A DNA stretch of 64,000 bases, from the NCBI GenBank assembly GCA_019054805.1, contig JAHQIY010000006.1, positions 1,798,001 through 1,862,000 of the forward strand. The letters are read 5' to 3'. Made by a program: the position numbers and the translations under genes. Source of the DNA: Brachionus manjavacas (Eukaryota > Rotifera > Eurotatoria > Ploima > Brachionidae). Below the pieces are notes generated by a model, which worked only from the letters and a program-made list of their open reading frames with translations, did no database searches and had not been told where the DNA came from. This document shows positions 1-64,000 of this stretch, one piece after another; the first letter of the stretch is position 1, and each line of letters begins with the position of its first letter.

Positions 1-925
1 TTTTAAGTATTTTATAAGATTTAAACTAGACTGTAGGCGTAGGAATCACAGAAGCGTCATTTTTCAAACATGTTCTTTTTTCGAGACAATCCAAAGAAAG
101 TTGTTTTATTGTTTGCTATACAATTTAAAACGAATTTTGATATTTTTTTTTTAACAAGAAAAATAATTGAGTTGTTCCAAAATTCCTAAAAGATTAAAAT
201 AGAAATTTTTATCATATGAAGAAAAAACTTTTTATTTAAAACAAAAAGTCACAAATCTTGAAACAAAATCAAGTAAAAAGAAATTTAAGAATCACAAAAA
301 TATGCTTTTCTTTAGAAACAAAAATCAATCGAGCGTTTCATTGATTTTATTTGCCTTTATAAATAAACATGGATTTTTCCAAAATTTAAAACAAAAATTC
401 GAAAACTAAATTTTTCGCGGACTGTGCTGGATTGGGGGAATGGTTGTAAGCAGACAAATGGCAAATGCAGAACAGTAGAAACATCAGACAACCATCAAAT
501 ACCAATGCCTTAACTGGAATTCAACAATGAAAGTTATGGTCACCTTTTTTTTACCTTTTTTTTCTAATTTTCAATTTAAATAAACTTTATTGGCCCATGT
601 TTATTAAGACAAGTCTTTATAATTAGAAAAATCCTATGCAGTAATATCAATTAAAAAAAAATCTTCCAAATCAACATTTATTTAGCAATTGAAAATAATT
701 CCATAAGCATCAATCTATTCTTAGTAGCGTCAGGCCCTTAAGAATAAAATTTTGCATTTTTTAGCTCAAATTCGCTTTCAAATTTTGCTTCCATAATAAC
801 ACTCAGCAAAAAAAAAATTATTTTTTCTAATAATAAATTAGAATAAATATTTTGTGTATTATTTTAAAGCGTTCTTTTTTTATTTTATTTTAGCTTATAA
901 TTTAAAGAAACTTAGATTTTTGAAA
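1..925. other. Intergenic, upstream of glucose-6-phosphate isomerase
   Basis: AT-rich sequence with homopolymer runs and no convincing coding frame. A pyrimidine-rich stretch ending in a consensus 3' splice acceptor (TTTTATTTTAG, AG at 892-893) lies about 33 bases before the GPI start codon at 926. It could close an intron in the 5' UTR or accept a trans-spliced leader; no matching donor exon is recognisable. Confidence 0.5.
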
Positions 926-2662
<1,737 letters not shown>

Positions 2663-3228
2663 ATTTAAAATTATTTTTAGTTGCTTTGCTCAATTGATAG
2701 ATGTAACCTAGCACAGACTTATTTTATTTTATGACAAAAAATTTGCGTAGTCATTATTTATTTTGAATAAATTTTCGAGCCCTAAATTTTTTTTGATTTT
2801 TAAATCTATTTTTTTAGGCATTTTGAATTTTAAAAAAAATGTGGTATTCGTGCTATCACCCAAATCCACGTTCTGCAAAATTTCAAAAAATTGGAAACTT
2901 TTAATTGAAGAGTATTTGTACAAGCCGAATTTAAATGATTCAAAAAATGTTTTCGCTAATATAATTTACTAAACCAATTTTAGGTTTTTGGAAAAAATCT
3001 TCATAATCTTTTTGTAAAAAAAATAATATTGAAACTAGAATTCTCATTGTTAGACAATTAGGTTAAAGAAAATAAATACAAAATTATACAGTGAATAGTT
3101 TTTAAAATAAACTAATTTAAAACTAAATTTTCAAATTGTCTTTAGCTATAATTGTCAAAATTCTCTAAAAAAAGCATATTTTTGTTTTAATTTTCATATT
3201 TTATGTCAACTTGTTCGATATTCGTGTT

Positions 3229-3451
3229 AAGTTTATTTTGGCGGTGAAGTTTGGATCAAAAAATGTTTCAAAATATGTTTTATTTAATTTATTTAATTCG
3301 ATTATTGGCAATTATTTTAATAATAAATGTTTAATAATAAACATAATTTGTTAAATGTTTACAAAAGTAAAAAATCAAAAAAATCTTTATTTAGAAGGAT
3401 AAACCGAATATTTTTTTTGCTCCAAACTTCACCCACGCCAATTTATTTTAG
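3229..3451. mobile_element. Small inverted-repeat element (MITE-like)
   Basis: Left arm at about 3231-3255 (GTTTATTTTGGCGGTGAAGT then TTGGA) is matched in inverse orientation by 3421-3450 (TCCAAACTTCACC, then ACGCCAATTTATTTTA), with a small indel. The interior is AT-rich and non-coding. The size and structure fit a non-autonomous DNA element, but no clear target-site duplication was found. Confidence 0.45.
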
Positions 3452-3630
3452 TTTCCAAAAGTTTTTCTAAGTTTTCATAAACGTAGATTACGAATATGCT
3501 ATCAGAAATTGTCGATTGTTGAATTTGTAAAAAAATTAAAAAAATTTGATATAAAATTATCAGTGTTTTCTATTTTCATTTTTTTAAAAATCATAGTTTT
3601 TAATTTTTTCAAAAAAATTTATTTAAATTT

Positions 3631-3698
3631 AATAAATGAAGTGTTAATCAGTCGACTATGATAAGGGCATTATCCTGTTGATTAACCTTGAAATTGAA
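3631..3698 (+). repeat. Dispersed hairpin repeat, LINE 3'-tail type, copy 1
   Basis: The block from AATGAAGTGTTAATC to TTGATTAACCTTGAAATTGA recurs at 34055-34121, where it is followed by a poly(A) run. Both copies contain the inverted pair GTTAATC / GATTAAC enclosing a variable loop. The second copy lies downstream of a LINE-like coding remnant, so this is probably the 3' end of the same LINE family with nearly all of its body missing. Confidence 0.55.
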
Positions 3699-3830
3699 AA
3701 ATTGCAACGTAAAATAACGTAAACTCAGACTTGCGGAAAAGTAAGAAAAAATGTTCATTTCTACTAAAAGGTCATTTGACTTTTAGTAGCGTAATTTTAA
3801 AAATTTTCGGTTTTTAGTAGAAAAATGTTG

Positions 3831-4016
3831 CTAAAAAAAGTGTTCGGCATTAGAAATATACTGCTTAAATCTCTCATAACTTGTAAAACTCAAACCATTT
3901 TTAAAGTCTCTATCTTTTAAATCTTTTAAACACAAATATTTTTGGCATAAATCGGCCTTGTAATCTTCACGATTACCTATCAAGACGATTTTGCTGGTTT
4001 TGTGACCAGTGAACAT
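3831..4016 (-). other. Unassigned short coding-like frame
   Basis: A 61-codon frame starting ATG at 4016. The product is mixed in composition (MFTGHKTSKIVLIGNRED at the start) and looks less AT-biased than random frames nearby. I do not recognise a family. It could be a fragment of a decayed transposon or a stray exon; no splice partners were identified. Confidence 0.15.
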
Positions 4017-4572
4017 AATTTTCTTTTTAACTTTTTTTTAGTTAAATTTAGAAAAAATGTTAGAAATTTTGATTGAACATCCTAAAAATTTAATAAATTT
4101 TAAAATAATCATTTATTTTTATTAAAATTCAAATAAAAAATTTATTCTAATTCATAATCAAAATGAATTTTCGCTAATTTTACTTTTTATGGTTTCTAAA
4201 TTGAAGTAAAATTTGTTGATAGTTTAGAAAAAAAATGAAAATCAAATTTTAACATGCAGTACCTTGATGCTTTTTCTTAAATAATTTTTCTTTCAAAAAT
4301 TGAGAAAGAAAAGAGCAATTGAAGCTTGACTTTCGTTTTTTTTTTAATTTCCTAATTTTTATCTTCAAAATAATTAAAATTGAAAAAAATCACTATCCAA
4401 CTTCAAGACCCTCTATTCTCAAAAATCTGAACAGTTTAAAAACAGTTTAAAAATACAAAAATAAAAGTTTAGAGAAATTATGATCAATCATAAAACCTTA
4501 AAGACTAATTTCTTTGACAACTTTTATTTAAATCCCACATAAGCTTATTGATATGTAATTTCACACGTGAAG

Positions 4573-5261
4573 AAATGTAAATTGGGATTGTTGTTTTAAC
4601 ATACCGATAAAACTTTTAAACATACTAGCAAAACTTTTCAGCATACCTAATATTCATCCCACTATACCTGCATTATTAACATAACAAACACCTTAATAAC
4701 ATACTAAAATCTGATTGACAAACTAATAATATTTTTCAAAAAGTCTTCCCGAATTTTCACTTGAATGACCTCCCGGTAGCAAGTGCAAACAATTCGCTAA
4801 AAAGCATTCGAAATGGAAATTTTTTGAACAAGATAATAATTTTTCTTCCTTTTTAATTTAAATTAGAATAAAAATTTTTATTTTAATCTAAAATGTGTGG
4901 TGGAAATTTGTTGATAATAAGACAATTACAAGAGTCTAATAATTTTGTGAACAAACTCAAGCTTGGTGGACCGAAAATATGAGAGAGATCATTGATAAAA
5001 AATCCAAATCATTTTTTTTTAATTTACTTAAATTGATTTAAATTTAAAATATTTCTTATGTAAAACTTTTTATTTATTTCAAAAATTCAGCATGCTTAAC
5101 AGTTTTTTGGTTGTTTTAAAAAGGCATGTTTTTCAGCAAAAAGTTTGCAAATAAGTAAAGAATGCTGAGATAAAAAATGGGTATGCTGAAAAGTTTCACT
5201 AGTATGTTAAAAAGCTTTTGATAGTATGTTGGTCAAGTAGACCCAATGCAAATTTACATTT
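4573..5261. mobile_element. Inverted-repeat DNA element, about 0.7 kb
   Basis: The left arm (about 4573-4647) and the right arm (about 5181-5261) are imperfect inverted repeats. Shared motifs, read inward, are AAATGTAAATT, AACATAC, AACATACTAG and AAACTTTTCAGCATACC. The interior is AT-rich and non-coding. The arms of 75-80 bp and the absence of an ORF fit a non-autonomous TIR or foldback element. No target-site duplication is evident at the arm ends. Confidence 0.5.
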
Positions 5262-7299
5262 AATCAAGTAACTTTTAATAAAACCTTACAAAATAGTTAC
5301 GGCCAAATGAAAAAAAATGTGATTTTGGCTTAAATATTTAAATTTTCAATGAATTAAAAAAACATCTGACAATTTCTTACATTTCTTACATTTCTTATAA
5401 ACTAAACATTTTTTGACGAAATTTAGTAAAATTTGAAATTTTACTTTAATTTTTTTTAAATGACATCAAATTAATATAATTATTTAACTGAAAATTATGT
5501 TTTCTTCTACTTTTTTATTAGATAGGGCCTTATTGCTTAAAAACGCAAAAAATAAACTTGTGTACCATTTTCAAACTTCTAAAATTCTTAAATTTTAAAA
5601 TAAAATTTAAGAAGAATTTTAATTTGAAATTACGTTTTTTAATTTGTGCCTTTAGAGCTTCAAAATGAGTCATTATTAGTTTTCTAACTTTAGGACAGAA
5701 TTCGATCTAGAGAAACAATGGACTTTTATTTTTTTTAACAAATTTTAAGTTTTTTCTTTAGTTTTGAAGGGTTTACATTTTTTTTTAGATTACTCCCAAT
5801 TTTATCGTCCCTTTGCTTAAAAGACTCCACTATAGTATAATTATAAAAAAAATTAACTTGATTTTCCTTGAAATTTTAAATATTTATATTTTATCAAATT
5901 TTGCAAGAAAATTCAGGTGGGTTATTTTTAATTATGTGTATTTTTTTCTTATTCAGCTTTTTGATGCAAAAATCTTTAAGCATATTTGTATGTTTTGAAA
6001 AACGTGCCCTAATAGTTTTAATGGGATATTTTTCTTAAAAAACTTAAATTAATAAAATTTAATTTTTATTTATTATTTTTTGTTTTCTGAAACCGATGTT
6101 TACCACAATACGAAATTTTCTAGTTTGACTTTTCTTAAAAGTTAAAAATTATAAAAGATAAAACGGGGGCCGATTAAAATTGACATATTGACAATATTTA
6201 TATATTTATTTATCTCACTTTTTTTGAATAAAAAAATTAGCTAGACCATCTTTTTTGTTAAATTATTATAATTCATCTTGAATTAAAAAGTAATAATAGC
6301 TTCTTGGTCATTTTTGAACGTTCGGAGTAAGGGGATGTCATATTCCCGAAGGATGACGTGGTACCAAAATTTATAATTTTTATTCATCGGTCAAGATTAC
6401 TTAAAAAAATTTAAAATTTGAATGCTTTTCAAAATTTTAACAATTTCTTTTCTCAATCTGATCTTAATAATAAACCATATCCTTTTAAAATAGCAGCTGT
6501 AAATTGAAAAAATAAATAAAAGGTATTTGATTGAAGCTTTGTCTAAAGTTTCTACTCCAAACCTCCAATTGATGAATAATCCCGATATAAAGTATCACAC
6601 CATTTGTCCAAGTTATTAGCAATTTATGAACTTTTTCAATTTTTTCAATCTATTTTCTTTTCTTAGTCCTATAAACTATTGAAAATTAATAAAGAATATT
6701 CATTTTTTTATTAAGTTTTTAATATTTTTTTATTTTTAGAATTTTTATTAGATTATATTAATTTTATTAGATTATTTTTAAGTGGAGTTGAGTAAGTGGT
6801 CAGAGAAACTGCCCCTACCATTGACTTGGATAACTGAAATAAATAAAATTTCTAACAATTTCATTTATTTATTAAAATTCAAATAAAATTTCAATATTCA
6901 AAAATTCAATAAAATTTATTTACTTTATTTTTATTAATTAATAAATATGAAACTATTTAAAGATTATTTCTCTTAAAAATTACTAAACGATAGGAGTTAC
7001 ACACTTTTTTCTATCAATTTTTAAATCAGAACTAGAACATGTTAAATTGATCATGGCAATTTACCATTATGAGGCTAACTACTTAAATTTTGTTAAGATT
7101 AATTCTTTTTTTAATCACTAGGCGAGGACAGAAATGGGATTAAAAAAGTTTAAAAAATTTTAAGAATCTCTAATGATACTTGTGAAATAAAAAGTATCCA
7201 AGAGTTCTATTTTGTTCTTTTTTTATTATTAATAAATAAATCTAAATTCATTTTTGAGTTTATTTTAATTTTTTTGTTTTGTGCTAATTTTTTGTCAAA

Positions 7300-9510
7300 A
7301 TGATGTCTAAAGGCAACAAATACACCAAATTCCTGATGAATTTAAGCCAGCTTAACAAGGAAATTAAGTCAAAGGTATCACCGAACAACCAACAACCAAT
7401 AGTAGACCAATCTTCCGAGATTCACCAAGACTATAACGAGGTTCTTTCTAATCTAACTGAAACTCTTAACCAAAAGACAACTGAAGAACCAATAACAGTT
7501 CCCCAGGTTGACTTTGTTCCCGTAAAAACCAAAGGAATCCTCAAAAAAACCGATAGTACGACCAGCACTGGCAAAAGTCGCAAAAGTATTGTAATAAACA
7601 CTGCTAAGAATCAAATAAGAGAATATGAGCCAGAATACCGCAACTTGTATTTTAACGAAAAGCAAAATTTTAAGCCCAAGGCTCCCGAATTCTATGAAAA
7701 AGTGCCACCAGAGCCAGCAAATCAACAACAGTCTAAAATTAACAATGATATTCAAACTGAACAAAATGATCCTGTTCTTGCTGATTCATCACTTCAAACG
7801 AATCAGCTTGAAATCGAAGAAAGTGAATTGGTTTCCCATAGCGAAACTGCTGAAAATCCAAATCTAAATGAAGACAATTTCCAAAAATTGCTTGAAATTC
7901 TTGCAATGCAAGTTAAAATTCATAATAACAACAATCAAAAAAATGGCCAAATGATCCTGTCCACTTTTATTGACGAAATCGTGGCCCTGGATGTGCTCAA
8001 AAAGGCTGTCATCCAGCATCCCTATGAATCAATCAACAATCTTGATACCATTTTCAACTGGATCTCAATCCGCATTCAAGAAATAAATCCCTTTTATGTT
8101 TACAAAGTTCTTGACTATCTTTACACTTTGTTTAAATTTCTGATCACAAATGAACTCAAAATCACCGACTACCAGGCTAATTTGATAATACCATGTTTGA
8201 TTGAGAATTTTTCAGACTCAAGACCTTACATTCAGCCAGCAATATCTATTCTCCTAAAGCAATTGTCCATTTGTTACGATGACCGCAAGATTTTCAAGCA
8301 CCTAATGGACTTCTTAAAGGCCAGCAATGACACGATTCGAATCCAGTGTCTAGAAGAGATCAGCTTCTTGCTGAACACATTTTATATGGAATCATACCAA
8401 CCAGAAACATCTATGAATGAAATAGCCAGTCTCATTGATGACAAGAATAGGACAATAGGATCTAGTGCCATGACCATTATAGCAGTTTGTTTCATCAATT
8501 ACGGCAATGACGCTTTTGATTATATCAACAATTATGATTACATTCCGATGATCAAGCGCCATTTGAATGCCAATTATGAGCACATCAATGATTTAGCGAG
8601 ACAAAAATTTTCGCTGGACGCCCAAATTCCACTCGTCTTCAAGTATGTAATCCATAAATGCAAGACGATTGATGAGGAAGTGCTAGAATTTGGCAAAAAA
8701 GAAAATATTAAAGACTATGTAGACGGGGTTAATGACAGAATTGTGGAAAACTGTGTCAATGCTCTGCTAAATGTGGACCTGTTTTTGCTTGATGAGCAGC
8801 AATTTAGCCTTCTGGAAGATCATGTGGATAATTTAGTAAGAAATTGTAGCATTGCCATGAACAAGGTGTTGATTGAGTACTCTACCAACAAGGACTCTCT
8901 GATTTTAAATGACTTGATTCAAATTGTTTTTACAACTGTGTCGCATTTGTTTGCGAAAGGCTTGGGCAAGATGGTTGGCGTTGGCAATTTGAGAATGTTC
9001 ATGTTTAGTTTGGTGATTGGAAAAAAAATTATGAGCAAAAGAGACGAGAAATTGGAAATGATTGATAAAATTTTTAAAAAGGTGACATTGCTCGCTGATG
9101 AGACCAGTTGCTTGATAGCTTTGTTCCAAGTGCTTGATGAAAGTTTAAAAAAAGAAAATTCTCTGCTCGAATTCAGCAACTATGTAGTTAAGATAATTCT
9201 GTTCAGACTTAAAGGCATTGAATTCAGCCAAATTGATGGAAAGACAGACGAAAAACTGGAAACATTGAATCTAGAGCTGATCCAAAAATTAGATGCCCCT
9301 TTGGTGCTGACTGAGATTCATGAATTTTTAGAAGACAATCCGACATTGAATACAGACTTGACTGCAGGTATGATGGTAACAGCAATCAATGCTATTCTGC
9401 AAGATCTGGTCACATTTTACGGATCAGAAATTTTGAATTTTTTGGATGAAAAAGTTGTATCGAGTAGAAGTCAAATAAGGAAAAAAATTACTCAATATAT
9501 GAATCAATAA
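7300..9510 (+). CDS. XMAP215/CKAP5-like TOG protein, C-terminal-half type
   Basis: An uninterrupted 736-codon frame. Residues 1-190 are polar and probably disordered, with a Lys/Ser-rich patch around 85-100. From about residue 195 to the end the protein is helical and resembles the last TOG domains and tail of XMAP215/ch-TOG microtubule polymerases: TOG-like segments around residues 215-440 and 480-620, then a tail with LVLTEIHEFLEDNP, which matches the family's LLDIHxF segment. Full-length family members have five TOG domains and about 2000 residues; the first domains are missing here and no upstream exon is visible. The single-exon structure contrasts with the spliced neighbours and could reflect a retrocopy. 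An AATAAA polyadenylation signal overlaps the stop codon. Family assignment is by pattern recognition only; a more general HEAT/armadillo protein is the alternative. Confidence 0.6.
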   Translation: MMSKGNKYTKFLMNLSQLNKEIKSKVSPNNQQPIVDQSSEIHQDYNEVLSNLTETLNQKTTEEPITVPQVDFVPVKTKGILKKTDSTTSTGKSRKSIVINTAKNQIREYEPEYRNLYFNEKQNFKPKAPEFYEKVPPEPANQQQSKINNDIQTEQNDPVLADSSLQTNQLEIEESELVSHSETAENPNLNEDNFQKLLEILAMQVKIHNNNNQKNGQMILSTFIDEIVALDVLKKAVIQHPYESINNLDTIFNWISIRIQEINPFYVYKVLDYLYTLFKFLITNELKITDYQANLIIPCLIENFSDSRPYIQPAISILLKQLSICYDDRKIFKHLMDFLKASNDTIRIQCLEEISFLLNTFYMESYQPETSMNEIASLIDDKNRTIGSSAMTIIAVCFINYGNDAFDYINNYDYIPMIKRHLNANYEHINDLARQKFSLDAQIPLVFKYVIHKCKTIDEEVLEFGKKENIKDYVDGVNDRIVENCVNALLNVDLFLLDEQQFSLLEDHVDNLVRNCSIAMNKVLIEYSTNKDSLILNDLIQIVFTTVSHLFAKGLGKMVGVGNLRMFMFSLVIGKKIMSKRDEKLEMIDKIFKKVTLLADETSCLIALFQVLDESLKKENSLLEFSNYVVKIILFRLKGIEFSQIDGKTDEKLETLNLELIQKLDAPLVLTEIHEFLEDNPTLNTDLTAGMMVTAINAILQDLVTFYGSEILNFLDEKVVSSRSQIRKKITQYMNQ

Positions 9511-10530
9511 AAATGTCTTTGCTCATTTATTTTCTTACTTTTTTACAAAATGGTATTTAGTTATTCGTAAAAGATTAAAATTTCAATAATTTTTAATTAT
9601 GATTAAGAAAACCAAATCTAATCATTTTCCTGATGAATGTATCTTAATAAATCTAAAAAATTTAAAAATTGCCTCTTAATAAATTTTACACCAACTTAAA
9701 TTTTAAAATATCCAGAAAAATTAGATGATTATGTCTGATTAGACCCCATTTTTTCTTCCACTTTCTTTTTCTCTAACATGTATTTAGTAAAAAAATAGTA
9801 AAAAAATTTCTCGTTTACTTAGTATTTTAGTGATGTGATCAATATGTAGGAATGAAAATATACGTCGATATGTCGTAACTTCTCGATCACTTTAGCTTTA
9901 ACAGAATATTAATTATTAAAAGAGAGCCTAATTTACTTTATTCGATAAAGACGAGAAATATTTTTTTTTTCATTGATTAAATACTATAGAATTTTATTCA
10001 AATGTCTAAATTTAAATTTTATTTACTCATGTATAATTTTTTTTTATTAATTTTAAGATATAATATTAATGTAAAATTTTCTTTATTTAAATGTTGAGTT
10101 TTTAGCTTGTGTCAAAATTAGACAAATGTTTTTAAATATGTGATGGTTAGGTCCGAAAATACAACATACCTAGTTTACAAGTGTACACATTTCACTATCA
10201 AAAAATTTATGCTAGTACTTTTTGCATCTTTTTTACCTAAAATATTTTTTCTCACGTAAAAAAAGGCAAAAAATAAAACGTTGTTGGTCACAAGTCAAAG
10301 TCAGAGATGACTTTGAAATCCATGATTATCAAAATTAATGTTCAAAACTTCAGTTTATTTTATTTATTGTTAAATTAACCTCCATTGAAGGAGAAAGAGA
10401 ATATATAAAAAAAAAGAAAAAAAAAGTTAAATATATAAAAAAGGTAAAAAAAACTAATCACCAATATTTGTTCCACTGGAACTCCCAAATGACTTAGTTA
10501 AATTAATTAATTTATTTAAAAAATAATTAA
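9511..10530. other. Intergenic, no gene seen
   Basis: AT-rich spacer. A short stretch near 10288-10325 contains GTCACAAGTCAAAGTC followed by GATGACTTTGA, resembling the motif family of the foldback element at 49.9-50.7 kb. Nothing else is supported. Confidence 0.4.
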
Positions 10531-11600
10531 GGCGAAGCCTTGGCCGGTTGGAATGGAGATTTAGTTCTTCCTTTCAGCCACATAATAGATTTTTGATACC
10601 ACATAATGTAAAAAAAAAAATAATACAATTTTTTTTGAAAAAAGTTAAATGAGTTTTATTTCTGTTTTTAAATTTTCTTATATATGTTAAATGAACAAAT
10701 TAATAATTTTCATAAATTTTCATAGAAAAAATTTAAAAACTCATTATGTAAAATTTTTAAGGTTTTAATCCAAATTGAAAAATGTAGAATTAGAATAATG
10801 AATTCATTAAATTGGTGCTATTTTTAGGAAAAAATCGAATGGGTGTTGAGTTTTTCTTGTTTATTTTTGGTTAATTAAATTAATAAGTAGTGTAAAGTAA
10901 TTGCTGTCGTTAATATTTTTTAGGCAAAGTTTAACGGAGTCAGCTAGTCCATTCTCTTGCTTAAACTGTAATTTGAGATCCTTTTTGAGAGCTTCAAGAT
11001 TAGAATTTATATTACTTATTTCTGAGGTAAAATGAGATTCCAAAAGAACAATGTTCTGATTGAAAGACTTTAATTTATTCCCCATAGTTGGTTTGTTTAG
11101 ACACAAATCTTGATAGATCACAAAAGCCATTCTGTTAAATTTGATTGTACTTATAAACGAAAGTTTGGAAAAAACGTACAGCTGATCAAAGTTGAACAAC
11201 TGAAGTGCATTTAAAACGCTGGTCATGTGAACTTTGGTTTAAGACCTAATATTTGCCTAATTAGATTGTTTTGAGAAATGTTTAAGTAATTTCTTGTTGA
11301 TTTATTAAGTGTTAGTGTCTCAAGCCCATAAGTGAATTGTGATAAACAGTATGTTTTGTATATAAATGCTTGTAAAAATGGAGAAATTTCCCCTTTTTTT
11401 AACCCCAAATATGAGAGAGAAAACAAGGCGTGTTGTACTTTAATAAATTTATTTACTGCAATATTATGATAGTCAAAGTTATTTGATATTTCTACTCCTA
11501 GATATTTAATTTTATTTACTTTGTCCAAGTTATTTTTTCCAAGAAAAAAAGTATTTTTAAATAATTGCGGACCAAACTCAATTATTGATGACTTTTAAAG
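10531..11600 (-). pseudogene. 5'-truncated LINE remnant, reverse transcriptase C-terminus and 3' tail
   Basis: On the minus strand, 11528-11223 encodes the region after the RT catalytic core (IKYLGVEISNNFDYH, typical of the FLG-type segment of jockey/CR1-like LINE proteins), followed with a frame change by 11226-10861, a coiled-coil-rich C-terminus. The 3' UTR ends near 10531 in a tail with a short stem (AAGGC, loop TTC, GCCTT in the element's sense). A similar tail occurs at 49578-49640. The endonuclease and catalytic RT domains are absent, so this is a dead insertion. Confidence 0.7.
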
Positions 11601-12607
11601 GTTAAATTTTATTTTCCATTTGTTTACAAACTTCAGTTTATATAAAATTGGTTAACTAGTCTTTCTTAGTTAAAATGATAGCTTTAATTTTTTAATCTTT
11701 TTTTTTAAATATTCTTGAATTAAAATTCTTTTAATGTTTAATTTGCATTGTTTTTAAAAAACATTATAAATAAAATAAAGAATTCATGTTGGTTATCCAA
11801 GAATTTGCTTTCCTAAATTGGAAAGCTGTCTTTTTACTAACATCAATATTTAAAGTTACAAATTTCAAGATTCTAACTATGATTTCTGTTAATTACAAAA
11901 TCAATTATTTAATATTTTAACTAACTTCTTTATAATTCAGATTTTTGAAATTGAATGTTTATAGTGAAAAAAAGATAAAAAAATTTAGAACAATTAACTT
12001 TATTAAAATGTAACTTAAAAATAAAGAAAATATGAACATGAAAAAATGAGAAAAAAATACAAAATTTTTTTTTAATTTTCAAAATTGTATAACAAGAAGG
12101 AATATTGCAAAATTCAATATTTGCAATTTTGACCAATTCTGAAAAAAAACATACGATTTATTTAGGTTAATGATTTGATTTACTAAAAAAAAATATGAAT
12201 TACTGATATTGGCGAAAAAGGTGCAACAAAGTTTGCTTCAGTTCGTTGCGGTATTTTTTTAAAATATGTTTTATTGTCCTTGAATTTTAATTTACCAAAA
12301 AAAAAAAGAATTTTTGTTCAATTTAAATTTGAATTTCACAACACCAGTTAAAAAAAGAAAATTATTTTACATTAGAGTGTTTAAATTTTTAATTCAGGTT
12401 AGATAAAAGTAAAATATAAAATTTTTCACAAAATGTATTTATTCGTATGAAGAAGCTCTAACTAAAAATACCCCAAACTTTTTGTTTTCTTCCCCAAATA
12501 TTTAAAAAAAATCAATGAATAAAGATTATCCATAAAAAATATAAAAATTGTTATCGTTTAATTTCTTAAAAAAAGCTAATTCTTATTTATACAATTGAAT
12601 TGAATTC
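11601..12607. other. Intergenic, no gene seen
   Basis: AT-rich sequence with stop codons in all frames; nothing recognisable. Confidence 0.4.
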
Positions 12608-13076
12608 ACCCTCGCGTTCTTAAGCAGTGTGCCACGGATATCGCTCGGCTACTAGCTCATATTTTAAATTTGTCCCTCATCACCTCAGCTCTTCCTGCGA
12701 TATGGAGTTTGGCAAACGTCACCCTTTTTAAGAAAGGTAGTCGTGTCAATGCGTCCAATTATCGTCTGATTTCATTGACATTAGTGGTCTGCAGAATAAT
12801 GAAATCCCTTGTCCGTGTCGCATTTATGCGCAAGTAGATTACTTGCTCCGCAACAGCACGGGTTTGTTCCAAAGAAAGCATGTAGCACTAATCTTCTTGA
12901 GACTGTTGACGCTATCACATCGGCGATGTAGAATAAGAAGCCAGTCGATATTGTTCGACTTTGCGAAAGCCTTCGACAAGGTTCCTCATGGTAGGCTGAT
13001 AAAAAAGCTAAGAACTGTTGGCATCCACGATCAACTTCTCGACTGGATTAAACTTTTCCTGAAGGATAGGAAGTAA
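12608..13076 (+). pseudogene. Reverse transcriptase fragment of a LINE (jockey/CR1-like)
   Basis: The plus-strand frame from about 12627 gives ARLLAHILNLSLITSALPA, then a WSLANVTLFKKGSR and NYRLISLT segment, the classical start of a LINE RT domain. It ends in a stop near 12838. A second frame (12843-13076) supplies FDFAKAFDKVPHGRLIKKL, the RT motif with the first catalytic aspartate. The FADD catalytic box, endonuclease and 3' end are missing. The base composition is noticeably less AT-rich than the flanks, so this is a fragment of a different LINE lineage from the others here. Confidence 0.75.
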
Positions 13077-14351
13077 AAATAATTGTTCTAAAATAAGTAA
13101 TTATTTTATCAACATATAGAAGCATATATGTGTAAATTCCTGATACCTGATAATAAAATAGAAGACACATGGTCGGAAAAATTTCCAACCGAAGATGTTA
13201 TGATGCTGTAAAACGTCAACATTGGAACTGTCAAAATTTATGATTGATAAAAGTTGGACATCTTTTGTTAGAAGTTATATTTGAATTTGTGATGATTATG
13301 TTTAAGCCATTTTTGTTTGAAAAATTAAATTGTTTTTTTCAAAATTTTATTACTTAATTTTTATGATGTAAATTCCCTTTTTTTTATTTGTGTTTTGATA
13401 TTGGAAATAATTATAAGACTAAAATATTAATTTGTTTATCATAATTTTAACCGATCCATTATTGTAAAATAAACCAAATTAATTAAAAAATTTTAATAAA
13501 TTTTTAAAAAAAATTAAATTTTCTAATAAAATTCTATCATAAAATATCAAATTAAGATCTTACTCATTGCATAACCTATCAAAAATTCAATATTTGAAGT
13601 TTTTTTCTATTTGAGATTCAAATTAGACCAAATGAGAAAAGTAATGAGAAAATAGACCAAAAGCTCTTGAGATTCTCGCGCGAATCTTCATACATTTTTT
13701 CTAATGGGATCTCACATGAATCTCAAATTTTTCTACATTTAATCTACATTGTATCAAAGTTAGATCTATTATGAGATCTTAATGAGGACGAGACCTGGGT
13801 AAGATTTAAATAAAAGACTTTTGAAATTTTAAATCAAAATTTAACAACTTTTTTTCAGAACTTTTAAAATTTAATTTCAATACTTGATTGAAAATGTGTG
13901 AAGATTACAAGTTTTTCTCTTTTTGAACTTTCGGACAACTATTTTAGGCCACTATTGCTCAATTAATAGATTAATTAATAATCTTTAGAATTTTTCGGAA
14001 TGTTTGGTGTTGAGAGCATGTAAATACTTAAGTAAAGTTAAATTTTAACTCTTAAGACAAAAAGAACAAAAGAATATTTAACTGTGCAACAAAAATTAAA
14101 ATTTTAAAGCGCATTGAAATTTAAAAAAAAATTTCAAAATCTCATTCAATCCCATGTAATTAGTCGTAATCAATATTTTTTTTCATTGCCTGTGTGTATG
14201 TATATAAATAGAAGTTAAATTTAGTCTCTAAGTACAAGAATTACACAAGAAATTATTTTGAATTTTTATTTTTTGAATACCAAGATAAGATACGAAAAAT
14301 ATTTAATTTAGACCTAAATTTGTACATTATAAACAAAAATAAAACAAAAAA
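13077..14351. other. Intergenic, upstream of Nup98-Nup96
   Basis: AT-rich sequence without a coding frame. A direct pair of short GAGATTC/GAATCTC-type motifs occurs at 13611-13725. The putative promoter is listed separately. Confidence 0.4.
14200..14211 (+). promoter_or_regulatory. Possible TATA box of Nup98-Nup96
   Basis: GTATATAAATAG lies about 140 bases before the start codon at 14352, within otherwise AT-rich DNA. Its context and spacing are compatible with a TATA element, but such strings arise by chance in sequence this AT-rich. Confidence 0.25.
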
Positions 14352-17300
14352 ATGAATTCTGGCTTTGGTTCATTCGGCTCACCTTGTAAGACTTCTAATT
14401 ATTCTAAAATCTGTCTAAATTCTCTTTTAGCTGGATTCAATACAGCATCATCATTGTTTCCTTCTTCACAAAATCGAACTGGAAGTCTATTTGGAGCCTC
14501 CACGACCAATCAGCCAACGAGCACAACCGGTAGTCTATTCGGTTCAAGCTCAACCACAACACCTTCAACCACTAGCTTCGGTTTTGGTTCTGCCACTGCC
14601 ACTACTCCAACCACTACTCAGACCGGTACCGGAAATGTTAAATTTTCTGCAGTTAGTGGCCAGGACACAGTCACCAAAAGCGGTGTTCAATCAACCATTC
14701 AAACAAATCATCAATGCATTACAGCCATGAAAGAGTACGAAGGTAAGTCACTGGAAGAACTTAGATTGGAAGATTATCAAGCAAACCGTAAATTTCCACA
14801 GACCACATCCGGTTTTGGAACTTCGACTGGAATTTTTGGATCTTCAACACAACCAGCTTCGAGTGGTTTTGGCTCAAGTAATATGTTTAGTTCTAGCTCG
14901 TCTTCCACGGCTGCTAAGCCTTTTGGTGGCTTCGGTTCCTCAACTACAACCACAACACCAAGCACTTCCACAAACATTTTTGGTTCTCAGACAAAACCTG
15001 CCTTTGGCTCTTTTGGAGCAACTCAACCTAGCACAACATCATCTCCTTTTGGCGGATTTAGCACCTCTACACAACCTTCAACGACCACTACTAGCTTTGG
15101 ACAAACCACTCAGCCCTCTACTGGATTATTCGGAACCAGCACAGCACCTAGTACTGGTACTAGTCTTTTTGGCTCAACAACTCCGTCAACTTCAACCACT
15201 GGAGGTCTATTCGGCTCCACTCAACAAAGCCAACAGCAAAAGCCTTTATTTGGTGGATTCGGCTCCACAGCATCAAACACAGCTAGCACAACCCCTGCTT
15301 TTTCTTTTGGAACTTCTACCACCCAGCCATCTCAGCCGACTTCATCGATCTTCGGCCAATCGACCACCCAATCGCCTCAAGCAACCAACAAGCCTTTTGG
15401 CGGCTTTGGCACTGGAACTGGAACTACAACAACAGGTTTTGGCTCATCTACTACAACCACTCCTTCTACTGGATTGTTTGGCTCAACTCAACAAAAGCCT
15501 GCTTTTGGCTTAGGCTCATCTACGGCCACTACTGGCACAAGTGGTTTTGGCACCAGTTTCGGTTCAACATCACAAACTGGAACAACTGGAAGTTTGTTCG
15601 GAAGTGGATTTGGCAATCAACCGTCAGCAACTGCAACAACTCCATTTGGCACTTCGGCAGCATCGACCACCCCTTTCGGTTCTTCTTCAACCACTGGCGG
15701 ATTGTTCGGAAACACTCAGCCAGCAGCAACTACAACTGGTACTGGCCTATTTGGTTCATCTACAACTCCGAGCACTACTACCACTGGTTTTGGCAGTAGT
15801 GGTTTCGGAACCGGCACTCAGCCTAGCAGCCAGCCGTCAATTTTCGGCACTTCAACAACACCATCAACTGGCGGCTTGTTCGGAACATCTACAACCAGCC
15901 AGCCGAGCACTTTTAGCCTCGGTTCTGGTCTAGGCTCGACTGGAGCACCCTCTACGGGTCTTTCTTTCGGCTCACAGCCATCAAGCACTTTTGGAACCGG
16001 TCTTGCGCAGCCGGCACAAGCTCCTCAACAAGCACAAACAACTGCGCCCACAGTTCAACCTTTGATTCAGCAGCAATTAATGGCCCTAAGCAATTCACCC
16101 TACGGAACTGCCAGTTTGCTCAAAACCCAACTGCAGGACTACTCGAAAAAAGAGGACATATTCAAGCCGGTCAGTCCCATAGCCCAAAAGCCGTACATCA
16201 CCGAGGCCACTTCGCCCACTAAAGTGCCATCTTTTCTATCCCAAACACTGCCCGAGTACAAAGGCGGCCTCTCAATGACTCTTAAGCTCACGCCAAAGCC
16301 CATAACTCAAACAAGCAAAAAATCCGATCTATTCGAAGGTCTAGATGAAGAAGAAACGCCAGTTTTTTATCCAAGAAAAAATATCAAAAAGCTAATGTTC
16401 AAGCCCCAAGTGGACCAATCGGCCCGACTCTCCACATCCAACAGCTCGATCAATGGCGACTCTCAGTTTATTCGCAAGCCGAATTTTTTCTCCGAACAAG
16501 CACAAATCACCAACGATTTGACCAATGTTTCCGATGACGGCACCCAGACCACAGACAACCAAAGCGAGAATGGACTGACGGCATCGGCGCACCCCGCCGG
16601 AATAGTTCTAGAGAGACCGGGCTATTTTACCATTCCGTCCATGGGCGAGTTGGGCGCCATGGTCGATCCAAAAACCGGCGATTGTTTGGTGGAAAATTTC
16701 GCTATCGGCCGAGTTGACTACGGCTGCATCACTTTTCCAGGCATCACCAACTTGGCCAACCTCAACTTGGACGACATTGTTCACATTCGCCGCAAGGAAG
16801 TTCATGTGTATCCGGACGACTCGAAGAAGCCTGCGGTCGGCGAAGGCCTCAACAAGCCAGCCGAGGTTACCTTGCACAGAATTTGGCCCTCTGACAAACA
16901 AACCCGGATGCCGATCACAGACCCAAATCGAATAATCAACATGGGATACAATAAGAAAATAGAAAAAGTCACCATTGACATGGACGCTGAGTTCATTGAC
17001 TATGACCCGGTCACAGGCTCGTGGACTTTTAAGGTAAAACACTTTTCCAAATACGGCCTGGACGATTCCGAGGACGAGGATGCGCAAGTTGGCCAAGCCA
17101 ATGGTGCCAAAGCCGCTCTATTGGACCCGGCTAAGAAAGAAAAAGAAATGATAGAGAGACAACTGAAGCTGATTGAGCTCAGGCGGTTCGAATTGATGCA
17201 GCAGTCCAAGCAAAAGTTGTCCACCATTACCAACCAACAATGGGACATAATTAAAGACTATGCGCCCAAAAATGACAAAAAATTGGTCGACACGTCCAGT

Positions 17301-20300
17301 TTGGAGCTTTCGACAGACGAGACCAGCGAAGCGGACATTGAAACTGTGGATTCAGATGGCAACAGAAAGTCCATATGCAAGCAATTGGTTTTGGATGCCG
17401 AGGAAACTGTTATTGATGAAAACAAAGAGAATAAATTGTACCCGAATTTGGTCGAGTTTGGAAAAAGAGAGAACAAAGTTAAAACATTGTATCCCAATTT
17501 GGATGGCTTGGAAACTAATGTCCAACCGGTTGAAATGGTTGAGGATAAAGAGGAGATAGTTGAGACCGAGCAGGTCATGGATGAGGTTGATTTTCAAATG
17601 GATAAGTTTAAGGATACAAGAAAATTGGCGGATGTGTTTTTTAGTGATGAACGTGAAGGTGATTTTTTTGCCGCGTCCTTTTCAGACGATTATCAGTTTA
17701 GTAAGTTTATTTTTTCAGCTTGAGAGCATGATTTTAATTCTATTAGGATTTTATATTGTTTTGCATTTTAAAAATTAAAAATTAATTAAGAATATTTCAT
17801 TTTTAAAAATAAATCTCTTTTAGTTAGAATTAAAATTACTTATTTCAAAACAAAAATAAAAGATAAAATAATTTATAGATTAATTTTTTAGGATTTACAT
17901 TTTTTTTGCATTTAAAAATAAAAAGAAAATTTTTTAAAATATTTAATTTTCTAAAAATAAATCTCTTTTAGTTAGAATCAAACATATTTTTTTACACAAA
18001 AATCAATAAAAAAAAATAAAGTTAATCACACGTATTAATCATCAATTAAAGGTATTATTTGTCATTCAAAAGATCAACTGACAATTTTTAATATTTCTTA
18101 GAATTAAAAATTATCAAAGGGAAATTTATCTTGACTAAAAAATGAACTCAAAAAAATTAGTTGTCAAAAAGGATACATAATCGGGATAAATATTAAGGCC
18201 TTTACTTTTTTATAAATAATTTAATTTCAACTGTATAAATTTACTTATATCTATAGAAAATAAATTTTAGCGTAAGAAACGATTTTATCAAGACTAAAAT
18301 ACATTTTATTTATAAAAGACTTTTTCAATGTAATAAAGCTTAATCAATGTAAAAATATTATTTAATGAAACTATTATCGGATTCACTTTCTAAATCAAGC
18401 TTTCAAGAATTTGAAAACAAAATTGCATAATTTTGGAAATAGGTTTTTATATGATCAGATATTTTTTTATCAAAAAAGTTGCATATGAATTAAAAATTAT
18501 TTTAAATTTTATAAAGGTAAATTTATTCTAGTACAAAAAAAACTAGTTATATTATAAAATAAAATAAAAGACCAAATAAATTCCAGATTAATGTTCCAGC
18601 GTTATAATTTTATTTAAATTATAAACTTAGACTTTTTAAACTAAAGTTACAAAATTTTTAAATTAAATTTTAATTAGATGAAATTTTAATTTCGAAAAAC
18701 TATGGTTCCAATAAATTATGTGTTCAGAATAAAAAAATTTTTGATCGAAAATGTCTTTAAAAATGATCATATGTTTTGTTAGGCATTTTTTTCATTAATG
18801 ATTTTGAAAGAACACACTTCAAGAAAAATTTTGATTTTCTGTTGCTTTTATATTTCAATCCAATCTCAATTTTTGTTTTAATATAATATTTAGATTAATG
18901 GAGTTAAGGGTAATGGGACTGAGGCGATTTGAAAAAGCATTACAAAATTTTCTCTTGAGGTGCTAGAACTTTGAATTCTGCAAAGTTAATTGCATTAGCG
19001 AAGACTAGACGTAAAATCTGTTAAAGTTTTGATTTTTTTATTTTGTAAATCTACTTGATTTTTCTTAAGTTTTGGAAAAAAAGAAAAGGCGGAACATTAC
19101 TATATTTTTTTTATTAAATTTAGGCAATTTTTTTCTTAATTACTTATCATTTTTTAATAAAAGTATTATGTTTTAAGAAAAAGTGTAAATAAGTTAATAA
19201 CATTTGATTTTTATATTATTTAGTGTTAATTAATTTTTTTAAGTATAATCTTAATAACTCAGGGATTAATTTAATTTTTTGGGTAAAATTAAAAAATTTG
19301 GGTTATTCTAATCGTTCAAGATTTTAATCGTTCTTTTTTAATGGTCCTGAAAAATTGACCCAAGATTCTCTTTTACAAAATTTATTAGTAATAAAAAATT
19401 CAAAATATGATATTTTTACGACATAAAAAAATATTTTAAAAAAATTTTGCTTAATAATTTTTAATTGTTAATTGCATTCAAATAAAATTATTTCAGAAAA
19501 TTTCACTTCTTTTATAAAAATAAAAACTTTCACAACATTTATTGACTGTTTGATTTTTAAAGAAAAATTGGGTAGCTTTTCTCACAAGCCAATTACTACA
19601 GGTGGTTTACTGAAACGTGGTCTTGGAGGAATATCTACTATTGACCAAGAAAACAGGATAAAAATCGGAGAAATTAGCAGTAGGCTGTCAACGTCACAAA
19701 TAGGTGATCAATTTCACGGTCAGCCCAAAGTGCTGAAAACCAATATTACCGAAGCTCATAAAAAAGTAGCTCCGAAAGTTCTTAAACCACAATTATGGAA
19801 CAGATTCAAAGCTCATAAGCCTGTTAAGTCCGCACAACGGTGTGTACCTCTGGACAAAAATGAAGAAAAAGTTCCTAGCTCCGAATCTCAATTAGTACCA
19901 TCTGAATCTACCAAAAGTTTAATTGAATTAAAAGATTCATTCACATATGATTTTCTCTGGTGTCTGACAGACCTGGGACTGTTCAATTCAAGACGCTTCA
20001 AGGCCAACTGGTCAATGAATCCTTCTTGTTACACTTTCACACAACTTTCGTCAGTGACCAAAAATTGCACCTTTAGAAATCTTTGCCAAATAAAATCATT
20101 AAACACTCTGAGCATGACAGACCAAATACCCTCGTCAAAACTGGACAAAATAAAAGAGAACATGGAAAAATGCTTGACCATTCAACTTGGTTTGACCGAT
20201 TTTGTCGATCGATCCAATTTAAGTTTGTTAAAAACCAAAAATGGCAATGAGTTAATCAAAAATTTGGATGAATGTGCTGAATATTTGCGACATTCCATAG

Positions 20301-23300
20301 GTAGGCGTTCAATAAGAAATTGTTGTTTTAATGACTAAGTTGAAAAGTTAAGTAGGTGATAATCCGGATGCTGACAATGTTGAAAATTTTCGAATAGTTC
20401 TCAACTTGTGCTCTAAACTCTGGGGCGACATACCTGATGAGCTAAAATCGGAGAATTCAAATTCAAACATGAACCAATATGAGACTGAGCAAATTAGAAA
20501 GAGACTGTTGTCTGAATGGCTTACACATGTGAGCTCTCATCGCATTGAGAAAGAATGCAAATCTCTGAAATTTAATAAAGTAATTTAGGTGAATTTTTTG
20601 GCTCAACTTGATGAACATTAATGCTTTAAGAACAAAGAGAACTATCTAAATGCCATTTTTAGCTATTTGAGTGGCAATCGATTACTTGACGCTTGTAATA
20701 TTGCTGTGGAAAATTCGGATTACCGATTGGCTTTACTTATATCACAGTCTTCAGGTTCCAACGATACCGTGAGAACAATCATGAAAAAACAGCTTAAAGA
20801 ATGGTTTCAAAGCAATGTAAGTCTTATTATTTTTTTGATAATCGATTATTATTAATTAACCTCTTCAATTGAAAAAATTATCATTTTAAAAAAACCTTAT
20901 TTAACTCAAGAAACTGTAAGGTTTTGAAAAAATTTAAAAATCAATGCTATTTCTGTATTAAAATTTATTAAATACATTTAAATTAACACATTTAGATCCG
21001 AGCTAATATGTTGCATCTGTGAATTATTTTATTACTATTAAAATAATTATTGCTATTATAATTTGAGCTTCATTAGCAGTTAAAAAAATTTTATCAAAAA
21101 TTAAAAATAAAAAAAATTAAAATTAAAAAGAGGCGTTTTCTTAAAGTAAAAATAATGGATGCCAAAAATGGAAGTCAGATATTTCAATTAAAAAATCATG
21201 ACCAATATGCTGACTTTGTCCTCAATACTATTTAGACGCATCACTTTATATAAAGATAATTTTTTCTTGATTAAAACGAGCTACTGATTATTTTTTTCAC
21301 AAAATTTTTACAAAAGTTATTTCGAAAAAACCTCAAACAAAATTTACGATTTTTGTAAAAAAATTGAAAGCTATAAACTAGTTTTTTGGTTAAATATATC
21401 AGAATATTTTTTTTGAATTGGACACAAAATATTGTGTCTTGTAGCCGTGTTAAAATGCTTTTGGTTTGTCTCTATCTTTAATTTATTTTCAAAAAGTCCA
21501 AATGTCCTTATTTAAACTTTTTAAAATTTTAAACAAAAATTGAGGTTGACACTAAAAGCAACACAAAATTAATACACTGAGAAAATAACTTTTTTTGGTT
21601 TGAATAAATAGACTTTAAAGAGTTTAGATTCAATCTTTCAAGAAATATAAATTACATGAATAACATGAATTAATTTTTTTTCTTAAAAAGATAGTTAAAA
21701 AAATTAATGTATATACGAAATTTAAATGTTTTTTATTTGATTGTTCTCAATATAATCTAAAACACAATATTTGTAATATGTACAAAGAAAGTTTAACTTC
21801 ACTAAGGTTCCTCATTCTATGTTTATCTGAGATATAATAATCCATGGTCAGAAATGGTTGCCTGAAATCTTAAAATGATAAAATTATGAAGATTTTTAAA
21901 TTTTTTGTGAAATTATGTGTAGTTTTAAAAATAACAAGCCATTTTTAAGAAATTAATTTTTTTGGCATGTTCTATACTCATGAATGACTGCTAGTTCGAT
22001 ACGTCTTTATGTAGAGAATCTTGTCCTGATTAAAATGAGCTATTTTTTTGCTTCATGGAAGATTTTTTTTGAAAGGGCATCAATTTTTTTCACAATTTTG
22101 AAAAAACATCTTTTAATAATTTTTCTTTTTTGATGAAAAAATTCCAGAAACTTTTATTATTTTTTTTTTATTCTAAAAATTTGTGTAATAAAGTAAAAAA
22201 AATTAAAAAGAAAATTAAAATATTTCTTTTTGAAAACAAATTGGAAAGATCGCACTTTATTCATGCTTTTTTAAAATTGAATTAAAATCTTTAAAATAAA
22301 AGTATATTTATAAAAGACGAACAAATACACCAAATTAACGACCAAATAGATAATAATGGAATAATTTGCATATTTTGCTTTACTTTTATTTGATACTTTT
22401 GATAATTTACTTTATTGGCGTAAAAATTAGATGAAATTCAAAATTGGTTCTTAAATAGGCTGTGTTTAAAATTATATGAATAAATTTTTTTTTTAATTTT
22501 AGTCGACTAAAAGATATTTTTAAAGATTATGCTATCAGTCATCCACAGCATTTATTTTTTTTTATTTTCAAAGCTTAATTTTAGCACAAAATTGAAAAGT
22601 TTAATAAAAAATTAAATTAATTAAAAAAATTTTTTTAAAAAATTATTTTATTTTAGAGTGATAAATTCATAAATAACGAAAGGCTAAAAATCTATCTTCT
22701 AATAAGCGGCGAACTTGTCTATAACATTTCTGACTTAAAAAATCAACTGATTAATGTTTGCGAAAACATCGATTGGAAGCGTCAATTCGGCATTCATTTG
22801 TGGTACCAAAGTTTACCAATAAATAGCATAACAGATGCTCTCAATCTATACGAAAACAGCGTAAAAAATGACATATGCTCTAGGCCAGTGCCCTCGTATA
22901 TCGAAGAAAGGGTATCTGATGGCCAAAATTCGCCAGAACTATACGATACATGCTTCCATTTAATCAAGTTGTACTGCAATAGCGAGTACCCGATCGAAAA
23001 CATTGTTCTTCCGCAAAATCATGGATCTAATCAACTTGACTACCGTCTCACATGGCACTTGACCATGGCCTTACAAGCCCTTCAGTATAACCACATAACC
23101 AAATTTTCCATGGAAACTTTGCACAATAGCTTTGCCTCTCAGCTGCAATCAACTGGACTTTGGCACTGGGCAGTCTATGTCTTGATGCACATCGATGACG
23201 ACCAAAGGCGCGAAAAATTTGTTCGTCTTTATCTGTCCAGAAATGTTTCTAGCCAGAGCGAACTGAATGATAGCGAAAAATTTTTAGTTGACAAACTTAA

Positions 23301-23952
23301 GCTTCCCAGCGAATGGGTCTATGAATACAAAGCTCTCAGAGCCAAATATGAGCACTTGGATGAAAACCAGCTTGAGTTGCTGCTAAAGGCACACAAATGG
23401 AATGAGGCTCATCATGTTTTAATTGAACAAATTGCACCTGATCTTTTTATAACCAAGAAATTTAAAAAATTAAGTGTCTATCTAAATTTATTGAATAAAG
23501 AAAGCACTTGTATAAATAGATGGAATTACGGTGGTCTTGTTTATCTGGACTTTATTAGACTGCATGAAAAACAGGACATTTTGTTCAAATTTGAGGCCGA
23601 TGAAGAAGAAAAATTTATTGATGATGATGTGATCAGTGAAATTAATGAACAATTGATGAGCTTGTCAACTAGATTGAAAGAGTTCGATACCAAATCGTCT
23701 AGAAAACTACTCTGCAGCCTTACCATGTCCCAATTGTTACTTAAATATTTCAATGTGTTAAACGAAATGATGAGTGTTAATGACCAAGAAATGGAGGATA
23801 TTGCCAGAAAAATGACCAAACAAAATATTGAAAAAGCTGACCAGCAAACATTGTTGGTGCCAGATCAGGAGCTTTTAAAGACTGTAATGCTCAAAAAAGT
23901 AATCTATTCGAAAATGTTTTTTGCCCACAAAACAACTCGATCTCGTAAATAA
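14352..23952 (+). CDS. NUP98: Nup98-Nup96 nucleoporin polyprotein
   Basis: Precursor of two nuclear pore proteins. Six exons fit all phases: 14352-14385, 14431-17700, 19497-20300, 20356-20579, 20631-20816 and 22657-23952, giving 1937 residues. Residues 1-575 are FG/GLFG repeats, interrupted near 80-135 by a GLEBS motif (TNHQCITAMKEYEGKSLEEL) that in Nup98 binds Rae1/Gle2. The autoproteolytic domain starts near residue 735 (GYFTIPSMGELG) and ends in HFSKYGLDD; cleavage after Phe883 would release a Nup98 of about 883 and a Nup96 of about 1054 residues. Nup96 landmarks are CSKLWGDIPD, AIFSYLSGNRLLDAC with DYRLALLISQS, and CENIDWKRQFGIHLWYQSLP, typical of the ACE1 helical scaffold that joins the Y complex. 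Introns are 45, 1796, 55, 51 and 1840 bp. The exon 3 start (19497) is the least certain boundary. Confidence 0.95.
17701..19496 (+). other. Intron 2 of Nup98-Nup96
   Basis: A 1.8-kb AT-rich intron starting GTAAGTTTAT and ending TTATTTCAG. I see no gene or recognisable repeat in it. The acceptor at 19491-19496 keeps the phase-1 frame; a later acceptor would shorten the linker between the Nup96 N-terminus and its conserved part. Confidence 0.6.
20817..22656 (+). other. Intron 5 of Nup98-Nup96
   Basis: A 1.8-kb intron starting GTAAGTCTTA and ending TTATTTTAG. It contains the 376-bp block 21376-21751, which is nearly identical to the 5' region of the EXTL3 gene (24557-24937). The rest is AT-rich with no coding frame. 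Confidence 0.75.
21376..21751 (+). repeat. Duplicated EXTL3 5' block (intronic copy)
   Basis: Nearly identical, with a few substitutions and short indels, to 24557-24937. It includes the dyad GACACAA-AATA-TTGTGTC (21421-21438) and the first codons of EXTL3 (ATGTATATACGAAATTTAAA) in the same orientation, after which the frame closes at a stop within a few codons. No terminal inverted repeats or target duplications are evident, so it looks like a segmental duplication rather than a transposon. Confidence 0.85.
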
Positions 23953-24556
23953 TCAGGGATTTTTAAAAAATTATTTTGAAACTCACATACCTTTTATTAA
24001 TTTGAAATAAAAAAACTGAATTATAATTAAAAATGAATCGTTTTTTTTTAAATTTTACTTTAAATAAATATTTTATAAAATTTAATAATTATCTTAATCA
24101 GTAAGTTGATTACTTTATGAGTTTGATAACTTATGAAAATGGAGAAATTGCGCTACTACTGTATAACATATTGACATTTTTTGAAAAAAACTAAACATAT
24201 CGGAATTTACTTGAATAATTTTACAATTATTCTCAATTTGAAAATTTTCAAAAATTTATTACAAACATAAAAAATATACAGATTTAGCAGAAGTAGGCTT
24301 TGTGCTTAAAAATCTTTTTAGCTGTAGTAACTTTATTTTTATCTTTAGCATCTTAACAAATTTTTGGGCTTATCAACACACAAAAAACTGTCACAAACAA
24401 ATGAAATAACCCTCGACAGATTTTTTTTCAAATTTTGCAATCTTCTGAATAGACTGTAAATTAATTTAAAAATTAAAAATGTTATTAATAAATTTTTTCT
24501 TCTCATAAATTAAGTAACAAATTATTAAAATTTTTTTCAACAAAAAAATTTGTGTT
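23953..24556. other. Intergenic between Nup98-Nup96 and EXTL3
   Basis: About 600 bp of AT-rich sequence. An AATAAA at 24005-24010 lies about 50 bases after the Nup98-Nup96 stop and may be its polyadenylation signal. Nothing else is recognisable. Confidence 0.45.
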
Positions 24557-24937
24557 AACTAGTTGTTTGGTTAAATATATCAGAATATTTTTTTTAGAAT
24601 TGGACACAAAATATTGTGTCTTGTAGCCGTGTTAAAATGCTTTTGGTTTGTCTCTATCTTTAATTTATTTTCAAAAAGTCCAAATGTCCTTATTTAAACT
24701 TTTTAAAATTTTAAACAAAAATTGAGGTTGACACTAAAAGCAACACAAAATTAATACACTGAGAAAATGACTTTTTTTGGTTTGAATAAATAGACTTAAA
24801 TAAAGAGTTTTGATTCAATCTTTCAAGAAATATAAATTACATGAATAACATGAATTAATTTTTTTTTCTTAAAAAGATATTTAAAAAAATTAATGTATAT
24901 ACGAAATTTAAATGTTTTTTATTTGATTGTTCTCAAT
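24557..24937 (+). promoter_or_regulatory. EXTL3 5' region, duplicated block
   Basis: Covers about 335 bp upstream of the EXTL3 start plus its first 15 codons, and is present almost identically at 21376-21751. It contains a dyad (GACACAA, 4-base spacer, TTGTGTC) at 24603-24620, about 275 bases upstream of the ATG, that could be a factor-binding site. The promoter role is inferred from position. Confidence 0.5.
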
Positions 24938-27334
24938 TTGAGTGTATTTATTACAGTGACAATTTATATTCACTTTTATCTATTGAACGACCATCAAAAC
25001 AGAGGTTCCAAACATACTTATCTACATTTAAACGACTTGGAAAATGTAAAGATTTCACTAAGAAATGAATTACAGTATTTGGAAACAAAAAGATCCAATT
25101 ATATAAATGAATTAAGTCTGATTAAGCGAAAAATTCGGTTTTTTAATCAAAGTTTTTTAAAATTAAGGAAAAAATTCGATCTTTTCGAGAGCAAACTTGA
25201 AAATCGAAAGACCCAGTTGACCGAACTTGTTTCGAAAATTTCTCAAAAATCTAATCTTGTCTCAAATTACGAATTTTTGATGCAAAAACAAAGTCTCAGC
25301 CCGATCAAAATTGATTTGGATTCGACCGAAGCGTGTCTCAATCTTAACCACTGCTTTTCCAATTCAATTCGTAAAATTTTTATTCTAAATAAAGATGAGA
25401 TAAAATTAAATTTTTACTCTCTACTTCAATCATTTAGCTTGACAGACAAAGCTGATCAGTCATGTTTTTGTGTCATTTTTTTGTCCAAAGAACAAAATTT
25501 TGTCCAGTTGAAAAAATTTTTAGCCCATGTTTCAGACAAGACAAATTTGATTTTTATAAATGACTATACCCAGAGCCAACACACCATTACCAGACAAGAA
25601 TTGATCTCAAAATTCAATGATCCAAATATCGAGCGTAAATTAAAATGCTCAATTTTTGTTTCATTTAGTCCTAGAGACACATTGAGTTTAAATTTTGGCC
25701 TATTTGGTACCAAGCACTTGACAGTATGTGATTTGACATCAAAAAGAAATTTTCTATTTTTTAGCAAATATTATTTAAACAATAGTAAATCAAAATTTTT
25801 TTTCGAAATTTATAAAAATTTTCCCAATTGCTATCTAAGTCAAGTGACAGAGCCAGGCGTAATTTCAAAATCTGATTTTGTGATTTTTATTCAAAATGCA
25901 TATAGAGTAGAGACAACTGTAGATTTAGTGGAGGCTCTGAATTCGGGCACAATTCCGGTTTTGTTCGATTTAGAGTTTGACTTACCTCTATCGAATTTAA
26001 TAGCTTGGGACGAAATAGTTATTCGTCTATCGTTTCATGAGATGAATAAATTACCAATTATTCTTGGCACAGTGACCAAACATGAGCTCGTCCAAAGACG
26101 CGTCAAAGCTAGAATGATTTATAAATCGTATTTTAAGTCCAGAACGGATCAATTAAAGACCATTTTGGCAGCTTTGATGCACAAAGTTCGCCTATCAGCC
26201 AGTCCAATTTTGGATTTTAAACCATTGGAATTTAGGCAATTTTTTGCCAGAACCAAGTTTAATTTAAGCCAGAATTTTGGTGATGAATATTTAGGCGAAG
26301 TTAACTCAACTAGACAGAACAGTCTTTTCTATCAGAGTAATCACTCTGAATTTTTGTACAAAAAGTGGAACTTTATTTATTTTCCTTTTAATTTGTTTCC
26401 GAGTGATCCTTTTTTTGTCAATTATTTGTCTGAATTTAGCTCCGAAGGGGTGAGCGAAACTCAAGGTGGAGGAGATGGTAAATTTTTTCATTCACATCTG
26501 AGCGGAAACTTTGACAAACTAGAACAATTTACCATGGTTGTTCTAACATTTAACAGAGAAAAAATTCTAGTTAAGTATTTGGAAAAGTATTTAAAAACAA
26601 TTCCGTATTTGAATTCAATTTTGGTTGTTTGGAACTCGGCAAACAGCGAGCCCAAGTGGATTTTGTGGCAGAGCGTGTCCTTTTTTATTCAAACAAAGAG
26701 GCTTAGAATTCTAAAAATGGAGCGAAATAGCTTAAATAATCGGTTTTTGCCATTTGACTTGATTAGAACCGAGGCAGTGTTGAGTCTTGATGACGATGTT
26801 TATCTCAGAGCAGACGAAATTGTTTTCGCGTTCAGAGTTTGGAGAGAGAACAGAGATAGAATTGTTGGTTTTCCAGCACGTTACCACACTTTTAACACAA
26901 CTAGTAACCAGTTTATGTATAAGAGCTATCTATCATGTGAATATTCGCTAGTGCTAACAGGAGCTGCCTTTTACCACAAGTTTTACAATTACTACTATTC
27001 GTTTATAAATGATAGAGAAATAAGGCAAAAAGTTGATGAGCTAATGAATTGTGAAGACATTGCCTTTAACATGATGGTGGCACACTTGACTCGCAAAGCT
27101 CCCATTAAAGTAACTACCAAGTACAGCTTTTATTGTTCTGATTGTGAAAATTTGGTCCATGATTCTCCGATTTCTCTTCGCGATGATCATTATCCGAAAA
27201 GAAGTGAATGTATTGATTATTATGTAAAATTGTATGGATACAATCCGCTGCTTTATTCTCAGTTTAGAGCTGATAGCGTTCTTTATAGAACCAAATTGAC
27301 TAAAAATGAAGAAAGGTGTTTTAGACTAATTTAA
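24893..27334 (+). CDS. EXTL3: EXTL3-type exostosin-like glycosyltransferase
   Basis: Type II Golgi/ER membrane glycosyltransferase of heparan sulfate synthesis, transferring GlcNAc to the linker and growing chain. Single exon, 813 residues. An N-terminal signal anchor spans about residues 7-30, followed by a coiled coil (about 45-120, rich in Lys/Glu/Leu) as in EXTL3. A GT47 exostosin-like region follows (about 140-440; TVDLVEALNSGTIPVLFD). The C-terminal GT64 domain (about 540-813) is strongly conserved: FTMVVLTFNRE, VVWNS, NSLNNRFLPF, the metal-binding LSLDDDVYL (Asp633-635), FRVWRENRDRIVGFPARYH, VLTGAAFYHK and NCEDIAFNMMVAH. The terminal RCFRLI resembles the EXTL3 C-terminus. Vertebrate EXTL3 is about 919 residues, so the stem/GT47 part is shorter here. 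The start at 24893 is chosen because it gives the membrane anchor. Confidence 0.93.
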   Translation: MYIRNLNVFYLIVLNLSVFITVTIYIHFYLLNDHQNRGSKHTYLHLNDLENVKISLRNELQYLETKRSNYINELSLIKRKIRFFNQSFLKLRKKFDLFESKLENRKTQLTELVSKISQKSNLVSNYEFLMQKQSLSPIKIDLDSTEACLNLNHCFSNSIRKIFILNKDEIKLNFYSLLQSFSLTDKADQSCFCVIFLSKEQNFVQLKKFLAHVSDKTNLIFINDYTQSQHTITRQELISKFNDPNIERKLKCSIFVSFSPRDTLSLNFGLFGTKHLTVCDLTSKRNFLFFSKYYLNNSKSKFFFEIYKNFPNCYLSQVTEPGVISKSDFVIFIQNAYRVETTVDLVEALNSGTIPVLFDLEFDLPLSNLIAWDEIVIRLSFHEMNKLPIILGTVTKHELVQRRVKARMIYKSYFKSRTDQLKTILAALMHKVRLSASPILDFKPLEFRQFFARTKFNLSQNFGDEYLGEVNSTRQNSLFYQSNHSEFLYKKWNFIYFPFNLFPSDPFFVNYLSEFSSEGVSETQGGGDGKFFHSHLSGNFDKLEQFTMVVLTFNREKILVKYLEKYLKTIPYLNSILVVWNSANSEPKWILWQSVSFFIQTKRLRILKMERNSLNNRFLPFDLIRTEAVLSLDDDVYLRADEIVFAFRVWRENRDRIVGFPARYHTFNTTSNQFMYKSYLSCEYSLVLTGAAFYHKFYNYYYSFINDREIRQKVDELMNCEDIAFNMMVAHLTRKAPIKVTTKYSFYCSDCENLVHDSPISLRDDHYPKRSECIDYYVKLYGYNPLLYSQFRADSVLYRTKLTKNEERCFRLI

Positions 27335-29904
27335 ACTTAATTAATTTATTTGATAATCATATAAGTAAAGATGTATTTTAATTGAATTTTATTTATTTAA
27401 CAAATCACTACTTCATAATTACCGATGCATTCAAAAATGAATCAAAAAATTTTTTCAATGAATTTTATTTTTTTTATTTGTTTTTGAAAAAATAAAATTT
27501 TTTAATCGTATAGTCTCATATTTACATAATTACTGAGAAATTAACACAAGTAATCCATTTAACGATACAAAAACGAGAATTATCGATAAGATCCTTATTT
27601 CTCGAAAATTTTCTCTAAGTATCGTATATACAATTAGCTTTTTATCGTTTCTTACCGATACTATATGGTTGATTTTTTATCAATTTTTTTTGTTATTAAA
27701 TTTTACTATCATTCACAGCAAGGAAATTCTTTATCTTAAATTGTGTAAAATTAGCATTCAGTCATTTTATTAGCTTCAAAATTAATCAAAATATATTTTT
27801 TGAGAAATATCTAAATAAGACAAAGTATTACCTAACTTTTTCAAATGCAGACTGGTGTGTTGTTTGACCAAGAAAAAAAGAAATTAATTTAAAATTTAAA
27901 AAATATTTTTTTATTCTTAAATTCAAAAAAAATAAATAATAAAAACAGATTTTGTTAGTTGACATTTTATTTTTATAAAGATAAAAATAGATGGTCTACC
28001 TATTCCCCTAAATAAAATACTCTTTCCCTAAAAAATAAAAACAAAACATAGAAACCTTAATCCTTTGACAGAAACAAAATGTTGATTTTGGTAAATAAAG
28101 AACCTCGCCGGATGGTTTAACAAGCTGATTAATTCAAACATGTTAAATGTAGTAGAATCCAGGACCTTTATGATTGTTACTACCTCAAATTCCAACGGAG
28201 CCTCCACAATTCTGTAGCTTTTCTGTAGCTTTAGTTAAACTTGGGGTAATAATTTTTGTGATTACTTTCGATTTTGTGTTTTATACTTCAAAATTACTAT
28301 AATTAATTGTCTATTTTTTTATTTTTGTGCTCAAAATTATTACCAAAAGTTTAACAGAATAAAAATCCTTTTTGTTTCAAGTATTTTTTTTAGTTATGAA
28401 ATCGAATTAGTTTTTTGGACATAAATTGAAACTTGAAAAAATAAAAAATTTGAACAGACAATTGAATGTGCAATTTTGTCGAATAAAAAATTTTGAATAC
28501 CAGTTAAATTTGAATTTAAATTTGATTCATTTTAACTTTTGAAATTAAATTCGAAAACTGTCAGTTTTTGAATTGAAATTCGAACTATATTTAAATTTAA
28601 AATTAAATTCAAATCAACCTAAAAAATTAAAAATATTAAAATTTGAATAAAATATTTTAAAAATTTATAATTTAAATATTTACTTAAATTTCAAATTTTT
28701 TTTGTTTTTTATGACTATTTTATCATTTGTTATGTTTTATAGGTGTACATTTTATTATTTGTTTTTAAAGATAGATTACAGGTTTAAAAAGCCTCGATGA
28801 AGAGTTAAACAGGAACACTATAGTATAGAACTTGTTTTAAATATTGAGCCTGTAAAGTTTAAAAAAAAAAAGTAAAAATGTCTCATTTTTTATTTTATTT
28901 TATTCTCTATTCTCTTTTTTCTATAAATATTTTTCTACTTAAATTAAATGGATAAAATAAATAAATTCAAGTTTCTTGTACTCCTATACTGTCATTTCCA
29001 TAAGGAGAATTTATTTTAATGCTGAGAATTGTGTATATATAAAGGGCAATCTAAATCCAATGAGTCAAGAAAATTTAAAAAATTTTTAGAACAGTTTTGC
29101 TGCATGCTCAAAATTTAAAATTTGACATTTGCAATTTGAGTTATTGGTATCCAAATAGCATCAAAATTCAATCTGTTTTTGGAAATTTTTTTTTTAATTT
29201 TTCTTTAAATTTTTTGTTCTAAATTATTTTTTTAATTATTTAGTTTTTTCAATTAAAAAATCAAATATTTATTATATTTGGTATTTTATTCAAAATAGAT
29301 TTTTTTTAATTTTAATTCGAATGTTTTAAAGATTCAATTTTTAAATTAAAATGAAAAAATATTTAAATATATTTTTAGAATTTTTTTATATTCAAATATT
29401 AAATTCGAAACTGATTTCCGTTCGAAAAGCTACTTATTCAAATATTGATTCGAATATGCATATTCGATTTCATCACTTATTTTTTTGTTTTCAATTTTTA
29501 TGGAATAATCATCAAGACTGTACAATTATTAAAAAAAACCGTTTTAATACTTAAAACTAAAAATTCAAATACAAAAAGTGTGAGAAAACAATTAAAAATT
29601 GAGGTTTTCATTATTGTCTGTAAAAAATGCCAGAGATATGGCCAGAGTTATAAACATTTCTTTAATTTTTTATGAGTCTTTTTTTTAAATTTGAAGTATT
29701 CAGGAATATTTTTTAACATTAAATCAGAATTCTTTAAAAACCTGTAACGTGGATTAATGAATGATAAATACAAGTATACTTTTAAATAGTTTATAAAAAA
29801 CTATTTAAAAAACATTTATTAAAAAACAAAAAAACTTTAAAAAAATCCATTAAAAAAACTTAAAAACTTTAAACAAACTTTTTTTTTTAGTCATTAAAAA
29901 ACTT
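27335..29904. other. Intergenic, no gene seen
   Basis: 2.6 kb of AT-rich low-complexity sequence, including runs of TTTGAATTTAAATTT-like motifs near 28500-28620 and 29320-29470. Short frames at 29351-29675 lack coding character. Clusters of ATCGAT/CGATA motifs occur at 27560-27660; no function is assigned. Confidence 0.5.
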
Positions 29905-31364
29905 TAAACCAAATTGATCATATAATGATCAATAAAAGATGGAGGTCTTCCCTAATGACACTAAAGTTTTTAGAGGAGCCGACATATATAGTGATCACTA
30001 TCTGGTAGGAGCGTGTATAAAGTTGAAACTGAGTAAAGCCTATCAGAGGAATTCAAAAAAGAAATACGAGGTTGGACGTCTAGCTGATCCCAAAAGTAAC
30101 ACAGAATACAGCAGAAAGCTAAGAAAGAGCCTTCAAAAAGTTGAACAGCAAGAGGAGTCGGATATACAAAGAAGGTGGTCAGAAATTCGAGAAGCCTATT
30201 GTAAAACAGCAGAAGAGGTTCTAGGATTTGTAAAACATCAAAGGAAAAGGTGGATCTCCGATGAGGCATGGGCACTGATAGCTGAAAGAGGGGAAATCAA
30301 AGCGAAAATGCTTCAAGCACAATCTAATCGAATCGGATATCTAATTAGAATCATCATACGCAATAAAGAACAGGCTTGTGAAGAAAGGAGCTAGACGTGA
30401 TAAGAGGAATTATATAAACCAGTGTGCTAGCGAAGCAGAAGAAGCCAGCTCAAAAGGGGACCTACATAAGCTACACAAGATCACTAATTCGATATGTAGC
30501 CCTTCACAGAAAAAAACAACATTAGTGAAAGACAAAGAAGGTCGTATCCTAACAACTGAAAAAGAGCAAGGGCAAAGATGGATTGAGCACTTTAGAGAAG
30601 TTCTAAATAGACCAGAACCTCTAGAGTCTTTAAGACTAGAAGCAGCTAGCACTGACCTCGATATCAACACCGAAGTTCCAAACCTAAGAGAAAAAGTAGC
30701 TGCGATAAAGGCTCTGAAGAGCCGGAAAGCACCCGGCATTGACGGAGTCACAGCAGAAATGTTAAAAGCTGATGGCAGGATCACAGTATGGATATTGCAA
30801 GACCTCTTCAGCAAGATATGGCGGCAAGAAACAATACCAGAGGACTGATTAAAAGGCCTAATAGTCAGGCTCCCAAAGAAAGGTAACAAAATGATATGTG
30901 ACAATAGGCTAGGAATAACACTGCTACCAATAGCAAGCAAGGCGTTCTGCAGTATAATACTGGAAAGAATCAGGAACTCTCTGGATGTCATACTTAGAGA
31001 AGAACAAGCAGGTTTTAGACGAGGTAGAGGATGCATAGACCAGATATTTACACTAAGGAACATCATAGAACAAAGTCTAAAATGGAATAGCCCCCTGTAT
31101 CTTAACTTCATTGACTTCAAGAAAGCCTTTGATAGCATACACAGAGAAACCTTGTGGGCTATATTAAGATCTTATGGCCTATCACAGAAGATAGTTAACT
31201 TGATAAAACTCTTCTACGAGAATTCCGAGTGTAACGTGTTTCTGGAAAAAGGAAAATCTGAGAGTTTCAAAGTGTGTACAGGAGTCAGAAAAGGGTGCGT
31301 TCTCTCTCCGACACTATTCCTAATATTGATTGACTATGTCATGAAGAAAACTACTGATTTTTAA
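29905..31364 (+). pseudogene. RTE-type LINE remnant, endonuclease end and N-terminal RT
   Basis: Starts inside the endonuclease (DHIMINKRWRSS in one frame, then ADIYSDHYLVGACIKLKL in the next, a frameshift near 29940-29960). A linker frame (29939-30394) follows, then 30378-30848 with KSRKAPGIDGVTAEML, then 30891-31364 with AGFRRGRGCIDQIF, FIDFKKAFDSIHRE and GVRKGCVLSPTLF. These are the RT motifs of RTE-clade elements. At least one frameshift (near 30375) and a stop (near 30846) break the frame. The FADD catalytic box and 3' end are absent. Composition is less AT-rich than its surroundings. It is non-functional. Confidence 0.85.
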
Positions 31365-32298
31365 ATAGATTTCAAATTTAAATTAACATTTTTCTTCCAC
31401 AGGCTATACAGTCTTGGAAAGAAGAAATAAATTAAATCCACTAAAGATTTAATAATCGGCTAAAAATAATTATTCGATATAATAATCGACTAAAAATGAT
31501 TAGTCGATTTTTGAATCGATTATTGATAATCGATTTCCAACACTTATTTAGACCTTAAGCTCATATTACTTTTGAAAAAATGGTCCGGCTAGGGTTACCA
31601 GGAAGAAAAAAATTGGGTTAGACAAGTTATTTGAATAAGAATCCAAATCGAACAAAAAATAAATGGAGACGACATTGCCATTAACAATGTTGACTTTTAT
31701 TGTTGCTGTCAAAATTATTAAAAAAAATTTTAAAAATTGCTACCCAGACCAATAAAATTGTATCTAAGAGTTGTTTAAAAGACACAAGTCTTAAGAAAAT
31801 CCAAGTCCGGACTAATTTTAGTGACTTTGACTTTAACTAGACCGCCGCAATACAACCTGGAATGATAAAAAGAACATATGACCTAAATTAAAAAAAAAAG
31901 TCTTTTTTTAACGAGTTTTCTTTTTTTGATAAATATATTAAATTTATAAAATTTAAGTCGGTAGAAAGGTAAAACACAATTAAAATCAGTCCAGTATTTG
32001 AATTTTTATTTAAGACTTAAAAACTTTCGTTTTAATCCCACCTAAATTTAGAAAAAAAATTTAAAAAAAAAAAAAGATTCTCTGCTAATCGGACTTGGTC
32101 TCAGTTTGTAAATTTCTGATAATCTGCTACAACAATATCAAAGAATCTGATCTGATTTTGAGACTAGCGTCGCAACTAACTAAAGAACAAATAGTTAATT
32201 TTTTAAAGAATATTTTATTACAAAATTTTTAAATTCATGAAATTGATAAAAATTCCAAAAATTCTTTTAACAGAATAAAACTGAAATTTTTTTTATTT
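31365..32298. other. Intergenic with short repeats
   Basis: 31442-31535 holds degenerate repeats of ATCGAYTAAAAATRATTA type, both orientations. 31769-31870 contains AGAGTTGTTTAAAAGACACA followed by AGTCTTAAG, resembling the end of the foldback element at 49944-50658, so it may be a decayed relative. No gene is seen. Confidence 0.4.
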
Positions 32299-32655
32299 TT
32301 AATCAAATAATTTCATAGAATGTTGAAGAGATCTAGTTCTGAATCTTTTTTCAGTATGTAAATTCGGTGATATTGGAATAGTTAGAGGAACTGTACTCGG
32401 ATGAACGGTAAATTGCCTAAAATGTCTTACTGGATTCGCTTTGAACTCCATTTGTTCTCGCATCTTTCGTATTTCCTCTTGCTCAAGTCGATTGATCTCT
32501 TGCTCTCGGATTTCCTTAATTAATTCAAGCAACTGCTTACTTGACTTTTGAAGATCAGCATGAATCTGGGAACGACGATGCTTAGCTTTTTGATCAGTTC
32601 GTAACAAGCCATAAGGATTTTTGTCGAGATTTTTTTCAATACAAACTTGAACCAT
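32299..32655 (-). CDS. Small TPX2-motif protein
   Basis: A 118-codon frame starting ATG at 32655. Residues 25-70 are charged and probably coiled-coil (LELIKEIREQEINRLEQEE). Residues 70-105 read FKANPVRHFRQFTV, STVPLTIP and LHTEKRF, which matches the C-terminal TPX2/importin-type microtubule motif: FKA-x-P, then PLT-x-P, then T-E-x-R. Such motifs occur in proteins bound to spindle microtubules; the role here is inferred. It is on the same strand as the carboxypeptidase, with only 99 bases between that gene's stop and this start, and has its own AATAAA within a few bases of the stop. It is much shorter than TPX2 and could be a small paralogue or a retained exon. Confidence 0.6.
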   Translation of the reverse strand: MVQVCIEKNLDKNPYGLLRTDQKAKHRRSQIHADLQKSSKQLLELIKEIREQEINRLEQEEIRKMREQMEFKANPVRHFRQFTVHPSTVPLTIPISPNLHTEKRFRTRSLQHSMKLFD

Positions 32656-32754
32656 TTCAAATTCAAATAAAAAATAATTTTAATTATAGAAAAAATAAAA
32701 ATCAAAGCACATCGTCTTTTAAAATAGTCTTTTTTATTATTTAAGCTAAAAAAT

Positions 32755-35700
32755 TCAAGCTTTAATTGATTTCAAAAATGCTGTAATGCCACCATAAGTT
32801 TCTTCACCAGCTTTAGGAGCTCTATCTTCTGGGAGGGTAAAACCATAAAAGGCATCAGTACCACTTTGACCTGGTCTTAATTCTAAGCAATATGAGTACT
32901 TGATTCCAGCAGTACCCTTTATTTATAAATTTGTTTATTATTAATTTTATTTAACTAAAAAAAATTACATAAGCCCAATCTTCAGATCCACCGGAAGCAA
33001 TGTACAAAATTCTTGCTGAACTGCCAGAAATCCAACCAGAACCATCTTTGAAAATTAAAAAGAGAAATTAAGTGATGGAAATATTTAATTAACATCATTT
33101 TGCCTATCTATGTGTGGGTTAAATCTAATTCATTCATAAAAATAGAATAAAGTTAATATTTAATTTCTAAAAGATAGCATTCCTGAAATAATGAAAAATG
33201 TTCAATTTTGAAACAAATCTGCTAGGTGCAAAACCAGTAATCGGCAAAAAATTTTGCATATTTTTCAATCTTTCCACTAAAAAAATGCTTTGAAGAAAAT
33301 TTGCAGAAATTCTGCTTAGAACTGATTTTTGATAAAACAAAATTCTAACAAAATATTCCATTTCTAAGAATTGATTTATCATTATTCTTAAAATACTATT
33401 TAAGTTTATCTGACTTGAAATCGATTTCATCATTAATTGGGTTAGCATTAATCTTTAATTTAATTTAAAAAATTTTGATGAAATATGCTTGACGTGTAAT
33501 GTAGAAAATAAAATAATCAAAAATTTTTTTTTACTAAACAAATTTATAAAATCGATTTTTGAAATAAAACACTAGAAGGTCCAATTGTTTTTTCAAACAG
33601 CTATAATGAAATAAATAACGCATTAGAAAAGTATGGTCTTTATTCATTTCAACATCGAATTTTTGAAAGAATGCTAATTTTCTCTCATAAATGTCTATTA
33701 TTTTTCAATTCTCCGCTAATTCTAAAAGAAAAATTAAAGAAATTTTAAGGAACAATAATAACCTTATTGAACCAATGGTCAAGTCAAAAAGCGGAGAAAA
33801 AACATTTGAACATTTTTATTCAAGATAAATAAATTGCTTTGTGATCAAGAGATCAATGTTGAAGCTTTCAATTTTCAATAATATAAATTTAATTTACACA
33901 GATTTTGTTTCTAAATTTGAATTATTTAACTTAAATAGCTTGTTGTTAAATTTTTTCAAATGACTATTAAATCAATAACTCTATTTAATTACTATAAATT
34001 TATTTTTTTATACTTTTAATATATATATATATATTTTTTTTAATAATCAATTAAATAAATGAAGTGTTAATCGGTCTCATGAGGCCTGTTGATTAACCTT
34101 GAAATTGAAGAAAAAAAAAAAACCATTAAGAACCAAGAAGTCTTTAAAACTTCTATATGTTTAAAATCAAAACAAATTTAAATGTATTCGTTTGTTGTGA
34201 AGTTTATTTTGAAATTTTTATTTTGAAAATATTGCTAGGAAAGATCGATCTTTTCATCCTATTACTTATTTGTAAATTAATGATTGAATTTCATTCATTT
34301 TCAAATTTAAATTTGAATTCTAGATACAAATATTTTCTAAACAAAAATTTCAAAATAAACTTCACAACAAACGAATACATTTAAATTTCAAAATCAATAG
34401 GTTAAGAAAATATTTTTTTTAATTATTTTATTTTTTAAATCTACATAAAATTTAAAGCATATTACATTGAAATTATTAAAATTAATTCAAAGATTAACTT
34501 TAATATCTTAAGATAACTACTTTGAAATAGAATAAAATTTTAATTAATCATCAACTTCAAGATGCTTTTATGCAATGTGAGTTTTTAAAAAAAGAACAAT
34601 ATTGCTTTGGCGTAACTTTGTTTAAATTTTGATCATCTAAATTTATTTTTTGAAAGAAATCTGCAAAAAACTCTCTCATGGTGGTGTGCAAATTTGCAGA
34701 GTTTTTGCAGAAAATACTTTTCAAAACGAGTTTTAAATTTTAAGAAAAATTAAACCCCACTTTTGGTTTTTTCATCCCTTTTTTATTTAAAAATTCAACT
34801 GCCAATTTTTACAAAAAAAATCTATTACAAAAATGAAAATAAAATTCTTTTTTTTATTTATGTTTTTGCAAAAGCAAGGTGATTCCTAATAATTTTAGAT
34901 TTGTAAAAAAAAACTTAAACAAACCAAAGCTATTCTTTATATTTTGAATTTTTAAATAAAAATAAAGTAAGTAGACAAAAATTTTTTTAAAAATTTGAGC
35001 CGAATTTTAACACTATGATTCCTATATTAGTCTGAAAAAACTCATAAAAACCAGCTTTTTATCTAAGGGTTAAATACTTGTTAAGTATTCTCAAAGTTAT
35101 TCGAATAGTAAAAAAAAAATTCAATTCCATCAGATTTATCAACTTTAAAAAAATATTACCTCCAGAAGCACTTATTCCAGCAAGACCAATTTTAGCTTTG
35201 TTATTCAATTCAGTAAAATCTGATGGCAAAGTTTGGGTATAACCGTAAGGTCTTTTAAATTAAAAAAAATTAATTATCATTCTTAATTAAAAGTAAAACT
35301 TACGTGAACCACCACTTTCCATAGCTGTGAATAGTCAAAAATGAGTCCCATTGTCCAGGATATTGTTTAATATAGTTTTCAACAGCTTGGGTCTCTAGTT
35401 CACTATCAGCGGATCGACCAGCATAAGTGTCACTGCATGGGTTGGTAGAGCTTCCTCCAGTTAACCATTTGAAACCGTAGTTACGGTTTAGATCAGTTCC
35501 AATGCATGAACTTCCACCATTTGGATTTCTATTCTTTCTCCACAATCGAGTCTTAAATTTTAAATTAGTACAAAATTAATTCATAAACAAATTTTACAGT
35601 TGTATGGGTGTACTCGTAACCATCTGGGTTAACTAATGGAAGAATGTGAAATTCAAAATAGCCCAAAAGTTCTCTGGCTAAAGAATCACCACTGTTGTAA

Positions 35701-36287
35701 CCGGTGACCAATTTATTAATTATCCAAATACAAGTCGCAGGAGTTACCCATTCACGGGCGTGAATACCACAATCAATCCATACTTTGCGACTGCTGGTTG
35801 AAGTTTTAATTATGGCAACTTTTAAATTTCTATTTTCATAGGTTCTTCCCGCAATTTTGGAAGAAACTAAGCTTGGATAAGTAGCAGCCAGATTGTCAAT
35901 GAAACTTTGAATTTCGGTGTATCGAGCATATCTGCCAACAATGTTTTTTGAGTTTCTGGTAAGAGCCATTGATCGCTCTTGTTCGTCAACATTTCTTTGC
36001 ATATTATCTTCCATTATTTGAGCTGGTATTTTGAAAATTTTGAACAGCACATTGTATTTGACGAAGGCCTGTGGTGACAACAAAACATTTACTGACTCTT
36101 CGACTGTTTTGATCCGGGTCCATACATCAAAGTCTGGCTTTTCTTCCCACTCAGTGATCAAATGAATTTGAAGTGGGGTCTTGGGTTTCAGGTTTACTAA
36201 CTTATAATTGTCATACCTGGTTTTTTCGGCACAGGCTAATGTGCCGAACAATAGAACGGCAACATATAATGCAGGATTAAAATTCAT
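32755..36287 (-). CDS. M14A metallocarboxypeptidase (carboxypeptidase A/B type), paralogue A
   Basis: Secreted zinc exopeptidase that removes C-terminal residues; probably a digestive enzyme. Five exons on the minus strand: 36287-35598, 35551-35304, 35251-35160, 33045-32969 and 32916-32755; all phases agree and the product is 422 residues, the usual length of a procarboxypeptidase. There is a signal peptide (residues 1-20, ending near ACAE), a propeptide with an NVLLSPQAF-type core, and the catalytic domain: zinc ligands in CGIHAREWVTP (His, Glu) and TIHSYGKWWF (His), the substrate-binding Asn-Arg in DLNRNYGFKW, and the catalytic Glu in CLELRPGQSG. Intron 3 is long (2.1 kb) and carries a LINE tail and a large hairpin; the others are 35-55 bp. 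An AATAAA lies 17 bases after the stop. Confidence 0.93.
33580..34121 (+). pseudogene. 5'-truncated LINE fragment within carboxypeptidase A intron 3
   Basis: Antisense to the host gene. The plus-strand frame at about 33600-33735 gives EKYGLYSFQHRIFERML and SPLILKEKL, resembling the C-terminal segment of CR1/jockey-like RT proteins; after a frame change it continues with GEKTFEHFYS. The unit ends at 34055-34121 with the hairpin repeat shared with 3631-3698 and a 12-base poly(A) run, so orientation and 3' end are clear. Confidence 0.55.
34174..34388. repeat. Long near-perfect hairpin (inverted repeat)
   Basis: The 46 bases at 34174-34219 are the exact reverse complement of 34343-34388, and weaker pairing continues inward to about 34237/34325. 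The loop region of about 85 bases includes AGATCGATCT. The core of each arm contains GTATTCGTTTGTTGTGAAG or its complement. It lies in intron 3 of carboxypeptidase A. It could be a small foldback element, or give an RNA hairpin when transcribed. Confidence 0.85.
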
Positions 36288-36690
36288 TTTAAAATGATTT
36301 TTAAATAGGTGTAGTAAAGTTTAAATAAGATATTTCGATTACCTACGTAATCAAGCCACATAACAAATGACACTTTCACATGTATTGTTTTGAGAAAGTT
36401 GAAATTTTTGTGTCTCTGAAAATTTAATTTCTGTCAAATATGTTTCATTAAGCTTTTATGATAAGAGATTTTTAAAAAGATAAATTTTGTGAGTAACTTT
36501 TTAATATTTTTTTTCAAGTTTAAACAAAATTTTGCTAAACTTTTTTTTTGCTTCATTATATTTTTAAATATTGACTCATTATTTCTTTAGATTTTTAAAA
36601 ATTATTTTAAAAGTTAAAATAAAAAAATGAGCTAACTTTTCAAAAAATTTAATCAAGAAAAAACTTTTGAAAATTTTATTTAAAAAAATT
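36288..36690. other. Intergenic, carboxypeptidase A upstream region
   Basis: Contains the upstream region of the minus-strand carboxypeptidase A, with a TGATAAG (GATA-factor type) site at 36459-36465, about 170 bases from its start. It also holds the 3' end of the Nup98-like gene, with an AATAAA signal in the minus strand (36675-36680), 10 bases after that gene's stop. Confidence 0.45.
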
Positions 36691-39600
36691 CTAATTATGT
36701 GCTCTGATATATAAAAATCCACTAAATAAAGGCTTTTTCACTTGGGTCTCTTGAGTTGAAGTACCGGATTGATCTCGAGTAATGGAAGTTGTTTTGCCAA
36801 AAAGACGATTGCTACTGCTGGTCGACGTAATCCTTCCTAATAATTCAGTGGAGGTGTCAAATCCATTAAAGGGAGGTGAAATTGTGCTAGGTTCATTTGA
36901 GCAAAATGAAAAACCTGAATTTTTCTGAGATCCATTAATAGTCTTGAAAGACATCGGCGTTGCAGTTGTTTTTGAAAAGTCGGAAGGAAATTTTGTGGTT
37001 GATTGACAAAAGAGTGATGAAGTTGACTGAGATGGCTGTGAGCTGAAAGAAAGACCCGTAGAGGGTGCTCCAGTCGAGCCTGGACCAGAACCGAGGCTAA
37101 AAGTGCTCGGCTGGCTGGTTGTAGATGTTCCGAACAAGCCGCCAGTTGATGGTGTTGTTGAAGTGCCGAAAATTGACGGCTGACTGCTAGGCTGAGCCCA
37201 GGTTCCGAAACCACTACTGCCAAAACCAGTGGTAGTAGTGCTCGGAGTTGTAGATGAACCAAATAGGCCAGTACCAGTTGTAGTTGCTGCTGGCTGAGTG
37301 TTTCCGAACAATCCGCCAGTGGTTGAAGAAGAACCGAAAGGGGTGGTCGATGCTGCCGAAGTGCCAAATGGAATTGTTGCAGTTGCTGACGGTTGATTGC
37401 CAAATCTACTTCTGAACAAACTTCCAGATGTTCCAGTTTGTGATGTTGTTGAACCGAAACTGGTGCCAAAACCACTTGTGCCAGTAGTGGCCGTAGATGA
37501 GCCTAAACCTTGTTGAGTTGAGCCAAACAATCCAGTAGAAGGAGTGGTTGTAGTAGATGAGCCAAAACCTGTTGTTGTAGCTCCAGTTCCAGTGCCAAAG
37601 CCGCCAAAAGGCTTGTTGGTTGCTTGAGGCGATTGGGTGGTCGATTGGCCGAAGATCGATGAAGTCGGCTGAGATGGCTGGGTGGTAGAAGTTCCAAAAG
37701 AAAAAGCAGGGGTTGTGCTAGCTGTGTTTGATGCTGTGGACCCGAATCCAGTGCCAAAGCCGCCAAAAGGCTTGTTGGTTGTCAGAGGCGATTGTGAGGT
37801 CGATTTGCCGAATATTGATTCTAAGCCAGATTCACCAAATAAAGGCTTTTGCTGTTTGCTTTGTTGAATGTTTGAACCAAATAACCCTCGAGCGGTTGAG
37901 GTGCGCGGAGTAGCTGGGCCAAAAAGACGACTGCTTCTGAATGATTCAGTGGAAGGTTGAGTATTTTTTCTAAAATCAGGAGATGGTTGTAAAGAGGCTC
38001 CATATACAACAAAAGGTTGAATTATTCCAGAAGAGCCAAAGGCAGGTTTTGTCTGAGAACCAAAAATGTTTGTGGAAGTGCTTGGTGTTGTGGTTGTAGT
38101 TGAGGAACCGAAGCCACCAAAAGGCTTAGCAGCCGTGGAAGACGAGCTAGAACTAAACATATTACTTGAGCCAAAACCACTCGAAGCTGGTTGTGTTGAA
38201 GATCCAAAAATTCCAGTGGAAGTTCCAAAACCGGATGTGGTCTGTGGAAATTTACGGTTTGCTTGATAATCTTCCAATCTAAGTTCTTCCAGTGACTTTC
38301 CTTCATACCTTTTCATGGCTGTAATGCATTGATGATTTGTTTGAATGGTTGATTGAACACCGCTTTTGGTGACTGTTTCCTGGCCACTAACTGCAGAAAA
38401 TGTAACATTTCCGCTACCGATCTGAATATTGGTTGGAGTAGTGGCAGTGGCAGAACCAAAACCGAAGCTAGTGGTTGAAGGTGTTGTGGTTGAGCTTGAA
38501 CCGAATAGACTACCGGTTGTGCTCGTTGGCTGATTGGTCGTGGCTCCAAATAGACCTCCAGTTCGATTTTGTGAAGAAGGAAACAATGATGATGCTGTAT
38601 TGAATCCAGCTAAAAGAGAATTTAGACAGATTTTAGAATAATTAGAAGTCTAGATTATTAACACAAATGTTTTTTGCAGTCAATTATTTTGAAAAAAAAT
38701 CAAAAAAGATTTGAAATAATTTTTAAGTTTATTTTTAGAAAACGTTGAAATCAGCTTCCTAACATTTAAGAAATGATTTGAAAACTTCTTGTTAAAGTAA
38801 TACATTTCATTTATTCGTCTTATTCGAATAATTCAATAAACAATAGAAAACGTTTACCTAGGCTTTATATATTTGTGTTTGTAATTTGTTTAGTTTAGTG
38901 TTAAAAAAAAGTTGATTTTCAAGATTTTAAACAAAGCTTTCAAAACAATCTTGACAATAATTTTCAAAATTATGATTAACCAAAAATGTCCAAAGATGGT
39001 TCTAATTTTAGTTTGGAAAATTTAATAAAAAGGAAGCATAACTGCCGAATGGTCCTCTAGAGCAAAATTTTATCGTTTTTTCCTTTTCGTGTTCTAAAAT
39101 TTGCATGGAATTTCACAATGTATCACCTGAAAAACAATTCAAGTCTTTTATCAATAAATATTTCTTCAGAAATTGTTAGGTGGGTTGCTCAAGTCTTGAA
39201 ATTTAACAACTAACTCAAAGAAATCAAACAGAATCAAAATAAATAAAAATTCGAATAAAATATGACTCAAATTTTTAAAATATTATTTCTTAATTTCCTT
39301 ATAATGCATTCATTTCATATCTTTTTGAAAATTTTAAATATTAATATGGGTATCAATTTTCCAGGAGTAAATAGACTTTAATCGGATTTATTTTTAAGAT
39401 TTAACTAAATTGCAGCCGAATGTGACATCTCAAAGAATCAATAAACCAATCTGCTTTAAAAAAGTATTTAAGATTTCAAACTGTAAAAGACTTCACTTAG
39501 CCAAATATTCAAATCAAAGTTAATAATAAAATGATAAGCGAAAATAATCTTTTTCTATTTTTGCTAAAACTATTAACAATGAAATAAGTCAGAAAAAAAA

Positions 39601-40030
39601 TTTAGAATATTAAGGTCTCCTTATTGACAGTGGCAGTAAACAAAATTTATTAGTTTATTAATAAATAATTTATTATTTAAAGTCTATCTTAAAAATTTAG
39701 TTCTGATAATTAATAAAAAATATTTTTTGGCAACAAATTAAACTCTTAATTTAATTTTTTGTATTCTATTATGAAGAATATTTAATAACATTTTTAAATG
39801 AGCAAATTGCGGAAATAATTAGATTAAAATTATTACTTACTAGTTTGGTTGAAAGCCATATAATCATTGCTAGATATTAAGTACTTAGAAGAAAGTTTTT
39901 CACAGGTCTTAATCAAACTCTCATGTTTAATTATTAAATCGAACTTTGAGTCAACTTCTCTCTTTATTTCGTCGAAGAGATTATCAAGTTTTTCAAGAAA
40001 ATCGATCTTGATAGTCTCGGTTTCTATCAT
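36691..40030 (-). CDS. Chimeric Nup98-like FG-repeat gene with a new coiled-coil first exon
   Basis: Two exons on the minus strand: 40030-39841 and 38609-36691. Exon 1 encodes 63 residues predicted to be helical (IDFLEKLDNLFDEIKREVD, then KFDLIIKHESLIKTCEKL) and ends at a consensus donor (A|GTAAGT). Exon 2 starts at the same acceptor and phase as exon 2 of Nup98 (CTCTTTTAG then CTGGATTC), so splicing preserves the frame and gives 702 residues. Exon 2 is a duplicate of the Nup98 FG region including the GLEBS motif (TNHQCITAMKRYEG), without the autoproteolytic domain or Nup96. Without exon 1 the FG frame has no ATG until about residue 90 of the repeat region. The frame is open throughout and an AATAAA follows the stop by 10 bases. 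The exon 1 family is unknown. If unspliced, it would instead be a large pseudogene fragment with an intact frame. Confidence 0.6.
37031..38651 (-). repeat. Segmental duplication of the Nup98 5' region
   Basis: Inverted copy of about 14389-15970. It begins in the middle of Nup98 intron 1: AGACTTCTAAT is shared and the bases before it differ. It therefore carries the intron's 3' part and acceptor and must have arisen at the DNA level, not from mRNA. Identity is very high from 38651 to about 38030 and again from about 37745 to 37031, but low in between, and the gene's last 340 bases are diverged FG repeats. Confidence 0.9.
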
Positions 40031-41321
40031 TTTTCTGATTTATTTTTCAGCTTTTGATTCTTTTAATTCAAATCTATTTGGAAAATTCTATTTTGAATTG
40101 ACTTTAAAAATTATTTAAACTCGCTATTTTTCAGTTTTATTAAAAAAAATGAAAAAGAATTTTTTATTTAAATTTTTTTATTTAATGCAAAACTGTAATT
40201 ATATATTTACACCAAAAGCCATGAAAATCTCTAATTCATCGACATATTTGAATTTTTATTTAAATTGAGAGATTTGTGTTGAAATATTCTTAGTCCGAAA
40301 ACTCGATTTGTGTTAAGTCAAATCCTTTTGACTTGGCATTCCATTTTTATTTTGTAATAAAGTCAAATTAATCAACTCTTTTTTTATTCTTAGAAAATAA
40401 TTTTATCATCGAGCTTTGTCACCCCCCAGTCACTAAAAAACAATGATTAATCGGCGAAAATTGACATCAGTAATTATTAAATTGTATAATATTAATTTTT
40501 AGGATAATTAAATGAAATTTTTTAAAATCAAATTTTTATTTAAGTACTCACGAAGCTCCAGCTGATAGAATGTAAAAAGATGGTATTGAAAACATAAATC
40601 GTGAAAAAGAAATTTTTCGTAAATTTATTGAGACATAACAAAACTTAAAAATAAACCCAAACATTTTCGAATACAGATTCAACCAAATTGCAAAATCTAA
40701 GCAAAACAGAAAAAAAAATTGCTCAAAAAAATGGAATGGATGGAATGGATTGAACGGAACGGATGGAATGGAAGTAATAGAACGGAATGGAATGAATGGA
40801 ACCGATGGAATGGAACGGAACGGGAATGGGTTTTTATGGAATGCGTCTCCATTCCGTTCCTTTGTCAGGAACGGAACGTTGCATTTTGGCAAGAACCACT
40901 GTATGTGGAAGATGATCTTTACGAAAAATATGAATTTACAGACTATTTCATGAGCAACTGTGGTACTGAACGTGGTAAACGTGCTGTCCCACCCATAATA
41001 TAAAATAAAAGACATGATTGTTTCTATAGGCTTCTGGTCCTTAAACTAAGGAATCGACAGAAAGCGTATTGTGCCATCGACGGATAGAAATAACCATTCT
41101 CTGGAGACTATTCCAATACCAACTCCAACACAGTTGCATCAGTTGGTGACATGGCTTTTAAAAAAAGAAAATAATTTTTATTGATACGCTACTATAACAT
41201 GTAAAATTGTGTCATATTTAAACTTGTATTGAACAAAGAATTTTTTTAAAAAAATTTATCAAACGAAGTTAATCAATTCTTTCTTTTACTAAGAAAATTA
41301 TTTTGGTATTTTGTATTATTT
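40031..41321. other. Intergenic with pentanucleotide repeat and coding-like scraps
   Basis: 40031-40726 is AT-rich with nothing recognisable. 40727-40880 is a degenerate GGAATGGA/GGAACGGA repeat that ends with inverted units (TCCATTCCGTTCC). Then 40881-41003 in one frame (YVEDDLYEKYEFTDYF, ending RGKRAVPPII) and 41070-41165 in another (TDRNNHSLETIPIPTPTQL) look more like protein than the flanks. I do not recognise either; they may be remnants of an unknown mobile element or gene. Confidence 0.35.
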
Positions 41322-41519
41322 TTATTTTATTTATTTGTTTTCTGTACCGAGCTAGGGCTCCTTCAGAATAAATTAAAAAAATCAAAATCAAAATAGAAAA
41401 TAAAATTAAAGTTAATAAAATGAGATTAAAAAATATGAAAGTTTATAAGACATAGATTGTTACATGTGGCACATGTTTACATAGTTCAGGTTTCAGGAAA
41501 AAAGGACGTATGGTCTTAA
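41322..41519 (-). mobile_element. LINE 3' end, copy A (tail only)
   Basis: Consists of the 3' UTR and tail of the same LINE family as copies B and C: in the minus sense it ends GAGC-CCTA-GCTC (41349-41360), CGGTACAGAAAACAAATAAA. It directly abuts the tail of copy B. Confidence 0.75.
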
Positions 41520-42420
41520 AATTGTTTATTTATTTATTTATTTGTTTTCTGTACCGAGCTAGAGCTCCTTCAGAATAAGTTAAAAATGAAAAAAAAAATA
41601 AAATAAAAAAAAATTAAAGTTAATAAAATTAGATAAAAAAAAGAATCAAAATAGAGTATATAAGCTAAAAAAATGAAAGTTGAAAAGACATAAATTGGAA
41701 AAGATTGTTACATGTAGGACATGTTTAAATAGTTCAAATTTCAGGAAAAAAAGAAGAAATAGTAAGGTAGCAATTACACAATGGAGTTGGGTATTCAATA
41801 AATCTTGATTCGAAACCTTCTTTGTATTCCTCCACCAGTCTAACAACTAATGGAATAGAATGTTTAAGTCCTGTCACAACATATCTCTCACTCAACTCAC
41901 AAAGCCGATTTGAGACTGTTAGTAATTTAAGTTTATTAAAATCCTCTTGATGCAACTTGTTGGAAGGAGTATCATATTTTAACTTGAGGATAGCTCTGAC
42001 TGCTGGTTTTTTTTAATTTTTGAAAATGAATTCAAGCAAGGAAAAGAATAGTCTAAAATTGATCCGACTAAAGATTTTTAAATAGATTTCCTAGTGTGTT
42101 CTGATTAAGACCCCATTTTTTGTTTGACAATATCTTAATAATATTTAGCCTTTTATTGCAGCGCTCTTTAATTTCATCTACCAGTATATTAAAGTTTAAT
42201 TTTGAATCAAATTTAATACCAAGAAACTTGATTTCTTTTTGTCTCTCTATTCTGTTTCCATAGATTTTTATGTTTAGATTATCACCCTCTTTTTTGTACC
42301 TAGAAAAGACTACTGAACACGACTTTTCAACTGATATCTTCATTTTCCATTTAATAAGCCATTGTTCTAGTTCGTTGGTGTATTTATTAATCTTATTTTC
42401 TAGGTTCCCTTTCTTGTTAT
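41520..42420 (-). pseudogene. 5'-truncated LINE, copy B (jockey-like)
   Basis: The minus-strand frame 42343-42068 gives KEIKFLGIKFDSKLNF, a post-catalytic segment of a LINE RT protein, and 41955-41734 gives FNKLKLLTVSNRLCELSE, the C-terminus. The frame is broken between them. The 3' end has the stem GAGC-TCTA-GCTC (41556-41567) and an (AAAT)n tail. Upstream sequence is missing, so it is a typical dead-on-arrival insertion. Confidence 0.85.
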
Positions 42421-42429
42421 AAATGAAGA

Positions 42430-43195
42430 ATGTAACTACAAAAAAGAGGGTGATAATCTAAACTTAAAAATCTATGGAAACAGAATAGTGAGCCAAAAAG
42501 AAATCAAGTTTCTTGGTATTAAATTTGATTCTAAGTTAAACTTTAAAAACTAGTAGACGAAATTAAAGAACGCTGCAATAAAAGGCTAAATATTATTAAG
42601 ATACTGTCAAATAAAAAATGGGGTCTCAATCAAAACACACTAGGAAATTTATATAAATCTTTAGTCGGATCGATTTTAGACTATTCTTTTCCTTGCTTGA
42701 ATTCATTTTCAGAAAATAATATCAAAAAACTACAAGCAATTCAGGATTCAGCAGTAAGATATATCCTTAAGTTAAAATATGATACTCCCTCGAACATCGT
42801 GCAACATGAAGCTTTTAATAAACTAAAATTACTAACAGTCTCGAATCGTCTTTTTGAGTTGAGTGAGAAATATGTTGGGACAGGACTGAGTCATTCTATT
42901 CCATTGGTTGAAAGACTGGTGAAAGAATACAAAGAAGGTTTCGAATCAAGATATATTGAATACCCAACTACATTGTGTAATTGCTCCCTTACTATTTCTT
43001 CTTTTTTTCCCTGGACAATCAATTTTTTAAAATATGTATCCTTTAACTCTCTAGTTCAATTTTATTAATTTTTCTCTATTTTAAACTATTTTATTTTTTT
43101 AAATTTTTATTCTATCTTAATTAGCTTTATTTTATTTTGATTTTTTTTTTTGTTAATCTGAAAGAGCTTTTGCTCGGTACAGAAAACAAATAAAT
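42430..43195 (+). pseudogene. 5'-truncated LINE, copy C, head-to-head with copy B
   Basis: Plus-strand copy of the same family starting within the same RT segment (IKFLGIKFDSKLNF), frameshifted near 42550, then open at 42697-43068 (IKKLQAIQDSAVRYILKLKY, a typical LINE C-terminal motif). It ends with GAGC-TTTT-GCTC (43164-43175) and AAACAAATAAATAAT. With copy B it makes a large imperfect palindrome of roughly 0.8 kb per arm. Confidence 0.85.
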
Positions 43196-45720
43196 AATAT
43201 CAGTGTTAAGTTAGAAAATGTAGATACACTTATTCTTAGTTATTATAATCCACCGGATCTAACATTAAATTTAGAGCTTTTTAAAGAGTTAAATTAACGA
43301 AAATTCATCTTATGCGGAGACCTAAATGCCAAGTCGATTTCCTATGGTTGTAAGAAAAATAATCAAAATGGCAAAATCCTAGATCAAATAACAAACCCAA
43401 AAAACATATTTAGATTAACGGACGGTTCAATGACTTAAAAATCATTCTCAAGAAAAAATGAAGATATTTTAGACTATTCTTTCTCTGATCCAACCATTTT
43501 TGAGACTCATGATAGTTTTAATGTTCGCAAAGAATCATTGATGGGGAACATTATCCATTAATAATCAAATTAAATGACACAATTGAACGCAACGAACTTA
43601 TTTTAAACGATCAACTAAATTTTAACTTTAATAATGCGAATTGGGATCTTTTCAAGAGTCTTCTTCCGACCTCAACCCCAAACGAACTCGGAAATAAACT
43701 TGACGAACTAAATGACTTTATTATTAATCATTATTAGACAGTTCAAAAAAATCTATTCCACTCAAATCAAACAGACCAAGTAATGAGCTTCCAAGATACA
43801 TAATCGACTTGATATGTAAAAAAAAACAAAAAAATGTCAAAAGATGATAAAGCAAAATATAATAAAATCAAGCGTCTGATCAAAGATGAAATTGTAGCCT
43901 TTAAAAACCTCTAGTGGCAAAAATTTGTTAATTCACTTGGCTCCAAAGCAATCTCATCTAGGCCTTTTAGGCAAAGGATCAAAAAAATTAATCGACGTAG
44001 ACAAAATGAAAAATCGATACCAAACTTATTATATGATACCAAAATTTACTCAAGTGATCTAGTAGAGTTCAATTTATTCGGAGAATTATTACAAAAAACA
44101 TGCAAGAATGATGAAGAGCTTAACTTTGATACTAAATTTAAAGAAAAAGTCGAATACAAGGTAAATAATACAACACTAAATTTCAATATAACAGAGCCTT
44201 TAACATTAGATGAACTAAACTCTGAGATTTGAAAAATTTGAATAGAAATGCTTCTGCCGGACATGATAAAATCCATAATTTAATGTTGTTAAACACTTCT
44301 TATAATTTCAAAAAAATTATTTTGGAACTTTTTAATTACTCTTTATCGTCGAGCACACTACCTAAAGCATGGAAATTAGCCTCAATGACAATGATTCCTA
44401 AAAAAACAGAAAATAGTGATAATCCTAAAGAATATCTTCCGATAAGTATAACCAGTTGTCTAGGAAAACTATGTGAAAGACTAATATACCAACGTCTTTC
44501 AAAATACATTCATGAAAACAATTTAATACTCGATGAGCAATCAGGTTTCAGACGCAAAAGACAAACTAAGGACAACTTAGTACAACTAACACAAAAAATA
44601 AGCGAATCTTTTAATCGTAAAAAGAAAGTATGCGCATTCTTCTTTGACATTGCGTCTGCATTCGATAAGGTATGGCACAAATGACTTATTTATAAGATGA
44701 TCGATAACAAGATTCCAAACTATTTAATTGCATGGTGTAATAATTTCTTAGCCAATCATAATTTTTTTGTGCGACTTAATAGTACGTGTTCCATTGAATA
44801 TGATACAGAGGCAGGTGTACCACAAGGTTCAGTTTTAAGTCCTCTTTAATTTTCACTCTTTATAAACGATACGAAAACGAAAATGTTATTCTCTTCTATT
44901 TGCGGACGATTTATGTACATACTTTATTTTCAAAAAAGATGGCTCTCTAGAGAAAATTATCAACAAACACCTAAATGAACTAGAAAACTGGCTGAACCTT
45001 TGAAAATGTCTACAAAGAAGTGTAGTTACATTAAATTTTCCAAGTGAAAATTGTAAAACTAAACAATAAAACTTAAAATTATATAACAATTGCATCGACA
45101 AAAATTCAAAGCCTACATTTCTTGATGTAACTTTTGAAGAAAGACTAACATTTAAGTACCAAATTGAAAACATCAGAGTCAAATGTTTTAAACGCCTAAA
45201 TTACTTAAAAATCCTTTCTCAAAAATCCTGATGTCTTAGCAATAAAACTCTTACTTCGATTTATTTAACATTAATACGCTCTATTTTAGATTACTCATCA
45301 TGTTAGCTAGATTAACTAAAACAAAAACCAAACAACTACAAGCTATCCAAAACAGTGCAGTTAGAATAATATACAATCAAAGATTTGATGAGAAAACGGC
45401 AAAACTTTTAGAGATTTCCGGTTTACCTCATATTGCTGAAAGATTCCATGAAATGAACAAAAACTACTTAGATAATGCAATCCTAAATGACAATCCACTA
45501 ATCAATCAATTAATGACAGAATGCAATAACATTTGTGAATTAGCTCCCAAAAAATACCAAACATTTTTTATGCAAATATTTCGGCTAGAAACTTATAAAC
45601 TAAAAACTCTAATACATAAAAACTATTTTTAATTTATCATCCTATTATTTTACTTTTCTATAGTTTGGCTAAAACGGCTTCGGCTGGGTTCAATTAAATG
45701 AATAAATAAAAAAAAAAAAA
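43196..45720 (+). pseudogene. Degenerate LINE with endonuclease and reverse transcriptase, copy D
   Basis: Begins directly at the AAATAAAT tail of copy C. 43196-43440 holds endonuclease remnants (ILCGDLNAKSISYG). RT motifs follow at 44229-44684 (ASAGHDKIHNLML, AWKLASMTMIPKK, FFDIASAFDKVWHK) and then TEAGVPQGSVLSPL with a stop. The FADD box is frameshifted, and the C-terminus (IQNSAVRIIYNQRF) is open at 45300-45632. The 3' UTR ends in CGGC-TTCG-GCTG (about 45675-45686) and a 13-base poly(A). Several stops and frameshifts make it inactive. It belongs to a jockey-like group related to, but distinct from, copies A-C. Confidence 0.85.
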
Positions 45721-45905
45721 CTGTGTCTTATCTGTATTGGCGTTTGCTTATGAGTTATCTTTAAAACGTGATCCTGCCAAGTGTACTTATGATCAAGATT
45801 TTATGCGCTATAATTATAATATGTATGTAAAAACTCATCATTTAGGTGCTTTCAAGTCATTTAATACTAATGAAGAGCGAAAATTACAACTTTTTACCAT
45901 TTAAT
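45721..45905 (+). other. Unassigned coding-like frame after LINE copy D
   Basis: Immediately after the poly(A) of copy D, a frame of about 60 codons runs to a TAA near 45903 (LAFAYELSLKRDPAKCTY, then YNYNMYVKTHHLGAFKSF). Its composition is protein-like and better than other random frames. There is no ATG at the front, as if the LINE had inserted into or beside an older coding sequence. No family is recognised. Confidence 0.3.
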
Positions 45906-46258
45906 TTTTTGTGTTTAATTGTATCATTTTTCCCAAATATATATCAACTAATTGTATTTTTCTTTAAATAATAAAAATTATCATTTTTAATTAAAATAAA
46001 ATATTCTAAAGAATTTGATTAGCTATTATTCACAACCGTACTGAAATACACCGTACTATTTTCAAACTGTACTATTTTCAGGATACTTAAAAACAAATTT
46101 TTGAATCTTTATTACAGAGATAATAAAGAAAGCGACCAAACAAAGCAAAAAACACTTTATTAATGAAAAAATTAAAAATTCAATTTTTTTTGAGGCACGT
46201 TCCTGGGTTAAAACGGCGGCGTTAAAAAAAAACCAGAAGTACAGACCGTTTCTTGCTA

Positions 46259-47228
46259 GGCATTGTGAATTTTGGTACAAAAAACAAAAACAAAATATAA
46301 AAAATGCCAAAGCTCAGGTTCTGAAGGAGCAAAACATGTCCTGTAAATTGTAGCAACTGAAACATCCTTTGTACCACCAATATACTGATTCTGCAAAATA
46401 TGCAATACATCTGCAAAATTCAGAATTTTGTGAATTTTAGTACAAAAACAGAAACAAACTATAAATTACACCAGAGATTTGATTTGGACAAACGAAAAAG
46501 TATTCTGTATATTAGAGAACTTAAATTCAGTGCAAAGACAACTTAAGAAGATGCAACTATTCTGCATAGTAATTTAAACATACTTAAATGTGTTCGGATT
46601 TTTTAGAAATTTTTGCAGGGTTATTTGGGTGATCCAATTAATTGAACATGCTTAAAAAAATTTAATTTCTTCATTCGATGAAATTTTTAGCTTACTTTTT
46701 GTTTTTATTTTATGAATATACAAAAATACAAAAAATGAGGTCTTTGTTCATTGATTTGACTTCAATTAGAGACACTTTTTTCTTCGCTGAATAGTTTTTT
46801 TCTAAATTAATAAAAAAAAATTTTCCAAGACACATTTAGAACATAGCAAAAGTTTAAAATTCTATACTTTTGGGTTGCTTAGTGTGAATTTAAATGTGGT
46901 TTAAATGCTTTGCAAGATTTTGAATCTGGGATTATACATTAAGTGGTGGTACAGGGGATGTACCAGATGCTACAATATACAGAATACTTTTTCGTTTGTC
47001 CAAATCAAATCTCTGGTGTAATTTATATTTTGTTTCTGTTTTTGTACTAAAATTCACAAGATTCTGAATTTTGCACATGTATTGCAGATTTTGCAGAATC
47101 AGTATATTGGTGGTACAAAGGATGTTTCAGTTGCTACAATTTACAGGACATGTTTTGCTCCTTCAGAACCTGAGCTTTGGCATTTTTTATATTTTGTTTT
47201 TGTTTTTTGTACCAAAATTCACAATGCC
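46259..47228. mobile_element. Foldback DNA element with 255-bp TIRs and 9-bp target duplication (MULE-like)
   Basis: 970 bp bounded by GGCATTGTG and CACAATGCC. The terminal inverted repeats span 46259-46513 and 46974-47228, with substitutions and small indels. Both ends are flanked by the identical 9-mer TTCTTGCTA (46250-46258 and 47229-47237). Each arm is itself two degenerate tandem units of about 120-130 bp that share GGTGGTACAxxGGATG, GCTACAAT and TTTGTACxAAAATTCACAA. The centre (about 46514-46973) has no ORF. Long TIRs with a 9-bp duplication are typical of Mutator-like (MULE) elements, and MULE transposase relics lie at 52.1 and 53.7-54.1 kb. It is non-autonomous. Confidence 0.88.
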
Positions 47229-47237
47229 TTCTTGCTA

Positions 47238-47906
47238 AAAACTCCTTTTTCAGTTAAAAATTTATTATAATGTTTTTGGCAAATTAAAATATATCTGTAA
47301 ATCATTGAAATTTACAGATAGAATTCTATAAAATAGTTGTTAAAATAATGTTTTTTTCTTATTCTTTATTATAGAAAAAATAAAAATTTAGCATTAAAAG
47401 TTAACTTTAAAAAATGCTTTTTCAATAAATTTTGCAACTAAAAAATAGTTAAAAACCTTTTTTATAAAAACTCAATAAGTGCAAGATGACAATTGAACAT
47501 GGAAAATAGCCCAGGTAGACAAAAAAAAACAATAAATCCAAAAATTAGAATTATTTTTATTTAGTCTCTGTAATAACTGTATTCGACCGGTTTCGAAAGG
47601 CTTCAAAGGGAAAAATTATAATAACTATGTTAGAAATTTAAAATTTAAATGATTTATAATTAAATAAACTGCTTCGCAAACTTGCAGGGTTTTAACAGTG
47701 ACTTAATTTGGGTGATACAATACTTGTATCGGTTTTTTAAAAATTTTGCAGAGCGAGTTTTAGATCTTTAAATTTTAGATAATAAAATTTTTTGAATTTT
47801 TGCTTGTTTCAAAATTCACAATGTCAGAATACTATTATTTTAAAAAATCATGTCATTGTCATTTATTTGCTGAAAATAAAATAGAGTTTAAGAGAGAAAA
47901 AAATAT
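47238..47906. other. Intergenic, no gene seen
   Basis: AT-rich. 47683-47735 (CTTGCAGGGTT, then TTTGGGTGATACAA) resembles 46610-46640 in the interior of the foldback element, so a related relic may be present. Confidence 0.35.
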
Positions 47907-49221
47907 CTAGGGCATTAGTGATTTTACTAAAGCAACAATTCCAGCATAAGTCTCTTCACCAACCATTGGCGCCCTATCCTCAGGCAAAGTAAATCCATAA
48001 TTTGAATCGATACCGGTTTGACCAGGTCTTAGTTCTAGACAAAAAGAATACTTAATTTCAGCATTTCCAACAGCCCAATCATCGGACCCACCAGATGCAA
48101 TGTACAAAATTTGCGCTGAACTTCCATAAGTAAACACAGTTCCATTAACCGCTTTTAAAGCATCAGTGGCAATTTTAGCTTTTGCTTTAAGATCATCATA
48201 TGCCGGTGGATCATCATAAGTATATCCCCATGATGTGAACCACCATTGTCCGTAAGTATGAATGGTCAAAAAAGTATCCCAATCTCCTTTGTACTTAGTT
48301 ATATAGTTCTCAACGGCCTGGGTCTCCGCTTCGCTATCTGCTGATGGACCAGCATAAATGTCACTACATGGCTGATCTGATGAACCACCAGTCATCCATT
48401 TATAACCATAATTTCTATTCAAATCTACTCCGATACAATTTCCTCTAATTGGTCTTCTATTTTTTCTCCATAAACGATACTTAAAAATAAAATTTTTATC
48501 AAATAAAAAAAAAACAATCTGGTAATACAGTGGTTTGAGAATATTCGTAACCATCCGGATTCTGTAAAGGCATTATGTGAAATTCGTAATAGTTCAATAA
48601 TTGTACAACCTCTGGTTCAAAATTTTGGTAGCCAGTTACCAGCTTGTTAATTATCCAAATGCATGTTGAGGGTGTCATCCACTCACGAGCATGGATGCCA
48701 CAATCAATCCAGACTTTTCGCTTTGAAGCTGGAGTTTTTATGATAGCAACCTTGAGATTTCGGTTTTCATATGTGGTGCCAGCTACGTAGGAAGAAACAA
48801 TATCTGAATTTTGCAAAGCCAGGTTGTCTATGTAGCTCATTATTTCCGAGTATCTTGCAAATTTACCAACAATACTCTTTTGATTTTTGGTCAAAACCAT
48901 TGATCTTTGCTGTTCATCAATTCTAGATTGAATGTCTTCTTCGACAATGCTGTAAGGAATTTTGAATAGCTTAAACAGTAGTGAGTATTTCAAAAAAGCA
49001 TTTGGAGATAGCAGAACAGTGACTCTTTCATTTGTGCCTTTAATTCTGGTCCATATATCGAATTCAGCATTTTCCTCCCATTCACTTATCAGTTGTACAT
49101 GAACAGGTGTCTCTGGCAACAAGTTTACCAAACGATAGTTTTTGAACTGAAATTGTTCAGCTCTGGCAAAATAGGCCATTAGACCCAATGCCAGGCACAA
49201 GTAAAATTTTGCCTGAATCAT
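47907..49221 (-). CDS. M14A metallocarboxypeptidase (carboxypeptidase A/B type), paralogue B
   Basis: Secreted zinc carboxypeptidase, paralogous to the gene at 32755-36287. Two exons on the minus strand: 49221-48529 and 48479-47907, with a 49-bp intron in phase 0 at the same codon position (after the Thr-Thr of the PDGYEY segment) as intron 1 of paralogue A. The product is 421 residues. There is a signal peptide (about 1-21, ending ARAE), a propeptide, then CGIHAREWMTP and TIHTYGQWWF (zinc ligands), DLNRNYGYKW (Asn-Arg), YIASGGSDDW and CLELRPGQTG (catalytic Glu). All catalytic residues are present. The three downstream introns of paralogue A are absent. A TGATAAG site lies about 135 bases upstream of the start. 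Confidence 0.95.
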
Positions 49222-49577
49222 TTTAGTAAAAATTTAAGGTGTTATTAATAAATTGAAGAGCTTTTATTGTTAATCGATTTAACTGATGTTTTTTTCTCAA
49301 TACAAGATAAAGTGACGCCATTATTGTTAAAATAATTATCAAATTGTGTATCTGTGATAAGAACTGAAGTTGATCAAGAATTTTAAATGGTTAAACAATT
49401 AATTTGCTCAAATTTTATGAAAAATACCGTAAATTTCTGTATTTTTTTTATATTAGGATTTTGCCGTATTAGCAAAAATTTTGGTAAAATATGGTCAATT
49501 TACGGAAATTTTTCGCAAAAGTCCTCTTGTCAAATATTTATTTTAATTTTATTTTAGTAATGTAAAATATTTTTTTT
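49222..49577. promoter_or_regulatory. Upstream region of carboxypeptidase B
   Basis: Contains GATA-type sites: TGATAAG at 49356-49362 and AGATAA at 49305-49310. A similar TGATAAG is found upstream of paralogue A. GATA factors commonly drive gut genes in invertebrates; a role here is inference. Confidence 0.3.
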
Positions 49578-49640
49578 TGGGAGGACCCCGGACAGTTTGG
49601 AATGGAAATTAACCTCCCCTTCAGCCCCGTGTTAATTAGT
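49578..49640 (-). repeat. Solo LINE 3' tail related to the one at 10531-10590
   Basis: In the minus sense it reads GGCTGAAGGGGAGGTTAATT, then TCCATTCCAAAC and GGGGTCCTCCC. The tail at 10531-10590 has GGCTGAAAGGAAGAACTAAA, then TCCATTCCAACCGG. The shared order of motifs suggests the same or a sister LINE family, truncated to its 3' end. Confidence 0.5.
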
Positions 49641-49943
49641 TTTGATAATATAAAAGAAGTTTACTAAATTTTGAGAATGTTACAAGACAAACAGATTTAA
49701 ATTATATATATTTTTTTTTCTTTAATTAGGAAATGAGCTCGATGTTTTTTTGAGGATCTAGATTCCAGGTAACATGTCTATTATTGTGAAATCTTTTGAA
49801 AAAAAACAGTATAAAGTGCTGGGATAATTTTTTAAATAGATCTTTAGTGAAGAAATTCGAATAATCCCTCTCTAAATTAGATTTTCTTTTGTACCATTTT
49901 ATCAGTTTTAATTTTATCTTTGTTGTAAGTGATTTTTTTCCAG

Positions 49944-50658
49944 AGTTGTTTTTAAGTCACAAGTCTTAAGTCAAGTCAAGTCAATGACTTAAAAAAATTT
50001 TTTTTTTTTTTAAGTCAAGTCAATGACTTAAAATTTTTTTTTTTTTTACTTAAGTCAAGTCAATGACTTAAAAATTTTTAAGTTTAAAAAATCGTTAAAA
50101 AAAAAGCGGCAAGTCAAAGTTACGGTCAACATTGTGGCGGGCGGTCATTTAGCCGTTCAGCTTGGCGGCCAGAATTTGGGACTGCGGCGCTGAAAAAAAA
50201 GATGCCAAAATATCATAAAAAATTAAAAAGTTAAGAAAATTAAATATGTTTATTAATTAAAAAAAAACCATAATTTTATTAAAAAAAAAACCAACGGCCA
50301 ACAATCATCCACTACCAATAATACTCAATTTTAATGAAATAAATAATTAAAAGTATTTCTAATCTAACTCTAACTCACTTAAAAAAAAAAAAAAAATTTT
50401 AAGTCATGACTTTGACTTAAAAAAAAAAAAATTTAAGTCATGACTTTGACTTAAAAAAAGAAAAAAAAAATTTAAGTCATGACTTTGACTTAAAAAAAAA
50501 AAAAAAAAATTTTAAGTCATGACTTTGACTTAAAAAAAAAAAAAATTTAAGTCAAGTCATGACTTTGACTTAAAAAAAAAAAAAATTTAAGTCAAGTCAT
50601 AACTTTGACTTAAATTTTTGTGACTTAGACTTAAAACTGTGACTTAAAAACAAGTCTG
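49944..50658. mobile_element. Foldback element built of palindromic AAGTCA/TGACTT repeats
   Basis: The ends are inverted repeats: TTGTTTTTAAGTCACA at about 49949 and its complement TGTGACTTAAAAACAA at about 50639-50654. Inside, three left units of TAAGTCAAGTCAATGACTTA with T-runs (49973-50075) face six right units of AAGTCATGACTTTGACTTAA with A-runs (about 50398-50620). The repeat core AAGTCATGACTT is itself a perfect palindrome. The middle (about 50090-50380) is more GC-rich (GGCGGGCGGTCATTTAGCCG) and non-coding. A decayed relative may lie at 31769-31870. No clear target duplication was found. Confidence 0.7.
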
Positions 50659-52082
50659 TTTTTTTCTAATGATTTTTTTTAGGTAAAATTTGTCTATGAT
50701 AACCTAAAAATTTAAATAAGAGGCAAAACAATTATCGTTATTAAAATTATTAATAAATTCTCTTTTTAATATTTTATTTCATTATGATTAGAACATTTGT
50801 TTCGTTGATTAAATAGGCTTTCATAGACGTTGAAGTTGGGATTGATTTTTAACTTTTATACCTAAAATTTTTAAAAAATTCATAGCTTTAAAGTGAATTT
50901 TAGATTTTAAAACTCGGTTTGTAAAACGTATCAACTGATACCAAGTTTGCATTACAAAAAATTTGTCTGCATAAACTTTAACCACTTCAAGTAATTAAAA
51001 TTATATTCCGATAATAAATAAAATCAAATTTAATTTGTGTGACACAAATTTTATATCAGCTGAAACCTTTTGCATAAAAAATCTTAGACCTAAACAAATA
51101 AGCTATCTAATTTAAAATTTTTTGTGCCTATTCAAAATATTAGAATTAAAAATTTGTGAAAAAAATTTGAATCAAAGTCTGAATTTTTTTCTTATTTAAA
51201 AAAAAATTTTTTTAAATTTTATTATATTTTACAAGGTTTTGTGAAATTCATTACAAAATGATAAAAAGAACAGAAAAAAAATTGAATAACTTTTTTTCTA
51301 AAGACTTAGACTAAATTCAGTAAATGCAACATAGTGCAACATTTAAAGTTGCATTAAATATCAAGGTCTGCTAAATTTGCAGAGTTTAGCAAAAATTAAA
51401 TCTCAATATAATCGAGTATAATGCATTTTGCAGAGAATTTACAAATTATTAGCAGACATTTTAGTAGCAGTAGAAAACAAGTTAATTAATTTTTTTTTCA
51501 TTTTGTTATGTTCTTTTGTACAGAACTTTACAAAACTCTTTTAATCCTTTTTTATAAAAATTAATTGATGATAAAATAAAATTTTTTTAATAATACATCT
51601 CCTAAAAGTAAACATTTTACGAAGTCATTTTTTATCTATTGAAATTGTTTCTTTTAAAATAAATGCTAGAAATGTTTGATTATTTAAATTTTGAATAAAG
51701 ACATAACAATTTTTCAATTTAATTCAACTCGAATACAAAGCTTTAGATTAGATTTCTTTCTACCATTAAAATGACTTTTTTTATCGCCGATTAATCTCAC
51801 TCTTAAATAATATTTTTTATCAAATAAATCTATTCTTAAAAATAAAGTTTTTCAGAATTTGTTTCAGAAGTAAAATATTTGAATAATTAAAATTAATAAT
51901 TGAATAAAAATGTATTATCTAAAGAAAAAGCCATAAGTAAATGTGTAAAAAATGTATTAAAGAACTGAAGGAGCATAAAATATTTGTTAAAAATTTATTT
52001 TAGTTAAAGGAGTAATTAATTAGTCTGCTTATAATTATTTCACTGAAAAAAAAAAGTTTTTAGTTACTAATTTTTGGTCGCG
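50659..52082. other. Intergenic, no gene seen
   Basis: AT-rich sequence with many stops. A weak hairpin-like segment around 51360-51470 repeats GCAGAG / CTGCTAA motifs. Nothing is assignable. Confidence 0.4.
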
Positions 52083-52199
52083 CTAGCACTGTAAAAATCT
52101 TCTGACTGACTCATCTGAAATTTCTGCTTCGATGTAATCATCTTGATAGTACAAAGCAGACTTTGTTTCCTTTGGTCTACCTCGCTTATGTTTCTCACC
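52083..52199 (-). pseudogene. MULE transposase C-terminal tail fragment
   Basis: The minus-strand frame gives GEKHKRGRPKETKSALYYQ followed by an acidic tail and a stop codon at 52083-52085. The RGRP AT-hook followed by K-x-K-x-AL-x-Q is the same tail motif as in the fragment at 53706-54120, where it follows a SWIM finger. Only this tail survives here. Confidence 0.55.
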
Positions 52200-52663
52200 A
52201 ATATTATAAAACTATTTTTGAGTTATGGAAAGTTTGGATTTTTTATTTTAAATTATTCTTGAAATAAAATAAAAACTAATTTAAATAATTTTTAAATATT
52301 TATAATTTGCAAACTTTACATACATAAACATTAATTTAAAAATTATTTTGAGCAAAAAGAGAAAATTGAAAAATGAGCAAAATTTTTAAAATTAATAAAA
52401 ATAAATAAATCAATCATTATTCAAAAATTAAATAAAAAAATTAAATTCAATTTAATTTTTGAAAATCTTAAATTTCAGTATAGCCTTCTTTTCAACAAAG
52501 ATCCTTCTTTTTGATCATTTTTAAGATAAATTAGGTAAATAGAATAGCAAAAGTCTGAAAAGTAAATAGAATTAATAGATACATTTCTCTCTAATTCAAG
52601 TTTACAGTTCAGGAAGTTAATAATAATAATAATATAAAAGTAACAACAAGCTAGCAAGCTAGA

Positions 52664-52752
52664 CTTGCGAAGATGGGAAACGGTAGGATCCCATCTATGT
52701 TAACTGTGGTTAATTACGTAATAATAACAATAACAAAAAAAAAAAACATTCA
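52664..52752 (+). repeat. LINE/SINE-type 3' tail with hairpin and poly(A)
   Basis: AGATGGGA and TCCCATCT form an 8-bp perfect stem with a 10-base loop (about 52671-52697). They are followed by an AATAATAACAATAAC repeat and a 12-base poly(A). This is the architecture of the other LINE 3' ends in the window, but no coding remnant precedes it. Confidence 0.55.
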
Positions 52753-53299
52753 TATACTACATATATTAGATCAGCATTGCATTTTGAATTTTAAATTAAT
52801 TTTTTTCTTTTTTTCTTTTTTCTCCTTCTCTTTTTTTCTTTTTTTTCGTTAAGATTTAATATTTATTTTATTATCTTATTCTACGCTAATTTGAACATTC
52901 TGTGTTTCTGATCATTGGAAAAAGTTAAAATTGGGCTTGGAAATGTCTTTGGTCAAATAATTAAAGATTTTAATTATTTCATTTACGAAGTCAATGTTGA
53001 CTAGCTACAAAAAGCAAAAGTCTGACAAGTCCGGCAGTGTCGCACAGTTTAGACAGAAGATCTCGATTAAAAACTGTAATTGCTTAGGCCAAGTTGCTTT
53101 GAGACTAGAAATTTTCAACAAATTTGTCATTGTAATCCATATAGAAAAAGAGACTTACATACAGGTCAACTATGTGAAGATTGGCTTATCAAGGCTCTTA
53201 GTTCATCCTCAAGTTTTTGTTTAAAGACCGAGTTAAATTTTTTTAAATGAAACATTAATGCAAACACGTAAAAGTGAAATAAACAATGGAAAAGAATGA
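52753..53299. other. Spacer with an unassigned frame at 52994-53224
   Basis: A 76-codon plus-strand frame (52994-53224; SVAQFRQKISIKNCN, then ETYIQVNYVKIGLSRL) has protein-like composition, but I recognise no family. It could be a LINE ORF1 scrap or nothing. The surrounding sequence is pyrimidine-rich low-complexity DNA (52795-52860). Confidence 0.2.
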
Positions 53300-53705
53300 T
53301 TCAGTCTTGTCCCAACATTTCAACTCAAAAAGCCGATTCGAAACTGCTATTAATTTAAGTTTATTAAAAGCCTCATGATGCACGATGTTGGAGGGAGTAT
53401 CATATTTTAGTTTAAGAATAGATCAGACTGCTGGATTCTGAATTGCTTGTAGTTTTTTTATATTATTTTCTGAAAATTAATTCAAGCATGGAATATAATA
53501 TTCTAAAATTGATCCGACTAAAGATTTAAATAAATTTCCAAGTATATTTTGATTAAGGTTCAATTTTTGTTTGACAATATCTTAATAATATTTGGCCTTT
53601 TATTGCAGCGTTCTTTAATTTGTCCGCCAGTAAATTAAAATTTAACTTAGAATCAAATTTTATACCAAGAAACTTGATTTCTATTTGGCTCATTATTCTG
53701 TTTAA
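53300..53705 (-). pseudogene. LINE fragment, same family as copies B and C
   Basis: The minus strand carries the same post-catalytic segment and C-terminal region as 41734-42343 and 42470-43000, with multiple stops. It lies against the MULE transposase remnant, so it probably inserted into that element. Confidence 0.75.
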
Positions 53706-54120
53706 TAATATCTAATAAGTTTTTTCTTGGTCTACCTCTACCTCTCTTTAGTGGAGCTTCTACTTATTTACTTATATCACTGCTGGTTGATGCTTGCACT
53801 ACTTTTTCAGCTTCCTTATCAATTGTTTTTTTGTTCTTTTTTGTTGGTATAACTGTTTCTTGTGGAATTTCTTCCTCTGCTTCTGTTATCTTTCGCTTTA
53901 GAACTTTGATTGAGCTGACAACTCTCTCTTCTTTATCTGCCTCTGATTGATACTCAAGCGCCTTTTTAGACTTACACGGTCTACCTCTTCTAGGTTTTTG
54001 TCCAATAGCAACTTGTTTAGCTTCGATTGGTATTTTGACAAGTTTCATATTTGCAGCAAAGCCAACAAGATGCTTACAAATACGATCTTTAAAGAAGGAA
54101 GGACAGTAACAACTAGCTAG
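53706..54120 (-). pseudogene. MULE transposase C-terminus with SWIM zinc finger and AT-hooks
   Basis: The minus-strand frame entering at about 54115 reads CYCPSFFKDRICKHLVGFA, a SWIM zinc finger (C-x-C ... C-x-H) as found at the end of Mutator-like transposases. It continues into the open part (54048-53764) with IPIEAKQVAIGQKPRRGRP, the first AT-hook, and an acidic/basic tail ending at TAA. In frame beyond the stop lies a second AT-hook (LKRGRGRPRKNLL) before the LINE fragment begins. The catalytic DDE domain is missing. The element may once have mobilised the 9-bp-duplicating foldback element at 46.3 kb. Confidence 0.75.
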
Positions 54121-54429
54121 TCATATGTCTTGGTAAAGAGTTGAGTATCAATTGTTGGTTAGACATTTTTGAAAAATTTTTGAATTTTTGAAATTTTGAA
54201 AAAAAATATCCACAAAAAAAAACTCTCACAGGAGATAATTAAATTAAATCAAGAGATAATTTCAACTGTTCATTAATTAAGTTAAGAGCTATATTCATCA
54301 TAATCATACTCATCTTCAGTAAATTTAGTGACAAAAAAACTCAGGATACATAAATATTTATTATTAGAGACAGTTAATTAATCAAATTAATCGAATAAAT
54401 AATATTATAAATAGAAAAAATAAAATAAT

Positions 54430-54489
54430 ATTCTTTAGCTCGGTACAGTTAACAAATAAATAAATAAATAAATAATAATAATATTCGGA
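54430..54489 (+). repeat. LINE 3' tail of the copy A-C family
   Basis: TTTAGCTCGGTACAGTTAAC followed by (AAAT)n and (AAT)n matches the GCTCGGTACAGAAAACAAATAAAT tail type in two parts. The body of the element is lost. The next LINE starts immediately downstream. Confidence 0.6.
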
Positions 54490-56808
54490 TATAATTTCCA
54501 AAAGATTGGTGAATATTCTAAAGACTATATTGTAGCAGAAGACCTAAACTCAAAAAGTAAGCAAATTGGCTGTACGACCTCAAATTCAAATGGTCTTATT
54601 CTCGAAAAAATTCTATCAGAAAATAATTGCTTATTATTAAATGATAAGAGTCCCACATTTAATCAATTTAGCAAAGAGCCAGGTAAAAACTATTCTGAAA
54701 TTTTGGATCTGATAATCGGCTCGCCATCACTAGCTAGCTGTATCCAAGAATTCAAAGTCCTAGAAGACAACTTCACAAGTGACCATTACCCAATTTGGGC
54801 AACTTTTGATCTAAGAATGAATAAATGTGATTATATCAACGAAATTATTCCTAGATTCAAGTATGATCTAGCGGATTGGAATCTATTTAGGGTAAAACTA
54901 AATTGCGAACCTAATGAGCTCACCAAAAATAATGTTGAGGAACTCAGCCTTTTTGTTGTAACATCCGTTATCAATGCTGCAGAATCCTCCATTCCAAAAA
55001 GCTCTAATATTCTCAGGTCAGGTGAGCTACCTAACTTTATAATTAAGAAGATAAAGCTAAGGAGAAAACTTTATCGGAGACTGAAACGAAACTCAACGAG
55101 TAGTTCAGAACTGATAAGTTCCACAAAAAGAGAAATTAATGCTATAACCAAAGATCTCAAAAAAGATATTCAAGAGTTCAGAAGTTCTCAGTGGAATAGA
55201 TTTCTTGAGAAAGTAGGAAATAGTCATGTCTCAAGCAATCCTTTCTGGAAGCGAATCAATAACTTCCGAAATCCGAAAACAATTAGAAAAACACCTTCCA
55301 TTATCTACAAAGATTCAACTCTTACAAATAATCAAGATAAGGCTAAAGCATTTGCTGAAATGTTGTCAAAATCTTTTTCTTCAAGTATAGAGGAGGAAGC
55401 CTTTGACAATAATTTTAAATTACAAGTCAATCAGTGTATTGAATCGTTAAATATAGATAAAAATAAAGAAAGTAAAATAATAAGTACTGATGAAATAATC
55501 AAAGCTATCAAGATGCTGCGAAATAGTTCATCTCCTGGTGAAGATAGGATCAGCAATTTTATGCTAAAGAAACTTTCTCTTGATTTCATTTTAGTAATCA
55601 AAGACTTATTTAATTTATGTCTAAAAACACAAACCTGGCCTAAAAGCTGGAAATTATCCAAAATAATAATGATTCCCAAAAAGTCTGACAATAAACAAGA
55701 TCCAACAAATTATCGACCTATCAGCTTGACAAGCTGTCTAGGGAAGCTTTTTGAGAAGGTTATAGGAAGTAGAATAAGCGCTTTATTAGAAAAAACAATT
55801 TGATAAATACCTGCCAGGCAGGCTTTAGAAATCATAGAAAAACTAGTGATAATCTTTTTTTCATGTCCCAAAAGATTAAGGAACAGATAAATAGGAAAAG
55901 AAAAGTGTGTGGTTTGTTCTTCGATATTGCCAAGGCGTTTGACCGAGTTTGGCATAATGGATTAATTTACAAATTAATTAAAATAGGAATCCCAATGGAA
56001 TTAATAGGCCTGTTACAGTCATTTCTTTCGGAAAGATTTTTCTCAGTGGACGTTGATGGAGAGAAAAGCATGCATTTCCGAATCGAGACTGGTGTCCCTC
56101 AGGGAGCTGTCTTGAGTCCTCTTTTATTTACTATTTTCATCAACGACCTACCTACTAATAATAAGCAAAATTAAACTTATTCAATGCTATTTGCAGACGA
56201 TCTGGCTACAATCTTCACTTATAAGAAAGGTGGTAATAAAATAAATAAAGAGATACTAATCTACCTCAGTGAATTGGAATCTTGGCTCTTCAAATAGAGG
56301 CTAAATATGTCAGTTCCCAAATGTAACTGCATAGTCTTTTCGAGAACAAGTAAAGGAAATGATTCTCTCAATCTTTTTATGAATAATCAACAAATACCGC
56401 AAGCGAAAGAAGTAAATTTCTTAGGATGCATTTTAGATCAAAACTTAAACTTTAAACATCAAATAGAAAGGATAAAAAGAAAAATGTGCACAGAGACTGA
56501 ATATTATAAAGATCCTTTCCCACAAATCATGGAAGCTGAAAAAAAAACACTGATAGGAATTTTTAGATCCTTAATTGGATCGATTATAGATTATTCTTTT
56601 TCTGTTCTTTCGGCAATTTCTAAAGCTTCAATTTCAAAAATTCAAGCTAACAGAACAGAGCAATAAGATCAATTTATGATCTGCATTTTGATCCAATTAA
56701 AAGGACTTATCCATCAATAATTGATGCCAAGTCTAAGTCAGGATTGAGCGATGTATGTATAAGAATGTACGAGATTAAAATCAGATATATTTATAAAGCA
56801 ATTACTCA
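54490..56808 (+). pseudogene. Jockey-like LINE, 5' part, interrupted by a gypsy element
   Basis: The end of the endonuclease (ILDLIIGSPSLASCI, NFTSDHYPIWATF) and a long linker lie in the frame 54703-55803, with the RT start (SSPGEDRISNFMLKK, SWKLSKIIMIPKK, NYRPISLTSCLGKL). A one-base shift or stop near 55800 leads to 55800-56174 (AGFRNHRKTSDNLF, FFDIAKAFDRVWHN, ETGVPQGAVLSPLLF). A stop near 56172 precedes the catalytic box (SMLFADDLATIF), and 56307-56666 carries PKCNCIVFSRTSKG and VNFLGCILDQNLNF. The frame runs to the gypsy LTR at 56809; the rest lies at 62973-63366. It is the best preserved LINE here, with only three or four lesions. Confidence 0.9.
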
Positions 56809-56999
56809 TGTAACGGGGGAGGATTTGCCCGTTAGGAGAATATATAAAATAAAAGAAAAGAAGAGAAGAGACGTTGGATTTAAGAAACCTTTATTCAAAT
56901 AAAAGAACTTGTTTCAACTAAAGAAAAACTTATCTTTTATGGTACGTTCCTGACTATTTGGGGAGTTTGTTTTGTTCTCCTAGCAAACTCTCCATTGCA
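56809..56999 (-). repeat. Gypsy 3' LTR
   Basis: 191 bp, TG...CA ends. In the element's sense it carries TTTGAATAAAGG, a possible polyadenylation signal. It encodes the last 15 residues and stop of the downstream ORF. No strong polypurine tract precedes it; GCAAAAGGCGCCGG is the nearest purine-rich run. Confidence 0.95.
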
Positions 57000-57538
57000 C
57001 AGTTCCGGCGCCTTTTGCGAATCACTCCGTGACTAACGTTCTCGCTTTGCTCACTAGTCGTAACATCCGTTACCACGATCATCTCCCTATCGGTGGCCCC
57101 CAGCGCCTGCGACCCGGTTTGGCACTCGATCGCTTGCCCGGCCTCTCTGATTGGATTTAGGTCCAGGCCATAATAAATATGACGGCTCCAGACTGGGACA
57201 GAGTCCCTGACGTTGTGCGACCGCATATGCACCCATAGTGTCGGGTAGTCCACGTACACCCGGGCCGCCTTCCGTTCCAAATTCAACTTGACCTCCAACT
57301 TGTAGTCTCGGCCTCCAACGCTGTACACCGGGTACTCAGAGATGAAATCGTGACAGCGGATCGAGTCACGGTCGTCGTAGAATTTAATAAACACCACGGT
57401 CTCGGGCCTGACTGTCTCCTCCATCACTCTAAAATATTGGATCGGGCCGATTTGCCTGTATAGAAACTGGGCGCACTTAACGTTCTCCTCAACGTCGAAC
57501 TTCGGAAACATGCGGAGCATCGTTTGGTGTTCGGCCAT
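56954..57538 (-). CDS. Gypsy accessory ORF downstream of integrase
   Basis: An intact 194-codon frame between integrase and the 3' LTR, ending inside the LTR. Its codons are clearly more GC-rich than the rest of the element. Residues 12-90 have an alternating strand/helix pattern with ETVVFIKFYDDRDSIRCHDF, reminiscent of an RNP1-like strand and helix of an RRM fold. There is a basic RKRRR patch near 175. No signal peptide, membrane segment or furin-like site is seen, so it does not look like an envelope protein. The RRM suggestion is a guess from pattern; the function is unknown. Confidence 0.65.
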   Translation of the reverse strand: MAEHQTMLRMFPKFDVEENVKCAQFLYRQIGPIQYFRVMEETVRPETVVFIKFYDDRDSIRCHDFISEYPVYSVGGRDYKLEVKLNLERKAARVYVDYPTLWVHMRSHNVRDSVPVWSRHIYYGLDLNPIREAGQAIECQTGSQALGATDREMIVVTDVTTSEQSENVSHGVIRKRRRNCAMESLLGEQNKLPK

Positions 57539-57966
57539 AGCGAAATTGGTTTGGAATGAGTGCGTTTAGTAAAAATTTTTTTTGAATCTGAATTTGAATA
57601 AATGAGAGAGTAATTCGCCAAAAGTTTTGCATAAATCCCCGAAACAATTGTGCATATTTAGATATCTATTTTGAGTGTGTTTACGCAACTTGTCTTATTT
57701 ACATTTTACATAAATTTGAATTTTAGCAATTGTGCAAGGAACTAAAAAGCTAGAATTTATCTTATTTGGAGTGTGTATAGTTTAAACGTTGTGGGGGTCT
57801 CCTATCCCTCTTAACCCTGATAGATTCATGGGCTCTTCTTTGTACTTCCTTAACAAACGTTTCGTTGCAGCATTAGGGACGAACGTTTCGTCGTCGCTTG
57901 AACCACCACTTTCCGTAGTTGTCATGGGATTCTGTCCTTCTTGTAACGTTACCTTAGCTCTCTCGA
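57539..57966 (-). other. Gypsy non-coding spacer between integrase and accessory ORF
   Basis: About 430 bp without a supported frame in the element's sense. It may contain a promoter or splice acceptor for the accessory ORF; none is specifically recognisable. Confidence 0.4.
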
Positions 57967-58767
57967 CTATTTTTTTGCTGCCAGGGTTTTCAGATTCACC
58001 CTCTTACTTTTCTCGTTGTTTGATTGCGTTGCCAGGCTATTTTCAGTCTCAATTTCGTGTTTTCCAAAATGCCTCTTTAACCTGTTCCTGTGAACAATGA
58101 GTCGCTTCCTTTTAGAATTCAAGGATCTCATCTTGTAATTTACGTTGTTGAACACACTTTCTACAACGGAGGGGCCTGTCCAACTGAAAGTGAATTTTTT
58201 ACACTGCCCCTTTTTAACAACGTCGTTATGGACCCAAACGAGATCCCCAACTTTGAGCTTGGCTGCTGTCACGTTACGATCGTAGTTTAGTTTCATTCGA
58301 CGAATTTTTACGTCTCTATTCGCCCTAACTCTTTCGTATGCCGATTTTAATTTTGATTTCAATTTGTCGGCATACTCGCCCGGTGAAACCGGAACGTTTA
58401 TGATCGGGTCTTTGTAAATGAGGTCTAAAGGCATTTTAGCATCGCGGCCGTACATTAGTTCGAACGGTGTCGACCCCGTCGTTGAATGAACTGCAGTATT
58501 GTACGCTAAGCTTAAGACGTCCAGATGTTCGTCCCAGTCGTCGTGGTCCTCATTAATGTAACAGGTGATCATGCGTTTAATAGTTCTATTAAGGCGTTCA
58601 CTAATGCCGTCGGTTTGAGGGTGGAAGGGTGTAGTCCTCAATCTCTTCACATCCATAAGATTCCATATCTCTTCGATCAGTGCGGATTGGTAATTTGTTC
58701 CTTGATCGGTTAAAACTGCTTCTGGTATTCCGTGCTGGCAGATAAACTTTAAGAAGCACTTGGCCAC
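57967..58767 (-). pseudogene. Gypsy integrase, catalytic core end and C-terminal domain
   Basis: Open for 266 codons. It includes AVLTDQGTNYQS (second catalytic Asp), PFHPQTDGISERLNRTIKRM (catalytic Glu) and the GPY/F-type C-terminal module (KVGDLVWVHND, FSWTGPSVV, RLKRHFGKHE). It is separated from the upstream integrase part by a frameshift near 58770. Confidence 0.9.
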
Positions 58768-59593
58768 GCTTTTTGCTTCTGCGTTTTCGAGGGCAAAGTT
58801 CGATCCACTTCGTGAAGTGATCTATAATGCAGAGGATGTATTTCTTATTGTTTTTGGATATTTTCAAAGGGCCTAGGATGTCTGACGTTATGATTTCTAA
58901 GGGTTTGTTCGTTATTATCGGTATTATCTTGTCTTTGATTTTGCGACCTTTAGATGTTTTTTGGCATATTGTGCAATCTCTTATGAACGTCTTAATGTCC
59001 TCGTAGTATTTGGGCCAGAAGAATTTTTTTCTTATTCTATTAAACGTTTTCTCTGTTTTTAGGTGTCCGCTTAATTTTGATGCGTGTTCTTGTTGCATGA
59101 TTAATCCACGTTCGCTTGCGGGTACTACTAGTTGTGCGATTTTGCTGTCTTTTTTGACTCTGTATAGTATATCCCCATCCAATTTGCATTCGTTCCATGA
59201 ATTGATATAGAACTTTTTCTCTGGGTTTTCGAAGTTTTCGATAATTGGTCTCTCAGCGTTGTTTTTGAGGAGGTTTTTGAACCATGTAATATTTGGGTCG
59301 CTTGCCTGGTAATTTTGGTCATCGGTATCCTTAAAAAGGATTGCGTTTATTGTTTCAACGTCGTTTTCGAATAGGTGGTTAATCAGGAGGTCACCGAATT
59401 CTTCTTAAATTTCATTGTTTTCTTCTTTCAGTGGCCACCGCGAGAGGCTGTCAGCGTTTTGATGTTTTGTACCTTTGCGGTACATGATTTTAAAGTTGTA
59501 GTCCTCGAGGCGTATAATCCAGCGTGCAAGACGTGGCGCTGGATTCTTGACGGTCCTAAGCCATTGAAGCGGTTGGTGGTCTGTGACTACACC
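58768..59593 (-). pseudogene. Gypsy RNase H end and integrase N-terminal part
   Basis: Immediately after the RT frame's TAA stop the same frame continues VVTDHQPLQWLRTVKNPAPR and GTKHQNADSLSRWP, the end of RNase H. A second in-frame TAA follows near 59406. The integrase zinc finger (H...H near SGHLKTEKTF, C-x2-C in RDCTICQK) and first catalytic Asp (ITSDILGPL) lie in 59182-58770. Stops and frame changes in this part disable a continuous pol. Confidence 0.85.
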
Positions 59594-60970
59594 TTATTCT
59601 TTACCGTAAAGGTATTCTCTGAAGTGTTCGATCGCGTTAACGATTGCTAATAGTTCTTTTTCGGACGTTGCGTAATTTCTTTCTGGCTTGTGTAGGCTTC
59701 TTGAGTAGTAAGCCACTGGTTTCCATAGGCGTTCTTTACCATGTTGTTGGGATAATACTGCGCCAATGCCGTAATTGCTAGCATCTGTTTCGAGTTTAAA
59801 CGTTTTTTCGAAATCAGGTATTGAAAGGACTCGGTCTGACGTTAAGTGGCTGCGTAGGGTCTGAAATGCTATTTCGCACTCTGGTGTCCATTTAAACTCC
59901 GAATCTTTCTCGTTAAATTTATGAAGAGGGGCTGCTATCTTTGAGAAATTTTGTATGAATATTCTGTAATACGACGCTAGACCGACGAAGCTTGATACTT
60001 GGTCGACATTATTGGGCCTATTGTATCTAAGGAGTGCTTCGATCTTTTTTGGTGAAGGGGCGATTGTACCATTTGAAATGACGTGTCCGAGGTATTCGAT
60101 TGACATTTCGAAAAATGAGCACTTCGTAGATTTTATTTTCAGGCAGTTCTTCCTGATTACGTCAAGTACTTCTTGGATATGTTTGTAGTGGTCTTCGACT
60201 GATTCTGAGAATATAATGATGTCGTCGAGGTAGACCATGCAGGACTTTCCGAAGAGGTCTTTGAAAATTTCGTTCATGAAACTTTGGAAAGTTGCTCCTG
60301 AGTTGGTTAAGCCCATTGGAAGTACTTTGAACTCGAAATGTCCAAATTCGCAACTGAATGCGGTGTATTTTTGGGAATTTGGGTCCATTTTGATTTGAAA
60401 GTAGCCCGAGGCAAAGTCGATTTTTGAAAATATTCTGGCATTTTTTAGGCTGTTTAGCATGACGTCGATGCGAGGAAGTGGGTAGCTGTCCTTGACGGTG
60501 AGACTGTTTAGTTTTCTGTAGTCTATTGTGAGTCTCATGCTTCCGTCGCATTTTTTGACTAGGTGGACCGGTGATGAATACGGTGCGTTGCTGTCTATTA
60601 TCAGGCCTCCTTCCTTAAGTTCGTAAACTAACCGTGTGAACTCTTCGCGTTTCGCGTATGGTACGGGTCTTGGTTTGATGTTGAAGGGTGTCCTGTCTGT
60701 GAGTTCAATCTTGTGTTTCATTAAGTTTGTAGGGGTGAGGTCCTTTAGCCTGTTAGCTGTGACGTCTATGATTACCTCCGCGATTTTGTTTTTATATTCG
60801 TTGGTCAGACGTTGCTCGATTTGTGTTCTTGAATCTTCCAGAAAATTGACCGAGTAGTCGTTGTCCATTTCCTCTTCGTTGTATTGCAGTTCGTCAAATC
60901 TCTCGCTAAGTTTGTCCATTAAGTCTTTGGTGACGTTGAATTTTCGCAATATTCTAAACCCATTGAACAA
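59594..60970 (-). pseudogene. Gypsy reverse transcriptase and RNase H start
   Basis: 458 open codons. RT motifs in order: GGLIIDSNAPYSSPVHLVKK, SMRLTIDYRKLN, FSKIDFASGYFQI, FKVLPMGLTNSGATFQ, and the catalytic YLDDIIIFS, then IEYLGHVIS. The RNase H catalytic Asp is in LETDASNYGIGAVLSQ, and YYSRSLHKPERNY follows. It ends at an in-frame TAA where the family continues. Confidence 0.95.
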
Positions 60971-61215
60971 TCGCTGATTAAATTTTTAATGACTATAACT
61001 TCTGAATGTAGAGTTTGGTTTCCTAACGTTAATTTGATTTTTGATTTACCTATTGTTTGTGTTGGTGAGCCGTTGGCAGTTAGTAAAAGTTTATTAGATG
61101 GTCTAACGTAAAGTCTGAGTTTTGAGGCTAAGTTTTGGTTGATAATTGTGTATTTTGTTCCGGTGTCTATTAAAAATTTTACGTTAGATCCATTTATTTT
61201 GCATGTGCTAGTGAG
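60971..61215 (-). pseudogene. Gypsy aspartic protease region
   Basis: Open in the gag frame after a UGA codon (61216-61218). FLIDTGTKYTII holds the protease active-site Asp-Thr-Gly. A frameshift near 60955-60975 separates it from the RT frame. Confidence 0.8.
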
Positions 61216-62333
61216 TCAGAATTTTCGATGCGGTTGTTGAACCGCATTTACCGGCGAGATAGAAGTCTCTCTCGGCTGGTTGTTTGTCGTGTATCTGCTG
61301 CGTGGGCAATCTGAACGTTTGTGGCCTACCTTTCCGCAGTTAAAGCATCTAATTTGTTGTTCGAAAGTAACTTTGTTGTGGTGGTTTGTTTGCCAGTTTT
61401 CTTCAACGTTTAAGCCGAGTGCCTCTTCGTATCTGCATGCTAATTCGATTATTTCATTTAGGCTTGTAAACTTTGGTCTGGAAACTTTAAGCTTCACATG
61501 TATTTCTGGGGTCGCTAGGCCTTCGATGAACTGGTCTGCGATGTATGTTTCGAGGACGTTTCTGCTAACCTCCGGGAATGCTTTAGTTGCCAACATGCGT
61601 AGTTGTGTTGCAAAGAGGAAAACGTTTTCGTTATTGAGCTGTCTTCTGTCTAGGAATGCTTTTTTGACATTGGCCTTGTCTCTTCGTTCGTATAGTTGTA
61701 GGAGGATTGCTTAAGTTGTTCGTAAGCCCATGTTTGATCGTCGCTGAATGTGTGAAATTCGACGTTCCTTCTACAAATCGGGTTCAGTTTCAGAAGCATG
61801 ATGTCTTTCTTGTTCTCTGTGATGTTGTTGATCCTGAAAAACGTTTCGAAATTTCGGATCCATTCGTTAATAACGTCCGTTTCAGGACTGAATTCTCTTG
61901 GTTCTGGTGCTAGGTAGCGGGTAGTTCTGTTGGGGTTCTGCGTCGTGTTTTGGGCAACAATGTTAGTGGGTGGTGTTTGGTTTTGTGTTGGTCTATCAGT
62001 GGGGTTGTTGGTGTTTGGTTGTTGTTGTGGTTGGTTTAGGTTTGGGCACGTGTTGTTCACAACAGAGACGTTTTGTGATGTAACATTCCCAGAATTAGCA
62101 AGTCTTATTTGTCTTTTGTAGTGAAGTACAGTTGTCCACATGATGATTAATGAGACGGTTGCAACAGCACCAAACGTGGTGATGAACACGTGTTCGTTCA
62201 TTAGACACCAGCATCTCCTCAAACACGGTATGATTGTGTGGATAGTGTCCCTGATTGAATTCATCACGTTTCTGGATATGATGTAGTTGTTGTCGTGGGT
62301 GTAGACTGTGTGGGGTTTGAACCAGTTCTGCAT
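61216..62333 (-). pseudogene. Gypsy gag
   Basis: The start at 62333 gives a first part (to 61650) with an N-terminal hydrophobic segment (VFITTFGAVATVSLIIMW, residues about 49-66), a Pro/Asn/Thr-rich linker and the capsid start (EWIRNFETFFRINNITENKK). A one-base frameshift near 61715 leads into the second part, with the capsid end (TYIADQFIEGLATPEIHVKL) and one CCHC knuckle (CFNCGKVGHKRSDCP). It ends at a UGA that is in frame with the protease. Confidence 0.85.
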
Positions 62334-62781
62334 TCCTGACTGTAGGATTAAATAGGATTTCTCAAAAATTATATTAACGTTAGAATTTGGTGTGACTTTA
62401 TTGAAATGCTAGCGTGGAGAAGCTCTTTAAATGAACAAAAATTTCCGTCCTTCAACGTCTTGTATGTATAATGGAATAAAGAAATGCATATATAACTAAC
62501 TCAATGAATATATAAATAAACACGTTTACCTTCCCCAGCAAACGGGAACCGGGTCAGCCCTTGACCTGTTCCAAATAATAAAAATACGTGAATTCACTCT
62601 CTTAAAAACTAATATCCCAAAACCTAAACCTTGACCGAATCCTAAACCAGATTCCGGTCGTTCGCAATCGTTTCGAGAGAGATTTACTCCGTCGACACAA
62701 TGCCCATGGTACCATTTGCCTCGCAAAACACCTAAGCTCGCGCCAGCTTAAGAAAGCCTTGCACTCACGTGTGGGCACCAG
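62334..62781 (-). other. Gypsy 5' leader and primer-binding site
   Basis: About 450 bp of non-coding leader. Directly next to the 5' LTR (one base away) the element's sense reads TGGTGCCCACACGTGAG (about 62764-62780), starting with TGG as needed to pair with a tRNA 3' CCA end. The tRNA identity is not assigned. Confidence 0.65.
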
Positions 62782-62972
62782 TGTAACGGGGGAGGATTTG
62801 CCCGTTAGGAGAATATATAAAATAAAAGAAAAGAAGAGAAGAGACGTTGGATTTAAGAAACCTTTATTCAAATAAAAGAACTCGTTTCAACTAAAGAAAA
62901 ACTTATCTTTTATAGTACGTTCCTGACTATTTGGGGAGTTTGTTTTGTTCTCCTAGCAAACTCTCCATTGCA
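62782..62972 (-). repeat. Gypsy 5' LTR
   Basis: 191 bp, TG...CA; two substitutions relative to the 3' LTR (positions 62883 and 62914 by my count), which suggests a young insertion. Confidence 0.95.
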
Positions 62973-63366
62973 TTCACAATCAGTTGATACAACAAATCAT
63001 TTACGAATATTATAGAATGTTCTAGCAGTATAAGGAGAGAAGGTTCTAAGAAAACTCCTCTCTGTATACTTTCACCTATCACATCTATGTTTCTGAAATC
63101 AGATCTTAATCTAAGTGATAAATTTAACATTGATTGTGAGCCACAACTATTATCCTTTTCTCATATCTTTTAAACAACTCTTTATTAGTAAAATTAAATT
63201 CTCAAAAAATAGAATCTGAAACTATGTTTTCTTTAAATTACTTGTAATAATTACCTTATTTTTTTTTCTTTTTTAATTTTTTATTTTTTTTCTTTTATTT
63301 TAATAAACATAACCCTGAAGGGGCGAAAGCCCAAAGGTTTTAACAATAAAAAAAAAAAAAAAAAAA
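62973..63366 (+). pseudogene. Jockey-like LINE, 3' part, after the gypsy insertion
   Basis: Continues the LINE frame cut at 56808 (NQLIQQIIYEYYRMF in frame across the junction), then a decayed C-terminus. The 3' UTR ends in a stable hairpin GGGC-GAAA-GCCC (63321-63332) enclosed by an AACC/GGTT pair, then TTTTAACAAT and a 20-base poly(A) ending about 63366. Confidence 0.85.
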
Positions 63367-64000
63367 TATATTTTATTAAGTGATCGTTTAAGTAATGTAA
63401 GAGATCGATTAATAATACCCCCCAAATAAATGGGGACTAATTACTAAGCCTTGAGGTACAAAAGCGAGGTAAGGGTTTTTTTTAACGTTTCAATTTTGTT
63501 TTAAAAGTAGAAGAGCTAAAAACCAAGGGCTTAACAAATTGAGCTAAATGACTTAGGAGTAAAAACTCCGAAAGCTTTCTTTCCTTCTTTCTTAACCAAC
63601 TATATTCTATTGTCTCCATTTTTATTTATTGATCCAAAAAGAAGACAACTGGCTGAAAATTTCAAAAAAAAAAACTGTAAGACAAAAAACAATATTTTTT
63701 CGCAAAAAAATAAATATAAAAAACAAGGTAGAAAAAAATTGTAAAAAAGTGACAGATTAAAATATGTAAATTTAAAAAAAAAATTAGTATGTATTTTTTA
63801 GGGCTCAAAAAATAAAATATTATATATTATATTAAATATTTCAGACCTGGTTATTCATGCGATATCTAATTTATTTTTTTTTTAAATAAAACTTAATTAA
63901 GTAGTAAAATATATGTTTTCGATTATATTTGTTGGGTTTTCTAAATTAATTGAAAAATAAATGATATAATTAGGAAAAAACATTAATAATTTGTATTTCT
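63367..64000. other. Intergenic, no gene seen
   Basis: AT-rich sequence. A short non-random patch at 63410-63545 contains CCCCCC...GGGG and GCCTTGAGGTACAAAAGCG and may be another LINE tail. Nothing is firmly assignable. Confidence 0.35.

Follow-up and report, generated by a model that had tools for sequence, protein, structure and literature searches.

An inverted partial copy of Nup98 lies about 21 kb from the resident gene, within the window analysed here (the whole stretch of DNA, 64,000 nucleotides). It raises the question of whether such a copy is a gene at all and, if so, whether it arose in one step or in several. We suggest that it is an older Nup98-derived locus that has recently been refilled from Nup98, and we lean modestly towards the view that it is translated into an unanchored, weakly constrained FG/GLEBS protein.

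Nup98 and its inverted copy

The source gene and a neighbouring ORF are laid out as follows:

14352..17700 (end about 17700), plus strand: Nup98, the source gene, with GLEBS at 14661-14777 and the autopeptidase domain (PF04096) at about 16617-17060
14386-14430, plus strand: Nup98 intron 1, 45 bases, after which a long exon runs to about 17700
22657..23952, plus strand: ORF of the Nup96 part, on the same strand as Nup98

We take the Nup96 ORF and Nup98 to be one Nup98-Nup96 gene; the joined protein exists in Brachionus plicatilis (P0121, 1917 aa). Because residues 560-1126 of the local Nup98 match that protein at 88%, with 99% of the stretch covered, we take the animal to be close to B. plicatilis. 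The Nup96 ORF is flanked by a 212-base direct repeat (21407-21618 and 24589-24800, 99% identical, 3182 bases apart), and the Nup98 copy by two M14 carboxypeptidase genes (36320-35565 and 49233-47907, both minus). Elsewhere in the window, 56809-62972 resembles an LTR retrotransposon, with reverse transcriptase and integrase ORFs between 191-base direct repeats that are 99% identical.

The proposed gene structure of the copy has three parts:

39841..40030, minus strand: candidate exon 1, 63 codons from ATG, ending at the donor A|GTAAGT in phase 1
38610..39840, minus strand: putative intron, 1231 bases, the last 42 being a copy of Nup98 intron 1 that includes the acceptor
36691..38609, minus strand: exon 2, 639 codons counting the split first codon, open to TAG

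The preliminary description had pointed to this arrangement, and its elements are borne out by the letters themselves. Similarity to Nup98 begins at 38651, which aligns with 14389, base 4 of intron 1, and the acceptor CTCTTTTAG is included; exon 1 at 40030-39841 has its 63 codons and its phase-1 A|GTAAGT donor; and the join 39841^38609 is in frame, leaving a fused frame open for 702 residues. An AATAAA does lie 10 bases past the stop, at 36680-36675, but it is weak evidence because the DNA is about 77% A+T. A processed retrocopy, from which introns are removed, can be rejected: 42 bases of intron 1 are kept, and the copying was thus DNA-based. When the genome (114 Mb, 61 contigs) was searched with the whole of exon 2, the matches were exon 2 itself, Nup98 and one distant GLEBS locus only.

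Exon 2 is a mosaic relative to Nup98, with its blocks, all on the minus strand, arranged as follows:

38014..38651, minus strand: block A, a fresh Nup98 tract, from Nup98 14389 to about 15029, 97% identical and carrying GLEBS
38266..38376, minus strand: GLEBS (Rae1-binding) motif of the copy, PF21240 at 72.6 bits (cut-off 27)
37751..38013, minus strand: block B, part of the old layer; its homology to Nup98 covers 15024-15264, then 15344-15416
37031..37750, minus strand: block C, a fresh Nup98 tract, from Nup98 15254-15982, 98% identical (gaps aside) and out of register
36691..37030, minus strand: block D, part of the old layer; its homology to Nup98 covers 15324-15377, then 14940-15259, and one FG motif remains in the block

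Nucleotide differences from Nup98 number 17/597 in A, 14/717 in C and 45/177 in B. Block D differs from its true counterpart (Nup98 14930-15380) at 93 of 292 bases, with 199/292 identical; all figures for D come from this alignment, an earlier one to the wrong part of Nup98 (206/306) having been discarded. By NG86, dS and dN are 0.020 and 0.030 in A, 0.018 and 0.019 in C, 0.616 and 0.238 in B (62 codons aligned to Nup98 15024-15264), and 0.745 and 0.363 in D (85 codons). The copy very probably holds two age layers, because dS is 0.019 for A and C together and 0.616 and 0.745 for B and D. The borders between near-identical and diverged stretches are sharp, as in a gene-converted paralogue. We read divergence as age here, though the apparent age of B and D could partly be faster change instead.

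Evidence for and against a product

If the locus is a gene, exon 1 would be the old gene's own first exon, spliced to exon 2. The close rival to a translated gene is a product-less fragment of Nup98 origin: an old partial duplicate in neutral decay that has been patched by recent recopying, in which exon 1 is a chance ORF. Arguing against this rival, structures like exon 1 with a perfect in-phase donor are rare. Twenty 10-kb stretches of this genome, both strands included (400 kb), contain two phase-1 ATG exons with GTAAGT that reach 50 codons (0.0075 per 1.5 kb) and none that reaches 60; under the looser donor GT[AG]AG[TA] the counts, which include real exons, are 13 (0.049 per 1.5 kb) and 10 (0.0375). 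An exon 1 in the right phase exceeds what chance would give.

The codon usage of exon 1 likewise leans towards coding sequence, with a score of 5.5 against means of -12.4 for non-coding null windows and 14.1 for coding windows; 3.8% of the null windows reach this score, and 13.9% of 332 coding windows are as low. G+C is 30% in exon 1 versus 23% in the non-coding set. On the side of the fragment without a product, three of the 20 non-coding-set ORFs that reach 50 residues out-score exon 1, and exon 1 found no relative: it was its own single match in the 114 Mb genome at E 0.001, matched no Pfam family, and matched none of 24 word-sharing candidate proteins (about 386-1228 residues only) at E 10 or better. 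Taken from its sequence features, exon 1 is a probable real exon. It had also been credited with heptad-like hydrophobics, and its product with possible oligomerisation. That pattern does not surpass what shuffled residues give (P 0.66), which leaves the oligomerising product unsupported.

Two repeats lie near or within these features. The first, at 40903-40730 upstream of exon 1, is a dispersed element with at least 57 other matches, often closely spaced in opposite orientations and foldback-like. The second, at 38910-38798 within the putative intron, is a short dispersed repeat with at least nine other matches.

The 639 codons of exon 2 run through two layers without a stop or frameshift, which also counts against a copy without a product, but the force of this observation is limited. 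In neutral simulations, the joint probability of a stop-free B and D is 0.008-0.02 when all divergence is placed on the copy and 0.07-0.12 when half is; run singly at full parental lengths, block B gives 0.035-0.21 and block D 0.018-0.047. Under neutral decay an intact frame across these two blocks is therefore only weakly unexpected, a result that the product-less copy can accommodate. Where B and D are homologous to Nup98, the gaps in the DNA alignments have lengths divisible by three, but FG repeats favour in-phase indels. Pairwise omega in the two blocks is 0.4-0.5, for which constraint on the Nup98 branch alone can suffice. The rarity of exon 1, the frame that stays open through B and D, and the gaps in multiples of three are our reasons for reading the locus as a gene. 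Because the stop-free B and D are mildly unexpected and omega is explicable by Nup98 alone, we favor a translated gene by a modest degree of belief, and regard decay without a product as the less probable reading, yet a serious one.

As to constraint in the fresh tracts, the 957 nonsynonymous sites of A and C together hold 22.5 differences and the 351 synonymous sites 6.5, a dN/dS of about 1, as a copy without a product would show. Neutrality is not rejected (Fisher P 0.67), and the same test leaves positive selection in these tracts unsupported. Nup98 FG domains are described across eukaryotes as avoiding charged residues, Tyr, His, Cys, Trp, Val and Ile, and as being about 500-700 residues long with about 8 FG per 100 (PMC9918544). 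Outside GLEBS, 8 of the 17 changes in A and C introduce such FG-avoided residues (6/14 without the three that touch the A/B border), where simple neutral models expect a fraction of 0.41-0.47; this too is what decay without a product would give. Between the local Nup98 and that of B. plicatilis, by comparison, FG-avoided residues appear in 2 of 58 changes (Fisher P 5e-5 against the 8/17 on the copy). The old layer has FG-avoided residues at 19/88 positions in B and 27/113 in D versus 1/81 and 3/107 in their Nup98 counterparts; the fresh tracts have 9/141 in A minus GLEBS (Nup98 5/140) and 7/241 in C (Nup98 4/243). FG motifs per 100 residues stand at 5.6 in A (GLEBS included), 6.8 in B, 7.5 in C and 0.9 in D. 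The copy does not have the depletion of FG-avoided residues typical of Nup98. Change in the fresh tracts matches neutral expectation, without sign of Nup98-type FG constraint, and by its sequence the copy appears to be drifting from the chemistry needed by the pore barrier.

The GLEBS of the copy retains an intact core, LEELRLEDY, but is radically changed at one position, where R replaces E (human E194 in the numbering taken from the alignment). Among the 216 of 232 fetched proteins that have the core motif, this position is E in 204, Q in five, D in three, A in two, V in one, H in one and R in none, which again suits a copy without a product. The autoproteolytic domain PF04096, present in Nup98, has no match in the copy. 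Of 7977 scored candidates, 207 proteins matched the 702-residue product at E 0.001, with no Brachionus name among the 120 listed, under a length rule that left out the 1917-residue Nup98-Nup96 of B. plicatilis.

Assembly of the copy

Comparison with B. plicatilis gives the two layers a direction. In A and C the Nup98 proteins of the two species differ at 55 aligned residues, of which the copy shares 51 with the local Nup98, none with B. plicatilis and four with neither. Residues unique to the copy number 16, or 15 when the split first codon, to which exon 1 contributes the initial base, is set aside, and none is unique to Nup98 (two-sided binomial 6e-5 for 15 versus 0; 3e-5 for 16). As the copy follows the local Nup98 at 51 of 55 residues and B. 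plicatilis at none, we place the copying of A and C after the split from B. plicatilis, with the polarised changes since then assigned to the copy. In block B, 20 residues are unique to the copy, one is shared with Nup98, one is unique to Nup98 and three are all different. Block B also retains a codon that is present in B. plicatilis and lost from this species' Nup98; for this reason the old layer would predate the codon loss, unless the codon was gained anew.

Both B and D derive from Nup98 at about 14940-15264. Of 138 bases compared, the two blocks share 9 that differ from Nup98, where coincidence would account for 2.8-4.2 (Poisson P 0.002-0.03). Without a DNA-level outgroup most of these agreements could be changes in Nup98; polarisation covers three residues, read by eye (G to E, S to R, G to R), at which B. 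plicatilis sides with Nup98. B and D are likely an internal duplication in the old lineage. No third FG locus as a source for them was found in the genome, by a search that also missed D's own homology to Nup98 and would overlook any source equally distant.

Block C is joined at its left end from the equivalent of 15416 to 15254, and at its right end from 15982 to the equivalent of about 15330, both junctions being located at GFG and QPS repeats. Since C is out of register, its recopying was no plain in-register conversion.

These observations bear on the alternative first proposed for the locus, in which one recent duplication, broken in Nup98 intron 1, captured an upstream exon and made a chimeric gene at once. 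The intron breakpoint, the phase match and the open fusion frame fit this. A single event, however, would not leave 25% and 32% divergence from Nup98 in B and D next to 2-3% in A and C, nor a codon in B that this Nup98 has lost, nor a block C inserted out of register, and we consider it improbable. What stands of the preliminary description is a chimeric FG/GLEBS gene without an anchor, a fair reading of the DNA in which the phase match of exon 1 beats chance; its making by intron-breakpoint exon shuffling in one event gives way before two divergence classes and the retained codon. The suggested role as a competitor of Nup98 is a conjecture, and Nup98-type FG constraint has left no sign in the fresh tracts. 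An assembly artefact or uncollapsed haplotype, suggested by the 97-99% identity of A and C to Nup98, is very improbable, as a mosaic of diverged and near-identical stretches, with flanks that occur once in the genome bar short dispersed repeats, is unlike a false duplication.

We instead propose an older locus, derived from the FG region of Nup98 and lying inverted about 21 kb from it, whose FG part was recently overwritten in places by recopied Nup98 sequence, namely tracts A and C. FG and QPS repeats may have been the sites of gene conversion or of template switching, and the intron breakpoint would then be the end of the latest recopied tract. The product would be unanchored and partly FG-cohesive, binding transport receptors and perhaps Rae1, under constraint much weaker than that on Nup98. 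Ordinary forces (duplication, conversion and relaxed constraint) suffice to explain the locus; the layered refilling is the unusual part. A further idea, which we think doubtful, is that drift erodes the FG character of the gene and recurrent ectopic recopying from Nup98 restores it, such that barrier-like properties cycle. If true, this cycle would offer a natural test of how fast an FG domain decays without selection.

Comparison with known nucleoporin variants

The copy is like Nup98 in having FG repeats and GLEBS, and A and C are nearly identical to the resident gene; it differs in its first exon and in the missing PF04096 match. It has 36 FG motifs in 639 residues and Nup98 has 40 in 544, with 50 and 20 charged residues, respectively. 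In engineered FG repeats, one added negative charge per repeat is reported to abolish phase separation (PMC9918544). The product, if translated, would be a soluble protein with 36 FG motifs, and given the effect of added charge these should be less cohesive than those of Nup98.

NUP98 fusion oncoproteins arise at breakpoints in introns and include GLEBS. In published accounts of them, the FG part of NUP98 is joined to unrelated sequence (PMC8384169, PMC13186446). The foreign part of the copy would by contrast be N-terminal, germline and without a Pfam match. Tetrahymena has Nup98 paralogues, at least two Nup98-type proteins within a single organism, and these are nucleus-specific pore components, whereas the copy has no anchor. 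Compositionally distinct pores are described for that ciliate (PMC5450191). A further comparison is with soluble Pom121 (sPom121) of hominoids, a nucleoporin variant made by genomic rearrangement and found away from the pore, for which expression and promoter association are reported (PMC4888837). It derives from Pom121 and not Nup98, and the copy is by comparison a candidate gene. A literature search on Nup98 and rotifers led to a paper on the origin recognition complex, and among the papers listed by broader searches none dealt with this gene by title or abstract start.

If translated, the copy would be a natural FG/GLEBS protein without a pore anchor and thereby the germline parallel of NUP98 fusions and sPom121. 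Should it have no product, its fresh tracts would still be a local measure of what becomes of Nup98 FG sequence when selection is lifted, with FG-avoided residues arriving at about the neutral rate (8/17) rather than rarely, as between species (2/58).

A separate observation concerns GLEBS elsewhere in the genome. At about 7266960-7268344 of contig G000:C1 (L018 3461-4845, minus strand), a 160-residue ORF has two GLEBS (PF21240, 64.5 bits) and runs into a GTAAGT donor, with a RING finger ORF about 650 bases further. A literature search on GLEBS, RING finger and Rae1 together found no such protein by title or abstract start. Were the two ORFs spliced together, they would possibly encode a double-GLEBS RING protein, a candidate Rae1-directed ubiquitin ligase.
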